From assembly GCA_002254845.1 (NCBI GenBank), contig NKPT01000015.1:1-59540 (forward strand): a DNA stretch of 59,540 nucleotides, read 5' to 3'. The stretch is from Chloracidobacterium sp. CP2_5A. Lineage in GTDB: Bacteria; Acidobacteriota; Blastocatellia; Chloracidobacteriales; Chloracidobacteriaceae. Below, one piece after another: positions 1 through 59,540 of the stretch. The notes under the pieces were generated by a model. The model ran no database searches and was not told the DNA's origin. It saw only the letters and a list, made by a program, of their open reading frames with translations. How positions within the stretch are numbered: the stretch's first letter is position 1; the number at the start of each line of letters is the position of its first letter. The translations under genes and the position numbers were made by a program.

Positions 1-107
1 GGCTCTCCGTCGGCATCGAGGACATCCGCGACATCATCGCCGATCTCGAAAACGGCTTGCGCGGCGCGGTCGTTTCCGAAGCGGCGGCGCAGGCGGCCAT
101 GGCTTAA
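1..107 (+). CDS. metY: O-acetylhomoserine sulfhydrylase, C-terminal fragment
   Basis: Only the last 34 residues are in the window. They begin LSVGIEDIRDIIADLENGLR and end at a TAA at 105-107. The LSVGIED...DL pattern is the conserved C-terminal end of Cys/Met-metabolism PLP enzymes. These use O-acetyl-homoserine and sulfide or cysteine to make homocysteine or cystathionine. The next gene, metX, makes O-acetyl-homoserine, so MetY is the best fit within the family. MetB or MetZ cannot be excluded from so short a fragment. The gene is truncated only by the window edge. Confidence 0.75.
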   Translation, partial: LSVGIEDIRDIIADLENGLRGAVVSEAAAQAAMA

Positions 108-281
108 GCGTCTGCGGGCTTCGTCGGCGGAGGCGCTCCTCGATGACGGTTCGGGCTGAGAAGTTTCCGTCCCAGCGCCCCTCGTCGGCGATGGTTTAGC
201 GCATCCGGCTGGTGGCGCGCCGCGCTCGCGGCCGGCCGGGTGCCGCAACGACACCGCGCCCCTCTCCTGGGCGCCCACTTC

Positions 282-1346
282 ATGGATGCTTTGGAACCCG
301 CCATCGAGCGGGATGTAGCGCTAGATGAGCGCCCCTTCCGTTTGGAAGGGGGCGGCGAGTTGCCGGAGGTCACGCTCCGGTGCGCGATTTACGGTTGCCC
401 GGAAACTGCGCCCGGCGGCGTCATTCTGGTCTGTCACGCCCTGACCGGCTCGGCCCGCGTCGCCGACTGGTGGGCGGGGGTCACAGGGCCGGGGCGTCCG
501 CTTGATCCGACGCGCTACGCGATTATCGGCGTCAACGTCCTTGGCTCGTGCTACGGCTCGACCGGGCCGAGCGCCATCAATCCGGCGACCGGGCGTCCCT
601 ACGGCGGGCGGTTTCCGCTGGTCACGATTGGCGACATGACGCGCGCCCAGCGGCTCGCCTTGCGGTCGCTGGGCGTTGCGCGCCTGACGGCCGTCATTGG
701 CGGCTCGATCGGCGGCATGCAAGCGTTGCGCTGGGCGACAGATTTTCCAGACGACCTCGACCTGTGCGTGGCCATTGGCGCGACGCCGCTGCCGGCCCTG
801 GGGCTTGCCCTCAATCACCTTCAGCGGCAAGCCATTATGCAGGACCCGGCCTGGCAAAGCGGCGACTACGCCGCGCAGCCGGCGGCCGGGCTTTCCCTCG
901 CCCGCGCCATCGCCATGTGCAGTTATAAGTCGGCCGCGCTCTTTGATAAGCGCTTTGGTCGGCGTCCGAATCGGTCGGGCGAAGACCCCCGGCGCTCGCT
1001 GGCCGGGCGCTACGACGTGGCCGGCTACCTTGACCATCAGGGCGAAAAGTTCTTTCGTCGCTTTGACGCCAACAGCTACCTTGCGCTCAGCAAAGCCATG
1101 GATGTCTTTGATCTCAGCGACGCCGAGCTGGCGCGCATTCGCGCGCGGGCGCATCTCGTTGGGCTGTCTTCCGACTGGCTTTTTCCGGCGGCGGGCGTCC
1201 GCGCGCTAGCCGAGCGGCTGCGGGCGGTCAACGTATCGGCGCAGTATGATGAAATCCTGACTGACCACGGCCACGACGGCTTTCTAGCTGAACCCGACGC
1301 GGTTGCCCCGTTGTTGAGCGCCGCGCTTGAAACCATACGCTCATGA
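282..1346 (+). CDS. metX: Homoserine O-acetyltransferase
   Basis: An alpha/beta-hydrolase-fold acyltransferase that acylates homoserine with acetyl-CoA, the first committed step of methionine synthesis. Family signs are LVCHALTGSARVADWW near the N-terminus, the nucleophile elbow GGSIGGMQ (Ser about residue 142), an Asp in SSDWLFP near 300 and a His in DHGHDGFL near 330. The 354 residues from ATG 282 are normal for MetX. An in-frame ATG at 240 would add 14 unconserved residues, and neither start has a strong ribosome-binding site. The gene follows metY by about 170 bp, in which I see no recognisable riboswitch. It overlaps the next gene by 4 bp (ATGA), so the two are probably cotranscribed and translationally coupled. 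MetX usually takes acetyl-CoA, but some members use succinyl-CoA and the sequence alone does not settle this. Confidence 0.92.
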   Translation: MDALEPAIERDVALDERPFRLEGGGELPEVTLRCAIYGCPETAPGGVILVCHALTGSARVADWWAGVTGPGRPLDPTRYAIIGVNVLGSCYGSTGPSAINPATGRPYGGRFPLVTIGDMTRAQRLALRSLGVARLTAVIGGSIGGMQALRWATDFPDDLDLCVAIGATPLPALGLALNHLQRQAIMQDPAWQSGDYAAQPAAGLSLARAIAMCSYKSAALFDKRFGRRPNRSGEDPRRSLAGRYDVAGYLDHQGEKFFRRFDANSYLALSKAMDVFDLSDAELARIRARAHLVGLSSDWLFPAAGVRALAERLRAVNVSAQYDEILTDHGHDGFLAEPDAVAPLLSAALETIRS

Positions 1347-2755
1347 ACCCTGGCGACAATCCCAATTCTCTAGCGTTGGCGGGCGCTGAGCCGCGCCCAA
1401 CCGTGATGAAGTTCGGCGGCACGTCAGTGCAAGACGCTGACGCCTTCGCCCGCGTTGCCGCCATCATTCGCCGCCAACGACTCCAGCGGCCGGTGGTTAT
1501 CGTGTCGGCCATGGCCGGCGTGACCGACGCCTTGCTGGCCGCCATCAAGCTCGCGCTTGAAAAAGGCGCGCCGACGGCCCTGGAATGGCTCGAGCCGCAC
1601 TTTGGCCGGTACAGCGAAGTCGCTGAGCATCTGACCAGCGGCGAAGCCTATGGCGAGTTTGTCCGGTTTCTCTATGCCGCCCGCGAAAGCTTGAGGCAGG
1701 CCTTCGACACCATGCGCCGGTATCCGGGAACCATCCCGCCCCTGCGGGATGAGGTCGTGTCCTACGGCGAGCGGCTCTCCGCGACGCTGCTGGCCGCCGT
1801 TTTGACCAACGACGGCCTGCCGGGGCGAGCCGCGGATGCGCGGGACTGCATCGTGACCGACGAGGTTTACGGCCGGGCGCGCCCCCGCTGGGAGGACACC
1901 GTCGCGCGCGCGCGCCAGACGCTCCAGCCGGCGCTGGCGGAAGGCGTCATCCCAACGCTGGGCGGCTTCATTGGCGCGACGCTCGACGGGGCGACCACCA
2001 CGCTTGGGCGCGGCGGCTCGGATTACTCGGCGACCCTTATCGGCGCGGCGCTCCAAGCGCGGGAGGTTCAGATTTGGACGGATGTCGCCGGGATTTACTC
2101 TGCCGACCCGCGCCTGGCCCCCAATGCGCGCCGATTGGAACGCCTTGCCTACGGCGAGGCGACGGATTTGGCGCTCTATGGCGCGAAGGTGCTCCATCCG
2201 CGCACCATTGAGCCGGTCGAGCGACTGCGGATTCCGGTCAGCATCCGCAACTCGTATGACCCCGAAGCCGGTTGCTCGATGATTACGCCGGATTCCGGCG
2301 CGCCGCCGGGGGCGATTCTGGCGGTCACGCACCGGGTCGGCATGGCGGCGGTCCACGTCCGCCCGTCCGGCGCGTGGCGAGCCGCCGGCGCGCTGGACGA
2401 CCTGGCCCGGACGCTCAACGCCCACGGCGTGCTGGTCGAGCACCTGGCCGCCTCCCGCCTGGGCCTTGCCGCGACGGTGGAAGACGGCGAGGAAGTGAGA
2501 GCCGCTTGCCGCGACTTGCGCGGGGCGGGCGAAGTCCGGGTGGCCGCCGAGCGGGCGCTGTTGTGCGTGGTCGGCAACTTTGGCGATGAGGTCACCGAGC
2601 TGCACCCGGCCGTGAGCGAGGCGCTGGCCGATTTCCGCGTGACGCCGCTGCTGCCGCATCCATCGCCATACTCGCGGCTTTTTCTGATGGCTGAGGCGGA
2701 CGCCCCAGCCGCCGCGCGACAGTTGCATGCGCGGCTGGTTGAAAATTTACCCTGA
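1343..2755 (+). CDS. lysC: Aspartate kinase
   Basis: Phosphorylates aspartate, the entry step to lysine, threonine and methionine. The N-terminal kinase domain carries VMKFGGTSVQDAD at about residue 22 and later TTLGRGGSDYSATLIGAAL, both hallmarks of aspartokinase. About 150 C-terminal residues form the regulatory ACT region (VVGNFGDEVTELHP). There is no homoserine dehydrogenase domain, so the 470-residue protein is the monofunctional type. It starts inside the metX stop codon (ATGA overlap), placing it with methionine genes. This suggests feedback control tied to that branch, but the allosteric effector cannot be read from the sequence. The symbol lysC is used in the generic sense. Confidence 0.92.
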   Translation: MNPGDNPNSLALAGAEPRPTVMKFGGTSVQDADAFARVAAIIRRQRLQRPVVIVSAMAGVTDALLAAIKLALEKGAPTALEWLEPHFGRYSEVAEHLTSGEAYGEFVRFLYAARESLRQAFDTMRRYPGTIPPLRDEVVSYGERLSATLLAAVLTNDGLPGRAADARDCIVTDEVYGRARPRWEDTVARARQTLQPALAEGVIPTLGGFIGATLDGATTTLGRGGSDYSATLIGAALQAREVQIWTDVAGIYSADPRLAPNARRLERLAYGEATDLALYGAKVLHPRTIEPVERLRIPVSIRNSYDPEAGCSMITPDSGAPPGAILAVTHRVGMAAVHVRPSGAWRAAGALDDLARTLNAHGVLVEHLAASRLGLAATVEDGEEVRAACRDLRGAGEVRVAAERALLCVVGNFGDEVTELHPAVSEALADFRVTPLLPHPSPYSRLFLMAEADAPAAARQLHARLVENLP

Positions 2756-2828
2756 GCGTGTAGTGTTGCGCTGGACCGCGGCCGGGCCGGCTAGCGAGTC
2801 CTAGCCTTCGCTAAAGGAGCGTCTGCCA

Positions 2829-3560
2829 ATGGCGGAGCTTTCCGACGCCAGCCTGCTTGTGCGGTCGTTTATGCGGGCCTACCGCTACACGACATCGAGC
2901 TGGCGGCCTGCGCGCCTGACCAAGCCGCTTGCCGCGTGCAACGTCGGCCTCGTCACGACGGCGGCGTTTCACTTGCCGACGCAGCCCGCTTTCGATCTCA
3001 AGCTGGCGGGCGATCCCTCGTTTCGCGTCATTCCGACGGAGGTCGAGCTGGCGACGCTCAAGGTCGGACACGTCAGCCCTTCATTTGACCACGCGGGCAT
3101 CGAGCGGGATCCCAACTTGGCCTTGCCCATCAGCCGCTTTCAGGAGCTGGCGGCCGAAGGCGCGGTTGGAAGGCTCAACGGGCGGGCATGGTCATTCTGC
3201 GGCTCGATTGCCAAGCCCGGCGAGCTCATCCGCCGCACCGCCCCGGAAGCCGCCCGCCAAGCGCGGACGGACGAGGTGGATGTCGCCCTGCTCACCCCGG
3301 TCTGACCGATGTGCAATCAGTCGGTCGGACTGATTCAAGCCGCATTTGAAAACGAAGGCATCGTGACGGTTTCAATTTCGCTCTACCGCTTCGTCACCGA
3401 GAAGGTGCGTCCGCCGCGCGCGCTCTGCGTGCCATTCCCGCTGGGCTATCCGCTTGGCGCGCCGAACGACCCGGCGCTTCAGCGGCGCGTCATCCTGGCG
3501 GCGCTGGACCTGCTGACGACGGATGAGCCGCCGCCTATCATCCGCGATTTTCAGCCATGA
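2829..3560 (+). CDS. GrdB/PrdB-like (PF07355-type) probable selenoprotein with in-frame UGA
   Basis: Read through one UGA (3303-3305), this frame gives a 243-residue protein with Sec at residue 159. The upstream part ends DVALLTPV and the downstream part continues PMCNQSVGLIQAAFENEGI without any frame change. In the glycine/sarcosine/betaine/D-proline reductase B family this position holds a redox-active Sec or Cys in a (U/C)PxCxQ motif; here it would be UPMC. A perfect 8-bp hairpin with a G-starting loop lies 9 nt after the UGA, matching the bacterial SECIS layout. AAAGGAG sits 10 nt before ATG 2829. The length is near that of PrdB-type subunits. The stop overlaps the next ATG by 4 bp, which implies that ribosomes do reach the end of the long frame. 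The substrate is unknown; homologues outside Stickland fermenters are generally uncharacterised. Alternatives are a Cys-to-stop nonsense mutation or a sequencing error. Confidence 0.8.
3315..3335 (+). promoter_or_regulatory. Candidate bacterial SECIS hairpin
   Basis: AATCAGTC (3315-3322) and GACTGATT (3328-3335) are perfect inverted repeats around the 5-base loop GGTCG. The loop begins 17 nt after the UGA at 3303-3305 and has G in its first two positions. These are the known spacing and loop features of SelB-bound bacterial SECIS elements. The stem is wholly within the coding sequence, as expected in bacteria. Confidence 0.72.
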
Positions 3561-4360
3561 CGGATTTGCCGCGCCTGCTGGCGGGGACGGTGGCGATGCG
3601 TCCCTACGTCTTTGTCTTTCTGCTGGCCTATCTTTTTCTGGCGGTGTCGCGGATGGGATGGGCGCGGACGCTCGTCTGGACGGTTGTGGCTTATCTCCTC
3701 GCCTTCGCCTGCGAGTGGAGTTCCATCCGCAACGGATTTCCCTTTGGGCTGTATCGCTACTTTGACCACACGAGCGACCGCGAGCTGTGGGTCGCCGGCG
3801 TGCCGTTTTTCGACTCGCTGTCGTTCGCCTTCCTATCGTTCGTCAGCTTCGAGGCGGCCGTCATCCTGCGAACGCCGTGGGTTTCCTGGCATGCGGCTTC
3901 CGATGACGCCGCCGCCCGGCGATCATGGCTGACCATCATCTACGCCGGGCTTCTCATGACGTTTCTCGATATCGTGATTGATCCCGTGACGCTCCAGGGC
4001 GACCGGTGGTTTTTGGGGAAGCTTTACGACTACCCAAGCGGCGGGCCGCACTTCGGGGTGACGATTGAGAACTATGTCGGGTGGTTTGTCGTGAGCGTTT
4101 TGATTACGACCAGCTTCCGGCTGCTTGACGCGACCGCGTTACGGGCGGTCAGTCGGCGCGGCGCGTTCGCCTTTCCGTTCAAGCAGGTCGCCCCGCTGGG
4201 CGTTTATTTCGGGATTTTGGCCTTCAACATCGCCGTCGCGTTCTGGATTGGCGAAACCACGATGGGCTGGGCCGGCGTCTTTATCGCCTTCCTGATTGGA
4301 TGGATGTTCTTTCAGCACGCCGTATCGCCCGCCCGGCGCTTGGATGGCGCGCGCGCTTGA
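3557..4360 (+). CDS. cruF: Carotenoid biosynthesis membrane protein, CruF-like (PF04240)
   Basis: A 267-residue integral membrane protein with about seven hydrophobic segments. It carries the CEWSS...GFPFGLYRYF and GVPFFDSLSF blocks and an IVIDPVTLQGDRWFLG block typical of the PF04240 carotenoid hydratase family. CruF adds water at C-1' of psi-end carotenoids such as gamma-carotene; archaeal relatives hydrate bacterioruberin precursors. This fits a phototroph whose carotenoids have hydroxylated acyclic ends. The start overlaps the preceding gene's TGA by 4 bp (ATGA), indicating coupling to the probable selenoprotein, an unusual partner. The exact carotenoid substrate is inferred only from the family. 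Confidence 0.8.
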   Translation: MTDLPRLLAGTVAMRPYVFVFLLAYLFLAVSRMGWARTLVWTVVAYLLAFACEWSSIRNGFPFGLYRYFDHTSDRELWVAGVPFFDSLSFAFLSFVSFEAAVILRTPWVSWHAASDDAAARRSWLTIIYAGLLMTFLDIVIDPVTLQGDRWFLGKLYDYPSGGPHFGVTIENYVGWFVVSVLITTSFRLLDATALRAVSRRGAFAFPFKQVAPLGVYFGILAFNIAVAFWIGETTMGWAGVFIAFLIGWMFFQHAVSPARRLDGARA

Positions 4361-4556
4361 ACGCTCGGTTGCCGACCAAAAAGGGCGGGGCGCCTGCAGC
4401 GCAACGGCCAGGGACGACCTCGAAAATCTAAAGCAGCTCGCATAAAATAGCTCGCCGCCGGCCGCGACCGACGCCGAGCTGATGACCGAACGCCTTGCTC
4501 GCAGGCTGTCCGCGCAGGTCGCGGAAGCGGCGGCGCCGAAAAAGCCGCTGGAAAAG

Positions 4557-4862
4557 CTACCAGCTAGCTTTCTTGACGCCCGGAATCTCGCCGCGCAGCG
4601 CCAGCTCGCGGAACATGATGCGCGACAGCCCGAACTTGCGCAGATAGCCGCGCGGACGACCCGTCAGCGCGCAGCGGTTGCGAACGCGCACCGGCGACGA
4701 GTTGCGCGGCAGGTCCTGCAGCTTGTGCTGCGCCTCCTCGCGCTCATCGTAAGTCGAGTTGGGGTTGCGGATGATTTCCTTCAGCTTGGCGCGCTTCTCG
4801 GCGTACTTGGCGACAAGGCGCTTGATTTTCTCGGCTTTGGCAATGCGACTCTTCTTAGCCAT
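4557..4862 (-). CDS. rpsN: 30S ribosomal protein S14, zinc-independent form
   Basis: A 101-residue protein beginning [12 protein letters not shown] and ending [11 protein letters not shown]. The core [28 protein letters not shown] is diagnostic for S14. It is the long type lacking the paired CxxC motifs of the zinc-binding form; the single Cys in RNRC is not a zinc site. It lies 61 bp downstream of a zinc-independent L31, and the two probably form one operon. It sits outside the large ribosomal operon. In many bacteria C-minus S14 and L31 copies replace zinc-containing ones during zinc starvation, often under Zur. Whether zinc-binding copies exist elsewhere in this genome cannot be seen. Confidence 0.95.
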
Positions 4863-4923
4863 CGGTTGCTCTCAAGAGGGTTGATCGCGGCTCGACTCGC
4901 CCGCGCCGGGCAATGAAAGGGCT

Positions 4924-5205
4924 TTACTTCCGCTTGTCGGCGCCGGTCTTGGCGGCGGAAGCGTTCTTGGCATAGCGCCGATTGAAGCGATCCACGCGCC
5001 CGGCGGTATCCACGAACTTCTGCTTCCCGGTGAAGAACGGGTGCGATGCCGCCGAGATGTCCAGCAGCACCAGCGGATACTCCTGCCCGTCAATCGTAAT
5101 CGTCTTGTTGGTTTTGACCGTCGAGCGAATGATGTAGTTCACGTCCGCCGACTCGTCGCGAAATACCACGGTTCGGTAGTTCGTAGGATGAATGCCTTTT
5201 TTCAC
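4924..5205 (-). CDS. rpmE2: 50S ribosomal protein L31 type B
   Basis: The translation MKKGIHPTNYRTVVFRDESA...SASHPFFTGKQKFVDTAGRVDRFNRRY is the L31 type B pattern and lacks the four Cys of zinc-binding L31. The start is GTG (complement of 5203-5205), supported by AAGGTGAG a few bases upstream on the minus strand and by the usual MKKGIHP beginning. The protein has 93 residues with a short basic tail. It is the first gene of a two-gene unit with rpsN. The roughly 195 bp before it, shared with the divergent SDR gene, must carry the promoter; I found no clear Zur-type palindrome there. Confidence 0.93.
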   Translation of the reverse strand: MKKGIHPTNYRTVVFRDESADVNYIIRSTVKTNKTITIDGQEYPLVLLDISAASHPFFTGKQKFVDTAGRVDRFNRRYAKNASAAKTGADKRK

Positions 5206-5401
5206 AGCTCACCTTCCCGCCGAGCGGGCGGTCGCGATTTTCGCTGGACGGCGCGCTCGGTCTTCGCCAAAACTATCGTAGTCGGCGCGCAGAGCGAGCG
5301 CCAAAGCGAAACGCCAATCATACACCGAGCCGCCACGCTCGCCAAGCGCAAATTGATCGAGCCGCCCGCGAGCGCCCCCGGCGGCTCAAAGCGAGCAACC
5401 G

Positions 5402-6124
5402 ATGCCGCTGCAGGAACGAGTCGTTGTCATTACCGGCGCGGCCGGCGGATTGGGGCAAGCCGTCACGCGGGCTTGCTTGCTGGCCGGGGCCCGGGTGGTC
5501 GCCGCCCATCGCGGACGGCTGGATCGGGACGCCTTGAGCCCGGAGCTTGGCAGCGCGGAGCTTGGCGCGGAGGCGCCGCGGCTTCAGCTTGTTGAGGCCG
5601 ACCTGACCGATGAAGCCGCCGCCGAGGCCCTTGCCGAAGCCGCCTTGCAACGGCAGGGCAGGCTGGACGGCTGGCTCAACTTGGTTGGCGGCTACGCGGG
5701 CGGAACGCCAGTCGCCGAGCTGACACTTGCCGACTTCGAGGCCATGTTCGCGCTCAATGTTCGGACGGCCTTTCTCGGCAGCCGCGCCGCGCTGCGCGCC
5801 ATGCTGCCCCGCGGGCGCGGAAGCGTCGTCAACGTCTCGTCGCTGGGCGCCTTGCGCGGGATGGCCGGTCACGCCGGCTACGCCGCATCCAAGGCGGCAG
5901 TCATTCGCCTGACCGAAACGCTCGCGGCCGAGGCCGCCCCGCGCGGGGTTCGCGTCAATGTCATTCTGCCCGGCCTGATTGATACGCCGGCCAACCGAGC
6001 GGCAATGCCCGACGCCGACCGCTCGACCTGGGTCGCGCCGGAAACGATTGCGGCCGTTCTGGTCTTTTTGTTGTCGGATGCCGCGCGCGGCATCAACGGG
6101 GCGAGCCTGCCGGTCGGCGGGTAG
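5402..6124 (+). CDS. Short-chain dehydrogenase/reductase
   Basis: A classical 240-residue SDR. It has the N-terminal nucleotide-binding motif TGAAGGLGQAV, NLVGGYAGG in place of the usual NNAG, NVSSLG before the active site and the catalytic YAASK. The C-terminal INGASLPVGG ends the fold. The substrate is unknown; the NLVGG variant resembles small dehydrogenases often labelled dihydropteridine reductase-like. The gene stands alone, divergent from rpmE2 and convergent with the SCP2-like gene 11 bp away. The start at 5402 directly precedes the conserved RVVVITGAAGG strand, so an upstream start is unlikely. Confidence 0.85.
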   Translation: MPLQERVVVITGAAGGLGQAVTRACLLAGARVVAAHRGRLDRDALSPELGSAELGAEAPRLQLVEADLTDEAAAEALAEAALQRQGRLDGWLNLVGGYAGGTPVAELTLADFEAMFALNVRTAFLGSRAALRAMLPRGRGSVVNVSSLGALRGMAGHAGYAASKAAVIRLTETLAAEAAPRGVRVNVILPGLIDTPANRAAMPDADRSTWVAPETIAAVLVFLLSDAARGINGASLPVGG

Positions 6125-6135
6125 GCGCGCCGCGC

Positions 6136-6684
6136 CTAGCTTTCAGCGCTCGAGCTTTCAGCGCTCGAGCTTTCAGCGCTCGAGCTTTCAGCGCTCGAGC
6201 TTTCAGCGCTCGAGCCTTCAGCGCTTTCGGCGGCGAGGTCGTATGTGACCGGAATCTCGGAAGCGACGAGATTCCACGCATTGAACGACTTCATCATCGC
6301 CATGACGAGGCTCATGTTGCCTTCAATCTTGTAGTCCGGCGATGACAGCGCCCGCTGAACCGTGATCTCGCCGCGGTTGAGGCGGGCGGCTTTTTCAAAG
6401 GTCGTGGTCGTCCGCGAGACGAAGTTGGCGCTAAACGGCTCCTCGCGGAGCGCCTGCCAAGGGGCGGGCTGGTCTTCATACTTCCACTCCAGCGCCTTCC
6501 CCTGTCTGAACGTCCACTGCGTCCGCCGATCCTTGCCGTCTGGGGCGTCGTAAATGCGAAAGACAAACGTGCCGTTGAGCTTTTTGCCGTCCGCCAGGAA
6601 GCGCGGATCGGTCTCCATCCGCCGCGCCATTTCATCGAGCCATTCCTTGGAATAAAACTTAATCATCGCGTTTTCGAAGGTCAT
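6136..6684 (-). CDS. SCP2/sterol-carrier-like protein with repetitive Ser/Glu tail
   Basis: About 182 residues from ATG at complement 6682-6684; a second in-frame ATG at 6664-6666 (MIKFYSKEWLDEMARRM) is also plausible. The body, with FYSKEWLDEMARRM, LNGTFVFRIYDAPDG, KALEWKYE and SLVMAMMKSFNAWN, resembles small SCP2-like lipid-binding domains found in bacteria. The last about 30 residues are repeats of the pentapeptide ESSSA, encoded by a 15-bp tandem repeat. This low-complexity acidic tail is probably disordered and outside the fold. The gene is divergent from the ATP-grasp gene. A lipid or hydrophobic ligand is inferred from the family; none can be named. Confidence 0.7.
   Translation of the reverse strand: MTFENAMIKFYSKEWLDEMARRMETDPRFLADGKKLNGTFVFRIYDAPDGKDRRTQWTFRQGKALEWKYEDQPAPWQALREEPFSANFVSRTTTTFEKAARLNRGEITVQRALSSPDYKIEGNMSLVMAMMKSFNAWNLVASEIPVTYDLAAESAEGSSAESSSAESSSAESSSAESSSAES
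6138..6227 (+). repeat. 15-bp tandem repeat, five perfect copies plus one degenerate
   Basis: The unit AGCTTTCAGCGCTCG repeats exactly at 6138, 6153, 6168, 6183 and 6198. A diverged sixth copy (AGCCTTCAGCGCTTT) ends at 6227. The unit length is a multiple of three, so copy-number change alters the ESSSA tail of the minus-strand gene without shifting its frame. The first copy overlaps the stop codon. Confidence 0.97.
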
Positions 6685-6758
6685 GCGAGGTCGGGGGGGA
6701 AGCGCGCGCACAGTCGTTCACCCGACGCCTTCGCGTCAAGTCCCGACCGAGCGAGACG

Positions 6759-7763
6759 ATGTTCGACGTTTTGGGCGGCCCGCGCCTATGGCATATCAAC
6801 GCTGATTTTGAAGCCGAATGGGCGGCGCTCGCCCGCGGTCGCCGCCATGCGCCGACGGATCGCTGGGCAGCCCGCAGCCGCATTTTGGCATACAACCTGC
6901 TCAACTGCCTGCTGCGCCCCGGCGACGGACTGCTGGCGCCGCGCGATTGGCTGCCAAGCTTCGCCGCTGCGGCGGGCGCGGCCGGGGTTGAGCTGGCGCC
7001 GCTCGACCGCCCCGGCGACCAGTCAGCGCGGCTGTTCACGCCCTGGGGCTGGACGCCGTCGGCCCTGGCGGTCGGCGAGCGCGCGGGGGCGCGTCTGTCG
7101 CCGCCGCCGCTGGACGTTGTGGCGCGCGTCAACTCGAAGGCTTACAGCCATGCGCTTGAGCGCGAGCTGGGCCTTGCCGACGCCCGCGCCCGGCTGGTCG
7201 TCTCGGAAGCCGAGCTGGCGGCGCAGGTCGCGCAGGCCTGCCCGCGGGCGGATGACCTCTGGGTGGTCAAGCACCCCTACGGCGTCGCCGCCCGCGAGCG
7301 GGTCCTCGGGCGGGGTCCGGCTCTTCCGCCGGCCGCGGCCGCCTGGTGCCGGCGGCGCTTTGCCGACGGCGACACGCTGCTGTTCGAGCCCTGGCAGCCC
7401 GCCATCCGAGAGTATGGCGCGTGCGGGTTTATTGACGCCGCCGGAGACGCGACGCTCCTCGGCGTCAGCCGCCCGCTCATGAATGGGGCCGGGACGCTCA
7501 TCGGCTATGAGCTGACGCCGTCGCCCGCCCCGGAACTCGTCCGGCGCGTCGGATCTGAAGTCGGCGCGCGCTTGGCGGCCGAAGGGTACCGCGGCCCCTG
7601 GGGTTGCGACGCGCTCGAACACGCCCGCGGCTGGCGCCCGCTGCTCGAAATCAACGCCCGGTGGACGGTCGGGTTTCTCGCCTTGGCGGTCGCGGCGCGC
7701 GCGCCCGAAACCCATCGCCGCTGGCGCTTGGAAGCGCCCCCGGAGGCGCCCGCCGGCGCCTGA
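6759..7763 (+). CDS. ATP-grasp domain protein of unknown substrate
   Basis: 334 residues. The C-terminal half has ATP-grasp features: VVKHPYGVAARERV as a nucleotide-binding lysine region, LLFEPWQPAIREYGACGFID, and LLEINARWTVGF near residue 297, whose Glu and Asn would bind Mg. The N-terminal part (MFDVLGGPRLWHINADFEAEWAAL) does not resemble a named enzyme. ATP-grasp enzymes join a carboxylate to an amine or thiol, or phosphorylate, at the cost of ATP. The gene lies directly upstream of bchH on the same strand with a gap of about 230 bp, so a separate promoter for bchH is likely and a pigment role is not implied. It differs from the second ATP-grasp gene at 38.7 kb. Confidence 0.7.
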   Translation: MFDVLGGPRLWHINADFEAEWAALARGRRHAPTDRWAARSRILAYNLLNCLLRPGDGLLAPRDWLPSFAAAAGAAGVELAPLDRPGDQSARLFTPWGWTPSALAVGERAGARLSPPPLDVVARVNSKAYSHALERELGLADARARLVVSEAELAAQVAQACPRADDLWVVKHPYGVAARERVLGRGPALPPAAAAWCRRRFADGDTLLFEPWQPAIREYGACGFIDAAGDATLLGVSRPLMNGAGTLIGYELTPSPAPELVRRVGSEVGARLAAEGYRGPWGCDALEHARGWRPLLEINARWTVGFLALAVAARAPETHRRWRLEAPPEAPAGA

Positions 7764-7996
7764 AAGACAGCTCGCTTCGGCGACATGCGGAAAAAATGGC
7801 AAAGATTTTTTTGCGCCTCCCTAAATCGTTCTATAGCTTGGTTTCAGACTCACCCCCCTCACGACCTTCCTCCCCCCGCGATCAACCGCTGGAAGGAGTG
7901 CGTCCCCGAATCGCGTGAGTCCTGGCATTGACGCGCCCTCTAACCGCGCCCAGCGGAAGGGCGGCTCTTATTGGATTCGCAAGAGCGTTTTCGGGT

Positions 7997-10900
7997 ATGA
8001 AGTTTCTTTTTATTGCACTCGACGGACAGGCGGATTTAGCCCTTGCCGTTGCCGCGGCGCGGGTTCGCGAGCGGCAGGGCGTCAACCTTCAGGTCGCCTT
8101 TCACATCGCGGCGGAACTTGACTGCCCCGAGGCGATCGAAAAGCTCCGGGCCGACGCGGCGGACGCCGACCTCGTCTTCGTCGTGCATCAGTTCGACGAC
8201 GAAAAAATCGCTCTCATCCGCGAGTTGCTGCATCGCCACGCCGCCCGCTACCAGGCCGTCATCTGCGTGATGTGCGCGCCGTCGCTCATCCGCGAAACCC
8301 GCCTCGGCCGCTTTGTCCTCGCCAAAAAGGACGAAGGCGAAACGCCGTGGTACTCGCCGCTGCGCCTGATCCGCGCCGTCAAGGATTCCTTCAAAAGAGC
8401 CGACGACCCGGACGCCGAGCCAAAAGCCGCCCAGCCGCCGGGCCGCGCGATGCTCACGATGCTCAAGAACGCCGGCAAGATTATGAAATACATCCCCGGC
8501 GCGGCGCAGGACATTCACGCTTACATGATGAGCATCCAGTACTGGCTCAACGCCTCGGCGGACAACCTCGAACAGTTCCTGCTTTTCCTGCTGACGCGCT
8601 ACGCTGACGCCTACAAAGGTCGCTTCAACCCGAAACCGCCGATTGAGTATCCCGATGTGGGGTTGTTTCATCCGCGCGAGGGGCGCATCGTCGAGTCGCT
8701 GCGCGAGCTCCGCGCCCAGACCCCGTTCCGCCCCGACGCGCCGACCATCGGCGTCCTCATGCTGCGGTCGTACCTGCTGTCGGGCAATCGCGCCCACTAC
8801 GCGGCGGTCATCGAGGCGCTTGAAGGCCGCGGCGCGAATGTCATCCCGGCCTACGCCTTTGGGCTGGACGGTCGCCCGGCGGCGGAGAAGTACTTCCTCG
8901 AGCGCGGCCGCCCCGTCGTGGACGCCGTGCTGTCGCTAACCGGCTTTTCGCTGGTGGGCGGTCCCGCCTACAACGACGCCAAGGCTGCCGAGCGGTTGCT
9001 CAAGCAGCTCGACGTCCCGTACTTCTGCGCCCCGTCGCTGGAGTTCCAAACCATTGAGGAATGGCTCGCTGACACCCAAGGCCTCAACCGCCTCCAGGCG
9101 ACCCTGATGGTTTCCATCCCTGAGCTGGACGGGGCGACCGACCAGATCGTGTTTGCCGGCAAATCTGGCGACTCGCGGCTGCTGGAGCCGATTCCTGACC
9201 GCGTGGAGCGGCTGGCAGGTCGCTTGCTGGCGCGCGCGAAAGCGCGCCGCTTGCCGCCGGCCAAGCGGCGCGTCGGCATTGTCTTGTTCAACTTTCCGCC
9301 CAGTCAGGGCAATGTCGGCACGGCGGCCTACCTTGATGTTTGGGCGAGCCTGCATCGCCTGCTTGTCAAGATGAAGCAGGCTGGTTACAGGGTTGAGGGC
9401 GCGCCCGCGACCGCGGATGAGCTGCGCGACAGCATCGTTCAGGGCAACGCCGCGCAATATGGCCAGCCGGCCCATGTGTGCGATCTGTTCTCGCGCCGCG
9501 AGTACGAGCAGTTGGTGCCGACCTACCGGGAAATCGAGCGCGCGTGGGGTCCGTCGCCTGGCGAAAAGAACGTCTACCGCGGCGACTTCGCCATCATGGG
9601 ACGGGCGTTTGGCAACGTGGGCGTGTTCGTCCAGCCGAGCTTTGGCTTCGAGGACGACCCGATGCGGCTGTTGTTTTCGCAGGACGCTACGCCGAACCAT
9701 GGGTTCGCCGCTTTTTACGCCTACCTCAATCGCGTGTGGGGCGCGGACCTGCTGCTGCACTTTGGCACGCACGGCGCGACCGAGTTTATGCCCGGCAAGC
9801 AAGTCGGGCTGAGCCAATACTGCTGGAGCGACCGTCTCATCGGCGACCTGCCGAATATTTACGCCTACTGCGCCAACAACCCCTCGGAAGGGCTGATCGC
9901 CAAGCGCCGCGGCTACGCGACGCTGGTGAGCTACCTCAGCCCGCCGATTGAGGCGGCTGGTCTTTACAAGGACTTTGTGACGCTCAAGGAGACCATGGAT
10001 GGCTTTCGCAACGAGCCGACGCGGCGCGAGGCCTACGTTCCGGCCATTGTCGAAAAAGCCAAGGGCCTCAACCTGCTCGATTACGACTTTCAGAATGACG
10101 AGCTGACGACGGAGCGGTTTCAGAAGCTTTACGCCGACCTGCTGGAGTTAGAATACAGCTTGATTCCAACCGGATTACACACGATGGATGATGGCCTTGA
10201 CGCGGACGAGCTGCTGGGCATGCTGCGCGTCGTGGCCGATTTTCCGGTAGCCGAGCGCCGGCTGCCGAGCCTGACCAAAACCGTGCTGGCGCACTGGGGC
10301 GGGTCTGGGGCGCCGGCGAGCGTCGCCGGGGCGGGCGACGCGCTAGCCGCTTTTTCGCAAGCTGTCGAGCTGGAGCGGCAGGCCCGGCATTTTATTGGCG
10401 AGGCCATCGCGGAGATGCGCCGGAAGCGCTCGGCGAGCGCCGGAGCGGCGCTCCTGGCCAAGCTCTGTCACGCCAAGCGCGGGCTGTTTGAGACGCACTT
10501 TGAGTTTTTGTTCGACCTGCACGAAAAGCTGCGCGCCAACGCCGAGCTGGACGCCATTTTGCGGGCGCTGGATGGCCGCTACGTCGAGCCAGTCGCGGGC
10601 GGCGACGTGGTGCGCGACCCAAGCATTCTCCCGACGGGGCGCAACCTGCACGCGATTGACCCCTACCGGATGCCGACCTACGCCGCGACGCGCGAGGGGC
10701 AGGCTTTGGTGGGACAGTTGCTTGACCGCTACGCCCGCGAGCATGCCGGAGCGCTGCCGAGAAGCGTCGCCCTCGTGCTATGGGGAACGGACAACCTGAA
10801 AAGCGGCGGGGTGGGCGTCGCGCAGGCGCTGTGGCTGCTGGGCGCGCGGGCGACGGCCGATGAAATGGGCCGGATCGCCAACGTCGAGCTTGTGCCGCTG

Positions 10901-11824
10901 GCGGAGCTGGGCCGCCCGCGGATTGATGTCGTGCTGACGCTGTCCGGCATCTTCCGCGACGTGCTGCCGCAGCAAATGCGCTTGCTTGACCGCGCCGTGC
11001 GGCTGGTCGCTCAGGCGGATGAGCCGCCGGAGCGGAACTTTGTCCGGGCGCATGTGCAGGAGATGCTCCGGCAGGGCGTCGCCTTCGAGGATGCCGTCCG
11101 GCGGATTTTTTCCAACGCGGCTGGCAGCTACGGCGCGAACGTGAACCATTTGGTGGATTCCGCAACCTGGGAAGACGACGGCGAAATCGCCCAGACGTTC
11201 CTCTCGCGCAAGGGCTTCGCCTACGACGCGAGCGGGCGCTTTGTTGAAGCGCGCGCCGACTATGAGCGCGTCTTGAGCGGGGTTGCGCTGGCATTCCAGA
11301 ACGTGGACTCCGCCGAGATGAACATCACGGATATTGACCACTACTACGAATATCTCGGCGGCGTCGCGAGCGCTGTCAAGCATCTCCGGGGCGCCGCGTC
11401 CGCGCCGGCGGTGCTGCTGGCCGACGCGACGGGCGCGGAAGCCAAGGTGCGCAGCCTCGAGGAGTCCGTGCGGCTCGAATCCCGAACCAAGCTCCTGAAC
11501 CCCAAGTGGTATGAGGCCATGCTGGCGAACGGCTATGCCGGCGTCAGCCAGATCGAGCGGCAGGTTTCGAATACCTTTGGCTGGAGCGCCACCTGCCGGG
11601 CCGTGGACGACTGGGTGTATGACGGCGTCGCGCAGACCTATGTGCTCGATGAAGCCATGCGGGCGCGCTTGCAGCGCCTCAACCCAAGCAGCTTGTCAAA
11701 GCTGACCCGCCGGCTGCTCGAAGCCAACGGGCGCGGCTTGTGGAAGACGGACGAGGCGACGCTCGAGCGGCTGCGCGAAGCCTACGCCCAAATGGAAGAC
11801 GCCCTTGAAAAGGTAACCCTGTAA
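7997..11824 (+). CDS. bchH: Magnesium-protoporphyrin IX chelatase subunit H
   Basis: The 1275-residue porphyrin-binding subunit that inserts Mg2+ into protoporphyrin IX together with the BchI/BchD AAA+ partners, the branch point to bacteriochlorophyll. It contains the cobaltochelatase/Mg-chelatase signature HFGTHGATEFMPGKQVGLS near residue 588, an early RAMLTMLKNAGKIMKYIPG segment, and the C-terminal NPKWYEAMLANGYAG and NTFGWSATC blocks. ATG 7997 (MKFLFIALDGQ) is preferred because homologues begin with a similar strand; the in-frame ATG at 7928 would add 23 unconserved residues. An AT-rich stretch at about 7790-7850 is a likely promoter region. BchI and BchD are not in the window. The gene heads a same-strand pigment block with hemA 54 bp behind it. 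Whether BchS/BchT-type paralogues exist elsewhere is unknown. Confidence 0.96.
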   Translation: MKFLFIALDGQADLALAVAAARVRERQGVNLQVAFHIAAELDCPEAIEKLRADAADADLVFVVHQFDDEKIALIRELLHRHAARYQAVICVMCAPSLIRETRLGRFVLAKKDEGETPWYSPLRLIRAVKDSFKRADDPDAEPKAAQPPGRAMLTMLKNAGKIMKYIPGAAQDIHAYMMSIQYWLNASADNLEQFLLFLLTRYADAYKGRFNPKPPIEYPDVGLFHPREGRIVESLRELRAQTPFRPDAPTIGVLMLRSYLLSGNRAHYAAVIEALEGRGANVIPAYAFGLDGRPAAEKYFLERGRPVVDAVLSLTGFSLVGGPAYNDAKAAERLLKQLDVPYFCAPSLEFQTIEEWLADTQGLNRLQATLMVSIPELDGATDQIVFAGKSGDSRLLEPIPDRVERLAGRLLARAKARRLPPAKRRVGIVLFNFPPSQGNVGTAAYLDVWASLHRLLVKMKQAGYRVEGAPATADELRDSIVQGNAAQYGQPAHVCDLFSRREYEQLVPTYREIERAWGPSPGEKNVYRGDFAIMGRAFGNVGVFVQPSFGFEDDPMRLLFSQDATPNHGFAAFYAYLNRVWGADLLLHFGTHGATEFMPGKQVGLSQYCWSDRLIGDLPNIYAYCANNPSEGLIAKRRGYATLVSYLSPPIEAAGLYKDFVTLKETMDGFRNEPTRREAYVPAIVEKAKGLNLLDYDFQNDELTTERFQKLYADLLELEYSLIPTGLHTMDDGLDADELLGMLRVVADFPVAERRLPSLTKTVLAHWGGSGAPASVAGAGDALAAFSQAVELERQARHFIGEAIAEMRRKRSASAGAALLAKLCHAKRGLFETHFEFLFDLHEKLRANAELDAILRALDGRYVEPVAGGDVVRDPSILPTGRNLHAIDPYRMPTYAATREGQALVGQLLDRYAREHAGALPRSVALVLWGTDNLKSGGVGVAQALWLLGARATADEMGRIANVELVPLAELGRPRIDVVLTLSGIFRDVLPQQMRLLDRAVRLVAQADEPPERNFVRAHVQEMLRQGVAFEDAVRRIFSNAAGSYGANVNHLVDSATWEDDGEIAQTFLSRKGFAYDASGRFVEARADYERVLSGVALAFQNVDSAEMNITDIDHYYEYLGGVASAVKHLRGAASAPAVLLADATGAEAKVRSLEESVRLESRTKLLNPKWYEAMLANGYAGVSQIERQVSNTFGWSATCRAVDDWVYDGVAQTYVLDEAMRARLQRLNPSSLSKLTRRLLEANGRGLWKTDEATLERLREAYAQMEDALEKVTL

Positions 11825-11878
11825 CCTTGCTCGTCGGCCAACGAGCGCAGACCCTTCGCCCCCCTGGGACTGACCGCC

Positions 11879-13189
11879 ATGAAGTTTGTACTTGTCGGGC
11901 TCAATCACCACACCGCGCCCATCGCGGTGCGCGAGCGTTTCGCGTTCAGCAAGCACTATCTGCCGGAGGCGCTCAACCTCTTTGTGGATGGCCAAAACAT
12001 TGTCGAGGGGATGATTCTGTCCACCTGCAACCGGGTCGAGCTGCTTGGCGTCACTCCCCATGAGGGGGCTGAAGGCGTCAACTGCGTCAAGAGCTTTCTC
12101 AAGGCCATTCATCAGAAGTGCGATGGCTATGACGAGCATCTGTATCACTACACGGATCAAGAAGTGGCGCGGCATGTGTTTCGGGTGGCGTCGAGTCTCG
12201 ACTCGATGATCCTGGGCGAGCCGCAGATTCTCGGCCAGGTCAAGGACGCCTACGCCACGGCGCAGGCGCTCAACAAGACGGGGACGTTTCTCAACAAGCT
12301 CATGCACAAGGCGTTCAGCGTGGCTAAGCGCGTGCGCACCGAGACAAGAATTGGCGCCAACGCTATTTCCATTAGCTACGCCGCCGTCGAGCTGGCGCGG
12401 CGCATCTTCACCAATCTGGAAGGGCAGACCGTCCTGCTGGTTGGGGCCGGCGAAATGGCCGAGCTGGCGGCGACGCACCTGATGAGCGCCGGAGCGAGTC
12501 ACATCGTCGTGGCGAGCCGGTCGTATGAAAAGGCCGTGCAGCTGGCGACCAAGTTCAATGGCTCGGCCGTCATTTTCGACCGGTTTCGGGAGCGTTTGCC
12601 CGAAGCGGACATCCTGATTTTCGCCACCGCCGCGCCCCACTTCGTCGTCCGCGTCGCCGACGTGGCGTCCGCGATGGAGCGCCGCCGTCACCGGCCGATG
12701 TTCATTATTGACATTTCCGTGCCGCGCAACGTGGATCCGGCCATCAACGACTTGGAGCAGGTGTTCGTTTATGACGTGGATGACCTCCAGTCGGTTGTTG
12801 AGAGCAACCTGCGCGAGCGCAAGCTGGAAGCCGAGCGCGCCCACCGGATTATCGAGGAGGAGCTGGCCGCGTTTTTGGCTGAGTGGCGCGCCATGTCGGC
12901 CGCGCCCTTCATTGCGGCGCTCAACGCGCACTTGGCGGAACTCGCTCAGGCGGAATACGAGCGCCACCGTAAGCGCATCGAGCGTTTGGGAGGCATGTCG
13001 CCGGAAGTCGAGCGTTACGTGCGCGAGGTCATCATTACCTCGATTCTGCGAAAGTTCGCGCACCCGCTCATCGAGAACATTCGCGAATCGGCGGCGCAGG
13101 GCGAACAGAGCCGTCTGTGCGAAACCTTCGGGCTCGAAGTCCGCATCGGCGACTTCCAGTCCCGGGCGCGGCTGGCGCGCTCGGCGTGA
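11879..13189 (+). CDS. hemA: Glutamyl-tRNA reductase
   Basis: The NADPH-dependent enzyme reduces glutamyl-tRNA to glutamate-1-semialdehyde, the first step of tetrapyrrole synthesis by the C5 route. Diagnostic blocks are MKFVLVGLNHHTAPIAVRERF, the STCNRVEL motif with the catalytic Cys near residue 50, LGEPQILGQVKDAY, the NADPH-binding VLLVGAGEMAELA and IDISVPRNVDP. The 436 residues match the family. Its place between bchH and bchL suggests precursor supply is co-regulated with pigment synthesis. An additional hemA elsewhere is possible but not visible. Confidence 0.96.
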   Translation: MKFVLVGLNHHTAPIAVRERFAFSKHYLPEALNLFVDGQNIVEGMILSTCNRVELLGVTPHEGAEGVNCVKSFLKAIHQKCDGYDEHLYHYTDQEVARHVFRVASSLDSMILGEPQILGQVKDAYATAQALNKTGTFLNKLMHKAFSVAKRVRTETRIGANAISISYAAVELARRIFTNLEGQTVLLVGAGEMAELAATHLMSAGASHIVVASRSYEKAVQLATKFNGSAVIFDRFRERLPEADILIFATAAPHFVVRVADVASAMERRRHRPMFIIDISVPRNVDPAINDLEQVFVYDVDDLQSVVESNLRERKLEAERAHRIIEEELAAFLAEWRAMSAAPFIAALNAHLAELAQAEYERHRKRIERLGGMSPEVERYVREVIITSILRKFAHPLIENIRESAAQGEQSRLCETFGLEVRIGDFQSRARLARSA

Positions 13190-13263
13190 GGCATTTCCCG
13201 CGATGGGGGGGGCGGCTCTTCGTCTCCCAAAGCGTCATCTTCTATTCCAAGGCAGGTGTTAAC

Positions 13264-14142
13264 ATGATCGTTTCAATCTACGGCAAAGGCGGCATCGGCA
13301 AATCCACGACCTCTTCCAACATTGCCATCGCGATGGCGAAGCGCGGCGCGCGCGTGCTTCAGGTCGGCTGCGACCCCAAGCACGATTCGACCTTTACCAT
13401 CACCAAGCGCATGATCCCGACGCTGGTCGAGATTCTGGAAGAGTTTGACTACCACCATGAGGAAATCGAGCCTTCGGACGTCATCTTCAAAGGCAAGATG
13501 GGCGTGGATGCCATGGAGTCCGGCGGCCCGGCGGCCGGCGCGGGCTGCGGCGGCTATGTGACGGGCGAGGCCGTGAAGTTCCTGCGCGACCACAAGCTCC
13601 TGGATGAATACGACGTGGTGATCTTCGACGTGCTGGGCGATGTCGTGTGCGGCGGCTTTGCCACGCCGCTTAATCACTCGGACTTCGCCTGCGTGGTGAC
13701 GGCCAACGATTTCGATTCGCTCTTCGCCGCTAATCGCATCTGCGCCGCGGTCATGGCCAAGACGAAAAACTATCCCATCTACATCGCTGGGCTGATTGTG
13801 AACCGCTGCCCCGACACCGATCACGTCGAGCGATTCTGCGATCGCACTGGCGCGCGCATTGTCGGTCATGTCCCGCAGATTGACGAAATCCGGCGGTCGC
13901 GGCTGGCCGGCGTCTCGATCTTTGAGATGAAGCGCGTTGGCGGCATTGCCCTGGCGCAGGATCGGTATCTGGAAATCGCCGATTACCTGCTGTCGGAGCC
14001 GGAAGCCCTGAAGGTGAAGCCGCTGACCGACCGCGAGGTGTTTGAGCACCTGCGCAGCGAGTACATCAACATCAGCGTCCAGCGTTTCAACGCCGAAGAC
14101 CTTGAGCTGCTCGAAGATCCATCCTGCTTGGCGCTGAGCTAA
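13264..14142 (+). CDS. bchL: Light-independent protochlorophyllide reductase, iron-sulfur ATP-binding protein
   Basis: A NifH-like 292-residue homodimer subunit that passes electrons to BchNB for dark reduction of protochlorophyllide. The P-loop GKGGIGKS spans residues 7-14. The bridging [4Fe-4S] ligands are Cys95 (GAGCGGYV) and Cys129 (GDVVCGGF). IGKSTTSSN, PKHDSTFT and the GCGGYV context fit BchL rather than the chlorophyllide reductase subunit BchX. The start MIVSIYGKGG at 13264 is preceded by AAGGCAGG; upstream frame extensions lack conservation. It is 74 bp behind hemA. The partner genes bchN and bchB are not nearby, so the complex is encoded at split loci. Confidence 0.93.
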   Translation: MIVSIYGKGGIGKSTTSSNIAIAMAKRGARVLQVGCDPKHDSTFTITKRMIPTLVEILEEFDYHHEEIEPSDVIFKGKMGVDAMESGGPAAGAGCGGYVTGEAVKFLRDHKLLDEYDVVIFDVLGDVVCGGFATPLNHSDFACVVTANDFDSLFAANRICAAVMAKTKNYPIYIAGLIVNRCPDTDHVERFCDRTGARIVGHVPQIDEIRRSRLAGVSIFEMKRVGGIALAQDRYLEIADYLLSEPEALKVKPLTDREVFEHLRSEYINISVQRFNAEDLELLEDPSCLALS

Positions 14143-14254
14143 TGAGGCGGTCAAAGCGCTGCCGATGTCCGCGCCGGCGCGGGCGCGCGTCAGAAGCGCT
14201 TCGACGGCTTGAGCCCGCTCGCCTTCGGCGGAAGCCGGTTAGGAAAACAACGCT

Positions 14255-15538
14255 ATGGCAACCCCACTGCCCATTGTGAAGCCAGACCCCGCCGAGCGAT
14301 TTTCGCGGATTTGCAGTGATTGCGGCGTCTGCACGTCAAGCCTTCGCCCGCATGTCAAGGACGCCTGCGCGTTTCTAGTGCAGAAATACGACGAGCTGGA
14401 AATCGCCGTCCAAGGTCATGCGCGGCGCGCCGAGACGGATGAGCTGTACTTCGGCCCCTACGAGAAAATCTTTCGCGTCCGCCGCCGCCGTCCAATCGCC
14501 GGCGCGCAGTGGACAGGCGTCGTGACAACGGTCGCCATGCGCGCGCTGGAGCGCGGATTGGTTGAGGGGGTGATCCTCACGGGGACCGAGCCGGGGACGC
14601 TCAATAAGCCGATGCCAGTGCTGGCGCGAACGCCGGAGGAAGTCCTAGCCTGCCGGGGCAACAAGTTCGGTCTTTCGCCGACGCTGGAAAAAATTGACGA
14701 CGCCATTGCCGCCGGCCTCAAGCGCGTCCTGGTCGTGGGCACGCCGTGTCAGTTCCATGCCCTGCGCGTTATCGAGCCGACGCTGCCGTTTGAAGACCTG
14801 TGGTGCCTAGGGATTTTGTGCAGCGACAACACGACGCACGAGAACTACCAGACGTTTCTCAAGTCGGTGAGCCGGTCGCCGGAGACGGTCGTCCACATGG
14901 AGTTTATGCCGGACTTTCGGCTCTGGATGCGACACGTCAACGGCGAGATTGAGAAGCTCAACTTCGTTGAGATTCCCATGCACGAGATCGGCCCCGACCT
15001 CATCGCGCCGTCGTGCCGGGTTTGTTTCAACTACACGAACTCGCTGGCCGATTTGTCGGTGGGCTACATGGGCGGCGGCATGCCGGATCAGCAGTGGCTG
15101 CTCATTCGCAACGCCAAGGGGTGGCGACTGCTGGATCTCATCCGCGACGACGTGGACTTGACCGAGCCGACCGAAGGCGGCAATCGCGCCTTGGCGATGA
15201 AGGGCTTTCTGAGCCAGCTTGGCAAGCCCTACGCGAAGGGCGCGCCGCGACCAGTCAAAAAGCTCATTGCGTTCCTCCAGCGGCGGATTGGGCCGCGCGG
15301 GCTGGAGTTTGCCCGGACGCGCATTGAAATGAAGCTGGCGGAGGGGCTGTTCACCGCGCGCCGGAAAGCCGCGCACCGGGAATCGCTGCTGGTGCCGCGC
15401 TATGCTTACGCGCCGCTTGAGAAATACATCCTGCCGGGCGAAGCCGGTCCGCCAACGCCGCCCCCCGCGAGGCGTTCGGGGCGGGGAGCGACCGCGAGCC
15501 AGGCTGTAAAAGCCATGGACCCAGTCAGCATCGGCTGA
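14255..15538 (+). CDS. bciB: 8-vinyl reductase of the FrhB/FdhB-like type (BciB)
   Basis: A 427-residue member of the coenzyme F420 hydrogenase/dehydrogenase beta-subunit family. It carries cysteines for Fe-S clusters at C20, C23, C26 and C38 (CSDCGVC...) and at C254 and C257 (SCRVCFNYTNSLADLSVGYMGG). Additional blocks are TGTEPGTLNKPMPVLART and VVGTPCQFHALR. In this pigment block the fit is BciB, the ferredoxin-dependent flavoprotein reducing the 8-vinyl group of divinyl (proto)chlorophyllide, known in green sulfur bacteria and many cyanobacteria. The last about 35 residues are Pro/Ala-rich and unconserved. The 112-bp gap after bchL shows no clear terminator. Confidence 0.87.
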   Translation: MATPLPIVKPDPAERFSRICSDCGVCTSSLRPHVKDACAFLVQKYDELEIAVQGHARRAETDELYFGPYEKIFRVRRRRPIAGAQWTGVVTTVAMRALERGLVEGVILTGTEPGTLNKPMPVLARTPEEVLACRGNKFGLSPTLEKIDDAIAAGLKRVLVVGTPCQFHALRVIEPTLPFEDLWCLGILCSDNTTHENYQTFLKSVSRSPETVVHMEFMPDFRLWMRHVNGEIEKLNFVEIPMHEIGPDLIAPSCRVCFNYTNSLADLSVGYMGGGMPDQQWLLIRNAKGWRLLDLIRDDVDLTEPTEGGNRALAMKGFLSQLGKPYAKGAPRPVKKLIAFLQRRIGPRGLEFARTRIEMKLAEGLFTARRKAAHRESLLVPRYAYAPLEKYILPGEAGPPTPPPARRSGRGATASQAVKAMDPVSIG

Positions 15539-15575
15539 CGGGCGGTATTTCAGACTACGCCTATTGGAGGTGGCC

Positions 15576-16061
15576 GTGTCGACCTACACCCCGGAGCAAA
15601 TGCTCCGCCGTCAGAAAAGCAAGTGGATGCCAGTGCAAGCCTTTCTGGCCCCGGTGCAGTTCGTCATTTTCTTCCTTAGCTTGGCGCTCATCATCTACTT
15701 CATTCTGACCGGCAATGGATTTTGGATCGCCAATATCAGCGTGATGGTCAAGGTTTTTGTGCTGTGGGTGATGGCTGTTACCGGAGCCTTTTGGGAAAAG
15801 GACGTGTTTGGGCGCTACGCTTTCGCCAAGGAGTTTTGGTGGGAGGATTTCTTCTCAACCTTCGTGCTGATTTCACACACGCTTTACGTCATTGGCTTTC
15901 TCCTCAAGTGGGAAGAAATGACGCTGGCCTACACCGCCCTTGTCGCTTATCTGACCTACTGCATCAACGCTTATCAGTTTGTGCGCAAATACGTCATCAA
16001 TCGTCGCAAGCTGAAAAGCCATGGCTTCACCATCGCGGGCGATATCCCGTGGGCTTCCTGA
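15576..16061 (+). CDS. bchF: 3-vinyl bacteriochlorophyllide hydratase
   Basis: A 161-residue integral membrane enzyme that hydrates the C-3 vinyl group to hydroxyethyl. The pattern YTPEQMLRRQKSKWMPVQAFLAPVQF, TGAFWEKDVFGRYAFAKEFWWED and YLTYCINAYQF matches the BchF family, with four hydrophobic segments. GTG at 15576 is the chosen start because GGAGG lies at 15566-15570, about 5 nt upstream; this places STYTPEQ at the N-terminus as in homologues. BChl c producers often carry the paralogue BchV as well, and the two cannot be separated reliably here. The gene lies 37 bp behind bciB and 25 bp ahead of the next gene, so it is almost certainly cotranscribed with both. Confidence 0.9.
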   Translation: MSTYTPEQMLRRQKSKWMPVQAFLAPVQFVIFFLSLALIIYFILTGNGFWIANISVMVKVFVLWVMAVTGAFWEKDVFGRYAFAKEFWWEDFFSTFVLISHTLYVIGFLLKWEEMTLAYTALVAYLTYCINAYQFVRKYVINRRKLKSHGFTIAGDIPWAS

Positions 16062-16086
16062 GTCGAGTCGCGGAGAGCAATTGCTT

Positions 16087-16794
16087 ATGCCGGTCTTACA
16101 AGCCGTCGAACGCTTAGAGCGCTACGCCCCCGGCGGGGCGGATACCGACACGCCAAGCTGGGGGCGCGAGGGCGCCATCGCGCTCTATTGGTTGGGCGCG
16201 CTCGCGCTGACGCTCCTGCTGCGTCTCCCGGAGCCGTTCGCTTTCAATGTCCCCCAGACCGCCGCCTCGGTTTGGGGGATCGCTCTGCTGATCGCGACGC
16301 TGGCCTTTTCGCAGTGGCTTTACGCGCAAGTCGCCATTCACGAGGAGCGACCGCTCAACTTGATTGGAACGCCAATTTTCGTCATCGGCAACAGTCTTGG
16401 CGAAACGCTGGCGTTTCTGTTGGTTTTCAAGCTGGGCGCGTCAATCGGCGACTGGATAACGCAGCTCATCGGCCTGACCGGGAGCTTGTCGCGCTGCGCT
16501 GTCTTTGGGAGCGGGTTCTTCGCTTTTCTTATCTATGGCGGCGCTATTCATGGCTTTTTCTGGATGCGCATTTTCCCGCCTCATTTTCGAGAGGATGAGC
16601 GAGCGCGTAAAATCCGCAAGTTCCGCCTTTGGTCGGAAAGCGCGCTTTCGCTTTCGTGGTGCCTGACATTCTATGTCTTTGAAGACTTTTGGAGCGTTGT
16701 CATTTTTCACGCTATCGTGGACGCTGTGCTGATGCTACGGGTGCGGCCGCGAATTTTTCGCTTTGTTTCCAGCGACTCGGGAGTCGCTGCTTAA
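16087..16794 (+). CDS. Unknown polytopic membrane protein in the pigment block
   Basis: 235 residues with about six hydrophobic helices. Polar residues recur inside membrane segments: GNSLGETLAF, YGGAIHGFFW and a late FHAIVDAVLM. This Glu...His...His arrangement recalls intramembrane CPBP-type proteins, but spacing and motif details do not clearly match, so no family is assigned. ATG 16087 (MPVLQAVERLERY) is preferred over an upstream in-frame ATG that overlaps bchF, since GGAGAG lies upstream. It lies 25 bp after bchF and 98 bp before a B12-radical SAM gene on the same strand. By location it is a candidate for pigment synthesis, chlorosome assembly or photosystem assembly; function is unknown. 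Confidence 0.75.
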   Translation: MPVLQAVERLERYAPGGADTDTPSWGREGAIALYWLGALALTLLLRLPEPFAFNVPQTAASVWGIALLIATLAFSQWLYAQVAIHEERPLNLIGTPIFVIGNSLGETLAFLLVFKLGASIGDWITQLIGLTGSLSRCAVFGSGFFAFLIYGGAIHGFFWMRIFPPHFREDERARKIRKFRLWSESALSLSWCLTFYVFEDFWSVVIFHAIVDAVLMLRVRPRIFRFVSSDSGVAA

Positions 16795-16892
16795 GAAAGA
16801 GGTTATTGGCGATTTGCGCTCCAGGTCGTCGCCAATTTGCTTGGCTCAGTTTCAAATCGCGCCACGCGAACGTGTCAGGAGAAGACAGGACT

Positions 16893-18278
16893 ATGAAAAA
16901 GCCCAAGTGCTTATTTGTCAATCCCCCAGTCATAGAAAAAGTGGCTGAACGCTTTAGCTTTATCAGCATGCCGTTGGCCATTCTTTACATTGGAACATTT
17001 ATTCAGTCGCAGGGCTATGAGGTTGAGCTGTGCGACATGAATGCCGGTCAGCAACCGGTTTTTAGCGACGACATTGACATTGTGGGGATTTCCTGCGACA
17101 CGGTGAAATACACCGTTGGCATGCGCGTGGCCAAAGCGGCCAAAGCGGCGGGGAAATACGTCGTCATGGGCGGCACGCATCCGACGTTTGACGATGAGGC
17201 CACGCTGCGCTCCGGCTATGTGGATGTCGTGGTGCGCAGCGAAGGCGAATACCAAATGCTGGAAATCGTCAAGCAGTTTGAAGCCAATGGCAAGGTTGAC
17301 CCGTCAACCATCAAGGGCGTGGCGTGGCTGGATGGCGACGCCTTCATTCGCAATCCGGCCATGCCGTTTATCAAGGATCTGGATAGTCTCCCGATTCCGA
17401 ACCGCGAGTTGCTCGACGTGCCGCGCTACTGGCGGCAAACGCGCTCGTGGCTCGGCAAGTTCGCCGACCCGGTTTACAACATTTCCGGCTCGCGCGGCTG
17501 TCCCTACGATTGCTCGTTCTGCATTGTTACCGCCAACTACGGCGCTAAGTGGCGCTATCGCTCGGTGGATTCCATTATGCAGGAAATCGAGGAAGGGTTC
17601 TACAAGTATAAATATCGCACATTTTTCTTTACCGACGACATTTTCAACGCCAGCCCGAAGCGCGCCATGGCTATTTCACAGGCCATTATTGATGCCGGTC
17701 TGGCGGATAAAATCAAATGGACGGCGCAGTGCGTGACGAACATTTTTGTCAAGTTTCCCGAAGTCGTTGAAATCATGGCGGCGGCTGGCTGCATGGGCGT
17801 CATCATGGGCATTGAGTCGATGGATCCGGAAACGCTCAAGGATTACAACAAAACCGCGACCAGCGATGACAACGCGGAGTGCATTCGCTTGCTCAAGAAG
17901 AACGGCATAGCCTCGATGGCCTCAATCATTATCGGGCATCCAAAGGAAACCCGAGAATCGCTGCAAGCCACGATGAAATACATGTGCGATCTGAACCCGG
18001 AAATGCTTTGGATTAATATCTTGACGCCCTATGTGGGAACGACCATGCGGCGCGAATTTATTCAATCCGGGCGACTGTTACCGAATTTATCCTGGGAAGA
18101 CTATGACATTTCGCACGTGACCTTTAAGTTGGATTATCTTCAAGCGTGGGAGATTGAAGTCACGCGCAAAGCGATGACGGCGATGTATTACACTCGCCCG
18201 AGGTACATTATGGAAAATTTGCCGCGCTTGTTCTTTGGGAAGACGCCTACGCCCGTGGTGAAACAGGCGGCTTGCTAA
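16893..18278 (+). CDS. B12-binding radical SAM protein, candidate BChl ring-modifying enzyme
   Basis: 461 residues. The N-terminal half is a cobalamin-binding-like domain (FVNPPVIEK, VGISCDTVKYTVG, VVMGGTHPTF, VRSEGEYQ). The radical SAM core follows with CPYDCSFC (C203, C207, C210), whose three Cys hold the [4Fe-4S] cluster. AGGAGA precedes ATG 16893; the upstream open frame is unconserved and overlaps the previous gene. In a BChl c producer this class includes BchQ and BchR (C-8 and C-12 side-chain methylation) and the anaerobic cyclase BchE. The sequence after the CxxxCxxC motif does not look like the BchE signature I know, so a methyltransferase role is favoured. A hopanoid or other lipid methylase is the main alternative. 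Codon use appears less GC-rich than in the flanking genes. Confidence 0.72.
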   Translation: MKKPKCLFVNPPVIEKVAERFSFISMPLAILYIGTFIQSQGYEVELCDMNAGQQPVFSDDIDIVGISCDTVKYTVGMRVAKAAKAAGKYVVMGGTHPTFDDEATLRSGYVDVVVRSEGEYQMLEIVKQFEANGKVDPSTIKGVAWLDGDAFIRNPAMPFIKDLDSLPIPNRELLDVPRYWRQTRSWLGKFADPVYNISGSRGCPYDCSFCIVTANYGAKWRYRSVDSIMQEIEEGFYKYKYRTFFFTDDIFNASPKRAMAISQAIIDAGLADKIKWTAQCVTNIFVKFPEVVEIMAAAGCMGVIMGIESMDPETLKDYNKTATSDDNAECIRLLKKNGIASMASIIIGHPKETRESLQATMKYMCDLNPEMLWINILTPYVGTTMRREFIQSGRLLPNLSWEDYDISHVTFKLDYLQAWEIEVTRKAMTAMYYTRPRYIMENLPRLFFGKTPTPVVKQAAC

Positions 18279-18361
18279 GCTTTTTGGAGCGTGCCGATCA
18301 TCCTGAACTTTCAAAGCTTCCGCATACTTGTCTGCATCCTTGAAGGAGACCCCTCGTAGCC

Positions 18362-19780
18362 ATGCCTGTCGTCGTTCAAATCAAGCGTCGCAAGAAACTC
18401 GGTCGGCATCGCCCCCTGAATATCCTGCTGGTTTTGCCGCGGTACTACAACCCGGAAAAAGGGCAGCGCCACAAGCCGTTCATGATTTTTCCCAACATTG
18501 TCTTGCCAACGCTGGCGGCGCTTACGCCCGCGCCGCATAAGGTGACGATTGTGGATGAAAACGTTGAGCCGCTGCATATCCCGGACGACGCCGACTTGGT
18601 GGCCATCACGGCCTATACCCGAAACGTGCAGCGCGGCTATCAGATTGCGGACAACTGCCGCTCGCGCAACATTCCGGTCATCATGGGCGGCATCCACGTC
18701 AGCTTCATGATCGACGAAGCGCTTCAGCACTGCGACGCGGTGATTTCCGGCGAAGGCGAGGCCCTGTGGCCGACCATCCTGGACGACGTGCAGAACGACG
18801 ATCTTAAGCCGGTCTATAAAGGCGGGCAGTCGCAAGATTTGAATGCGCTGCCGGTGCCGCGCTGGGACCTGCTCAAGCTGGAGCGTTACTTCAAGCCCAT
18901 CCCGACGCTCAAGCTGCCGATTATGAGCATCCAGACCTCGCGCGGGTGTCCGCATAAGTGCGACTTTTGCACCGTGCCGGTCTTTGCCGGAGGCAAGATG
19001 CGCTACCGCGATCCGGCGCACCTGCTGCGCGAGATCGACGCTTACGGGGCGGAGTTTTTCTCGATCGCCGACGACAATCTCATCGTCAATCCCGATGCCG
19101 CCGCCGACCTGTTCAAAACGCTGGCCAAGCGCAAGCTGAGCTGGTTTGGCTTTTTCGACACCCAAACGCTCAAGCGCCCCGAACTGGTCGAGCTGGCGGC
19201 CAAGTCGGGCTGTCGCCGCGCCTTTCTCGGCATTGAAAGCATTCATCCGAATGAGCTCGCCACGGTGAACAAGAAGTTCAACCGGCCAGAAAAATACGAG
19301 GACCTCATCCGGCTGTTCCACCGAAACGGCATCGCCGTGGATGTCGGCATCCTCTTTGGGTTTGAGGACGAGACGGTTGAAAGCACGCTCGAGACCATTG
19401 AGGAGCTGAAGCGGTGCAACGTCGAGACGGCGATTTTCTCCGTGATGACGCCGTTCCCCGGCACGGCGCTCTATAACCGCACCAAGGACAAGCTGCTTCA
19501 CAGGGACTGGGATCGCTACACGGGCGAGGAGGTCGTGTGGGCGCGCGAAGGCACGGACGCCGAGGAAACCCGCCGCTTGCTGCAGCTTGCCTTTGAGCGG
19601 TTTTATTCCGTTCCGTCCATTTACAAGCGCGTCCTGTCGCCCAGCTCGCATGCGCAGCGAAAGCTGCTGGCGACGATCTCCAACCTGCGCTTCCGCAGCA
19701 TCATCAAGCATCGCTTCCCGGAACCGCTGCCGTCAGACTTCCTGCGCAGCGCCCGCCAAGCTCGCCCGGCTTACGCCTAG
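18362..19780 (+). CDS. B12-binding radical SAM protein, second copy
   Basis: 472 residues with a cobalamin-binding-like N-terminal domain (LPRYYNPEKGQRHKP, VAITAYTRN, VIMGGIHVSF, ISGEGEALWP). A radical SAM core carries CPHKCDFC (C196, C200, C203). A C-terminal extension has PFPGTALYNR and YSVPSIYKR, resembling the DUF4070-type end common in this class. AAGGAGA lies about 12 nt before ATG 18362. It is only distantly similar to the preceding gene in sequence but has the same architecture, so the two are not a recent duplication. Candidate roles are methylation at a BChl c side chain, another ring modification, or lipid methylation. It is the last + strand gene of the pigment block and converges with mcr. 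Confidence 0.72.
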   Translation: MPVVVQIKRRKKLGRHRPLNILLVLPRYYNPEKGQRHKPFMIFPNIVLPTLAALTPAPHKVTIVDENVEPLHIPDDADLVAITAYTRNVQRGYQIADNCRSRNIPVIMGGIHVSFMIDEALQHCDAVISGEGEALWPTILDDVQNDDLKPVYKGGQSQDLNALPVPRWDLLKLERYFKPIPTLKLPIMSIQTSRGCPHKCDFCTVPVFAGGKMRYRDPAHLLREIDAYGAEFFSIADDNLIVNPDAAADLFKTLAKRKLSWFGFFDTQTLKRPELVELAAKSGCRRAFLGIESIHPNELATVNKKFNRPEKYEDLIRLFHRNGIAVDVGILFGFEDETVESTLETIEELKRCNVETAIFSVMTPFPGTALYNRTKDKLLHRDWDRYTGEEVVWAREGTDAEETRRLLQLAFERFYSVPSIYKRVLSPSSHAQRKLLATISNLRFRSIIKHRFPEPLPSDFLRSARQARPAYA

Positions 19781-19862
19781 CGCGACGCTCAGCGCGGGCC
19801 AAGGCCAGCGGGAACGGCGGCGCGGCCGCTCGCCGCCGGCGGCTAGGGGCGCGGTAGGCGCG

Positions 19863-22800
19863 CTACACCGTGATGGCGTTGCCGCGGTGAATCCGCGACA
19901 GGTATCGGCTCTGCTCCGGTTCCGGCGCGGGCGCGGCCGCCAGCAGCACGGCGTCCACGAAGCGGGAAAGCTCCTCGCGCTCCTCGCGCTCGTTGCGCGG
20001 CTCCTCAACCCGTGCGCGGCGGGTCAAGTCCACCTGGTTGACGGTTGGATGGTGCGTGAAGCGCTCGCACTCCACGGCGAGCGTCGCCGTCAGGGCATGC
20101 AGCGTCGTTTTGACAAACAGCGCCAGCGCGAACTCCTCGCGCGACGAGTTGCGCGAGGTTTTGGGCGTCACAAGCACGATTTGCGCCTTGTCTTGCAGCG
20201 CCGCTTTCTTGGCGACGCGGAAGTGGTGCGTGACATGGGTTTCAACCAACTGCTCGAAGTCCTTCTCATTGAGCACGCCGCGCCAGTCGTCAGCCGCCGC
20301 CAGCGGCTTGAGCGGCAGCGGGTCAAACGGCGTTGACACCACGACATCGAGCCGTCCGAAGCGTTGAATCAGGTCGTCCAGCGCGGCTTCGATGTTGGCG
20401 CCGCCGCTGAAGACATGCAGGTTGTTGAGCCGCTGAGCGGAAAAGTAATGCCGCAGCGAGTCCGCCCGCGCATCCGTCTTGGTCAGGATGATGCAGTTGC
20501 GGACCACCAACTGAATGGCGAACGCCCCAACCAGCCACCGCAATTCCTCCTCAAGGTAATCGCCAATGAGCAGGACGTTCTTGCGGCGCAGCTCCATGAG
20601 GTCTTCATTGCGCGGCAGCCCGTAGAATTCGCCTTCCGTCACCGTCCGGTCAAACTTCAGCCCGCCCGACGGATGGAGCGTTTCGCCGCTCACATTCGGG
20701 TCGGACAGGTAAAACACCGTGGCGATGGCGATTTCCTCTTCGGTTGGCATTTGCCCCAGGTTGAGCATCGTGAGGACGCTCGACTGAAGCCGTCCAGCTT
20801 CCTTCTCGACTTCGGCCGGATCAAAGAACGGATCGGGCGGTTCGGGGAGGTTGTCCAGAAACGCCGTCGTGAAGGCGTCGCGGTCATCGACCGCCGCCAC
20901 GTAGCCGCCTTCAAATAGCCGGCGCAGGAGTTTTTCGGCAATTTTGCGCGTCATCAGGTAAGCGCGGTCGGAATGTCCCTCGTTGGCCGCGCTCGCGCGC
21001 AGATGCGCGAGCAGTCGTCTGACAGCTTCCGGCGGCTGCGCCGCGAGGACTTCATCAAACTGATTCCGCGCCAGCGCGCGGAGTGTCGTCTTGACTGCTT
21101 CGCCCGCGCGCCAGGCGCGAATCACCGCGTCATGGATATCGTTCAGGCGCTTGTTTTCGAGGATGAGCCGCGCCCGCCGCGCGTAGAGGCCTGGCCGCGA
21201 CCCTTCGCCCCGCAGCCGCTGACCTTCGACCGGCCCCGGCGACAGCGCGTTAATTTGGATTTCCGGCCCCAGATGCCGCGCCAGGATTTCCGCCAGCGCG
21301 CGCTGGCCAGCCTTGGAAACCGCGTAGTCGCTGCGGTTCGGATACGCCACCGCGACATACTTCTCGCCGCCGAAGTATGAGCTGACGTTGAGGATGTAGC
21401 CCGCGCCCTGTTTTTTCATCAGCGGCGCGACTTTGTAAATCAGCGAATAGTTGCTCAGCAGATTCGCCTTGAGCGTATGCCGCCAAGCGGCCGTCGGCAA
21501 ATCCACGACCATTTCCTCGGCCCCGGCGATGCCGGCGTTGTTGATGAGGAAATCAATGCGCCCAAACTTGTCCAGCGCGAACTTGGTGAGGCGTCCGAGC
21601 GCCTCCTCGTCGGCTACGTCAATGTCGGGCAGAATTTCAACCCGCGCCTCTGGTTGCGGATAGCCGATGGCGAAGAGTTCCGCGACAATCTCGCGCTTGA
21701 GCGCCGCGAGCTTTGCGGCGTCCCGCGCCGCCAGCACGACCTTCGCCCCGGAAAGGGCCAGGTAATGCCCAATCGCGCCGCCGATGCCGGCGCTGCCCCC
21801 GGTAATGACGGCGACCTTGCCGATGTGCAGCCCCAGCAGCGTCCGGGCGATGTCGCGCGGAAGCCCGGCCTTGCCCGTGGCGCGCTGGATGTTTTCCGGG
21901 ACGTAGAGGTTCAGCTCATCGAAAATGCGCACCCGGTTGGCGAGGGTCGCCAGCCAGTCGGCCGTGAACTTGAGGTTGTCCGGCTCGGCGTTGGCGTAGC
22001 GGACCAGCTGATTGGTTCGGATGGCGAAGCGGCGCGTTCCGGCCGCGACCTGCAACTCGTCCTCGTGCCGCCAGACGCGCAAAAGCTGCTCGACAGCCGC
22101 CCGGTAAATGTCTTCAAAGGCATTCGTCGCGCCGTCGTGCTCGTTGGTCAGGAACACGACGTTGACCGGTTCCTGCAGCTCGTTTTCAGCGTCAAAGTCA
22201 AGCAAAAACCGCGACAGCTGGGCCGCGAAGGCGGTCGTGCCGAGGATGGCCTCATCCATGAACTGCCGGACCAGCTCGGCGTCGGCGGCGATGAGTTCCG
22301 GACCGTAGTAGCCGGCCGCGTGCGCGGGAAAGACAATGACCGTATCCAGCCGATGGTAGCGCTCCCGGATGAGGTCAAACACGCTGGTGACCGACTCCTG
22401 CCGCAGCGGATCAAGCCAGGTGACGGCGACGGCATGGCTAAGGCCGTAGCTTTCAAGCTGCGTCTTCGCCGTGTTGACGGCTTCCGGCTGGCGAAAGGTC
22501 AGGATGACCGACGCCCCATAGGATTGCTGGGTGACGGCGATTGTCACGGCATCGGTCACTTGCTCGCCGCCGACGACAAGCGCGACGCGCCGGTTGAGGT
22601 CAATCAGCCGCTGGTCAGGCCAGGCGGTCAGCTTCGTGCGGCTCTGGGCCTTGACCTGCATGCCGTGCGTGATCTCGAAGTTGTGGCCGGAAATGGCGGC
22701 GGATTCGTCCGAGCCGAGAAAGACCATGACGTTGGCCACATCGGCCTGCGTCGGGTAACGCTTGGTCGGCGGCTCCTCGCCCCGCGCGCGCGCCAAAATC

Positions 22801-23513
22801 ATGATGTCGAAGAACTCCCGCGCCGTCGTCCCTTCCGGGACGCCCTTGAGGCGATCCATTGCGCCAAACACGGCGCGGATGCGGTCGGAGTCAATCGGAC
22901 CGGGAAAGACGGTGTTGACCCGCGCGGCGCAGCTGGCCGTCCCAAGCTGCTTGGCAAGGCCGAGCGACAGCGCGTTCAGAGCCGACTTAGGCACGACGTA
23001 GGGAATCCGCCCGTAGTAGTTCGTCCGCGAAAAGATCGTCGAGACGTTGATGATGCTCGCGCCGACGCGCAAATAGGGTAGCGCGATGCGCGTCAGGTGC
23101 CAGGGCATCCCCAGCAGGTTGGCCGCCGACTCGCGCATGGTTTCGCTGTCGGCGAAGCCTTCGGCCGCCAGCTGCGCCAAGTCTTCTGACGTGAAGGGAA
23201 TGCGAAACAAGGGCTGTTTGGCCCCGGCCGAGCCGGCGTTGTTGATGAGAATGTCAAGCCCGCCCCACCGCGCGACAATCGCCTCCAGCGCGGACTGCAT
23301 GCTCGCCAAGTCGGTGGAGGAAAGCGCTACCGGCAAGATGTCGTCGCCGACGAAGCCTTCGGCGATGAGCGCCGCTCGAAACTGCTCGGCGCGCTCCAGC
23401 GACCGGCTCGATACGGCGACTCGCGCGCCCTCGCGCAAGTACATTCGCGTGACGACGCCGCCGATGCCGCCGGCCGCGCCGGTAATGAGAGCTGTTTTAC
23501 CGTTCAAACGCAT
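19863..23513 (-). CDS. mcr: Bifunctional malonyl-CoA reductase (Chloroflexus type)
   Basis: 1216 residues, close to the roughly 1220 of the Chloroflexus enzyme. It matches in domain order and in recalled blocks. SDR 1 has TGAAGGIGG and YVVPKSALNALS near residue 172, with SIINVSTIFSR...YYGRIPYV. A degenerate SDR-like middle follows. SDR 2 has TGGSAGIGG near 569 and YPNRSDYAVSKAGQRALAE near 725. The tail DLTRRARVEEPRNERE leads to a terminal RIHRG-AITV. The Chloroflexus enzyme reduces malonyl-CoA to malonate semialdehyde (C-terminal half) and on to 3-hydroxypropionate (N-terminal half) with NADPH. Both Tyr-x3-Lys pairs are intact. The gene converges with the pigment block, with an 82-bp gap. purE lies 46 bp upstream on the same strand. 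No other 3-hydroxypropionate cycle gene is visible nearby. Confidence 0.93.
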   Translation of the reverse strand: MRLNGKTALITGAAGGIGGVVTRMYLREGARVAVSSRSLERAEQFRAALIAEGFVGDDILPVALSSTDLASMQSALEAIVARWGGLDILINNAGSAGAKQPLFRIPFTSEDLAQLAAEGFADSETMRESAANLLGMPWHLTRIALPYLRVGASIINVSTIFSRTNYYGRIPYVVPKSALNALSLGLAKQLGTASCAARVNTVFPGPIDSDRIRAVFGAMDRLKGVPEGTTAREFFDIMILARARGEEPPTKRYPTQADVANVMVFLGSDESAAISGHNFEITHGMQVKAQSRTKLTAWPDQRLIDLNRRVALVVGGEQVTDAVTIAVTQQSYGASVILTFRQPEAVNTAKTQLESYGLSHAVAVTWLDPLRQESVTSVFDLIRERYHRLDTVIVFPAHAAGYYGPELIAADAELVRQFMDEAILGTTAFAAQLSRFLLDFDAENELQEPVNVVFLTNEHDGATNAFEDIYRAAVEQLLRVWRHEDELQVAAGTRRFAIRTNQLVRYANAEPDNLKFTADWLATLANRVRIFDELNLYVPENIQRATGKAGLPRDIARTLLGLHIGKVAVITGGSAGIGGAIGHYLALSGAKVVLAARDAAKLAALKREIVAELFAIGYPQPEARVEILPDIDVADEEALGRLTKFALDKFGRIDFLINNAGIAGAEEMVVDLPTAAWRHTLKANLLSNYSLIYKVAPLMKKQGAGYILNVSSYFGGEKYVAVAYPNRSDYAVSKAGQRALAEILARHLGPEIQINALSPGPVEGQRLRGEGSRPGLYARRARLILENKRLNDIHDAVIRAWRAGEAVKTTLRALARNQFDEVLAAQPPEAVRRLLAHLRASAANEGHSDRAYLMTRKIAEKLLRRLFEGGYVAAVDDRDAFTTAFLDNLPEPPDPFFDPAEVEKEAGRLQSSVLTMLNLGQMPTEEEIAIATVFYLSDPNVSGETLHPSGGLKFDRTVTEGEFYGLPRNEDLMELRRKNVLLIGDYLEEELRWLVGAFAIQLVVRNCIILTKTDARADSLRHYFSAQRLNNLHVFSGGANIEAALDDLIQRFGRLDVVVSTPFDPLPLKPLAAADDWRGVLNEKDFEQLVETHVTHHFRVAKKAALQDKAQIVLVTPKTSRNSSREEFALALFVKTTLHALTATLAVECERFTHHPTVNQVDLTRRARVEEPRNEREEREELSRFVDAVLLAAAPAPEPEQSRYLSRIHRGNAITV

Positions 23514-23559
23514 GGGATGTCACTTGCCGCGGCGGAGATCGCCGCCGTCCGCGCCCAAC

Positions 23560-24049
23560 TCAGTTGCCGTTGTTGATGAGCTGGTTTTTGTTGCGTGAGA
23601 TTTCAGCCATCTTGGCTTTGAAATCCACTAAATCGCGCTGGAGCTCGGGGTTGTCGGCCGCCACGATTTGCACCGCGAGGATGCCGGCGTTTTTGGCCGC
23701 GCCGATGGCGACCGTCGCCACGGGGACGCCAATCGGCATCTGGACGATGGAAAGCAATGAGTCAAGCCCGTTGAGGGATTTTGACTGGATGGGCACGCCA
23801 ATGACTGGCAGCGGCGTCAGCGAGGCGACCATGCCCGGCAGGTGCGCCGCGCCGCCGGCGCCGGCGATAATCACGCGCAAGCCGCGCATGTGCGCCGTCT
23901 CGGCATACATGAACATGTCGCGCGGGGTCCGGTGGGCGGAAACGATTCGCACCTCGTGCGCAACGCCAAACTCCGTGCAAATCGCCGCCGCGTCCTTCAT
24001 CACCGGGTAGTCGCTGTCGCTGCCCATGATGATGCCGACAGCCGGAAGC

Positions 24050-24063
<14 letters not shown>
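23560..24063 (-). CDS. purE: N5-carboxyaminoimidazole ribonucleotide mutase
   Basis: 167 residues with the class I PurE motifs [26 protein letters not shown] and [15 protein letters not shown], plus [21 protein letters not shown]. It moves the carboxyl group of N5-CAIR to C4 in purine synthesis. It overlaps the end of the upstream acyl-CoA dehydrogenase by 14 bp, so it is probably cotranscribed with fatty-acid-type genes rather than with purK, which is not visible. mcr follows 46 bp downstream on the same strand. The short tail ending [10 protein letters not shown] is Asn/Lys-rich and unconserved. Confidence 0.96.
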
Positions 24064-25294
<1,231 letters not shown>

Positions 25295-25315
25295 ACGACC
25301 TGCAAAGCTCCCGCG

Positions 25316-25771
25316 TTAGACCATGACCCGCAGAATCCATTCGGCGACGCAGGCCGGCTTGTCGGCGCCCTCCAGCTCAACCGTGCAGTTGAGCGTGACA
25401 TCCAGACCGTTGTCGAGCGACCTGACGCTGGCGATGGCGAAGCGTCCGCGAATGCGGCTGCCGGCCGGCACGGGCGTCACGAAGCGAACCCGGTTGAGGC
25501 CGTAGTTGAGCGCCAGCCGCGCCCCCTCAAAATGAAGGGTCTGCTCGACCAGATGCGGAATCAGCGACAGCGTGAGAAAGCCGTGGGCAATGGCGGTTTT
25601 GAAGGGCGATTCCGCGGCCGCGCGCTCCGGATCGCAGTGAATCCACTGCATGTCGCCGGTTGTCTCGCCGAAGGTCGTGATGCGCGCCTGGTCAATGGCG
25701 AGCCAGTCGCTCACGGCCAGTTCCTGCCCGGCTAGGGCCGAAAGGGAAGCAAGTGAAAAAGACGTAGGCAT
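25316..25771 (-). CDS. MaoC-like (R)-specific enoyl-CoA hydratase
   Basis: 151 residues with the hot-dog hydratase motif: ITTFGETTGDMQWIHCDPERAA provides the Asp/His pair, followed by PFKTAIAHGFLTLSLIPHLV. This is the MaoC/PhaJ-type signature for hydration of trans-2-enoyl-CoA. The start at complement 25769-25771 (MPTSFSLASL) gives normal family length; the frame is open upstream but that extension is Arg-rich antisense to another gene. It directly precedes the acyl-CoA dehydrogenase. (R)-3-hydroxyacyl-CoA made by such enzymes can feed polyhydroxyalkanoate synthesis, which may connect with the phasin and PhaR genes at the other end of the window; that link is speculative. Confidence 0.87.
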   Translation of the reverse strand: MPTSFSLASLSALAGQELAVSDWLAIDQARITTFGETTGDMQWIHCDPERAAAESPFKTAIAHGFLTLSLIPHLVEQTLHFEGARLALNYGLNRVRFVTPVPAGSRIRGRFAIASVRSLDNGLDVTLNCTVELEGADKPACVAEWILRVMV

Positions 25772-25923
25772 CGGGACGTCAGGACAGCTCGGATAAGGAA
25801 ATGCAAAGAAAGCGCCGTACATGCAACCATCATTTCGCGCGTTTGCCAACCGCTTTGGACGCGCGCCGGGCGCGCCTCGGGCGGGCCGCCGTCGCCGGCG
25901 ACCGAGTCGCTGGCAAGCCGCGC

Positions 25924-26811
25924 TCAGACTTCGGCCGCCAGCCGATGGGCCAGCCAGTCGCGCCAGCGCGCGTGGTAGCGGTGCAGCAGCCACGCGACGA
26001 GCGGCGGCAAAAGACAGGCGATAAAGAAGGCGAGGACGACCATCAGAAACCGGCTCCCGAAAAACTCGTTGGCCAGTCGGCTGAAGTCCATCCAGTGACC
26101 GCCGCCCTTGGCCTCTTCGTAGTCGATGCGCGCTTCCTGGCTGTTGAGAAGCTGAAAGGCGAACCGCAGGTCGTAGAACTGAATGTAGAAGCCGGCAAAG
26201 GCATAGACAGGGCGTTCCAGAGCGTGAGCCAGGGACTCGCCGCTCCAGGCGCGATAGAGAAACACGGTGGCGAAGATCAGCTCGCCGCCATGCCCCATCG
26301 CGATGATGACCGCGTCGTGCAGCGAGGTGGCGGCCGTGAGCGTGTAGGCCGCCGCCAGCCCGGTAAGCGACAGCAGCGTTCCGGCGTTGGCGCGAAAGTA
26401 ATAAAACAGCCAGCCGAAAACGCCGTACCAGATGGCGATGAGCAGCCACTTGCGATCCTGCTGAATGGTGACGCCGCCGCCGTACACGAAGTCGAACGCT
26501 GGAATCGAGGGATAGCCATAAGCCCAGCCAGCGGCGGCGTGGCCAAGCTCGTGAACCAGCGTGATGAGGGGGTGCAGCGCGAACGCGATAAAGGCGAAAA
26601 ACGGAGCGAAGACCACCAGCGCGGCCAGCGCGGCCCCGCCGATGATGGATTGGTAGCCATGCGCGTCGGCGGGCGCCGCTTCAAGCGGCGGCTGCCAAGC
26701 GGCGCGGCGCGCCAGCCCAAGCGGCAATGGCGTCGCGCAGCGGGCGCAACTGGTTTGCGTCAGCGGTTGGCGAAGCTTGCAGCGCGGACAGGCTTGGTGA
26801 CTAGGTTGCAT
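25924..26811 (-). CDS. Zinc-ribbon membrane protein with HExxH motif (M50-like)
   Basis: 295 residues from ATG at complement 26809-26811. The N-terminus holds a zinc ribbon, CPRCK...CARC (C8, C11, C22, C25). A first hydrophobic segment spans roughly 57-80, and the metalloprotease-like HELGH is at residues 87-91, where both His and the Glu are present. Several more membrane helices follow, ending in LAFFIACLLPPLVAWLLH. HELGH at the edge of a membrane helix is typical of M50 site-2 proteases and their inactive relatives. The third metal ligand (usually an Asp in a later helix) is not obvious, so activity is uncertain. The gene is divergent from the foldase gene at 27.0 kb. Confidence 0.75.
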   Translation of the reverse strand: MQPSHQACPRCKLRQPLTQTSCARCATPLPLGLARRAAWQPPLEAAPADAHGYQSIIGGAALAALVVFAPFFAFIAFALHPLITLVHELGHAAAGWAYGYPSIPAFDFVYGGGVTIQQDRKWLLIAIWYGVFGWLFYYFRANAGTLLSLTGLAAAYTLTAATSLHDAVIIAMGHGGELIFATVFLYRAWSGESLAHALERPVYAFAGFYIQFYDLRFAFQLLNSQEARIDYEEAKGGGHWMDFSRLANEFFGSRFLMVVLAFFIACLLPPLVAWLLHRYHARWRDWLAHRLAAEV

Positions 26812-27028
26812 AGGCAAGTCCCATTTGTAACGTCGCGGGGCGGACGGCCGATGGCGGCGTGAGCTTATCACTTCGCGCCAAGGCGGCGGGCGGGATGCCG
26901 AAGCCCGCTCAGGCGCGCCCGCTCAAAAAAACGCGGATTGCGTTTCCGCGCCGGATTCGGTACGCTCGCGGGCTTCGCTTGCCGCGTAACGCGGCTTTGA
27001 CTCTGTGGCATGGGGTAGCTTGTCCGCG

Positions 27029-29089
27029 ATGGCTCACTCTGAAGCGTCTTCCGCGCCTCCCGCGCCCGACCGGCGGCGCGCGCTGCTAATCGTTGTCATT
27101 GGCTTTCTCGGCTTTGTCATGGTGCTGGCCTACTCGTTGCCTTCGCGCTCGCTGTTTGGCGCGAGCGGCCCGAAGGCTGTTCAGCCTGTGCCGGAAGACA
27201 CGGTCATCGCGCGAGTTGGCAGCCGGACGGTCACGGCCAAGGAATACGCCAATTCGCTGAATAATCTCGTGGGCATGTATCGCCGCTATGCCGCGCAGCT
27301 CCCCTCTGGCGGGGGCAATTTCCCATTGAGCATTCAGCAGCTTCGCCAGCAGGGCAGCGACCGGGCGATTTTGCAGCAGCTCGTTCGGCGGCGGATCATC
27401 GAGCTGGAAGCTGAGCGGCTAGGGCTTTCCGCCACGGAAGGCGAAATCCAACAGCGCCTGCGCGAGCAGTTCCGCGATGAGAGCGGGCGCTTCATCGGCG
27501 TTGAGAAATACAAGAAGCAGTTGGCGCGCATGGGAACGACCTACGTGGAGTTTGAGCGCGACTTGGCCTACACGATTGTCGAGGAAAAGTTGCGCAACTT
27601 CATCACCAGCGGCGTTCAGGTCTCGCCGCGCGAGGCTGAGGAGGAATATCGCCGCCAGAACACGCGCTTCGAGCTGAGCTACGTCACGCTGGCGGCGTCC
27701 GACTTTGAGAAGGAGGTCGCCGCGCCCGCGGAGGATGAGTTGCGGGCCTACTTCGAGGCCCACAAGGAAGACTTTCGCCCGACGAAGGACCGGCGCAAGG
27801 TTCGCTATATTTACGTCAGCCAGGACAAGGCGGCGGAAGTCATTCCCATCTCCGATGAGGAGCTGCGCCGGGAATACGACCCGAACAAGCAGGTGAAGTC
27901 CATTCAAGTCAGCCAGATTGTGCTGAAGGTGCTGACGCCGAAGGACGAAGACAAAGTGCTTCAAAAAGCGAATGAGCTTGTGGCGCGGGCGCGCGGCAAG
28001 GAGGGCGTCCCGGCTGAGGATTTCGCCGCGCTGGCGCGCGGCAACTCGCAGGACACGGCGACGGCCGCCAAGGGCGGCGACTTGGGCGTGGTCGAGCGGT
28101 CGAGCGTCAAGCCGGGCGACGCGGTGGAATCGGCTTTCAGCCTTGGCGTGGGCGAGGTCAGCGACCCGGTGCGCCGGGGCGACGCCTTCTACATCTTCAG
28201 GGTCGCGGATCGAACGGTGAAAACGTTCGAGGAAGCCCAGCCGGGACTGCTCGCCATTATGCGCAACCGGCTGTCTTACGCCAAGGCGTCGCAGATTGCC
28301 GACGAAGCCGTTTCGCTACTGTCGCGGACGCGGAACTTCGATGAGACCGCTAAGACCATCGCCGCCAAGCTCAACCTCAAGCCTGAAGACGTGAAGCGGG
28401 AGACGCCGTTTTTCGCGCCGGGCGACGACGTGCCGGAAATTGGCAGCAATCCATCGTTTGAAGAGAAAACGTCGGCGCTGACCGAGCCGAACGAAGTCGG
28501 CGAGAAGGTCGGCGTGCGGGGCGGCTTCGCCATCCCGCAGCTCGTGGAGCTCAAGAAGCCGGGCGATCCGACGCTCGATGAAGTCCGTGACAAGGTGATT
28601 GCCAAGGTCAAGCAGGAGAAGGCGCTTCAAAAAGCTTACGACCGGGCGAAAGAGCTGATTGCCGCGGCCAAAAACGCAGCCGGCCTCAAGTCCGCCGCAG
28701 AGGCGATGAAGCTCAAGGTCGAGGAAATCAAGGATTTCAACGATACCGCCTACCTGGACAACAAATCGTTCCCGGCGGCCTTCCCCAACGCCGAGAAGGT
28801 CAAGGTCGGGGAGCTCGTGCCGGTGCCGCTTTACGCCGCCCGCAATGCCGCGCCAACGGTCGCGGTGGTGGCTGTCAAGGATCGGAAGGATGCCGACTTG
28901 ACGAAATTCGCCGAGCAGCGCGCGCAAATCCTCGACCGCTTGCGCGGCGATCGCGCCAACAACCTGTTTGAGACCTACATTGACGGCGTGAAAGCGCGGA
29001 TGAAAGACAGCGGGCAGCTTCGGGTGGATCGCGCCTTGGCGGAGCGGGTGGTCGTGGCGGCGGCCGCTAACGAACCCCCGGCGAACTAG
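27029..29089 (+). CDS. PpiD/SurA-like peptidyl-prolyl isomerase
   Basis: A membrane-anchored periplasmic foldase of 686 residues. One N-terminal membrane helix (ALLIVVIGFLGFVMVLAYSL) is followed by a SurA-N-like helical region (VIARVGSRTVTAKEYANSLN). A PPIC rotamase domain lies near residues 290-400 (SQIVLKVL, FAALARGNSQDTATAAKGGDLGVV, GDAFYIFRVADR), and a further long helical C-terminal part follows. This order matches PpiD-type folding helpers for exported proteins. ATG 27029 (MAHSEASS) is chosen; the in-frame ATG at 27005 would add eight residues. It is divergent from the M50-like gene, with about 215 bp between them. Confidence 0.88.
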   Translation: MAHSEASSAPPAPDRRRALLIVVIGFLGFVMVLAYSLPSRSLFGASGPKAVQPVPEDTVIARVGSRTVTAKEYANSLNNLVGMYRRYAAQLPSGGGNFPLSIQQLRQQGSDRAILQQLVRRRIIELEAERLGLSATEGEIQQRLREQFRDESGRFIGVEKYKKQLARMGTTYVEFERDLAYTIVEEKLRNFITSGVQVSPREAEEEYRRQNTRFELSYVTLAASDFEKEVAAPAEDELRAYFEAHKEDFRPTKDRRKVRYIYVSQDKAAEVIPISDEELRREYDPNKQVKSIQVSQIVLKVLTPKDEDKVLQKANELVARARGKEGVPAEDFAALARGNSQDTATAAKGGDLGVVERSSVKPGDAVESAFSLGVGEVSDPVRRGDAFYIFRVADRTVKTFEEAQPGLLAIMRNRLSYAKASQIADEAVSLLSRTRNFDETAKTIAAKLNLKPEDVKRETPFFAPGDDVPEIGSNPSFEEKTSALTEPNEVGEKVGVRGGFAIPQLVELKKPGDPTLDEVRDKVIAKVKQEKALQKAYDRAKELIAAAKNAAGLKSAAEAMKLKVEEIKDFNDTAYLDNKSFPAAFPNAEKVKVGELVPVPLYAARNAAPTVAVVAVKDRKDADLTKFAEQRAQILDRLRGDRANNLFETYIDGVKARMKDSGQLRVDRALAERVVVAAAANEPPAN

Positions 29090-29312
29090 GACGCTTCCCG
29101 CGCAAGCGGCGGCGCGACCGGAAGCGCGCCAATCCGGGAGGGATGACCTCCCTATCCCCAATCCGCAATGGCGTTGGCGCCCCGTGGCGGCGGATGCCGC
29201 TTCAGCTCCGCGCTGCGTCGTCGCCATTTGGAAACAAGCGCGACGCGGCGGAAGCGAGCGGCCGCCGGCCGCGGTGCCGGCGGTCTTGCGCCACGGAACG
29301 GCGCGGTGAGGC

Positions 29313-29477
29313 ATGGCCGACGATGTGGCGCGCTGGTTGCGCGGTCTCTGTCACACAGAGCCCGCCGAGGACCTCAAAGGCGGGTTGCTGCTGCGGGCTG
29401 GGTTTTCCGCCTTATGTCCGGCGCTCATGGATGCGTTGCCGGAGCGATGGCGGGAGATCTTCCGGCTGATCGCGTGA
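29313..29477 (+). CDS. Possible small protein of 54 residues
   Basis: Starts MADDVARWLRGLCHTEPAED and ends REIFRLIA. GGTGAGG lies just before the ATG, and the predicted amphipathic helices (LLLRAGFSALCPALMDALPERW) look protein-like rather than random. I do not recognise a family. The gene is isolated between the foldase gene and a pseudogene-like remnant. It could be a real small protein or a chance frame in GC-rich DNA. Confidence 0.35.
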   Translation: MADDVARWLRGLCHTEPAEDLKGGLLLRAGFSALCPALMDALPERWREIFRLIA

Positions 29478-29601
29478 TGGACGGCGGAGCGTGACGGAGC
29501 GCCTAGGGACGGCGTAAAGTATCCGGCGGCGGCTGGGACGCCCCTTCGGGGGCAAGCGGGCGTTCCGGGAAGCGGTTGGAGAGCAAGCGGAGGAAGCGCT
29601 G

Positions 29602-29877
29602 ATGCAAGCGCCGTTTGTGATGGAGATTGTGCAGAAGGGCGCTGGAAAGGGGCTTATCCGAGGTCGCGAGCCGGGGCGGCGGCTTGAGGCGCCGCGCTTG
29701 ATCTTGCGCCAGCGGCGCTACCGACTTAGCGCGCTGGGGCCGAACACGGAAACCGGGCGAGCGGCCTTGTCGCTCGATGACTTGGAATCGCTTGGCGGCG
29801 CCCCGCTTGGCTTCCAGCCGCCGGACGACCTTCACGCCTGGCGTGCCAGCCCGCAATGCGCCGCGCGCGCCGCGTAG
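29602..29877 (+). pseudogene. DUF4351-like remnant of an Rpn/YhgA-type protein
   Basis: The translation contains LEAPRLILRQRRYRLSALG, then LSLDDLESLGGAPLGFQPPDDLHAW. This resembles the DUF4351 end of Rpn (PDDEXK nuclease-like, YhgA) proteins, where LSLEQLEALxxALLDF is followed by xxLxxW. The nuclease domain expected upstream is missing and the helix is poorly preserved, so this looks like a decayed fragment. Such proteins are often multicopy and mobile. The call rests on pattern memory of a short domain. Confidence 0.45.
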
Positions 29878-29894
29878 CGAGCAGGGTAAATGCG

Positions 29895-30961
29895 ATGCAG
29901 CTTGGAGCGTTAGGAGCGGCGACGCGGGCGGTGACGCCGCGCGCATATTTGCTGGAACGGCTGAGCGCGCGTCCCTTTGTCCCCGACCCGCGCCTGACCA
30001 ATCCGCACTTGCAAACCATTCTGGGTTCCGTCCTGCCGCGCCGGTCGCCGCTGGCGGATCAGACCGGCCGCCCCCGCGCCTTTCAGACCCGCCCGGATAC
30101 GACCGTCACAGCCGTTTGTCACTGGCAGTCGGGGCGCGGGCCGGCGGATTGCCCGACGCTGCTGCTGCTGCACGGCATGGAAGGCTCGGTGGAATCGAGC
30201 TACATGCGCGGCATGGCGGAAAAGGGCCTGCGGGCCGGTTTTCACGTCATTCGTCTCAATACGCGAACCTGCGGCGGCACGGAGCATCTTTCGCCGCACC
30301 TCTACAACGCCGGATTGACGGAGGATGTCCACGCTGTCCTGACAGAGTTGGGCGGACGCGACGGCGCAACGGACGTGTACGTTGTCGGCGTTTCATTAGC
30401 GGGCAATGTCGTTCTCCGGTTGGCAGGCGAATACGGGATGAGCGCCCCGCGCCACGCGCGAGGCGTCGTCGCCATTTCGCCTTCGGTGGACTTGACGGCG
30501 AGCGCGGCGGCCATGGAGCGCCGGAGCAACTGGTTCTATCACCGGCGCTTTGTGCAGAGCCTCAAGGCGCGCCTGAAGCGCAAGGCGGCGCTTTTTCCTG
30601 ACCGCTACGATGCGCGTCACTTGGCGGGGATTCGCACCATCCGCGAATTCGACGCGGCCTACACGGCTCGCGCCGCCGGTTACGCGAGCGCGGAGGATTA
30701 CTACCACCGGGCGAGCGCCGCGCGGGTGGCGGAGGCGATTCGTCTGCCAACGCTCATCATCCACGCCCAGGACGATCCATTCATCCCGGTCGCGCCGCTT
30801 TACGCGCCGGCCTTCGCCGAGAATCCGAGTATCGCCCTGCTGCTCACCGAGCGCGGCGGACACGTCGGCTTTCTGGCCGCGCCGGGCGCGGATGCTGATC
30901 GGCGCTGGGCCGAGCATCGGGTGGTGGATTTTGTCCGCGCGCTGGATGCCGCCCGACGGCG

Positions 30962-30965
<4 letters not shown>
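29895..30965 (+). CDS. YheT-like alpha/beta hydrolase
   Basis: 356 residues. It begins with PFVPDPRLTNPHLQTILGSVLPRR, the usual YheT/Abhydrolase-1 family opening. It then has LLLHGMEGSVESSYM (oxyanion region), the nucleophile elbow VVGVSLAGNVVLRL, an Asp in HAQDDPFIPV and a His in RGGHVGFL. Relatives include the uncharacterised E. coli YheT and the eukaryotic ABHD1/3 lipases. ATG 29895 is chosen; the upstream ATG at 29856 lies inside unconserved Arg-rich sequence. The TGA overlaps the GTG of the next gene (GTGA), implying coupling. Substrate unknown, possibly a lipid or ester. Confidence 0.88.
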
Positions 30966-33614
<2,649 letters not shown>

Positions 33615-33778
33615 CGGTCGCGCCTTGACGATTCTTGACGGGCGGATGACGCATTTCGACGGACTTTCTCGCGCCCTTCGGCGTCTATAACGACAGCCGC
33701 CGAACAGCTTGTTCGAGGTCGGGCTAACCCTACGGCTTGGGCGCTGCGCCCAAGCGAATTCGGGAAGGAGTATCGCGT

Positions 33779-34279
33779 ATGTTTCACCGTCTCAGTTTAC
33801 GTCCTCTGGCCGTCATCGCGGCGTTGACGCTCGCCTTGACGAGCGCGCTGGGGAGCGTCGCCTACGCGGCTGCGCGCGACCGCGGGCCGGGCCGCTTCAT
33901 GGGCTTTTTTGTCAAGCGCATGGCCGCTGAACTTAACCTCACGGAAGAGCAGCAAGCCCAAATTCGACAGATTCTGGAAGCGGAGCGGACGACGGCCGAG
34001 CCGCTGATGAAGCAGCTCAAAGCCGGACACGACCAGTTGCGAGCGCTCGGCGCGGACGGAATCTTCAACGAGGCGCAAGTCCGCGTCATCGCTCAGCAAC
34101 AGGCGCAGACAATGGCCGAGCTGATGGTTTCAAAGGAGCGGACCAAGGCGCGGGTCGCGGCGGTTCTGACGCCGGAGCAACGCGAGCGCGCCAAGCAAAT
34201 GATGGATCGCTTCCACCGGCGGATGCATGAGCATCGCGGGCGCGGCTTCGGGCCCGTGCCGCCTCCGCCGCCGATGTAA
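33779..34279 (+). CDS. Spy/CpxP-like periplasmic protein
   Basis: 166 residues with a signal peptide (MFHRLSLRPLAVIAALTLAL...AYAA). A helical body follows with the repeated LTxxQ motif, once as LNLTEEQQAQIRQIL and again as LTPEQRERAKQMM. A Pro-rich end (PVPPPPPM) closes it. Spy and CpxP are small periplasmic chaperones induced by envelope or metal stress. AAGGAG precedes ATG 33779 by about 9 nt. A second LTxxQ-type protein lies at 47.4 kb. The gene converges with a small unknown gene. Confidence 0.82.
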   Translation: MFHRLSLRPLAVIAALTLALTSALGSVAYAAARDRGPGRFMGFFVKRMAAELNLTEEQQAQIRQILEAERTTAEPLMKQLKAGHDQLRALGADGIFNEAQVRVIAQQQAQTMAELMVSKERTKARVAAVLTPEQRERAKQMMDRFHRRMHEHRGRGFGPVPPPPPM

Positions 34280-34372
34280 GGGCGACGTCGCCTGCTACGA
34301 GCGGCCAAAATGGCGGACGGCGCGCCGGGGCGAAAGCCCAGCGCGCCATCTTCGCTTTCAGGAAGCGGCGAG

Positions 34373-34699
34373 TTACGCCGTCGCTATTTGCGCGCCGCCT
34401 CTGGAAAGCCCGTCGTCAAGGCATTGGCTGGCGGAAAGTCCGCCGCCGCTAGTCTTCGTCTCGACCGGAACGAAAAACTGCTTCGCTCCGTTTCCCGCTG
34501 GCGACTCGTCGTGAACATCCACTGGCAGCAGCCCTTCGCGATACAGCGCGTAGCCGCTGCGCGAGCAGGCGATCACCGAGGGGATGCCGCGCGAAGCAAA
34601 CCACTGCTGCCATTTTTCGAGATCACGGTACTGAGGCGAGTTTCGGCTCTTGACGTAAGTTGAAAAACGATTTTCCTCGGTCAACTTGATGCGCGCCAT
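34373..34699 (-). CDS. Small protein of unknown function
   Basis: 108 residues starting MARIKLTEENRFSTYVKSRN. The start has an excellent ribosome-binding site, AAGGAGA, about 7 nt before the ATG on the minus strand. The N-terminal two thirds (YRDLEKWQQWFASRGIPSVIACSRSGYALYREGLLPVDVHDE) look ordered; the Gly/Ser-rich end looks flexible. I recognise no family. Two exact copies of GTTGCAATT sit directly before the ribosome-binding site, and a 32-bp palindrome lies about 140 bp upstream, both suggesting regulation. Confidence 0.65.
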   Translation of the reverse strand: MARIKLTEENRFSTYVKSRNSPQYRDLEKWQQWFASRGIPSVIACSRSGYALYREGLLPVDVHDESPAGNGAKQFFVPVETKTSGGGLSASQCLDDGLSRGGAQIATA

Positions 34700-34714
34700 G
34701 CTGCTTTCTCCTTA

Positions 34715-34732
34715 AATTGCAACAATTGCAAC
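34715..34732 (-). repeat. 9-bp direct duplication in a leader region
   Basis: On the minus strand GTTGCAATT occurs twice in direct succession, just before the TAAGGAGA ribosome-binding site of the small gene ending at 34699. It could be part of an operator or an mRNA leader element, or a chance duplication. Confidence 0.5.
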
Positions 34733-34835
34733 CTGAAAATCGCGGCGAGCATCGCCCTCGCCGCGCCGCCATCCGCCGCTTCCGGTCGCAAGCGGCAGCC
34801 GGGAAGCCGGACGCTTCTCTCTACTTGGGGACGCA

Positions 34836-34867
34836 CGTAAAACCTTACTTTCTTGTAAGGTTTTACG
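34836..34867. promoter_or_regulatory. Perfect 13-bp inverted repeat between divergent genes
   Basis: CGTAAAACCTTAC (34836-34848), loop TTTCTT, GTAAGGTTTTACG (34855-34867). The arms match exactly and are AT-richer than the surroundings. No run of T follows on either strand, so a simple terminator is unlikely. It lies in a 381-bp non-coding gap between two divergent genes, which favours an operator or an RNA hairpin. The rest of the gap shows no gene. Confidence 0.7.
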
Positions 34868-35080
34868 CCGTGAAGTATAACCCCTCAAGACTGTTAGGAA
34901 AGTTACGTTGGGTTGCGCGAGCTGATAGCGCGCGGCAGGAACCCGGACAAACGCCAGTTCAGCGTTTGGAAACGCACGGTTGAATTTGTCGCCGCCCGGA
35001 GGATGAGACGCCCCCCACCGGAATGTTCTGGCAAGCGCGTTGTCGCGGCAGTGGCCGGCGCGCGGGAGGTAGGGCGCGGA

Positions 35081-35620
35081 ATGGTAAAGCGCGTTTCAAA
35101 AGAGCTTCTGACGGCCGAGGTCGCGGGCCTCAACTTGGCTGGAAAGCGATTCGCCGATCAGTTGACCGGCGAGATCAATTTGCTGGTTTTTCTGCGGCAT
35201 TTTGGCTGTGTCTTTTGCCGTGAAATTGTCGCCGATGTGCGCGACATCGCGACGCAGGATCCGACGTATCCGAGCGTCATCTTCTTTTTCCAGGGCACGG
35301 TTGAGCAAGGGCGGGCGTTTTTTGCCGATCACTGGAAAGAGGCGCGGGCCATCAGCGATACGCCGCTGACATTTTACAGGGCGTTCGGCATTGAGCGCGG
35401 GGGGTTGCGCGAGATGTTTGGCCCCGAAGTGTGGGCGCGCGGCTTGCGCGCGGCACGCAAGGGGCATTTCATTGGCCTGCCGGTTGGCGATCCATTCGTC
35501 ATGCCGGGCGCGTTTTTGGTTTCCGCATCCGGCGACATCCTGTGGCGCCATAACTTCAAGCATGCGGGCGACCACCCGGACTGGCGGACAGCGGTCTCGG
35601 CGGCTGTGGCGAGCGCATGA
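35081..35620 (+). CDS. Peroxiredoxin-like AhpC/TSA_2 protein with CxxC
   Basis: 179 residues. The thioredoxin-like motif is LLVFLRHFGCVFCREIVADV, near residue 45, and gives a CxxC active site. The later PLTFYRAFGIERG, PGAFLVSASGDILWRH and HAGDHPDWR blocks are typical of the PF13911 (AhpC-TSA_2/SelL-like) family. Some relatives carry selenocysteine at these positions; this copy has Cys at both, so it does not need recoding. It probably reduces peroxides or disulfides. GGGAGG lies about 10 nt before ATG 35081; longer upstream frames are unconserved. Its stop overlaps the next start (ATGA). Confidence 0.82.
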   Translation: MVKRVSKELLTAEVAGLNLAGKRFADQLTGEINLLVFLRHFGCVFCREIVADVRDIATQDPTYPSVIFFFQGTVEQGRAFFADHWKEARAISDTPLTFYRAFGIERGGLREMFGPEVWARGLRAARKGHFIGLPVGDPFVMPGAFLVSASGDILWRHNFKHAGDHPDWRTAVSAAVASA

Positions 35621-36381
35621 CGCGCCCGACGATCATTGCCGTGCACGGGAATGGCGGCGGCGCGTTTCGCTTTGCTCGGATTTGCCCGTTTTTCACGCAT
35701 GACGCGCCGGTCGCCTTTGAGGCGCTGACGCTGCCGGGCTTTGGCGGCGCGCCGCGCGACCCCGGCTGCGTGACGCTTGCCGACTACGCCGCTCGGATTG
35801 AGGCTTTCGTGACGCAAGCTGACGAGCCGCGAATTTTGCTGGGGCACGGCATCGGCGGGTCGCTGGCGCTGGAGTATCTACAGCATTTCGCGCCATCGGT
35901 TGCCGGCGCGATTCTGCACGCTCCGGTGGGGGCGCGCCTTGACAGGCGCTGGTTTCCGCGCCTGATGGGCTTCGCCCCAATGCGCGAGCTGGGCAAGCGA
36001 TTGTTGGCGACGCCCGCGCTTCGCCCGCTGTGGAAGCGGGCGTTTTTCTCGGAAGCCGCGCCGGAAGACTTTCTTGACCAGTTTTTTGCCGAGTATGGGC
36101 GCTGCGAGGCGTTTGGGCAAATGTTTGACCTCATCACGGCGGACTGGTTTGCCGGGCTGAAGCCGGTCGCGCTGCCGTCGGTTCTACTGTGGGGCGCGCG
36201 GGAGCGGGTGCTGCGGCTTGACCAAGCGGCTGACTTCCGCGCCAAGCTGCCGATGGCTGCCATGGAGATTGTCAATGACTGGGATCATTTTCCGATGGTG
36301 GAGCAGCCGGAAGCCTACGCTCGGAAGCTGATGGCCCTTGCCGAGCGACTGGTCGCGCCGGCTAAAGCGATATCCGGCTGA
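35617..36381 (+). CDS. Alpha/beta hydrolase
   Basis: 254 residues. AVHGNGGGAFRFARI forms the oxyanion region, LLGHGIGGSLALEY is the elbow with Gly-His-Gly-Ile-Gly instead of the usual Gly-x-Ser-x-Gly, and NDWDHFPMVEQPEAYA has the terminal His. In the elbow the nucleophile position is Ile (GHGIGG), so a Ser nucleophile is missing or displaced and hydrolytic activity is doubtful; a non-hydrolytic role is possible. An Asp in LRLDQAADF may complete the fold. The gene overlaps the AhpC/TSA_2 gene by 4 bp (ATGA) and ends 16 bp before the phosphotransferase gene. Confidence 0.82.
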   Translation: MTRPTIIAVHGNGGGAFRFARICPFFTHDAPVAFEALTLPGFGGAPRDPGCVTLADYAARIEAFVTQADEPRILLGHGIGGSLALEYLQHFAPSVAGAILHAPVGARLDRRWFPRLMGFAPMRELGKRLLATPALRPLWKRAFFSEAAPEDFLDQFFAEYGRCEAFGQMFDLITADWFAGLKPVALPSVLLWGARERVLRLDQAADFRAKLPMAAMEIVNDWDHFPMVEQPEAYARKLMALAERLVAPAKAISG

Positions 36382-36397
36382 AGCGATGTGAAGCGGC

Positions 36398-38656
36398 ATG
36401 TCAAGCGAGTTCATTTGGCTAGGGCAATCGTTGAGCGCGTCCTTCGGCGTCGGGTCAAAGGCGAGCCTCCTCGATCAAGCGACGGCGGCTGGGTTGCCGG
36501 TGCCGAGAGGCGGGGTCTTGCTGGAAGCGTTTTTCGCGCTGAGCCTGCGCGAGGGGAACCTGCGCCGAACGGAAGATGGCTTTGCGTTCCAGGACGCTGC
36601 CGCCATCAGGGAGGCGCTGCCGGTATTGGCGTTGCCGCCCAAGCTCGCCGTCCGCTCGGCTTTCTCGGCGGAAGACGGCCTGAGCGAAAGCTTTGCCGGG
36701 CGCTTTGATTCCGTCTTGAATGTCGCGCCGGATGAGTTGCCCGACGCGCTGTGCAAAGTGTGGGCGTCCAGTCTGCGGCACGCCTCGCCGCTGCGCCGGG
36801 ATGTTCTCATTATGGCGATGGTTGAGGCGCGTCAGGCAGGCGTCGCCATCACGGAGCCTTCTCACGAGGACGATGTCGTCAACTTCACGCCGGGCCTGGC
36901 CGATCGGCTTGTCAGCGGCGCTGTCGCCGGCGAGACGCTGAGCCTGCCTAAGCTGCGCGTCTTTGAATCGCCGACCGAAAGCGGCTTCGCCGGGCGGTTA
37001 CAGGCGCTCCTGCGGGAGGTTCGCCGCGTTTTTGGGGAAGGCTCTTGGGATGTTGAGTTCGCGGACGACGGCCGGCAGTGCTGGCTGATTCAGGCGCGCC
37101 CGCTGACCCGTCCGGTGACGCGCAACGAGTGGTTCACCTACGCCAATCACCGGGAGATTCTCCCGCCGCTGCCGTCGCGCTTCATGACCAGCCTGATCGC
37201 CTCCTGCGCGGGCGACTTGTTCGATTATTACCGCGGCTTTGACCCGCGGTTGCCGGGCGACCGGCCGTTTATCGAGGTCTTTGCCGGGCGGCCGTTTATC
37301 AATCTTTCGCTGTTGCTGGACATGATGCGGCGGTGGGGGCTTCCGACGCGCTTGGTGACGGACTCCATCGGCGGGCGCGATGTCTGCGCGCAAGGCTGGC
37401 GCTGGGGGCGGCTGTGGCGGTCGTTGCCGACGCTCCTGCGCTTGGGGTGGTCGCAGCTCTTGGCGGCGTCTTCCGCGCAGCGGCGCATCGCCTGGCTTGC
37501 CGAAGTCGGCGGCGCTCCGGCTCGATCCGATAGCTTCGCCAACTGTATAAGCGACTTGCGGATGGCTTACACCGCGCTGGTGCGCGAGATGTTTTCCCTC
37601 ACGCAGGCCATCAGCGGCCCGCTGGCCATCCTGCGGCGACTGGGCGCTTTAGCCCCGCTAGCCGCGCGTCATGAGACAATGACAACGCGGATGTTCAACG
37701 ATCTCAATCCGCTCCGCGACTACGCTCGGCGTCATCCGGCGGTCGCGACGTCGATTGCGCAAGGCAAAGTTCCAGATGACGAAGGCTTTGGGCGGCTTTG
37801 GCAGGCGTACCTCGACCGCTATGGCTTTCGCGGCGTCTTTGAGAGCGATATCGCGCAGCCTCGTTACCGCGAGCGACCGGAAACGCTCTTGGCAAGTCTG
37901 GCGACGGAACCGCGAGCTTCGTCCGCTCCGCCGGTTCCGTGGCTAGCGTGGCTGGCGCTGCCTGTGTGGCGACAGGCGCGAGGCGCGCTTGACGCGCGCG
38001 AGCGGTTGCGTCATGCCGCCATGCAAGCCTTTGACCGCATTCGGCAACGGCTCCTGCGCCTCGCGGTTGTCGCGCGCGACGCCGGGAAGCTGCCGACGAC
38101 CGACGCGCTCTGGCTGCTTGAAGTTGATGAGTTAGCGCGCCTGGACGGCGACTGGAGCGTCGCGCCGGATTTCCTGGCCGCGCGGCGGCGCGAGCAAGAG
38201 GCTGACGCGCGCTACGACTTCCCGGATGTCTTCCGGCGCTTTGATGACTTTTCGGCCTTTGGCTCCGCCGCGTTGGACGAGCCTGGGCCGCGTCATGTGC
38301 AGGGCATCGGACTGACGCGCGGCCTTGTTGAAGGACGCGCCTGGGTATGCGAAGCGCCGACGCTCCCGCCGCCCTTCAGCGATCCGGTCATTCTCGTCGC
38401 CCGCGCGGTGGACGCTGGCTGGATCGCGGTTTTTTCAGCCGTCGCGGGCGTCGTGGTCGAGATTGGCGGCGATCTCTCGCATGGCTCGATTGCGCTGCGC
38501 GAGATTGGTCTTCCCTCGGTGACAAACGCGCGCGGCGCGACGCGCGTCATTCAGACCGGCGACTGGATCCGCGTTCGGGCCGATATCGGCTCGGTCGAGC
38601 TGGTCGAGCCGGCGGCGCGCTCGACATCGCTTGCGTCAGCGCCCGCCGGCGAATAA
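36398..38656 (+). CDS. PEP synthase/rifampin-phosphotransferase-like protein
   Basis: 752 residues in three parts. The N-terminal ATP-binding domain (about 1-245) has SFGVGSKASLLDQA, LAVRSAFSAEDGLSESFAGRFDSVLNV and WDVEFADDGRQCWLIQARPLT, typical of the PEP/pyruvate-binding domain. A middle helical domain spans about 250-640. The C-terminal mobile domain has GGDLSHGSIALREIGLPSV, with the phospho-accepting His near residue 695. This order (ATP domain, substrate domain, His domain, no PEP-binding TIM barrel) matches rifampin phosphotransferase rather than PEP synthase. It therefore probably phosphorylates a small molecule with ATP. The substrate is unknown. An ATP-grasp gene follows 60 bp downstream. 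Confidence 0.8.
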   Translation: MSSEFIWLGQSLSASFGVGSKASLLDQATAAGLPVPRGGVLLEAFFALSLREGNLRRTEDGFAFQDAAAIREALPVLALPPKLAVRSAFSAEDGLSESFAGRFDSVLNVAPDELPDALCKVWASSLRHASPLRRDVLIMAMVEARQAGVAITEPSHEDDVVNFTPGLADRLVSGAVAGETLSLPKLRVFESPTESGFAGRLQALLREVRRVFGEGSWDVEFADDGRQCWLIQARPLTRPVTRNEWFTYANHREILPPLPSRFMTSLIASCAGDLFDYYRGFDPRLPGDRPFIEVFAGRPFINLSLLLDMMRRWGLPTRLVTDSIGGRDVCAQGWRWGRLWRSLPTLLRLGWSQLLAASSAQRRIAWLAEVGGAPARSDSFANCISDLRMAYTALVREMFSLTQAISGPLAILRRLGALAPLAARHETMTTRMFNDLNPLRDYARRHPAVATSIAQGKVPDDEGFGRLWQAYLDRYGFRGVFESDIAQPRYRERPETLLASLATEPRASSAPPVPWLAWLALPVWRQARGALDARERLRHAAMQAFDRIRQRLLRLAVVARDAGKLPTTDALWLLEVDELARLDGDWSVAPDFLAARRREQEADARYDFPDVFRRFDDFSAFGSAALDEPGPRHVQGIGLTRGLVEGRAWVCEAPTLPPPFSDPVILVARAVDAGWIAVFSAVAGVVVEIGGDLSHGSIALREIGLPSVTNARGATRVIQTGDWIRVRADIGSVELVEPAARSTSLASAPAGE

Positions 38657-38716
38657 GAATGACGCTTCCCGGCTTGCCCCTTGCAATGTTATTCGCCTGA
38701 TTGGGAGCGTTCACTC

Positions 38717-39928
38717 ATGTCGAATCGTCCGCTCACGATGCTGTGTCTCGCCAGTTATGAAAAGGGCGCGGAGTTTATGCGCGAAGCCAAGCGTCAGGGG
38801 TGGCGCGTGTATCTCGTTACGTCCGAGAGCATCCGCGACGCTAACTGGCCGCGCGAAAGCCTGGACGACGTCTTTCTCATGCCTGACGACAACAAAAAAT
38901 GGCGTCTCAACGACGTGATTCTGGGGGTGAGCTACCTGGCCCGGACGCATCGGATTGACCGCATCGTGGCGCTTGACGACTTCGACGTGGAAATCGCGGC
39001 GGCGCTGCGCGAGCACCTGCGCGTTCCGGGCATGGGCGAGACGACCGGGCGCTACTTCCGCGACAAGCTTGCGATGCGGGCTAAGGCCCGCGAGCAGGGC
39101 GTGCCGGTCCCGCCGTTTACGCCGGTTTTTAACAATGAAGTCGTCAACGAGTATTTGGCCGAAGTGCCGGGACCGTGGCTGGTCAAGCCGCGCTCCGAGG
39201 CTTCCACCATTGGCATCAAGCGCATTTCGTCGCCGGACGAGGCGCGCGACATCCTTGAAACGCTTGGCGACCGCCGCTCCTATCACCTGCTTGAAAAGTT
39301 TATTCCGGGCGATGTCTATCACGTGGATTCGATTGTTTCGGAGCGGGAAGTCGTTTTCGCAGCCGTGAGCAAGTACGCCCGCCCGCCCATCGAGGTCATG
39401 CACGACGGCGATGTCTTTGCCACCCGCATCGTTGAGCATGACTCGGACGATGAGCGGAAGCTGCTCGAATTCAACCGACGGGTTTTGCAGGCGATGGGAT
39501 TGGTGCGCGGGGCATCGCATACGGAATTCATCAAGGCTCGCGAGGACGGAACGTTTTACTTCCTTGAAACTTCGGCGCGCGTTGGCGGGGCCAACATTGT
39601 TGAGCTAGTCGAGGCGGCGACGGGCGTCAATCTGTGGGCCGAATGGGCGAAGCTAGAATGCGCTGAGCCGCCTGAAAGCTACCGTCCGCCGCCGTCGCGC
39701 CGGGACTATGCGGGGTTGCTCATCTCGCTGGCGCGGCAGCAGCGCCCGGACACAAGCGCGTATGATGACCCAGAAGTCGTCTGGCGACTCAACAAGGATT
39801 TTCACGCCGGCCTCATCGTGCAATCCTCCAGCTATGACCGCGTCACGCATCTGCTGGATGACTACCTGGCGCGCTTTCGGGCGGATTTTTTCACGCGCCA
39901 GCCAGTGCCGGATCGTCCGACCTGCTGA
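38717..39928 (+). CDS. ATP-grasp ligase-like protein
   Basis: 403 residues with the carbamoyl-phosphate-synthase-like ATP-grasp layout. An N-terminal Rossmann-like part (TMLCLASYEKGAEFMREAKRQGW, RIVALDDFDVEIAAAL) precedes FRDKLAMRAKAREQGVPVPPF, GPWLVKPRSEASTIGIKRI, YHLLEKFIPGDVYHVDSIV and FYFLETSARVGGANIVELVEAATG, where the Glu and Asn/Arg bind Mg-ATP. Relatives ligate carboxylates to amines in peptide-like or amino-acid pathways. GGGAG precedes ATG 38717. The immediately preceding phosphotransferase gene suggests the two act on one metabolite, but no pathway can be named. Confidence 0.85.
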   Translation: MSNRPLTMLCLASYEKGAEFMREAKRQGWRVYLVTSESIRDANWPRESLDDVFLMPDDNKKWRLNDVILGVSYLARTHRIDRIVALDDFDVEIAAALREHLRVPGMGETTGRYFRDKLAMRAKAREQGVPVPPFTPVFNNEVVNEYLAEVPGPWLVKPRSEASTIGIKRISSPDEARDILETLGDRRSYHLLEKFIPGDVYHVDSIVSEREVVFAAVSKYARPPIEVMHDGDVFATRIVEHDSDDERKLLEFNRRVLQAMGLVRGASHTEFIKAREDGTFYFLETSARVGGANIVELVEAATGVNLWAEWAKLECAEPPESYRPPPSRRDYAGLLISLARQQRPDTSAYDDPEVVWRLNKDFHAGLIVQSSSYDRVTHLLDDYLARFRADFFTRQPVPDRPTC

Positions 39929-40133
39929 GCTGAGGCGCTTCCCGCCGCAAGCCAGTCGCGGTTGACCAGGGATGGCTCGCCGGCGCCGTTCCGGCGGCGG
40001 ATGCCGCCGCGGCTGGCGTAGGCCCGAGACTGCCCGGCGGCGGTATCGAAACGTCGGTGACGATGCGCCAGGCGATACGAAAGCGGAGCGCTAGGCCAGC
40101 CTCGCCAGCCAAGGCCGGAAGCCGGCCGCCGCG

Positions 40134-41027
40134 CTACACCGGCAGATACTTCCCAATGATAGCGGCCAGTCGGCGGCGAGTTTCAGGAAAGACCAGGTCC
40201 GAGCGGGTCATAATCGCGTTTTTGAGCGCCGAGGCGTAGGGCGAGCGCGGGTCGGCGGCGGCCAGTCGGCGTAGCGCGCCGCGCACGATGCGTTGCGCCG
40301 TGGAGACGTTGCGGTTCAGGAAATCAATGACCATTTCCACCGTGACATCCGCGTGACCTTCGTGCCAGCAGTCGTAATCCGTCACCATGGCCAGCGTGGC
40401 GTAGCTCATTTCGGCTTCGCGGGCGAGCCTGGCTTCCTGCAAGTTCGTCATGCCGATCACCGACATGCCCCACTGCCGGTAAACATTCGATTCCGCGCGA
40501 GTCGAGAATGCCGGCCCCTCCATGCACAGGTACGTCCCGCCCCGGTGAACCCGGACGTTTTCCAGCTCGCGAGCGGCCGCTTCAAGCGTGTCGCACAACA
40601 GCGGACACACCGGGTCGGCAAAGGTCACGTGCGCCACGATGCCGTCCCCAAAGAAGGTGGATTCCGCGGTGCGCCCGCGCGTCCAGTCAAAAAACTGGTC
40701 GGGAATGACGACATCGAGCGGCTTGAGTTCCTCTTTGAGCGAGCCGACGGCGGAAATCGAGATGATAAACTCGACGCCCAGCATTTTAAGGGCGTAGATA
40801 TTCGCTCGAAAGGGCAGTTCCGACGGTAGCAACAGATGTCCGCGCCCGTGGCGCGGCAGAAAGGCCATCGGCACGCCGTCGAGCCGGCCAGTGATGATGG
40901 CATCCGAAGGTTTCCCAAACGGCGTATCGAGGAATAACTCTTCCGTTCCCTCGAAGGCTTCCATGCGATAGAAACCGCTGCCGCCGATGACGGCATGCTT
41001 GATGGGCGATGAAGGTAACATGGTCAT
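40134..41027 (-). CDS. mtnP: S-methyl-5'-thioadenosine phosphorylase
   Basis: 297 residues in the purine nucleoside phosphorylase family, MTAP branch. Motifs are AVIGGSGFYRME, PRHGRGHLLLPSELPFRANIYALK, CMEGPAFSTRAES, VIGMTNLQEARLAREAEMSYATLAMVTDYDCWHEGHADVTVE. The DYDCW sequence with its Asp residues is the adenine-specific feature of MTAP. It cleaves methylthioadenosine with phosphate in methionine salvage. Starts at complement 41027 (MTMLPSS) and 41021 (MLPSS) are both possible. The 5' end overlaps the 5' end of a divergent gene at 41020, so one of the two starts may need revision. Confidence 0.92.
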   Translation of the reverse strand: MTMLPSSPIKHAVIGGSGFYRMEAFEGTEELFLDTPFGKPSDAIITGRLDGVPMAFLPRHGRGHLLLPSELPFRANIYALKMLGVEFIISISAVGSLKEELKPLDVVIPDQFFDWTRGRTAESTFFGDGIVAHVTFADPVCPLLCDTLEAAARELENVRVHRGGTYLCMEGPAFSTRAESNVYRQWGMSVIGMTNLQEARLAREAEMSYATLAMVTDYDCWHEGHADVTVEMVIDFLNRNVSTAQRIVRGALRRLAAADPRSPYASALKNAIMTRSDLVFPETRRRLAAIIGKYLPV

Positions 41028-42063
41028 ACGGGCGTTTTCGCACTCCGAACTGAAATCGCTAGGCGAGTCATACGATACCATTCAGCGCGACGGCACCGAA
41101 GCCGGTTCATCCGTTCTGACAGGCGGTCCCGGTCAAGGCGTCGGGCCGGCGACGTGGCATGCGCTGGATTGGCGCATCGCGTATCTGGCGCGGGCGAGCG
41201 GGTTGCTTCAGGGGGACTTTACCCTTGCGCCGGACGACGGCGCGGACGCGGGCGTTGGTCATCAAGCCGCCGCGCCGGATGACGTGAACCGGTGGCCGGC
41301 GCGCTTCCTAACGGCCGTCGCGCAGGAAAGCGATGCGGAGTTTGTTCGTCGCTACGCGGCGACCTTCAGGCTTGATCCGCAAGCGACGCTACCGCAGGTT
41401 GGGTTGTTCGACCGCTTGGCGGAGGTCCCGTCGCTAGCGGCTTATGACGGCGCGCTGGGCCGGTGGCTGGACGCCGCGGACATCATCCACATTGGCGATC
41501 TGATGGCCGTGCTGCGTCAAAAGGGCGGGACGCCGCTTTTTTTGACGATGGCGGATGTGCATCCGTCCCTGGCGGTCTCGCGCTGGTGTCTGGCGCTGGA
41601 CGCCAGTCAGCGCGAACGGTTTGAGCCATTCCTGCGACTGCTGCGCGCGTTGGGCAGCGAGGATTTCGACCCGCTCGCTATGCAGTGTCGGGTTCTGGAG
41701 CTGCGCGAGCGGTTGCGCGAGGCGCAGCTTGAGGCGGAGCGGGCGATGGCTGCCCAAGCAAGCGAGTTTGAGCAGCGCTTACAGGCGGCGCTTCAGAAAA
41801 AGGACCAGTCAGTAGCCGATGTGTGGCGAGCGAAGGATGCCGCGCTGGCCGAGTTGGGGGCGCGGCTGACCGAGCGCGAGCAGGCGCTCCAGGCCAAAAG
41901 CGGCGAGACGTTACGCATGCAACAGCAGTTGGCGGAGCTACAGTATCAGCTTGACGCGGCGTCCGCGGAGCGCCGCCAGCTGAGGACGCAACTCCAGAAC
42001 GTCCTGGGCTCGCGCTCCTGGCGGATAACGGCGCCGCTTCGCCGCCTGCTTGGCGGCCGATGA
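41020..42063 (+). CDS. Coiled-coil protein with C-terminal SRSWRITAPLR motif
   Basis: 347 residues from ATG 41020 (GAAGG 4 nt upstream). The N-terminal region is unfamiliar. Residues about 220-320 are strongly helical and coiled-coil-like, rich in Glu, Gln, Ala and Leu (ERLREAQLEAERAMAAQASE). The final block, LGSRSWRITAPLRRLLGG, recurs at the end of coiled-coil segments in glycosyltransferases and other surface-polysaccharide proteins. That, with the UPF0104 membrane gene 107 bp behind, hints at envelope polysaccharide work. No catalytic domain is recognised, and the start is uncertain because it overlaps mtnP. Confidence 0.6.
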   Translation: MVIRAFSHSELKSLGESYDTIQRDGTEAGSSVLTGGPGQGVGPATWHALDWRIAYLARASGLLQGDFTLAPDDGADAGVGHQAAAPDDVNRWPARFLTAVAQESDAEFVRRYAATFRLDPQATLPQVGLFDRLAEVPSLAAYDGALGRWLDAADIIHIGDLMAVLRQKGGTPLFLTMADVHPSLAVSRWCLALDASQRERFEPFLRLLRALGSEDFDPLAMQCRVLELRERLREAQLEAERAMAAQASEFEQRLQAALQKKDQSVADVWRAKDAALAELGARLTEREQALQAKSGETLRMQQQLAELQYQLDAASAERRQLRTQLQNVLGSRSWRITAPLRRLLGGR

Positions 42064-42170
42064 CGCCGCGCTTTCCAGCGCGCCTTCGCCTTGACGCTTT
42101 TTGGTTTTGCCGAGGGCGGCGACCCTCCGCAAGCGCGCCGGGCGGGGAATGCGCAAAAGGGCTTTCGCGC

Positions 42171-43088
42171 ATGAACTTCCATTCCTGGCGACGGCGCGGC
42201 GCGTTTTTCTACCTCAAGCTTCTTTTGTTGGGGGCGCTGGTCTTCGCGCTTGCGTACTCGGGCAAGGGCGCCAGCGCCATCGCCGCGTTTGCGCAGGCCA
42301 ACTTGGCTTGCTTGGCGGTGGCCCTGCCGTGTGGCCTGCTGATGCTGGCGATTCGCGTTTACAAGTGGCGACTGTTGCTGCTGCGCGTATCGGAAGCGGT
42401 GACGTTTGGCGAGGCGTGGCGCTCGGTGATGGGCGGCATGGCGTTTGGCCTTTTCACGCCCGGCCGGGTTGGCGAGCTGAGCCGCGCCATGTTCTTGCCG
42501 GATGCGCTGCGCCTGCCCGCGGGCGGATTGTTTGTGATTGATCGGGCGTGCGACTTGCTTTCGATTTTGGTCGTCGGGCTGGCGGGCGCGGCGAGCGTTC
42601 TTCCTGGGGCCGCGAAGCTCTGGCTGGCGGCGGCGGCGATTGGGTTGGGAAGCGGCGCGCTACTCTTGCCGCGACTCGCGCCCGCGCTGCCCGGCTTGTT
42701 GAGCTTCTCGGAAAAGCCGCGCCATCTGGCGGAGCAGTTCGTCGCGGGGGCGCGCCTGCTGCGCCCGCGCGATGTGGGCGCGAATTTTCTTTTGGCGCTG
42801 GCGCTGATGGGTCTCAATGTCGTGTCGCTTTACGTCTTGGTGCTCGCTTTCGAGCCAGTGACTTTTGAGGCGGCGCTCTTCTGCTTGCCGCTCATTTTGC
42901 TGACGATCCTGGCGCCGCTGACGCCGGCCGGGCTGGGCGTCCGCGAAGGCGCGGCCGTGTTGCTGTTCCAGCGGTTTGGCGTCGGGCTGGAGGCGGCCGT
43001 CAACGCGACGCTGCTGCTGCACGTCATCAACACGCTAGCGCCTGGCGTCTATGGACTCTTCGCGGCGCGGCGACCTGATCCAAGCTAG
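42171..43088 (+). CDS. UPF0104/AglD-like membrane protein (PF03706)
   Basis: 305 residues with about eight membrane helices. Characteristic family segments are RVYKWRLLLLRVSEAVTFGEAWRSVMGGMAFGLFTPGRVGELSRAMFL and LTPAGLGVREGAAVLLFQRFGVG, matching the lysylphosphatidylglycerol synthase transmembrane region family. Stand-alone members are thought to act in lipid or isoprenoid-linked sugar transfer (flippase-like), not in aminoacyl transfer. ATG 42171 (MNFHSWRRRG) begins shortly before the first helix; the frame upstream is unconserved. It lies downstream of the coiled-coil gene and may be cotranscribed with it. Confidence 0.82.
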   Translation: MNFHSWRRRGAFFYLKLLLLGALVFALAYSGKGASAIAAFAQANLACLAVALPCGLLMLAIRVYKWRLLLLRVSEAVTFGEAWRSVMGGMAFGLFTPGRVGELSRAMFLPDALRLPAGGLFVIDRACDLLSILVVGLAGAASVLPGAAKLWLAAAAIGLGSGALLLPRLAPALPGLLSFSEKPRHLAEQFVAGARLLRPRDVGANFLLALALMGLNVVSLYVLVLAFEPVTFEAALFCLPLILLTILAPLTPAGLGVREGAAVLLFQRFGVGLEAAVNATLLLHVINTLAPGVYGLFAARRPDPS

Positions 43089-43222
43089 CCCGCTTTCCGC
43101 AAGGGCTTGGCGGTAACGTTTTTCGGTCGCCGCGGAACGCTGTCGCTCCCGACCGCCAGTCTTGTCTGGCTGGCGCGCCGGGCGTAACGTTCATTCATTT
43201 TGGGTGAAAGGATGTTCAAGCT

Positions 43223-44734
43223 ATGTCCGCTCCGCATACGGCAGCATCGTCGGCGACGACGGACGCTGTCCCAACCTACCGAATGCTCATTGACGGGCAG
43301 CTTGTCGCTGCCGAGGGCGACCGGGTTTTCCACACGCTGTCTCCGGCCGACGGGCAGCCGCTGGCGGCCGTTCCGCATGCCTCGATTGCCGACGCCGAGC
43401 GCGCCGTACAGGCTGCGCGGGCGGCGTTTGAACTCGGCACGTGGCGCAATGCCGATGGCTTGATGCGCGCGAAAGTCCTCAATCGCATCGCTGATTTGCT
43501 CGAAGCCAATCTGGAGGAGTTCGCGCGGCTGGAGGCGAGCGATCAGGGCAAGCCGGCCGGCTACGCCCGGGCGCTCGAAATGCCGGCCGTGATCGATACG
43601 TTTCGCCATTTCGCAGGCTGGGCCGACAAAATCTACGGGGAAACCATCCCTGTGCCGGCCGCCGGTCTGGATTTCACGCTCCGCGAGCCGGTTGGCGTTT
43701 GCGTGGGCTTTGCGCCGAACAACTATCCGCTGGCGCTGGCGGCCTTCAAAATCGCGCCGGCGCTCGCGGCGGGGAACAGCTTGGTGCTCAAGCCCTCGCC
43801 CGCGACGCCCCTCACGGCGCTGAAGCTGGGCGAGCTGTGCGTGGCGGCCGGGCTGCCGGATGGCGTTCTCAACATCATTACCGAGCCGGGACACGAAGCG
43901 GCGGCCTACCTGCTAGAGCATCCGGAAGTGGACCTGATTTCGCTCACCGGCGGGACGGAGACCGGCAAGCTGGTCAGCCGGGCCGCCGCCGGGACGCTCA
44001 AGCGCGTCCTGCTCGAGCTGGGCGGCAAATCGCCCTTCATCATCTGCCCGGACGCCGACCTCGACTTGGCTGTGACCGGCGCGCTGATGGGGACGTTTTA
44101 CAACTCCGGGCAGACCTGCACGGCGAGCGCGCGGCTGTTCGTTCACCGCGCCGTCTATGACGAGTTTCTCGACCGCTTCGCGGCGGAAGCCGACCGGCTG
44201 ATCGTCGGGCATCCGCTGGACGAAGCCACGAACAATGGTCCGCTTGTGACGCGCGCGCAGTATGAAAAGGCGTTGAGCTACGTCGAGCTGGGGCAGGCGG
44301 AAGGCGCGCGATTAGTCGCGGGCGGCGCTCGCCCGGCGGAGCTGCCGGAAGCTGGCAACTACCTGCGCCCAACGATTTTCGCCGACGCGCGCAACGACAT
44401 GCGAATCGCCCGCGAGGAAATCTTTGGCCCGGTCGCGTCAGTCATCCCGTTTGACGATGAGGATGAAGCTATCGCGCAGGCGAATGACTCGGTTTATGGG
44501 CTGGCGGCATCGGTCTGGACGCGCGACATCAAGCGCGGGCTGAGCCTGATGAAATCGCTGCGCGTCGGACAGGTCTGGATCAATAACCACAACATCTTTT
44601 TCCCGCACGCGCCGTTTGGGGGCTACAAGCAGAGCGGGAACGCGCGCGAGGGGGGCGCGGAGGCGCTGCGCCACTACACGCAGGTCAAGAATGTGTATGT
44701 CGAGCTGGGCGATGTGTTGATGAGCCCGTTCTGA
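43223..44734 (+). CDS. NAD(P)-dependent aldehyde dehydrogenase
   Basis: A 503-residue ALDH-fold enzyme oxidising an aldehyde to its acid. Conserved elements are PVGVCVGFAPNNYPLALAAFKIAPALAAGN, FTGSTE-type LTGGTETGKLV, LELGGKSPFIICPDAD with catalytic Glu265, NSGQTCTASARLFVHR with nucleophile Cys299 and EEIFGPVASVIPFDDEDEAI. The pattern is closest to betaine-aldehyde or aminobutyraldehyde-type dehydrogenases, but substrate choice cannot be read. The preceding 134-bp gap contains TAACGTT twice. A strong terminator follows at 44762. The gene appears to form a single-gene unit. Confidence 0.92.
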   Translation: MSAPHTAASSATTDAVPTYRMLIDGQLVAAEGDRVFHTLSPADGQPLAAVPHASIADAERAVQAARAAFELGTWRNADGLMRAKVLNRIADLLEANLEEFARLEASDQGKPAGYARALEMPAVIDTFRHFAGWADKIYGETIPVPAAGLDFTLREPVGVCVGFAPNNYPLALAAFKIAPALAAGNSLVLKPSPATPLTALKLGELCVAAGLPDGVLNIITEPGHEAAAYLLEHPEVDLISLTGGTETGKLVSRAAAGTLKRVLLELGGKSPFIICPDADLDLAVTGALMGTFYNSGQTCTASARLFVHRAVYDEFLDRFAAEADRLIVGHPLDEATNNGPLVTRAQYEKALSYVELGQAEGARLVAGGARPAELPEAGNYLRPTIFADARNDMRIAREEIFGPVASVIPFDDEDEAIAQANDSVYGLAASVWTRDIKRGLSLMKSLRVGQVWINNHNIFFPHAPFGGYKQSGNAREGGAEALRHYTQVKNVYVELGDVLMSPF

Positions 44735-44761
44735 GCGGCGCGCCCGAGCCCGGCGACTCGG

Positions 44762-44801
44762 AAAAGCGCGCGCCGCTGGCTAGGGCGCCGCGCGCTTTTT
44801 T
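44762..44801 (+). terminator. Intrinsic terminator after the aldehyde dehydrogenase
   Basis: AAAAGCGCGCG (44762-44772) pairs with a CGCGCGCTTTT arm ending about 44799, followed by more T. It lies between convergent genes, and the A-run on the other side lets it act in both directions. Confidence 0.8.
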
Positions 44802-44824
44802 CGCGGGCTGGAAAAAGGCGCGGC

Positions 44825-45256
44825 TTACGCGGTCGGATCGTCGTCAGGCAGGATGATTTCATCCACGTCGCTGAATGGGTCCGCCAGGGCATGGCGCTTG
44901 AGGTCCGCGAGCGAAACGACTTCCAGCGCGTTTTCATGGGTGGCTTCCAGAATGACCGGCGGGGCGACGCCGGCGTCGAGGGCTTCCTTCCAGCGAGAAA
45001 CGCATAGACACCACTGGTCGCCGGGCTTGAGACCCGGAAACCGATACTGCGGCGCCGGCGTGGAGAGATCATTGCCGCGCGACCTTGTGAAGGCGAGGAA
45101 TTCGGCTGTCATCTGCGCGCAAACGACGTGCGTGCCGAGGTCGTCGGGTCCGGTCTCGCACTTGCCGGTTCGGTAAAAGCCGGTCATCGGCGAGGTGCAG
45201 CAAATTTCGAGCGGTCCGCCAAGGACGTTGCGGGGCGCTTTCTCGGTTTGGGACAT
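44825..45256 (-). CDS. DUF2237 family protein
   Basis: 143 residues with the DUF2237 (COG3651) pattern: NVLGGPLEICCTSPMTGFYRTGKCETGPDDLGTHVVCAQMTAEFLAF, then GDQWCLCVSRWKEAL and a mid-length VVLEATHENALEVVSL block. This small cytosolic family has many conserved Cys and no assigned function. It is divergent from a small unknown gene and shares a terminator with the aldehyde dehydrogenase. Confidence 0.88.
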   Translation of the reverse strand: MSQTEKAPRNVLGGPLEICCTSPMTGFYRTGKCETGPDDLGTHVVCAQMTAEFLAFTRSRGNDLSTPAPQYRFPGLKPGDQWCLCVSRWKEALDAGVAPPVILEATHENALEVVSLADLKRHALADPFSDVDEIILPDDDPTA

Positions 45257-45390
45257 GCGCGTGACCTCAGGTGAAGAAGTCTGAAATGATGGGCGTCACG
45301 ATGGCGAATTCTTGGGCGAGCCGCGAGCTTCCGTCAAGTTGACCGCTCGCCCGGCTTCCGCTGTCAAGCCAAGGCTGTCGGGGTCGCTTT

Positions 45391-45750
45391 ATGTCTAGCT
45401 CAATTTTTGAATACACGGCGCTCGTCTCGCCGATCATGCCTAACGAAGCCGCGCAGCTCGCCAAAAACTTCGCCTGCGCCGATCCGAATCAAAGGACCTT
45501 CATCGGGCTGCCGCCCTCGATCAAGGATGCGCATGGGTTGCCTTCGGCGACCTGCATTGCGTTGACGATCGAGGCTGACGACGCGGCGCGGCATCTGACG
45601 GCCTATGTCGCCGGCGGGCGCGGCGGGCTGCTGCGGCTTTCCACTGACTTGATGGACGCCCTGCGGCTCGCGCCAAACGCGCGGGCGACGGTGCGCTTGC
45701 TGGCGCGGGACGGCGACCAGCCGCGCCTGGAGCTCCGCGCGGCAAGCTGA
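45391..45750 (+). CDS. Small hypothetical protein
   Basis: 119 residues, MSSSIFEYTALVSPIMPNEA...RLELRAAS. The text reads like a genuine small soluble protein (mixed strands and helices, few Arg/Pro runs), but I recognise no family. ATG 45391 lies 134 bp from the divergent DUF2237 gene; no strong ribosome-binding site is seen. Confidence 0.5.
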   Translation: MSSSIFEYTALVSPIMPNEAAQLAKNFACADPNQRTFIGLPPSIKDAHGLPSATCIALTIEADDAARHLTAYVAGGRGGLLRLSTDLMDALRLAPNARATVRLLARDGDQPRLELRAAS

Positions 45751-45804
45751 AGTCGCTGCGCGAAAGCGTGGCGTCGCCAGCCCCGCCGCTCGCCCGCCGC
45801 TAAG

Positions 45805-46128
45805 TCAGCTGACCCAAGCGCGGAGCGCCACGCAAAACCTCTCGTACCCGACTGTGTCCAGCAGCCGAAACGCCCGCTCGCTTTCGCCAAGGATGCCGAC
45901 AACCAACGGCGCAAGGGCGTGAAACCGGGGCGAGCTTTGGTCGGGCCCGCGCTGAATGAGGTCGAGCGTCCCCGCCCAGTCGGGCGTCGTGACGATGTAG
46001 CGCGTGACGAGCGCATCCATCCAGAAGGCGCGCGTGACGGCTGCCTGCGCTACGCCCGGAATGTAGCGCAGGGTGAAAAAAACGCGGCGCCAGGTCTGCG
46101 CGCGCAATGGGGAGACTTTCGCTCGCAA
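45805..46128 (-). CDS. Hypothetical protein
   Basis: 107 residues, MRAKVSPLRAQTWRRVFFTLRYIPGV...FCVALRAWVS. The composition (LRYIPGVAQAAVTRAFWMDALVTRYIVTTPDW) is protein-like and contains possible hydrophobic helices. No family is recognised. It lies 73 bp downstream of the GT87-like gene on the same strand and may be cotranscribed with it. The start is uncertain. Confidence 0.45.
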   Translation of the reverse strand: MRAKVSPLRAQTWRRVFFTLRYIPGVAQAAVTRAFWMDALVTRYIVTTPDWAGTLDLIQRGPDQSSPRFHALAPLVVGILGESERAFRLLDTVGYERFCVALRAWVS

Positions 46129-46201
46129 GCGGCGTAAGCGCGGATGCCTGGCTTGCCTGACATATCTTCGAACTCGAAGCGATGCCGCTCGCCACAGGCG
46201 C

Positions 46202-47404
46202 TCAGCACGGGCGCTCAGCCTCGCCGTCGCGGGCGTCCGATTTTGGAGGCTGTCTCGGAGGTTGAAGCAGCGTCAGCATAATCGCCAAGCCCGCGCCGGT
46301 AAAGAGCGACCACGCCTCAACCTGAGCGCGTAGCCTCTCCGGGACTATCTGAAAGCTCGACCACGCGCAAACTGCCAGCGCCAGGACGCTTGCGCGAGCC
46401 AGTCGGCGATGGGCCTGAGCGCTAAGCGCCACCGCGACGGGAAGCGCCAGCAGCGCGAAGTGCGCGACCCAGCTCAGCTTCGCCCCTAAAACGCACCAGG
46501 CGTTTGCCGCCGCTGCCGCTTGGCGCGCGGCTGACCCGACCGCCCGGCGCGCGCGATGGCCCGCGTAGAAAAGCCACGCCGCCCCAAGCAGCGCCAGCAG
46601 CCAGTAAGGCAGCCCCGATCCGCCAAGCCACTGGCGGGCGCGCAGCAGCGCGCCATAAAGCGACTGGTTGCTTGGCGTGGCGAAATCAAAGCGCCAGCCC
46701 TGAATGATGATCTCCTGACACCAGCTTTGGATGATGGGCCGCCGGCTCGCGCCCAGCAGGGCGAAGGACAGCCAGTTGAGCAGTAGCGTCCAGGCGGCGT
46801 GCCAAGCGAGCAATCGCCAAGCGCGGCGCCCGATGAAATAAGGCAAAAGCAGAATTGGCGACAGCTTGACGCTCGTCGCCAGCGCGAGCGCGAGTCCGCC
46901 CAGCGCGCTGCGCCGCCGCTCGGCGTCCGCCAGCAGGGCGAACGCGACGGCGGCGGCGATCCAGAGATTGACTTGTCCCAGCAAAAAGTTACCGCCAAGG
47001 ATTGGCGCCAGCGCCAGCCGCCAGAGCCACGCCGGCGCTTCCCCGCGATGCGGCTCTGAGTCCAGGACTTGCCGCGCCATTCGCCATAGCCAAAGCGTGG
47101 CGACGACATTGCCGACCGCCCAGGCGCCCGCGGCGACCGGCAGCGGCAGCAACGCCAGGGGCGCCAGAAGCTGGGCGAACAGCGGCGGGTAAAGGTAGGG
47201 CGTCGCCGCCCGCATCGCGATGTCATACGGATTGCCCGTGAGCATCGCTTGTCGAGCGGCAGCGTAAAAGACGGTGAAGTCGTTGCCGTAAGCTTCCGGC
47301 GTGACGCCGCTGCGCGCCGCGCTGACGCTACACAGCGCAAGCGCGCCGCCCCAAACGCATACTTGGCGGATGAGCGGCGACCGAGTCAGGGCGGACGCGG
47401 GCAA
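46202..47404 (-). CDS. GT87-type mannosyltransferase-like membrane protein
   Basis: 400 residues with roughly ten membrane helices. NDFTVFYAAARQAMLTGNPYDI early in the protein, with its Asp, and ATPYLYPPLFAQLLAPLALLP match the PF09594 family of polyprenyl-phosphate-mannose-dependent glycosyltransferases. GQVNLWIAAAVAFALLA and TSVKLSPILLLPYFIGRR are later conserved blocks. These enzymes add mannose from the outside to glycolipids. The acceptor is unknown. It lies 5 bp downstream of a Spy-like gene on the same strand, so they are likely cotranscribed. Confidence 0.78.
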   Translation of the reverse strand: MPASALTRSPLIRQVCVWGGALALCSVSAARSGVTPEAYGNDFTVFYAAARQAMLTGNPYDIAMRAATPYLYPPLFAQLLAPLALLPLPVAAGAWAVGNVVATLWLWRMARQVLDSEPHRGEAPAWLWRLALAPILGGNFLLGQVNLWIAAAVAFALLADAERRRSALGGLALALATSVKLSPILLLPYFIGRRAWRLLAWHAAWTLLLNWLSFALLGASRRPIIQSWCQEIIIQGWRFDFATPSNQSLYGALLRARQWLGGSGLPYWLLALLGAAWLFYAGHRARRAVGSAARQAAAAANAWCVLGAKLSWVAHFALLALPVAVALSAQAHRRLARASVLALAVCAWSSFQIVPERLRAQVEAWSLFTGAGLAIMLTLLQPPRQPPKSDARDGEAERPC

Positions 47405-47409
47405 GGCGC

Positions 47410-47946
47410 TTAGGGCGTCGGCGGCAAGGCCGGTTGTCCAGGGGCGGCGCGCTCTGTCTGGCGTCGCTCAAGCGTCCTGCGCGGATCGGCGCGCAACTCG
47501 TTGAAGGCGCGCACTTGCTCGGCTGTCAAGATGGCCCGAACGCGATACTGCATCCGCGCGCGGAGTTGCGTGAGGTCGGCCTCGGCCGCCGCCAACTCGC
47601 GCGCGCGCTGTTCAACGATGGACTCGCTGGTCTCCTCGCCGTAAATGGCGTCGTTGAGCAGCCGCCGACAGTCGGCGACTTTGCGGCGCGCGGCCTGCAT
47701 CGCCATGGCTTCCTGTCGCCGGACTTCCCGCATCCGACGCATTTGGTCGGGCGTCAGCTGCAGCGCCCGCGCCAGCAGCCGCGACTCGTAAAGCGCCGCG
47801 GGTAACTCCGCGCCTTGGCGCAGGATGGCGACATTCGGGTCATCGGCGGGCATCGGGCGGGCCGGCTGCTGGGCGAAGCCCGCGCCGCCTGAAATTCCCC
47901 AGAAGAGCAAGCCGCCGCACATTCCTAACGGCAACCAACGTGGCAT
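47410..47946 (-). CDS. Periplasmic LTxxQ-like (Spy-type) protein
   Basis: 178 residues from ATG at complement 47944-47946 (MPRWLPLGMCGGLLFWGISGGAGFAQ, a signal peptide); GCGGAG lies about 9 nt before that start. A start at 47967 is also possible. The mature part is helical with ALQLTPDQMRRMREVRRQ and AILTAEQVRAFNELRADPR, two LTxxQ-type motifs as in Spy/CpxP. It is divergent from the HtrA gene, a natural envelope-stress pairing, with about 230 bp between them. Regulation by an extracytoplasmic stress factor is likely but no site was identified. Confidence 0.72.
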   Translation of the reverse strand: MPRWLPLGMCGGLLFWGISGGAGFAQQPARPMPADDPNVAILRQGAELPAALYESRLLARALQLTPDQMRRMREVRRQEAMAMQAARRKVADCRRLLNDAIYGEETSESIVEQRARELAAAEADLTQLRARMQYRVRAILTAEQVRAFNELRADPRRTLERRQTERAAPGQPALPPTP

Positions 47947-48173
47947 GATCAAACTCCGCTTATCCATCGCTCGCTTGAAGCTACTCGCTTGAAACGCCTG
48001 CTCGCATCGATCGACATAGACGCCCGTCGTAGGGAAAAAGTCGGAAAATTCTACTCCCCATTCGCCTGAAATAAACATTATGCCGGATGACGGTTGTTGA
48101 CAGTCCCCCCGCCCCGCTCCACACTCATCGCTCTCCCTCCCCTACGTCCGCGACCTCGCTCTGTTTTAGACCT

Positions 48174-49685
48174 ATGAATGCACGTCGGAAGTTGTTTGGT
48201 TTTGCCGTTCAATCGCTTCTGGTCGCCTCGATTGGCTTTGCGCTGGTGGTGGGCGGCTGGATGGTGTTGGCCCGAGCCGCTCGCCCGGCCGCGCCGGACT
48301 TATCAAAGCTGGCGGTCGTGTCGCATGGCGGCGAATCGCTCGCCGGCGCGGCCGCCGACCTCTCAACCGCGTTTCGGAAGATTGGCAAGCTGGTCAAGCC
48401 ATCGGTCGTGAGCATTCGCGTGGTTGAGACCGTCTCCGCCGATGCGCTTGGACTAGGGCGGAATCATCCGCCTATCCCAGGCCTGGAAGACGGCTTCAAG
48501 CAGCGCGGCTCCGGCTCGGGCTTTATCATCAGCTCCGAAGGCTACATCATCACGAATGAGCATGTGGTGGGTAAAGCCGATAAAATCCGCGTCACCTTTG
48601 ACGATGGGCGGCAGGCGCTGGCGAAGCTGGTCGGCGTTGACCCGCCAACCGATTTAGCCGTCATCAAGGTTGACCTGACCGGGCTGACGCCAGTGACGCT
48701 GGGCGATCCGTCAGAGATGGAGCAGGGCGATTGGGTGATGGCCATTGGGGCGCCCTTCGGGCTTGAGCAGACGCTGACCGTCGGCGTCATCAGCGCGACC
48801 GGGCGCAATCTGCCTAGCTCGCGCTCCAACCGCTTCGCCCAATACAACAACTATCTTCAGACCGACGCCTCAATCAATCCGGGGAACTCCGGCGGGCCGC
48901 TGCTGAACTTGCGCGGGGAAGTCGTTGGCGTCAACACCATGATTCTTTCCGAGTCCGGGGGCAGCGAGGGCATCGGCTTCGCCATCCCTTCCGATTTGGT
49001 TGAGCGCATTTGCCGGAAGCTCATTCTGGAAGGTCGCGTGCGGCGGGGCTGGCTTGGCGTGAGCCTGCCGGTACAGCCGATGACCGACGCCCAGGCCAAG
49101 TCGCTCGGCTTGCCGAGCGCCGAGGGAGCGCTGGTCCAGGATACCGTTGGGACGGAAAGCCCGGCGGCCCGGGCCGGGTTGCGCAGCGGCGACTTCATCG
49201 TTCAATTCGATGGCGCGCCCATTCGCAACGAGCGCGAGTTGACTGCCAAAGTGGCCGAAACCGAGGTCGGCAAGACCGTCGCGGTCGAGTTTATTCGGGA
49301 TGGGCAGCGACAGACAGTGCGCGTGACGATTGACGAGCGTCCGGTCGCTGAAACCGCCAAGCTGTCGCCCAAGTCTGAATCCGCCGCCGGCGCCGGCATT
49401 CTGGGCGCGAGGGTCGCCCCGCTGCCGGTCGATCTCATCCCAAAGCTGCGTCAGCCGAACGGCGTCATCATTGAATCCGTCGTGTCCGGCAGCCCAGCCG
49501 ATGAAGCCGGCCTCGTCAAGGGGATGGTCATTCACAGCCTGAACCGTCGCCCGGTGCTGTCGCCCGAGGATATGGCGCGACTGACGCAGAATTTGCGCTT
49601 GGGCGAGACGGTCGTGATCGGGGTCGAAGTGCAGGAGGCGAGCGGTCGCTGGGAGTTCCGCTTCGTGTCGGTCACTATTGAGTAG
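48174..49685 (+). CDS. HtrA/DegP-type periplasmic serine protease
   Basis: 503 residues. It has an N-terminal signal/anchor helix (LFGFAVQSLLVASIGFALVVGGWMVL), a trypsin-like protease domain with His130 (TNEHVVG), Asp160 (PTDLAVIKVD) and Ser239 (NPGNSGGPL), then two PDZ domains near 285-375 and 405-495. This is the standard DegP layout for degrading or refolding damaged envelope proteins. ATG 48174 (MNARRKLFG) precedes the anchor; upstream frame is unconserved. A TTGACA hexamer lies at 48097-48102, but the -10 region is weak. It is divergent from a Spy-like gene, supporting an envelope-stress role. All catalytic residues are present. Confidence 0.93.
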   Translation: MNARRKLFGFAVQSLLVASIGFALVVGGWMVLARAARPAAPDLSKLAVVSHGGESLAGAAADLSTAFRKIGKLVKPSVVSIRVVETVSADALGLGRNHPPIPGLEDGFKQRGSGSGFIISSEGYIITNEHVVGKADKIRVTFDDGRQALAKLVGVDPPTDLAVIKVDLTGLTPVTLGDPSEMEQGDWVMAIGAPFGLEQTLTVGVISATGRNLPSSRSNRFAQYNNYLQTDASINPGNSGGPLLNLRGEVVGVNTMILSESGGSEGIGFAIPSDLVERICRKLILEGRVRRGWLGVSLPVQPMTDAQAKSLGLPSAEGALVQDTVGTESPAARAGLRSGDFIVQFDGAPIRNERELTAKVAETEVGKTVAVEFIRDGQRQTVRVTIDERPVAETAKLSPKSESAAGAGILGARVAPLPVDLIPKLRQPNGVIIESVVSGSPADEAGLVKGMVIHSLNRRPVLSPEDMARLTQNLRLGETVVIGVEVQEASGRWEFRFVSVTIE

Positions 49686-49808
49686 CGCTTCGAGTCGACG
49701 CTTGGCGCTTCACTGAAGCCCTTGCCCAACGGGCTGCGCCGCTGAACAACGGGGACGGACGACTTGGCGTCGCCGCCCCCGAATCGCTCCGCCAGCTCGG
49801 AAAGCGCC

Positions 49809-52800
49809 CTAGAAGCTATACTTGAACGCGAACTGAATCAGCCGCGGCCCAGTCGAGGTCGAGAGAATCCGCCCAAAGTTCGGATTCAGCGGCGCCCCGC
49901 CCGGAACCAGCGGCGCGCCCGCGCTGACTGGATTGGCGAAGTTTGTCTGGTTGAAGGCGTTGAAAAACTCGGTACGGAACTCCACCCGCTGCCGCTCGCC
50001 AATCGGGAAGAACTTCACGATGGAAATATCCGTGTTGGCCTGGGCGGGCCCGCGCAAAATGTTCCGCCCTGTGTTGCCGAAATTGCCAACGCCCGTAGCG
50101 ACGACAAACGCCCCTGTGTTGAAGTAGCTGTCGAGCCGGTCGCGAACGTTGCCGCTGCGCGCGGCGCTGCCCCGAAAGCCCGGCGCGAAATCCGCCCGCG
50201 AGGCGTCGAACAGCCCGCGTCCTGAAACCACGCTGAACGGCAAGCCCGACTGCACGATGCTCACCGCCGCGATTTGCCAGTCGTTGAGAAACAGCTTCGC
50301 GGCCAGATTGTCGCCTTGGTAGAGCTTCGGCAGGTCATAGACAAAGCTCGCCACGACGCGGTGCCGGCGGTCGAAATCGGCCGTCCCGCGCGTCCCGGCG
50401 AACGTCGCCTGATCGCCGACGTCGGCCGACACGTCGCTTGTTCCAAGGGAGGTAATCTGGCCGGAGTAGTTGTCAATCGTGTGCGACCAAGTGTAGGCGA
50501 ACAGCCCCTGGAGGCCCTTCGCCAGCCGGCGCGTGACGCTGATTTGCAGCGAGTTGTAGCTCGAGTTCGCCGTTGTTTCCTGCGCGTGAACGCCAAACCC
50601 AATCGTCGGGATCGTCGAAAGCAGCGGGCTGAGCGTGAACGTCCCGACCGCGTTCGGCGAGGTCGTCTGGTTGAGGTTGCGGAAGCGCGTCAGCTTGCGA
50701 CCAACCGAGCCAACGTAGGCAATTTCAATTTGTGTGTCGCGGATAAACTCCCACTGGACGCCCAGCGAATACTGCTGAACGTAAGGCGTCCGCAGATTCC
50801 GGTTGACGTAAATGCCCTGCACTGGAATGACAATCGCGGGCTGGTTCGTTGGCCCGACTGGCAGCGACGGATTGAACAAGTCGTTCGGAACAGTAAACGG
50901 GAAGCCGACCGGGTACTGCTGCGGAATCGGCACGAAGGGATTCGCCAGCGGGCGCGAAAACTGCGCCAGCGCCAGCGTGTAGTAGGGATACGTGAGCCCC
51001 TGGTTGTTGACGACGCGCGAGTTCGGCCGGTCATAGTAAATCCCATAGCCGCCCCGGATGACGAACCGATTGCTCTCCAGCGGGCGGAAGGCGAAGCCAA
51101 TGCGCGGCGCGAAGTTGTTGCGGTCGGGGGGGACTAGTCCGCGCTCAACCTTCGGCACGTTCGGCACGCCCGGACTCGCGTTCCCGGCCTGCAAAAAGCC
51201 GTTGCCGGGCGCGTTGGCGCGGAAGCGATCCGGGTCAAACGTGACAAACCGCCCTTCGGTGTCGAAAAACGGCCCGAAGTAATCGTACCGAACGCCGAGG
51301 TTGAGCGTTAGGCGCGGGTGAATCTTCCAGTCGTCTTGGAAAAAGAGCGCAAAGTCATGGGCGCGCACCTGCCGCTTGGCCGCGCCGGGGCCGATGATGG
51401 AAAAGGTCGGGTTGAAGCCCGGAAAGGCGTCCGCGACGAGGAACTCCGTGAAGGCGTCGCGCCGGCCCGCCGTAAACAGCGGGGCCAGCTGCGCGAGGTT
51501 AGCCAGCGCGCCGGTGAAGGTAATCGAGCCGCGCGCGAACACGTCGAAGTCCACCCGGACGCGGTTGTAGCGATACTCGCCGCCGAACTTCAGGGCGTGG
51601 TTGCCGATCGCGTAGATCACGGTATCGCCCGCCGTGAGCGTGTCGGCTTGGTTATCGCTGGCCGAAAAGCCCGATGGTCCGGCCGTGAACAAGTTCGTCA
51701 ACCCAATGGCCGGCATGCCCGGAAAGCGTCCGCGGTTGGGAGAGTTGATGCCAAACTGAGCCGCCGTGAATGGCTCGGTCGGCACGGCCGTGGACGGAAT
51801 GATGTTGAAGCCAAACCGCGCCTCGTTGATCAGCCCGCTGCCAAACGCATGCGTGTCGGTGACGGACAGGAAGCGGTTATTGGCTTCCGTCCGAACGGGA
51901 TAGCCGGGCGTCTGGAGGGCGTTCGCCAAGCCGAACTGGCTGAACAAGCCCTGGTCGATCCGGTTGTTGGCGAAGAAGAACTTGACTGCCAGCCGATTGG
52001 CGCTCCCAAGCTGAGCGTCCACGTTGGCGTTGAACTGCTCTTCGCGGAATTTGGACAGCGTCGGCAGAATGCGCGCAATCTGGCCGTTGCCGGATGGGAT
52101 GAGGAATGAGCCGTCGGGATAGCGCGCCTGCAGCAGCCGCCGCGCCACCGGGTTGACAAAGCCAAGCTGCCCGAACAGCGCCAGGCCCGGCGCCCGCGCG
52201 CGCGACAACGCCGCCAGCGCCGCGTCCGAGCGGTCGTCGGTCAAGTCCGGCGCGGTGCCGACCACGGAGAGGCTATTGGTCAGCGAGGTGCCGTTGGTTT
52301 CTCGCGTCCCCTGATACGAGCCGAAAAACCAGAGCCGATCCTTGACAATCGGGCCGCCCAGCGTCCCGCCGTACTGGTACCGCTCGTTGGTTCGGCGATC
52401 AATGCCCTGCCGCTTGAGGAAGAAGTTGTTGGCGTTGAGCGAAGTGTCGCGCAGGAAGAAATAGGCGTTGCCGTGAAACTCGTTCGTGCCGGATTTGGTC
52501 ACGGCGGTGACGATGCCGCCGGCGTTGCGCCCGGCCGAGGCGTCGTACTGGCTCGTCAGCACGATGAATTCCTGAAGCGCGTCCGTCGCCGGGACGGCCA
52601 GATTCGGCGTCGAGCCAGTGCCGATGGAGTTGGCGTCAATGCCGTTGATAAGCACGGAATTGCTGGTCGTGCGCTGGCCGTTGACGTTGATGGCCGTGTC
52701 GCCGCGCCCAACCTCGGACGTGTTGGCGATGTTGGCGGAGGTGCCGGCGCTGAGCGTCAAAAGCTGCTGAAAGTTGCGCGTCGGCAGCGGCAGCTGGCGG

Positions 52801-53234
52801 ATGCTGCGCTCCTCAATAACGCGTCCTTGGCTGGACGAATCCGTGCGGACAAGCGCGCCTTCGGCCGAGACGACGACGACTTCGCCGCCGACGTCGCCCA
52901 CCTGCAAGGTCAAATCCGCCGTGGTGTTTTCAGTAATCCGCACCGGAACGTCTTCGAGGACGCTTTTGCGGAAGTTGGCGGCGGTCACTTCGACTTTATA
53001 GAAGCCGGGCGGCAACAACGGGACGGTATAGTTCCCGTTCTCGCCGGTCGTCACCGCGCGGGTCGTCCCCGTCCCCTTCTGGGTGACGGTCACGGTCGCT
53101 CCGGAGACAACCGCTCCCGAAGGGTCGGTCACAGTTCCGCTCAGCTGCCCGGTCGAAACCTGCCCCCAAACCGGCAGGCCCGCCACGCAGCCAAGCAGCA
53201 GCGCCAGACAGAGGCGCAATAATCGGCAGTGCAT
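49809..53234 (-). CDS. TonB-dependent receptor with carboxypeptidase-regulatory-like domain
   Basis: 1141 residues. A signal peptide (LLRLCLALLLGCVAGLPVWGQ) precedes a carboxypeptidase-regulatory-like Ig fold (GTVTDPSGAVVSGATVTVTQKGTG...YKVEVTAANFRKS). The plug follows (RQLPLPTRNFQQLLTLSAGTS, INVNGQRTTSNSVLINGIDAN), then a long 22-strand-type barrel ending RLIQFAFKYSF, with a terminal aromatic as outer-membrane proteins require. This large Oar-like form is a well-known feature of Acidobacteriota, where many copies occur. It presumably imports a large substrate such as a polysaccharide or chelate. The substrate is unknown. The gene starts 41 bp from the end of the acyl-CoA ligase on the same strand and converges with the HtrA gene. 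Confidence 0.92.
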   Translation of the reverse strand: MHCRLLRLCLALLLGCVAGLPVWGQVSTGQLSGTVTDPSGAVVSGATVTVTQKGTGTTRAVTTGENGNYTVPLLPPGFYKVEVTAANFRKSVLEDVPVRITENTTADLTLQVGDVGGEVVVVSAEGALVRTDSSSQGRVIEERSIRQLPLPTRNFQQLLTLSAGTSANIANTSEVGRGDTAINVNGQRTTSNSVLINGIDANSIGTGSTPNLAVPATDALQEFIVLTSQYDASAGRNAGGIVTAVTKSGTNEFHGNAYFFLRDTSLNANNFFLKRQGIDRRTNERYQYGGTLGGPIVKDRLWFFGSYQGTRETNGTSLTNSLSVVGTAPDLTDDRSDAALAALSRARAPGLALFGQLGFVNPVARRLLQARYPDGSFLIPSGNGQIARILPTLSKFREEQFNANVDAQLGSANRLAVKFFFANNRIDQGLFSQFGLANALQTPGYPVRTEANNRFLSVTDTHAFGSGLINEARFGFNIIPSTAVPTEPFTAAQFGINSPNRGRFPGMPAIGLTNLFTAGPSGFSASDNQADTLTAGDTVIYAIGNHALKFGGEYRYNRVRVDFDVFARGSITFTGALANLAQLAPLFTAGRRDAFTEFLVADAFPGFNPTFSIIGPGAAKRQVRAHDFALFFQDDWKIHPRLTLNLGVRYDYFGPFFDTEGRFVTFDPDRFRANAPGNGFLQAGNASPGVPNVPKVERGLVPPDRNNFAPRIGFAFRPLESNRFVIRGGYGIYYDRPNSRVVNNQGLTYPYYTLALAQFSRPLANPFVPIPQQYPVGFPFTVPNDLFNPSLPVGPTNQPAIVIPVQGIYVNRNLRTPYVQQYSLGVQWEFIRDTQIEIAYVGSVGRKLTRFRNLNQTTSPNAVGTFTLSPLLSTIPTIGFGVHAQETTANSSYNSLQISVTRRLAKGLQGLFAYTWSHTIDNYSGQITSLGTSDVSADVGDQATFAGTRGTADFDRRHRVVASFVYDLPKLYQGDNLAAKLFLNDWQIAAVSIVQSGLPFSVVSGRGLFDASRADFAPGFRGSAARSGNVRDRLDSYFNTGAFVVATGVGNFGNTGRNILRGPAQANTDISIVKFFPIGERQRVEFRTEFFNAFNQTNFANPVSAGAPLVPGGAPLNPNFGRILSTSTGPRLIQFAFKYSF

Positions 53235-53274
53235 AGGGGTGAACTCCTTACTCCTGAATATTGGCGAATGTGCT

Positions 53275-54849
53275 TCAGTCAGACTTTTCCGCGGACGGGC
53301 GCGCGAGCCTCGCGCGCAGGTCGCGCTTGAGAATCTTGCCGGCGGCGCTCATGGGCAGCGCGTCAAAGAAATGCGCCGACTTCGGCGTTTTGTAGCTGGC
53401 CAGCCGCTCGCGCAAAAACGCGAGAATCTCCGCCTCGGTCGCCGTCGCCCCTGGTTTCAAGACGACGCAGGCCGCGCCAACCTCCCCCCACTTGGGGTCG
53501 GGAACGCCGACGACGGCGCACATGGCGACCGCCGGATGCGCGTGGAGCGCCTGCTCGATTTCCGCCGGATAGACGTTTTCGCCGCCCGAAATGAACATGT
53601 CCTTCTTGCGATCCACGATGAAGAAGAACCCTTCGGCGTCGTAGCGCGCAATATCGCCCGTGTGAAACCAGCCGGCGGCGTCGCGACTCGCCGCCGTGGC
53701 GCGCTCGTCGCCGAAGTAGCCGGACGACCCGGCCGGGCCGCGCAGGACCAGCTCGCCCTCCGCGTCGGGCGGGAGCGGCGCGCCGCCGTCGTCCACAACG
53801 GCGGCCTCGATGAAGAAGTTGGGGCGGCCGATCGAGCCGGACTTGCGCTCGGCGTCCTCCGGCGCGAGCGCAAAGACGCCGGGGCCGAACTCCGTCATCC
53901 CGAAGCCCTGCTTGAAGCAGACGCCCTTTTCGGCGCGGTAGGTCTCAATCAGCGTCAGCGGGAGCGGCGCGCCGCCGCTGGTGCAAAAGCGCAGCGACGA
54001 CAAATCCGCCATCGGCCAGTTCGGCGCGGCGGTCATCATCTGGTACATCGTCGGCACGCCCGCGAAAACCGTGATGCGCTCGCGGGCGATGAGATCGAGC
54101 GTCTGCGCCGCGTCAAACTGCCGCGTCAACACGGTCGTCCCGCCGAGCAGCGCCAGCGGCGCGGTATAGACAAACAAGCCGCCCGTGTGAAACAGCGGGA
54201 ACGCGTTGAGGTAGCGGTCGCCATGCCGCAGGTCGTGAATGACCGTGTTGAGCGCGTTCCAGGCGATTTGCCGGTGCGAGATAGCCGCCGCCTTGGGCGT
54301 TCCGGTCGTGCCGCCGGTAAAGATAAGCGCCGCGATGTCTTCGGGCTGTACTGGCGTCGGCGCGAAGTCGGGCGCGGGCGTCGCGAGCCATTCGGCGACG
54401 GCGAGGCTGTCGGCGACCGGCTCGCCGTCCAAATGAGCCAGTCTGGCGGCGCCGAGCTCGCCCGTGGCGCGCATGTCCGCGACGGCCGCCGCGAAATCGC
54501 TCCCAAACAGCAGCGCGCGCGGCTCTAGTCGCTTGAGAATCGCCAGGTTCTCGCGCCAGTGCAGCCGCCAGTTGAGCGGCGTATGGAGCGCGCCGAGCTT
54601 GGCGCAGGCGAAAAAGCCGTCAAGGTGCTCGATGCCGTCGCGCCCCAGCAGCGCCACGCGGTCGCCCGCGCCGACGCCCAGTTGCCGGAGCGCCGCCGCG
54701 ACGCGCGTGGCGCGCAGGTCGGCTTCCGCAAACGTCAGCCGGAGCGGCTCCGCTTTCCCGGCATCCACAAAGGCTGGGGCGTCCGGCGAATAGATGGCGC
54801 GCCGACCAAGGTAATCGCCCAGTCCGACGAACGTTTCAAACGCCTTCAT
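53275..54849 (-). CDS. AMP-forming acyl-CoA ligase (1)
   Basis: 524 residues of the ANL superfamily, forming acyl-CoA from a carboxylic acid, ATP and CoA. P-loop-like LIFTGGTTGTPKAAAISHRQ, aromatic motif GFGMTEFGPG, ATP-ribose contact GWFHTGDIARYD and the C-terminal hinge VDRKKDMFISGGENVYPAEIE with the acylating Lys in PMSAAGKILKRDLR are all intact. It is similar in layout to the second ligase at 56.7 kb, suggesting duplication. Acid substrate unknown. It lies 64 bp after the KAS III-like gene on the minus strand. Confidence 0.9.
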   Translation of the reverse strand: MKAFETFVGLGDYLGRRAIYSPDAPAFVDAGKAEPLRLTFAEADLRATRVAAALRQLGVGAGDRVALLGRDGIEHLDGFFACAKLGALHTPLNWRLHWRENLAILKRLEPRALLFGSDFAAAVADMRATGELGAARLAHLDGEPVADSLAVAEWLATPAPDFAPTPVQPEDIAALIFTGGTTGTPKAAAISHRQIAWNALNTVIHDLRHGDRYLNAFPLFHTGGLFVYTAPLALLGGTTVLTRQFDAAQTLDLIARERITVFAGVPTMYQMMTAAPNWPMADLSSLRFCTSGGAPLPLTLIETYRAEKGVCFKQGFGMTEFGPGVFALAPEDAERKSGSIGRPNFFIEAAVVDDGGAPLPPDAEGELVLRGPAGSSGYFGDERATAASRDAAGWFHTGDIARYDAEGFFFIVDRKKDMFISGGENVYPAEIEQALHAHPAVAMCAVVGVPDPKWGEVGAACVVLKPGATATEAEILAFLRERLASYKTPKSAHFFDALPMSAAGKILKRDLRARLARPSAEKSD

Positions 54850-54913
54850 CCGCTTTGCATCCTTTCCGCGCGGCGCGCGGGCTGCGCGCCGCCTTCATTC
54901 CTCGCCCTCCCCT

Positions 54914-55909
54914 TCAGGCCCATCGCCACAGGGAGGCCGCCAGGGCGATGCCGCCGCCGCTGGCGCAAAACATGACCGTTTGGCCTGGCTTGAGTCCGCG
55001 TCGCGTCATGGCGAGGTCGTCAAGCGCCATCGGCAGGCAGGCCGAGCCCGTGTAGCCCCACTTGTCCATGACCCAGTGAGTTTTCTCGATGGGCTGACCG
55101 AGCATGGTCATGACCATCTCAATCGTGCGCAGATTGATTTGCGTAAACAGGAACCAATCGACATCGGCGAGCGACAATTTCGCCTTGTTCAGTGTCGCCT
55201 GGATGAGCGCCGGCCAGTACTCGGTGTTGAACGCGCGCGGGAACTTCCGTACGAACTGCACCCGCGGCGGCCCGAACGCGGCGAGCGTCTCCGGCGTGCA
55301 GGGGCGAAACGCGCCCCCGGTGTAAATGCCCATCCCGTCATGAAACTCGCCGACGGCTTGCAGCTTGCCGGCCAAAAAGCCCGGCTTGTCCCCGGCCGCG
55401 AGAATGACCGCGCCGGCGCCGTCGGCAAAGAGCGTCGCCGTGTATTTGTCGTTTGGGTCGAGGAAACGGCTCATGCCGTAGCCGCCGACAACCAATGCGC
55501 GCCGGTAGTCGGCGTCGGCGGCCATCGTCAGCGCGGCCTGATTGAGCGCCGTCACCCAGCCGGCGCAGGCGGCGTTGAGGTCGAACGTCCCGGCGCGGCG
55601 CGCGCCGAGCTTGGCCTGCACGACCGAAGCCGTCGCGGGCGAGAGGTAATCCGGCGTATCGGTGGCGACGATGATGAGGTCGAGGTCGGCGGCGTCCAGT
55701 CCGGCGCGCTCGAGCGCCTGGCGCGCGGCGGCGACAGCTAGATCGGAGGTCGTTTCATCGGCCGCCATGTAGCGCCGCTCGCGGATGCCAACATTCGCGC
55801 GCAGCCATTCGTCAATCGACTCGCCAAAGCGGGCGTCAAAGACGGCGTTCGGCACAACCTGCGCGGGCGCGTAGCCGCCGGTAGAAAGAATGTAGGCGCA
55901 GCGGGTCAT
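54914..55909 (-). CDS. KAS III-like protein lacking catalytic His and Asn
   Basis: 331 residues with a complete thiolase fold. The acylated Cys is C115 in DLNAACAGWVTALNQ. In FabH the next catalytic residues are His in PHQANLR and Asn in GNTSAA. Here these align with FTQINLR (Thr256 in place of His) and KWGYTGSA (Tyr286 in place of Asn). A normal decarboxylative condensation would therefore be impaired. Some KAS III relatives are acyltransferases with altered catalytic residues, which is a plausible alternative. The gene is flanked by two acyl-CoA ligases and a hydrolase on the same strand, suggesting a dedicated acyl-transfer pathway. The product is unknown. Confidence 0.85.
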   Translation of the reverse strand: MTRCAYILSTGGYAPAQVVPNAVFDARFGESIDEWLRANVGIRERRYMAADETTSDLAVAAARQALERAGLDAADLDLIIVATDTPDYLSPATASVVQAKLGARRAGTFDLNAACAGWVTALNQAALTMAADADYRRALVVGGYGMSRFLDPNDKYTATLFADGAGAVILAAGDKPGFLAGKLQAVGEFHDGMGIYTGGAFRPCTPETLAAFGPPRVQFVRKFPRAFNTEYWPALIQATLNKAKLSLADVDWFLFTQINLRTIEMVMTMLGQPIEKTHWVMDKWGYTGSACLPMALDDLAMTRRGLKPGQTVMFCASGGGIALAASLWRWA

Positions 55910-55926
55910 CGGGCCGGCTCCTTCCT

Positions 55927-56727
55927 TCAGGCGGCGAGGAAGGCGTCCAGCGCCGCCGCCGTTTCGTTGGGTTTCTCAATGGGGAACAAGTGGCCGGCGT
56001 CGGGGATGACAACCGCTTGGGCGCGCGGCAGCTTCGCCTGCAGCAGGGCGACGTTGCCGGGCGGGACGACCTGATCCAGCTCGCCGGCAAGGATGAGCGT
56101 CGGGCAGGCGATCGCCGCGATGCGGTCGGCGGCGTTGTGGGTCGCGCCAGCCAGCATCTGGCTTTGGAAAGCTTCCGGCGGCACGGGCGTTGTCAGCCGG
56201 TAGGCGATCAGCCGCTCCAGCATCGGCGGCTTGGCGGCCGTAAACGACGGCGCGACGGCCGTTTCAAGCCCGCGCCGGATGAGTTCCATCGGATCCATCG
56301 TCCGGTCGAGCAGGAGGACGGCCATGGCGGCCGGGGTCGGCGGAATGGATTCCGGCCCGCCAAAGCTTGTGCCGGCTAGGACGAGTTTTGTGACGCGCTC
56401 CGGATGCGCCAGCGTCAGCTCCTGCGCGATGAAGCCGCCGAGCGAATGCCCGACGACCAGGGCGCGCTCGACGCCGAGCGCGTCCAGAACGCCGACCATA
56501 TCGGCCGCCATCTGCGCCGTCGCGTAGGGACCGGACGGCTTGTCGCTGCGTCCCGCGCCGCGATTGGCCGGCGCGATCAGGCGGTAGCGGTCGCGCAGCA
56601 GCGGAACAATGGTTTCCATCCAGAACCATTCGTCGTAGCCCAGGCCGGCGATGAGCAGGACGGGCGGCAAGTCGCCGCCGGTATCTTCGACGTAGAGGTT
56701 GACGCCGTTGGCTGTGACGTAGGGCAT
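55927..56727 (-). CDS. Alpha/beta hydrolase
   Basis: 266 residues with an intact triad: nucleophile elbow VVGHSLGGFIAQ (Ser near 94), Asp in AGELDQVVPPGN and His in PDAGHLFPIEKP. The oxyanion region is LLIAGLGYDEWFW. It begins 3 bp after the upstream acyl-CoA ligase stop and ends 17 bp before the KAS III-like gene start, so it belongs to one operon. A role as a thioesterase or lactonase acting on the operon's acyl product is possible. Confidence 0.88.
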   Translation of the reverse strand: MPYVTANGVNLYVEDTGGDLPPVLLIAGLGYDEWFWMETIVPLLRDRYRLIAPANRGAGRSDKPSGPYATAQMAADMVGVLDALGVERALVVGHSLGGFIAQELTLAHPERVTKLVLAGTSFGGPESIPPTPAAMAVLLLDRTMDPMELIRRGLETAVAPSFTAAKPPMLERLIAYRLTTPVPPEAFQSQMLAGATHNAADRIAAIACPTLILAGELDQVVPPGNVALLQAKLPRAQAVVIPDAGHLFPIEKPNETAAALDAFLAA

Positions 56728-56730
56728 GGC

Positions 56731-58287
56731 TTACGGCCTTTCCGCGGGGAAGTCTTCGGCGAAGCGGCGGCGCAGCGCCGGCTTGTCAATCTTGTGCGCG
56801 CCGGTGCGCGGCAGCGCCGCGAGGCGAATGAAGCGCTTTGGAACCTTGTAGCCGGCCAGCCGCGCCCGGCAGAACGCCGTCAGCTCGTCGTCGCTGGCGG
56901 CGGCGGCGAGGACAAGAAACGCCGCGCCGACTTCGCCCCATTTGGCGTCGGGAACGCCGATGACGGCGGCCTCGGCGACCGATGGGTGTTCGTGCAGGAC
57001 GCTCTCGACTTCGGCCGGATAGACGTTTTCGCCGCCTGAAATGAACATTTCCTTGAGGCGGCCGACGATGCGGAAGCAGCCGTCGGCGTCGCGGCTTGCC
57101 AGATCGCCAGTGTGCAGCCACCCGTCGGCGTCCACGGCGGCGGCCGTCGCGGTTGGGTTGTTCCAGTAGCCGGAAAACAGGTGCGGCCCGCGCAAGGCAA
57201 GCTCGCCGACTTCATCTGGCGCGGCTTCCGCGCCGTCCGGGCGGAGAATTCGCGCCTCGACCGACCAGAGCGGATAGCCGACCGCGCCGGGCTTTCGCCG
57301 AACCTGCTCATCGGGCAGCCAGAAGTTGTTCGGCCCGGCCTCGGTCAGTCCGTAGCCGGTTTTGAAGGCGACGCCTTTGGCCCAGAAGGCTTCAAAGACG
57401 CTCATCGGGCAGGGCGCGCCGCCGCTGATGACGAGGCGCAGCCGGCTGAAGTCGGCCGTCGTCCAGCGCGGATGGCGCTGCAACTCGATGAACATCGTCG
57501 GGACGCCGAAGAGCGCCGTGACGCCGTGGCGCTCCATTGCGTCGAAGGTCTGGTCGGGCGCAAAGCCGCCCGTGACGACGCTCGCCCCGCCAATGGCGAC
57601 CAGGGGCGCGGTCAAAACATTGAGGCCGCCGGTGTGAAACAGCGGCGCGTCCAGGAGCGTCACGTCGTCGGGGCGCAGTCCCCACGACAAAATGGTGTTG
57701 ACGGCGTTGGCAAAGATGGCGCGGCGCGAAAGAACCGCGCCCTTGGGCGTTCCGGTCGAGCCGCCGGTGTAGCAGATTACCCACGGCGCTTCGGCGTTGA
57801 CCGGAGGCGGCGGGAGCGGATCGTCGGAGAGCGCGTCGCGCTCGGCGAAGGCGAGCGCGTCAGCCTCCGGGTCGTCAAACGCAACGCGCCGAAGGGAGGC
57901 TGACCCGAGGGCGGCCAATTCGGCGGCGATTTGCGCATGGCGGGCGTCGTAAAGCAGGGCGACCGGCGCGGCGTCGGCGACAATGGCGGTCAGCTCGCGC
58001 TGGCTCAGTCGCCAGTTGAGGCTCTGAAGGACGCCGCCGATTTGCCCGAGCGCAAACCACGCGTCGAGGCACTCAACCCGATTCCGCGCCAGGACGGCGA
58101 CGCGGTCGCCGGGCCGAACGCCTAGCTGGTCGCGCAGGAAGCGCGCCGTTTGGTTGACGCGCCGAAACCACGCGCCGTACGCGATCGGCGCATCGCCGCG
58201 TTGGGCGTCAATGAGCGCCGTTTTATCCGGCGACAGACGCGCGCGGGCGGCAAGCCAGTCGGCAGGAGGTGGCGAAACAACGGTCAT
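56731..58287 (-). CDS. AMP-forming acyl-CoA ligase (2)
   Basis: 518 residues from ATG at complement 58285-58287. It carries ICYTGGSTGTPKGAVLSRRA, TGYGLTEAGPNN, GWLHTGDLASRD, GRLKEMFISGGENVYPAEVE and a C-terminal Lys in RTGAHKIDKPALRRR. The chosen ATG shares one base with the TGA of phaR (TGATG), giving tight coupling. An upstream in-frame ATG at 58317 would overlap phaR and is less likely. The GGxNxW insert before the LTEAGP motif distinguishes its acid pocket from ligase 1, so the two may use different acids. Confidence 0.9.
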   Translation of the reverse strand: MTVVSPPPADWLAARARLSPDKTALIDAQRGDAPIAYGAWFRRVNQTARFLRDQLGVRPGDRVAVLARNRVECLDAWFALGQIGGVLQSLNWRLSQRELTAIVADAAPVALLYDARHAQIAAELAALGSASLRRVAFDDPEADALAFAERDALSDDPLPPPPVNAEAPWVICYTGGSTGTPKGAVLSRRAIFANAVNTILSWGLRPDDVTLLDAPLFHTGGLNVLTAPLVAIGGASVVTGGFAPDQTFDAMERHGVTALFGVPTMFIELQRHPRWTTADFSRLRLVISGGAPCPMSVFEAFWAKGVAFKTGYGLTEAGPNNFWLPDEQVRRKPGAVGYPLWSVEARILRPDGAEAAPDEVGELALRGPHLFSGYWNNPTATAAAVDADGWLHTGDLASRDADGCFRIVGRLKEMFISGGENVYPAEVESVLHEHPSVAEAAVIGVPDAKWGEVGAAFLVLAAAASDDELTAFCRARLAGYKVPKRFIRLAALPRTGAHKIDKPALRRRFAEDFPAERP

Positions 58288-58790
58288 CACGGCTTCGACG
58301 GCGTTTTGGCCCGGCATTTGGGGGGATGCTTTTTGGTCGCCCGGCGCGGCGTTTTGACCGGCGGGTCGCCTCCCTCCGCGTCATCGCTCGCGGCCGAGCG
58401 CTCCGGCGGCTCAGCGAAGGCGGTCATCGCCGCGCCCAGGTCGAGCCACTCGCGGAAGCGGCGGTCAAACTCCCGGCGCGTCTTGAGATACGCTTCGAGA
58501 CTGGCCGTGAGGTAGTTCTGGAAAAAGTCCTGGATGGTTTCGCCCTGCAGGCGGATGAGCTGAAAGAGAAACGACACCGGCAGGAGGTTTTGCCGCAGTT
58601 TCTCTTCTTCGAGGATGATGTTGACCAGCACCATTTTGGTGATGTCCTCGCCGGTGCGGGAATCCACGACGCGGATGTCGCGTCCCTGCCGAATGATGTC
58701 AATGACATCCTGGTTGGTCAGGTAGCCGCCAGACTCCGTGTTATAGAGCCGCCGGTTGCCATACCGCCTAAGGGTAAGCGCGTTATCCAT
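58287..58790 (-). CDS. phaR: PhaR-type polyhydroxyalkanoate synthesis regulator
   Basis: 167 residues. The N-terminal LRRYGNRRLYNTESGGYLTNQDVIDIIRQGRDIRVVDSRTGEDIT is the PHB/PHA accumulation regulator DNA-binding domain; KMVLVNIILEEEKLRQNLLP and LIRLQGETIQDFFQNYL continue the PHB-associated domain. The last about 35 residues are basic and Pro-rich. PhaR represses phasin genes and senses PHA granules in Proteobacteria. The divergent phasin-like gene 300 bp away fits. No PHA synthase is visible. An in-frame ATG at 58805 adds five residues and is possible. Confidence 0.9.
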   Translation of the reverse strand: MDNALTLRRYGNRRLYNTESGGYLTNQDVIDIIRQGRDIRVVDSRTGEDITKMVLVNIILEEEKLRQNLLPVSFLFQLIRLQGETIQDFFQNYLTASLEAYLKTRREFDRRFREWLDLGAAMTAFAEPPERSAASDDAEGGDPPVKTPRRATKKHPPKCRAKTPSKP

Positions 58791-59091
58791 GGGCGTGCGT
58801 CGCATCCTGACGGTTTTTACGCAATTAGCTTTAAGTCCGTCAATAACTTTTTCTCAAAACATTGATTAGGAAGCATTTTTTCTTTTTTTCGCAAGCGCGA
58901 AAACCCGTCCTTTTCCGGAAAAGCTATTTTGCAGGTGAAGGGCTTTAATGCTCTAGCGCTTGTAAAATAAAGACTTAGCGATAATTTTGTGCAAATGCGA
59001 AAAAAATATCTTGACACGCTGCGTTAGACGGGGCTAGCCTGGCGAGCAGCCAAACGGCTTTCATCTTTTTCGACAAGGAGCCTCGCTCACT
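58791..59091. other. AT-rich divergent promoter region
   Basis: 301 bp between phaR and the phasin gene, clearly AT-richer than its flanks. It holds TGC/GCA-type motifs (TTTTGCAGG about 58929, TTGTGCAAATGCG about 58987), similar in kind to PhaR operators in other bacteria, and a possible promoter at 59011. It must serve both genes. Confidence 0.6.
59011..59040 (+). promoter_or_regulatory. Possible sigma-70-like promoter for the phasin gene
   Basis: A perfect TTGACA (59011-59016), then an 18-bp spacer and TAGCCT (59035-59040), which keeps the first, second and last bases of the -10 consensus. It lies 52 bp upstream of the phasin start. The poor -10 makes this tentative. Confidence 0.35.
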
Positions 59092-59466
59092 ATGACGCAG
59101 CCAAAACGAACCGACAAACCCAACGAGGCCGCCGACCGGCAGCCAATCATGCTCGACCCGCTGGCCAAGGCGGCGCAGACCGCCGCGGACGCCATGCTTG
59201 ACGCGGCCGCCGCCATGCGCGGCGTCGCGTTCGCCGGCCTGCGCGCGAGCTTGGCCGTGCAGGAAGAGGCTCTCAAATCGGCGATGACCCTGATTGCCGG
59301 GTCCGACCGAACGACGGCCGCCGCCAGCGACGCCGCGCGCGAAGCGGTCGCATCCAGCGCCGACGCCATGCGCGCGACCCTTGAGCAGTGGAGCGCGCTG
59401 GTCGGCGACGGTCTGCGCAAGCAGATGGAGCTGATGGCGTTTCCTGTTAGCCAGCTCGTCAAGTAG
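59092..59466 (+). CDS. Phasin-like protein
   Basis: 124 residues. Ala-rich and helical throughout (AAQTAADAMLDAAAAMRGVAFAGLRASLAVQEEALKSAM and SAAREAV-type repeats), with no signal peptide. This is the usual look of phasins that coat polyhydroxyalkanoate granules. AAGGAG lies about 11 nt before ATG 59092. Divergence from phaR strongly supports the call, since PhaR classically controls phasin genes. The stop TAG overlaps the first base of the terminator stem. Confidence 0.75.
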   Translation: MTQPKRTDKPNEAADRQPIMLDPLAKAAQTAADAMLDAAAAMRGVAFAGLRASLAVQEEALKSAMTLIAGSDRTTAAASDAAREAVASSADAMRATLEQWSALVGDGLRKQMELMAFPVSQLVK

Positions 59467-59527
59467 AATCCAGGGCGGCGCTCGCCCATTCGGGAATGAG
59501 CGCCGCCCTGGATTCCACCTTATTTTT
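59466..59527 (+). terminator. Strong intrinsic terminator after the phasin gene
   Basis: An 18-bp perfect stem (59466-59483 with 59498-59515) encloses a 14-base loop and is followed, after a few bases, by a run of T. The left arm begins at the last base of the phasin stop codon. Confidence 0.93.
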
Positions 59528-59540
59528 TTCGAGGCTCAAC

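Follow-up and report, generated by a model that had tools for sequence, protein, structure and literature searches.

PrdB of D-proline reductase and GrdB of glycine reductase, the closest described relatives of the gene considered here, work together with a pyruvoyl subunit, to which the title of a 1999 paper by Kabisch reportedly points. Publications from 2005-2006 onward already describe selenoproteins of the PrdB type in organisms other than clostridia. According to the excerpts of the relevant papers used here, Zhang and Gladyshev found PrdB with a UxxC motif to be the third most abundant selenoprotein family of the Sargasso Sea, with 42 genes (PMC1088965), the GOS survey yielded 235 PrdB-type selenoproteins and 110 Cys homologues (PMC2398784), and a "proline reductase" selenoprotein was listed for Anaeromyxobacter and Geobacter in a 2006 study that gives 3 families and 4 selenoproteins for Acidobacteria (PMC1794560). 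A Chloracidobacterium member was not found in the literature: in their titles and abstract openings, the papers retrieved for Chloracidobacterium and selenocysteine concern ergothioneine and related compounds, and the main text of some Chloracidobacterium papers contains no word starting with "selen". The literature search gave neither a paper pairing "PrdB-like" with selenoprotein nor a function for a stand-alone PrdB-like protein.

The gene described here lies in a 59,540-nt stretch of the Chloracidobacterium sp. CP2_5A genome, referred to below as the window (Table 1). Its frame (2829-3557, plus strand) comprises 243 codons, and the sole internal stop is the TGA of codon 159, directly followed in translation by the residues PMCNQSVGLIQ. 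An earlier note on this DNA had described both features correctly, and its expectation that standard gene finding would split the gene agrees with the list of open reading frames, where it appears as pieces of 158 and 83 aa. The recoding of this UGA as selenocysteine, proposed in the same note, is supported by the conservation of the TGA, by Cys-containing relatives, by the selenocysteine machinery of the genome and by a conserved hairpin. We regard the decoding of UGA 3303-3305 as selenocysteine, in a predicted PrdB-like selenoprotein, as strongly supported. The best explanation as a whole, a PrdB-like selenoprotein with hairpin-directed Sec159 and a putative redox mechanism that would dispense with a pyruvoyl subunit, has in our estimation a probability of about 0.9. 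It corrects the annotation to one selenoprotein gene in place of two pieces, and adds a selenoprotein to the repertoire of an oxygen-requiring phototroph.

Table 1. Features of the predicted selenoprotein locus and its neighbours, in window coordinates; Sec-type rows are those of the 94-homologue alignment.
Feature	Position	Strand	Evidence
MetX (homoserine O-acetyltransferase) gene, located upstream, start codon provisional	240..1346	+	NCBIfam match
Aspartate kinase gene, upstream neighbour	1343..2755	+	Profile matches; 6/7 genus genomes, not in G005
AGGAG, possible Shine-Dalgarno sequence, 9 nt 5' of ATG	2815..2819	+	By eye
Predicted PrdB-like selenoprotein gene, 243 residues, Sec159, final stop TGA 3558-3560	2829..3560	+	Frame, TIGR04483 match, TGA conservation
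In-frame TGA, predicted Sec159 of UxxC motif	3303..3305	+	TGA in 67/67 Sec-type rows, one alignment column; aligns with TGA of annotated PrdB WP_148296006.1
TGC, Cys162, second residue of UxxC	3312..3314	+	Cys in 66/67 Sec-type rows, second U in the remaining one
Putative SECIS-type hairpin, AATCAGTC / loop GGTCG / GACTGATT	3315..3335	+	Stem search, pairing vs null, synonymous constraint
Carotenoid gene, PF04240, CruF-like but under CruF cut-off, downstream	3557..4360	+	Profile matches

Relationship to PrdB and GrdB

The best NCBIfam match of the product is the PrdB model TIGR04483 (E 1.1e-33), with residues 28-230 aligned to positions 21-219 of the 238 in the model, at a score of 116.6 bits, which is under the equivalog cut-off of 300. 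A tblastn search against plasmids retrieved the annotated PrdB of Peptoclostridium acidaminophilum, with 34.1% of residues identical in an alignment covering 86% of the query; the coding sequence of the latter (WP_148296006.1) is annotated through an in-frame TGA, and the two TGA codons are aligned with each other. Homology to PrdB over nearly the whole length, with UxxC at the aligned place, indicates membership in the broad PrdB-like UxxC family, and this homology, combined with a score under the cut-off, argues for a PrdB-like selenoprotein and not for a PrdB equivalog. The assignment made in the earlier note, a GrdB/PrdB-like gene of family PF07355, needs to be amended accordingly: the similarity to PrdB extends over nearly the full length, but membership in PF07355 was overstated, as the scores of 18.0 bits for the whole product and 19.5 bits for the part 5' of the TGA are below the gathering cut-off of 22. 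A search of the CP2_5A genome with the PF07355 profile gave no match, and neither did the control genomes, hence the result is uninformative.

Among the alternatives, the one that survives best, though with a very low probability, is that the gene encodes a genuine subunit, either PrdB of D-proline reductase or GrdB of glycine reductase, whose partner was missed. It could draw on the nearly complete alignment with the PrdB model, on the identity to the P. acidaminophilum protein, and on the fact that the search with TIGR04480 (PrdA) had no true PrdA as a positive control, the control genomes giving 24-33 bits vs. the cut-off of 700. Also, PrdA need not adjoin PrdB, as the P. acidaminophilum annotation shows no PrdA gene in the roughly 4 kb around prdB. 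Apart from the score, which is far from that of an equivalog, this alternative is opposed by the lack of matches to PF09338 (GrdE type) and to TIGR04480 in all seven genomes of the genus (0/7 for each), yet both profiles match in three other genomes (G016, G028, and G043), where the TIGR04480 matches are sub-cut-off ones to GrdE-type genes. The same three genomes contain GrdB-sized, TGA-containing matches (L083-L086) and two GrdE-type matches each, and are candidates for carrying glycine/betaine reductase systems in Acidobacteriota.

Returning to the PrdB-like selenoprotein, we consider it, on the basis of sequence, to be probably a stand-alone protein that is part of neither D-proline reductase nor glycine reductase. 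As it would work without a pyruvoyl subunit, proline and glycine are both unlikely to be its substrate. The function outside classical Stickland chemistry that had been proposed for it remains a prediction, and one that is made likely by the lack of a PrdA or GrdE match together with the oxygen requirement of Chloracidobacterium thermophilum, as given in the excerpt of PMC4376005 used here. The question of the substrate can be tested in cultivable Chloracidobacterium.

Conservation of the TGA codon and of the downstream hairpin

A homologue of the gene was found in 43 of 58 relatives searched, and each of the seven genus genomes, that of CP2_5A included, carries it with one internal TGA. The closest named records, with 90% and 86% identity, come from MAGs of an uncultured Chloracidobacterium and an uncultured member of the Blastocatellia, respectively. 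In an alignment of 94 homologues the residues in the column of the TGA are U (67), S (11), C (11), E (3), and D (2). These 94 rows were selected from the matches found, of which the search of 396 Acidobacteriota genomes alone gave 122; omitted were, among others, a match containing one each of TGA, TAG, and TAA (G030:C356), a short match with one TAA (G033:C68), and, as duplicates, L076 as well as L019 and L020 (taken as G002:C62 and G003:C55). The codon for U is TGA in 67/67 cases and never TAA or TAG, and the next residue is always Pro. Sixty-five of the Sec-type rows come from Acidobacteriota, one from Myxococcota, and one from Pseudomonadota, and their motif is UxxC in 66 rows and UxxU in one, if a one-residue insertion in part of the GGUP subfamily is disregarded. 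The comparison with Cys-containing homologues, recommended in the earlier note, placed Cys at the Sec site in 11/94 rows, six of them with CxxC and five with CxxS. In the genus, the amino acid varies in 15 of the 84 codons 3' of the TGA and the third base in 66 of 84, which indicates that the downstream part is a selected protein.

These data bear also on the possibility that the TGA is a true stop and that two separate proteins of 158 and 83 residues are made, the second from the ATG at 3309. Both reading frames are open, this ATG is located 3 nt after the TGA, and an ATG occurs within 15 codons after the TGA in 36 of the 67 Sec-type homologues. In the remaining 31 there is none (GTG and TTG uncounted), and thus an internal start is not a conserved feature; in addition, no Shine-Dalgarno-like sequence can be seen by eye 5' of position 3309. 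The occurrence of TGA only, the single continuous frame of the Cys relatives, and the non-conserved internal ATG led us to reject the split gene, which we rate as slightly less probable still than a genuine PrdB or GrdB subunit. A recent pseudogene or a sequencing error in the MAG, which the fragmentation of the assembly might suggest, is refuted by the conservation of the same TGA in independent assemblies (7/7 genus genomes, three of them assembled in 2 contigs, and two records outside the phylum), is at odds with purifying selection 3' of the TGA, and can be given practically no weight.

In the tree of the 94 rows, the deep joins of which are unsure because of long branches, all Ser rows at the Sec site cluster in a single supported group (100/100), and five changes are required for Cys, at least four of which are forced by well-supported branches. 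The 11 members of the Ser clade (L048-L053, L131, L133, L137, L141, and L143) have S-x-x-C with the codon TCG or TCA and lack a stem of at least 7 pairs; replacement of Sec by Ser, or a different chemistry, is possible. Five Ser-type loci (L115, L116, L119, L120, and L121) have, 110-205 nt upstream and on the same strand, an open reading frame of 165-196 aa belonging to one cluster, whose member at L116 is a DUF4149 protein. Glu or Asp at the Sec site is accompanied by Ser in place of the second Cys in L127, L128, L132, L129, and L136, which on sequence grounds are apparently non-redox relatives. One Sec-type homologue (L047, G017:C91) has two in-frame TGAs that would give UPIU, a UxxU motif. 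A second TGA-type subfamily, with GGUPxVCHR (L151-L153 and L155-L157), contains a one-residue insertion and coexists with the first in G022, G026, and G028. With Sec, Cys, Ser, Glu, or Asp occupying a single catalytic position, and with no pyruvoyl partner found here, the family offers a natural set for studying the role of selenium in GrdB/PrdB chemistry.

The perfect 8-bp hairpin with the loop GGTCG, reported to start 9 nt after the TGA, is indeed there, with 8 Watson-Crick pairs. Stems of at least 8 pairs were found in 36 of 2779 45-nt segments from seven window genes and in 597 of 200,000 synonymous redraws of the stretch itself, made with the codon usage of window genes. A hairpin of this size is therefore not rare, a single one proves little, and it is conservation that makes the case. 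Among the codons whose amino acid is invariant in the genus, the third base varies in 1/7 in the hairpin vs. 139/170 elsewhere (Fisher p 3.5e-4), and codons 161-168 make up the longest unvarying codon run of the gene in the genus, the next longest being 3. Beyond the genus, the pairing was assessed in 45 rows of the main clade (42 distinct sequences), with the 22 Sec-type rows outside this clade omitted. Standard pairs fill 88.7% of the pair cells of the 42 distinct sequences, while the synonymous-codon null has a mean of 64.4% and a maximum of 70.2% (n=1000), so that the observed fraction is reached by 0/1000 redraws; slid partners give 18-45%. The same positions in non-Sec relatives are paired in 49% (Ser), 55% (Cys), 54% (Glu), and 38% (Asp).

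Individual pairs differ in composition, such as pair 11-27, seen as T-A, C-G, G-C, and T-G, and pair 15-23, seen as A-T, T-A, and G-C. Covariation did not exceed that in shuffles, as the changes on both sides in 3 pairs and the 11 extra pair types were reached by 444/1000 and 531/1000 of them, respectively; our claim is therefore one of selection on pairing and not of proof by covariation. In 53 of the 67 Sec rows (counted on rows) the best ungapped stem starts at an offset of 9-12 nt from the TGA, and 10 of the 14 Sec rows with the stem at other offsets belong to the GGUP/AGUP subfamily. Stems of at least 7 pairs are present in 5 of the 27 non-Sec rows, at other offsets. Results of our analysis thus point to a SECIS-type hairpin with a loop starting with G that is apparently under selection. 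Members of the GGUPxVCHR subfamily have no perfect stem at the usual place; their SECIS may be the bulged ACCGC...GCGGT structure around a GGTC loop that can be discerned by eye.

Selenocysteine machinery and gene neighbourhood

A search of the CP2_5A genome (385 contigs, 95.42% complete, 1.88% contaminated) for selA, selB, selC, and selD, which the earlier note had proposed, found all four above the curated cut-offs: SelA at 516.5 bits (cut-off 267.9), SelB at 355.9 bits (242.25), tRNA-Sec at 65.3 bits (47), in agreement with the tRNA-SeC call of ARAGORN, and SelD at 377.3 bits (125). SelB and tRNA-Sec, whose absence would have spoken against recoding, are thus both present. Above the cut-offs, the 14 control genomes gave tRNA-Sec in 5, SelB in 2, SelA in 1, and SelD in 2; matches under the cut-offs are common in them, which is why the cut-offs matter.

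In the 396 Acidobacteriota genomes a homologue of the gene was detected in 102 (E <= 1e-20) and selA in 252 (E <= 1e-60). The latter is present in 63 of the 65 genomes with a TGA-type copy, in 33 of the 37 with non-TGA copies only, and in 156 of the 294 without a homologue, relatedness not being allowed for in these counts. The two TGA-type genomes without selA at this threshold are G153 (91% complete) and G261 (77%); in addition, G012 (83%) and G043 (94%) of the nearer set have the TGA gene and no selA match above the cut-off. Incomplete assemblies are a likely but unproven cause of these gaps. The presence of selA in 156 genomes without the gene indicates that the selenocysteine machinery has other uses. 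In the SelD of CP2_5A the N-terminal GCxxK stretch contains Cys, presumably the catalytic one, and the 23 molybdopterin oxidoreductase matches from the seven genus genomes are all free of internal TGA (G011 has one such match with TGA). These two findings underlie the tentative suggestion, made below, that the PrdB-like protein is a main reason for keeping the machinery here.

The gene order in the genus is aspartate kinase, selenoprotein gene, CruF-like gene. The ATG of the last overlaps the stop codon of the selenoprotein gene as ATGA in 7/7 genus genomes. The earlier note had taken this overlap to require read-through of the UGA; the overlap is real, but read-through is not required by it, as translation could in principle begin anew from the ATG at 3309. 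With the CruF-like start placed inside that stop codon throughout the genus, translation of the CruF-like gene may require Sec read-through and thereby be tied to the supply of selenium. The window also encodes a 1298-aa CobN/Mg-chelatase protein (1158 bits), which, together with the CruF-like gene, fits a phototrophic acidobacterium. At 6138-6225, 5.9 tandem copies of a 15-bp unit encode the C-terminal AESSS repeats of a 191-aa minus-strand open reading frame, for which no Pfam match was found.

A search for operon partners covered 45 stretches, namely 40 neighbourhoods, the window, and L020-L023, and revealed no adjacent partner recurring across families. Clusters 2, 4, 5, and 14 are common to several families, but their distance and orientation vary. 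Six of the seven f7 neighbourhoods compared have, 14-547 nt downstream, a xanthine/uracil permease cluster, one member of which is annotated (11 f7 genomes carry the gene). In G011 the gene is flanked by RecX and methyltransferase genes, and in G013 by unannotated open reading frames of the same size and at the same place; other neighbours, annotated at one locus each, are an MTTB, an FAD oxidase, an ABC ATPase, a hydrolase, and an E1 dehydrogenase. All these counts are lower bounds, because at several loci opposite-strand frames (cluster 1) were picked over the gene or its neighbours. Since the gene has changing neighbours outside the genus, its surroundings give no clue to the substrate. Tentatively, and with considerable doubt, one may imagine widespread stand-alone PrdB-like selenoreductases that lack a pyruvoyl subunit and act perhaps on a nitrogen heterocycle imported by a xanthine/uracil-type permease, and which in Chloracidobacterium might be a main reason for keeping the selenocysteine machinery.

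Proposed mechanism and comparison with known systems

In redox proteins with a UxxC motif, the selenolate attacks and the Cys resolves the intermediate, and by analogy similar roles can be proposed for Sec159 and Cys162. An AlphaFold2 model based on a 21-sequence alignment (mean pLDDT 91.0, pTM 0.91) contains a strand (residues 152-156) and a helix (160-175), which places Sec159 at the N-end of the helix. Among solved structures, no PDB chain was matched at Foldseek E <= 0.001, and the sequence search gave one match, with E 1.7; VIA-align pointed to LacI-type two-lobed alpha/beta domains (Z 8.8 and below), a resemblance that may be merely that of a common arrangement. In the proposed mechanism, SelB and tRNA-Sec would read UGA 3303-3305 as selenocysteine, directed by the hairpin 9 nt downstream with G as the first base of its loop. 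The selenolate of Sec159, lying before the helix N-terminus of the modelled alpha/beta protein, would attack an electrophilic substrate or a disulfide, Cys162 would resolve the intermediate by forming a selenenylsulfide, and the latter might be re-reduced by thioredoxin or cellular thiols. The enzyme would act without the pyruvoyl subunit (PrdA or GrdE) of D-proline and glycine reductases.

PrdB of D-proline reductase (TIGR04483) resembles the predicted protein in length, in homology over nearly the full length, in UxxC, and in the TGA at the same aligned place. The differences are that the present protein scores far under the equivalog cut-off and its genome has no PrdA match; the oxygen requirement of C. 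thermophilum, as stated in the excerpt of PMC4376005, is a further one. Similarity to GrdB (PF07355) is limited to residues 82-156, which match the end of the Pfam model, and residues 82-232, which match the C-terminal part of the GrdB/GrdH models, whereas GrdB has about 435 residues vs. 243 here, the PF07355 score is below the cut-off, and no GrdE match was found. Haematobacter and Roseomonas plasmid proteins annotated as "glycine/sarcosine/betaine reductase selenoprotein B family protein" share 32-34% identity over 82-87% of the query, but have CPxC at the Sec site, about 305 residues, and other neighbours; a Paraclostridium relative has CGTC at this site. The PrdB-type selenoproteins that Zhang and Gladyshev described from Sargasso Sea and GOS data, as far as the excerpts describe them, differ in coming from marine reads or other phyla, and are similar in having UxxC and in being abundant outside the clostridia; they likely belong to the same subfamily as the protein of Chloracidobacterium.
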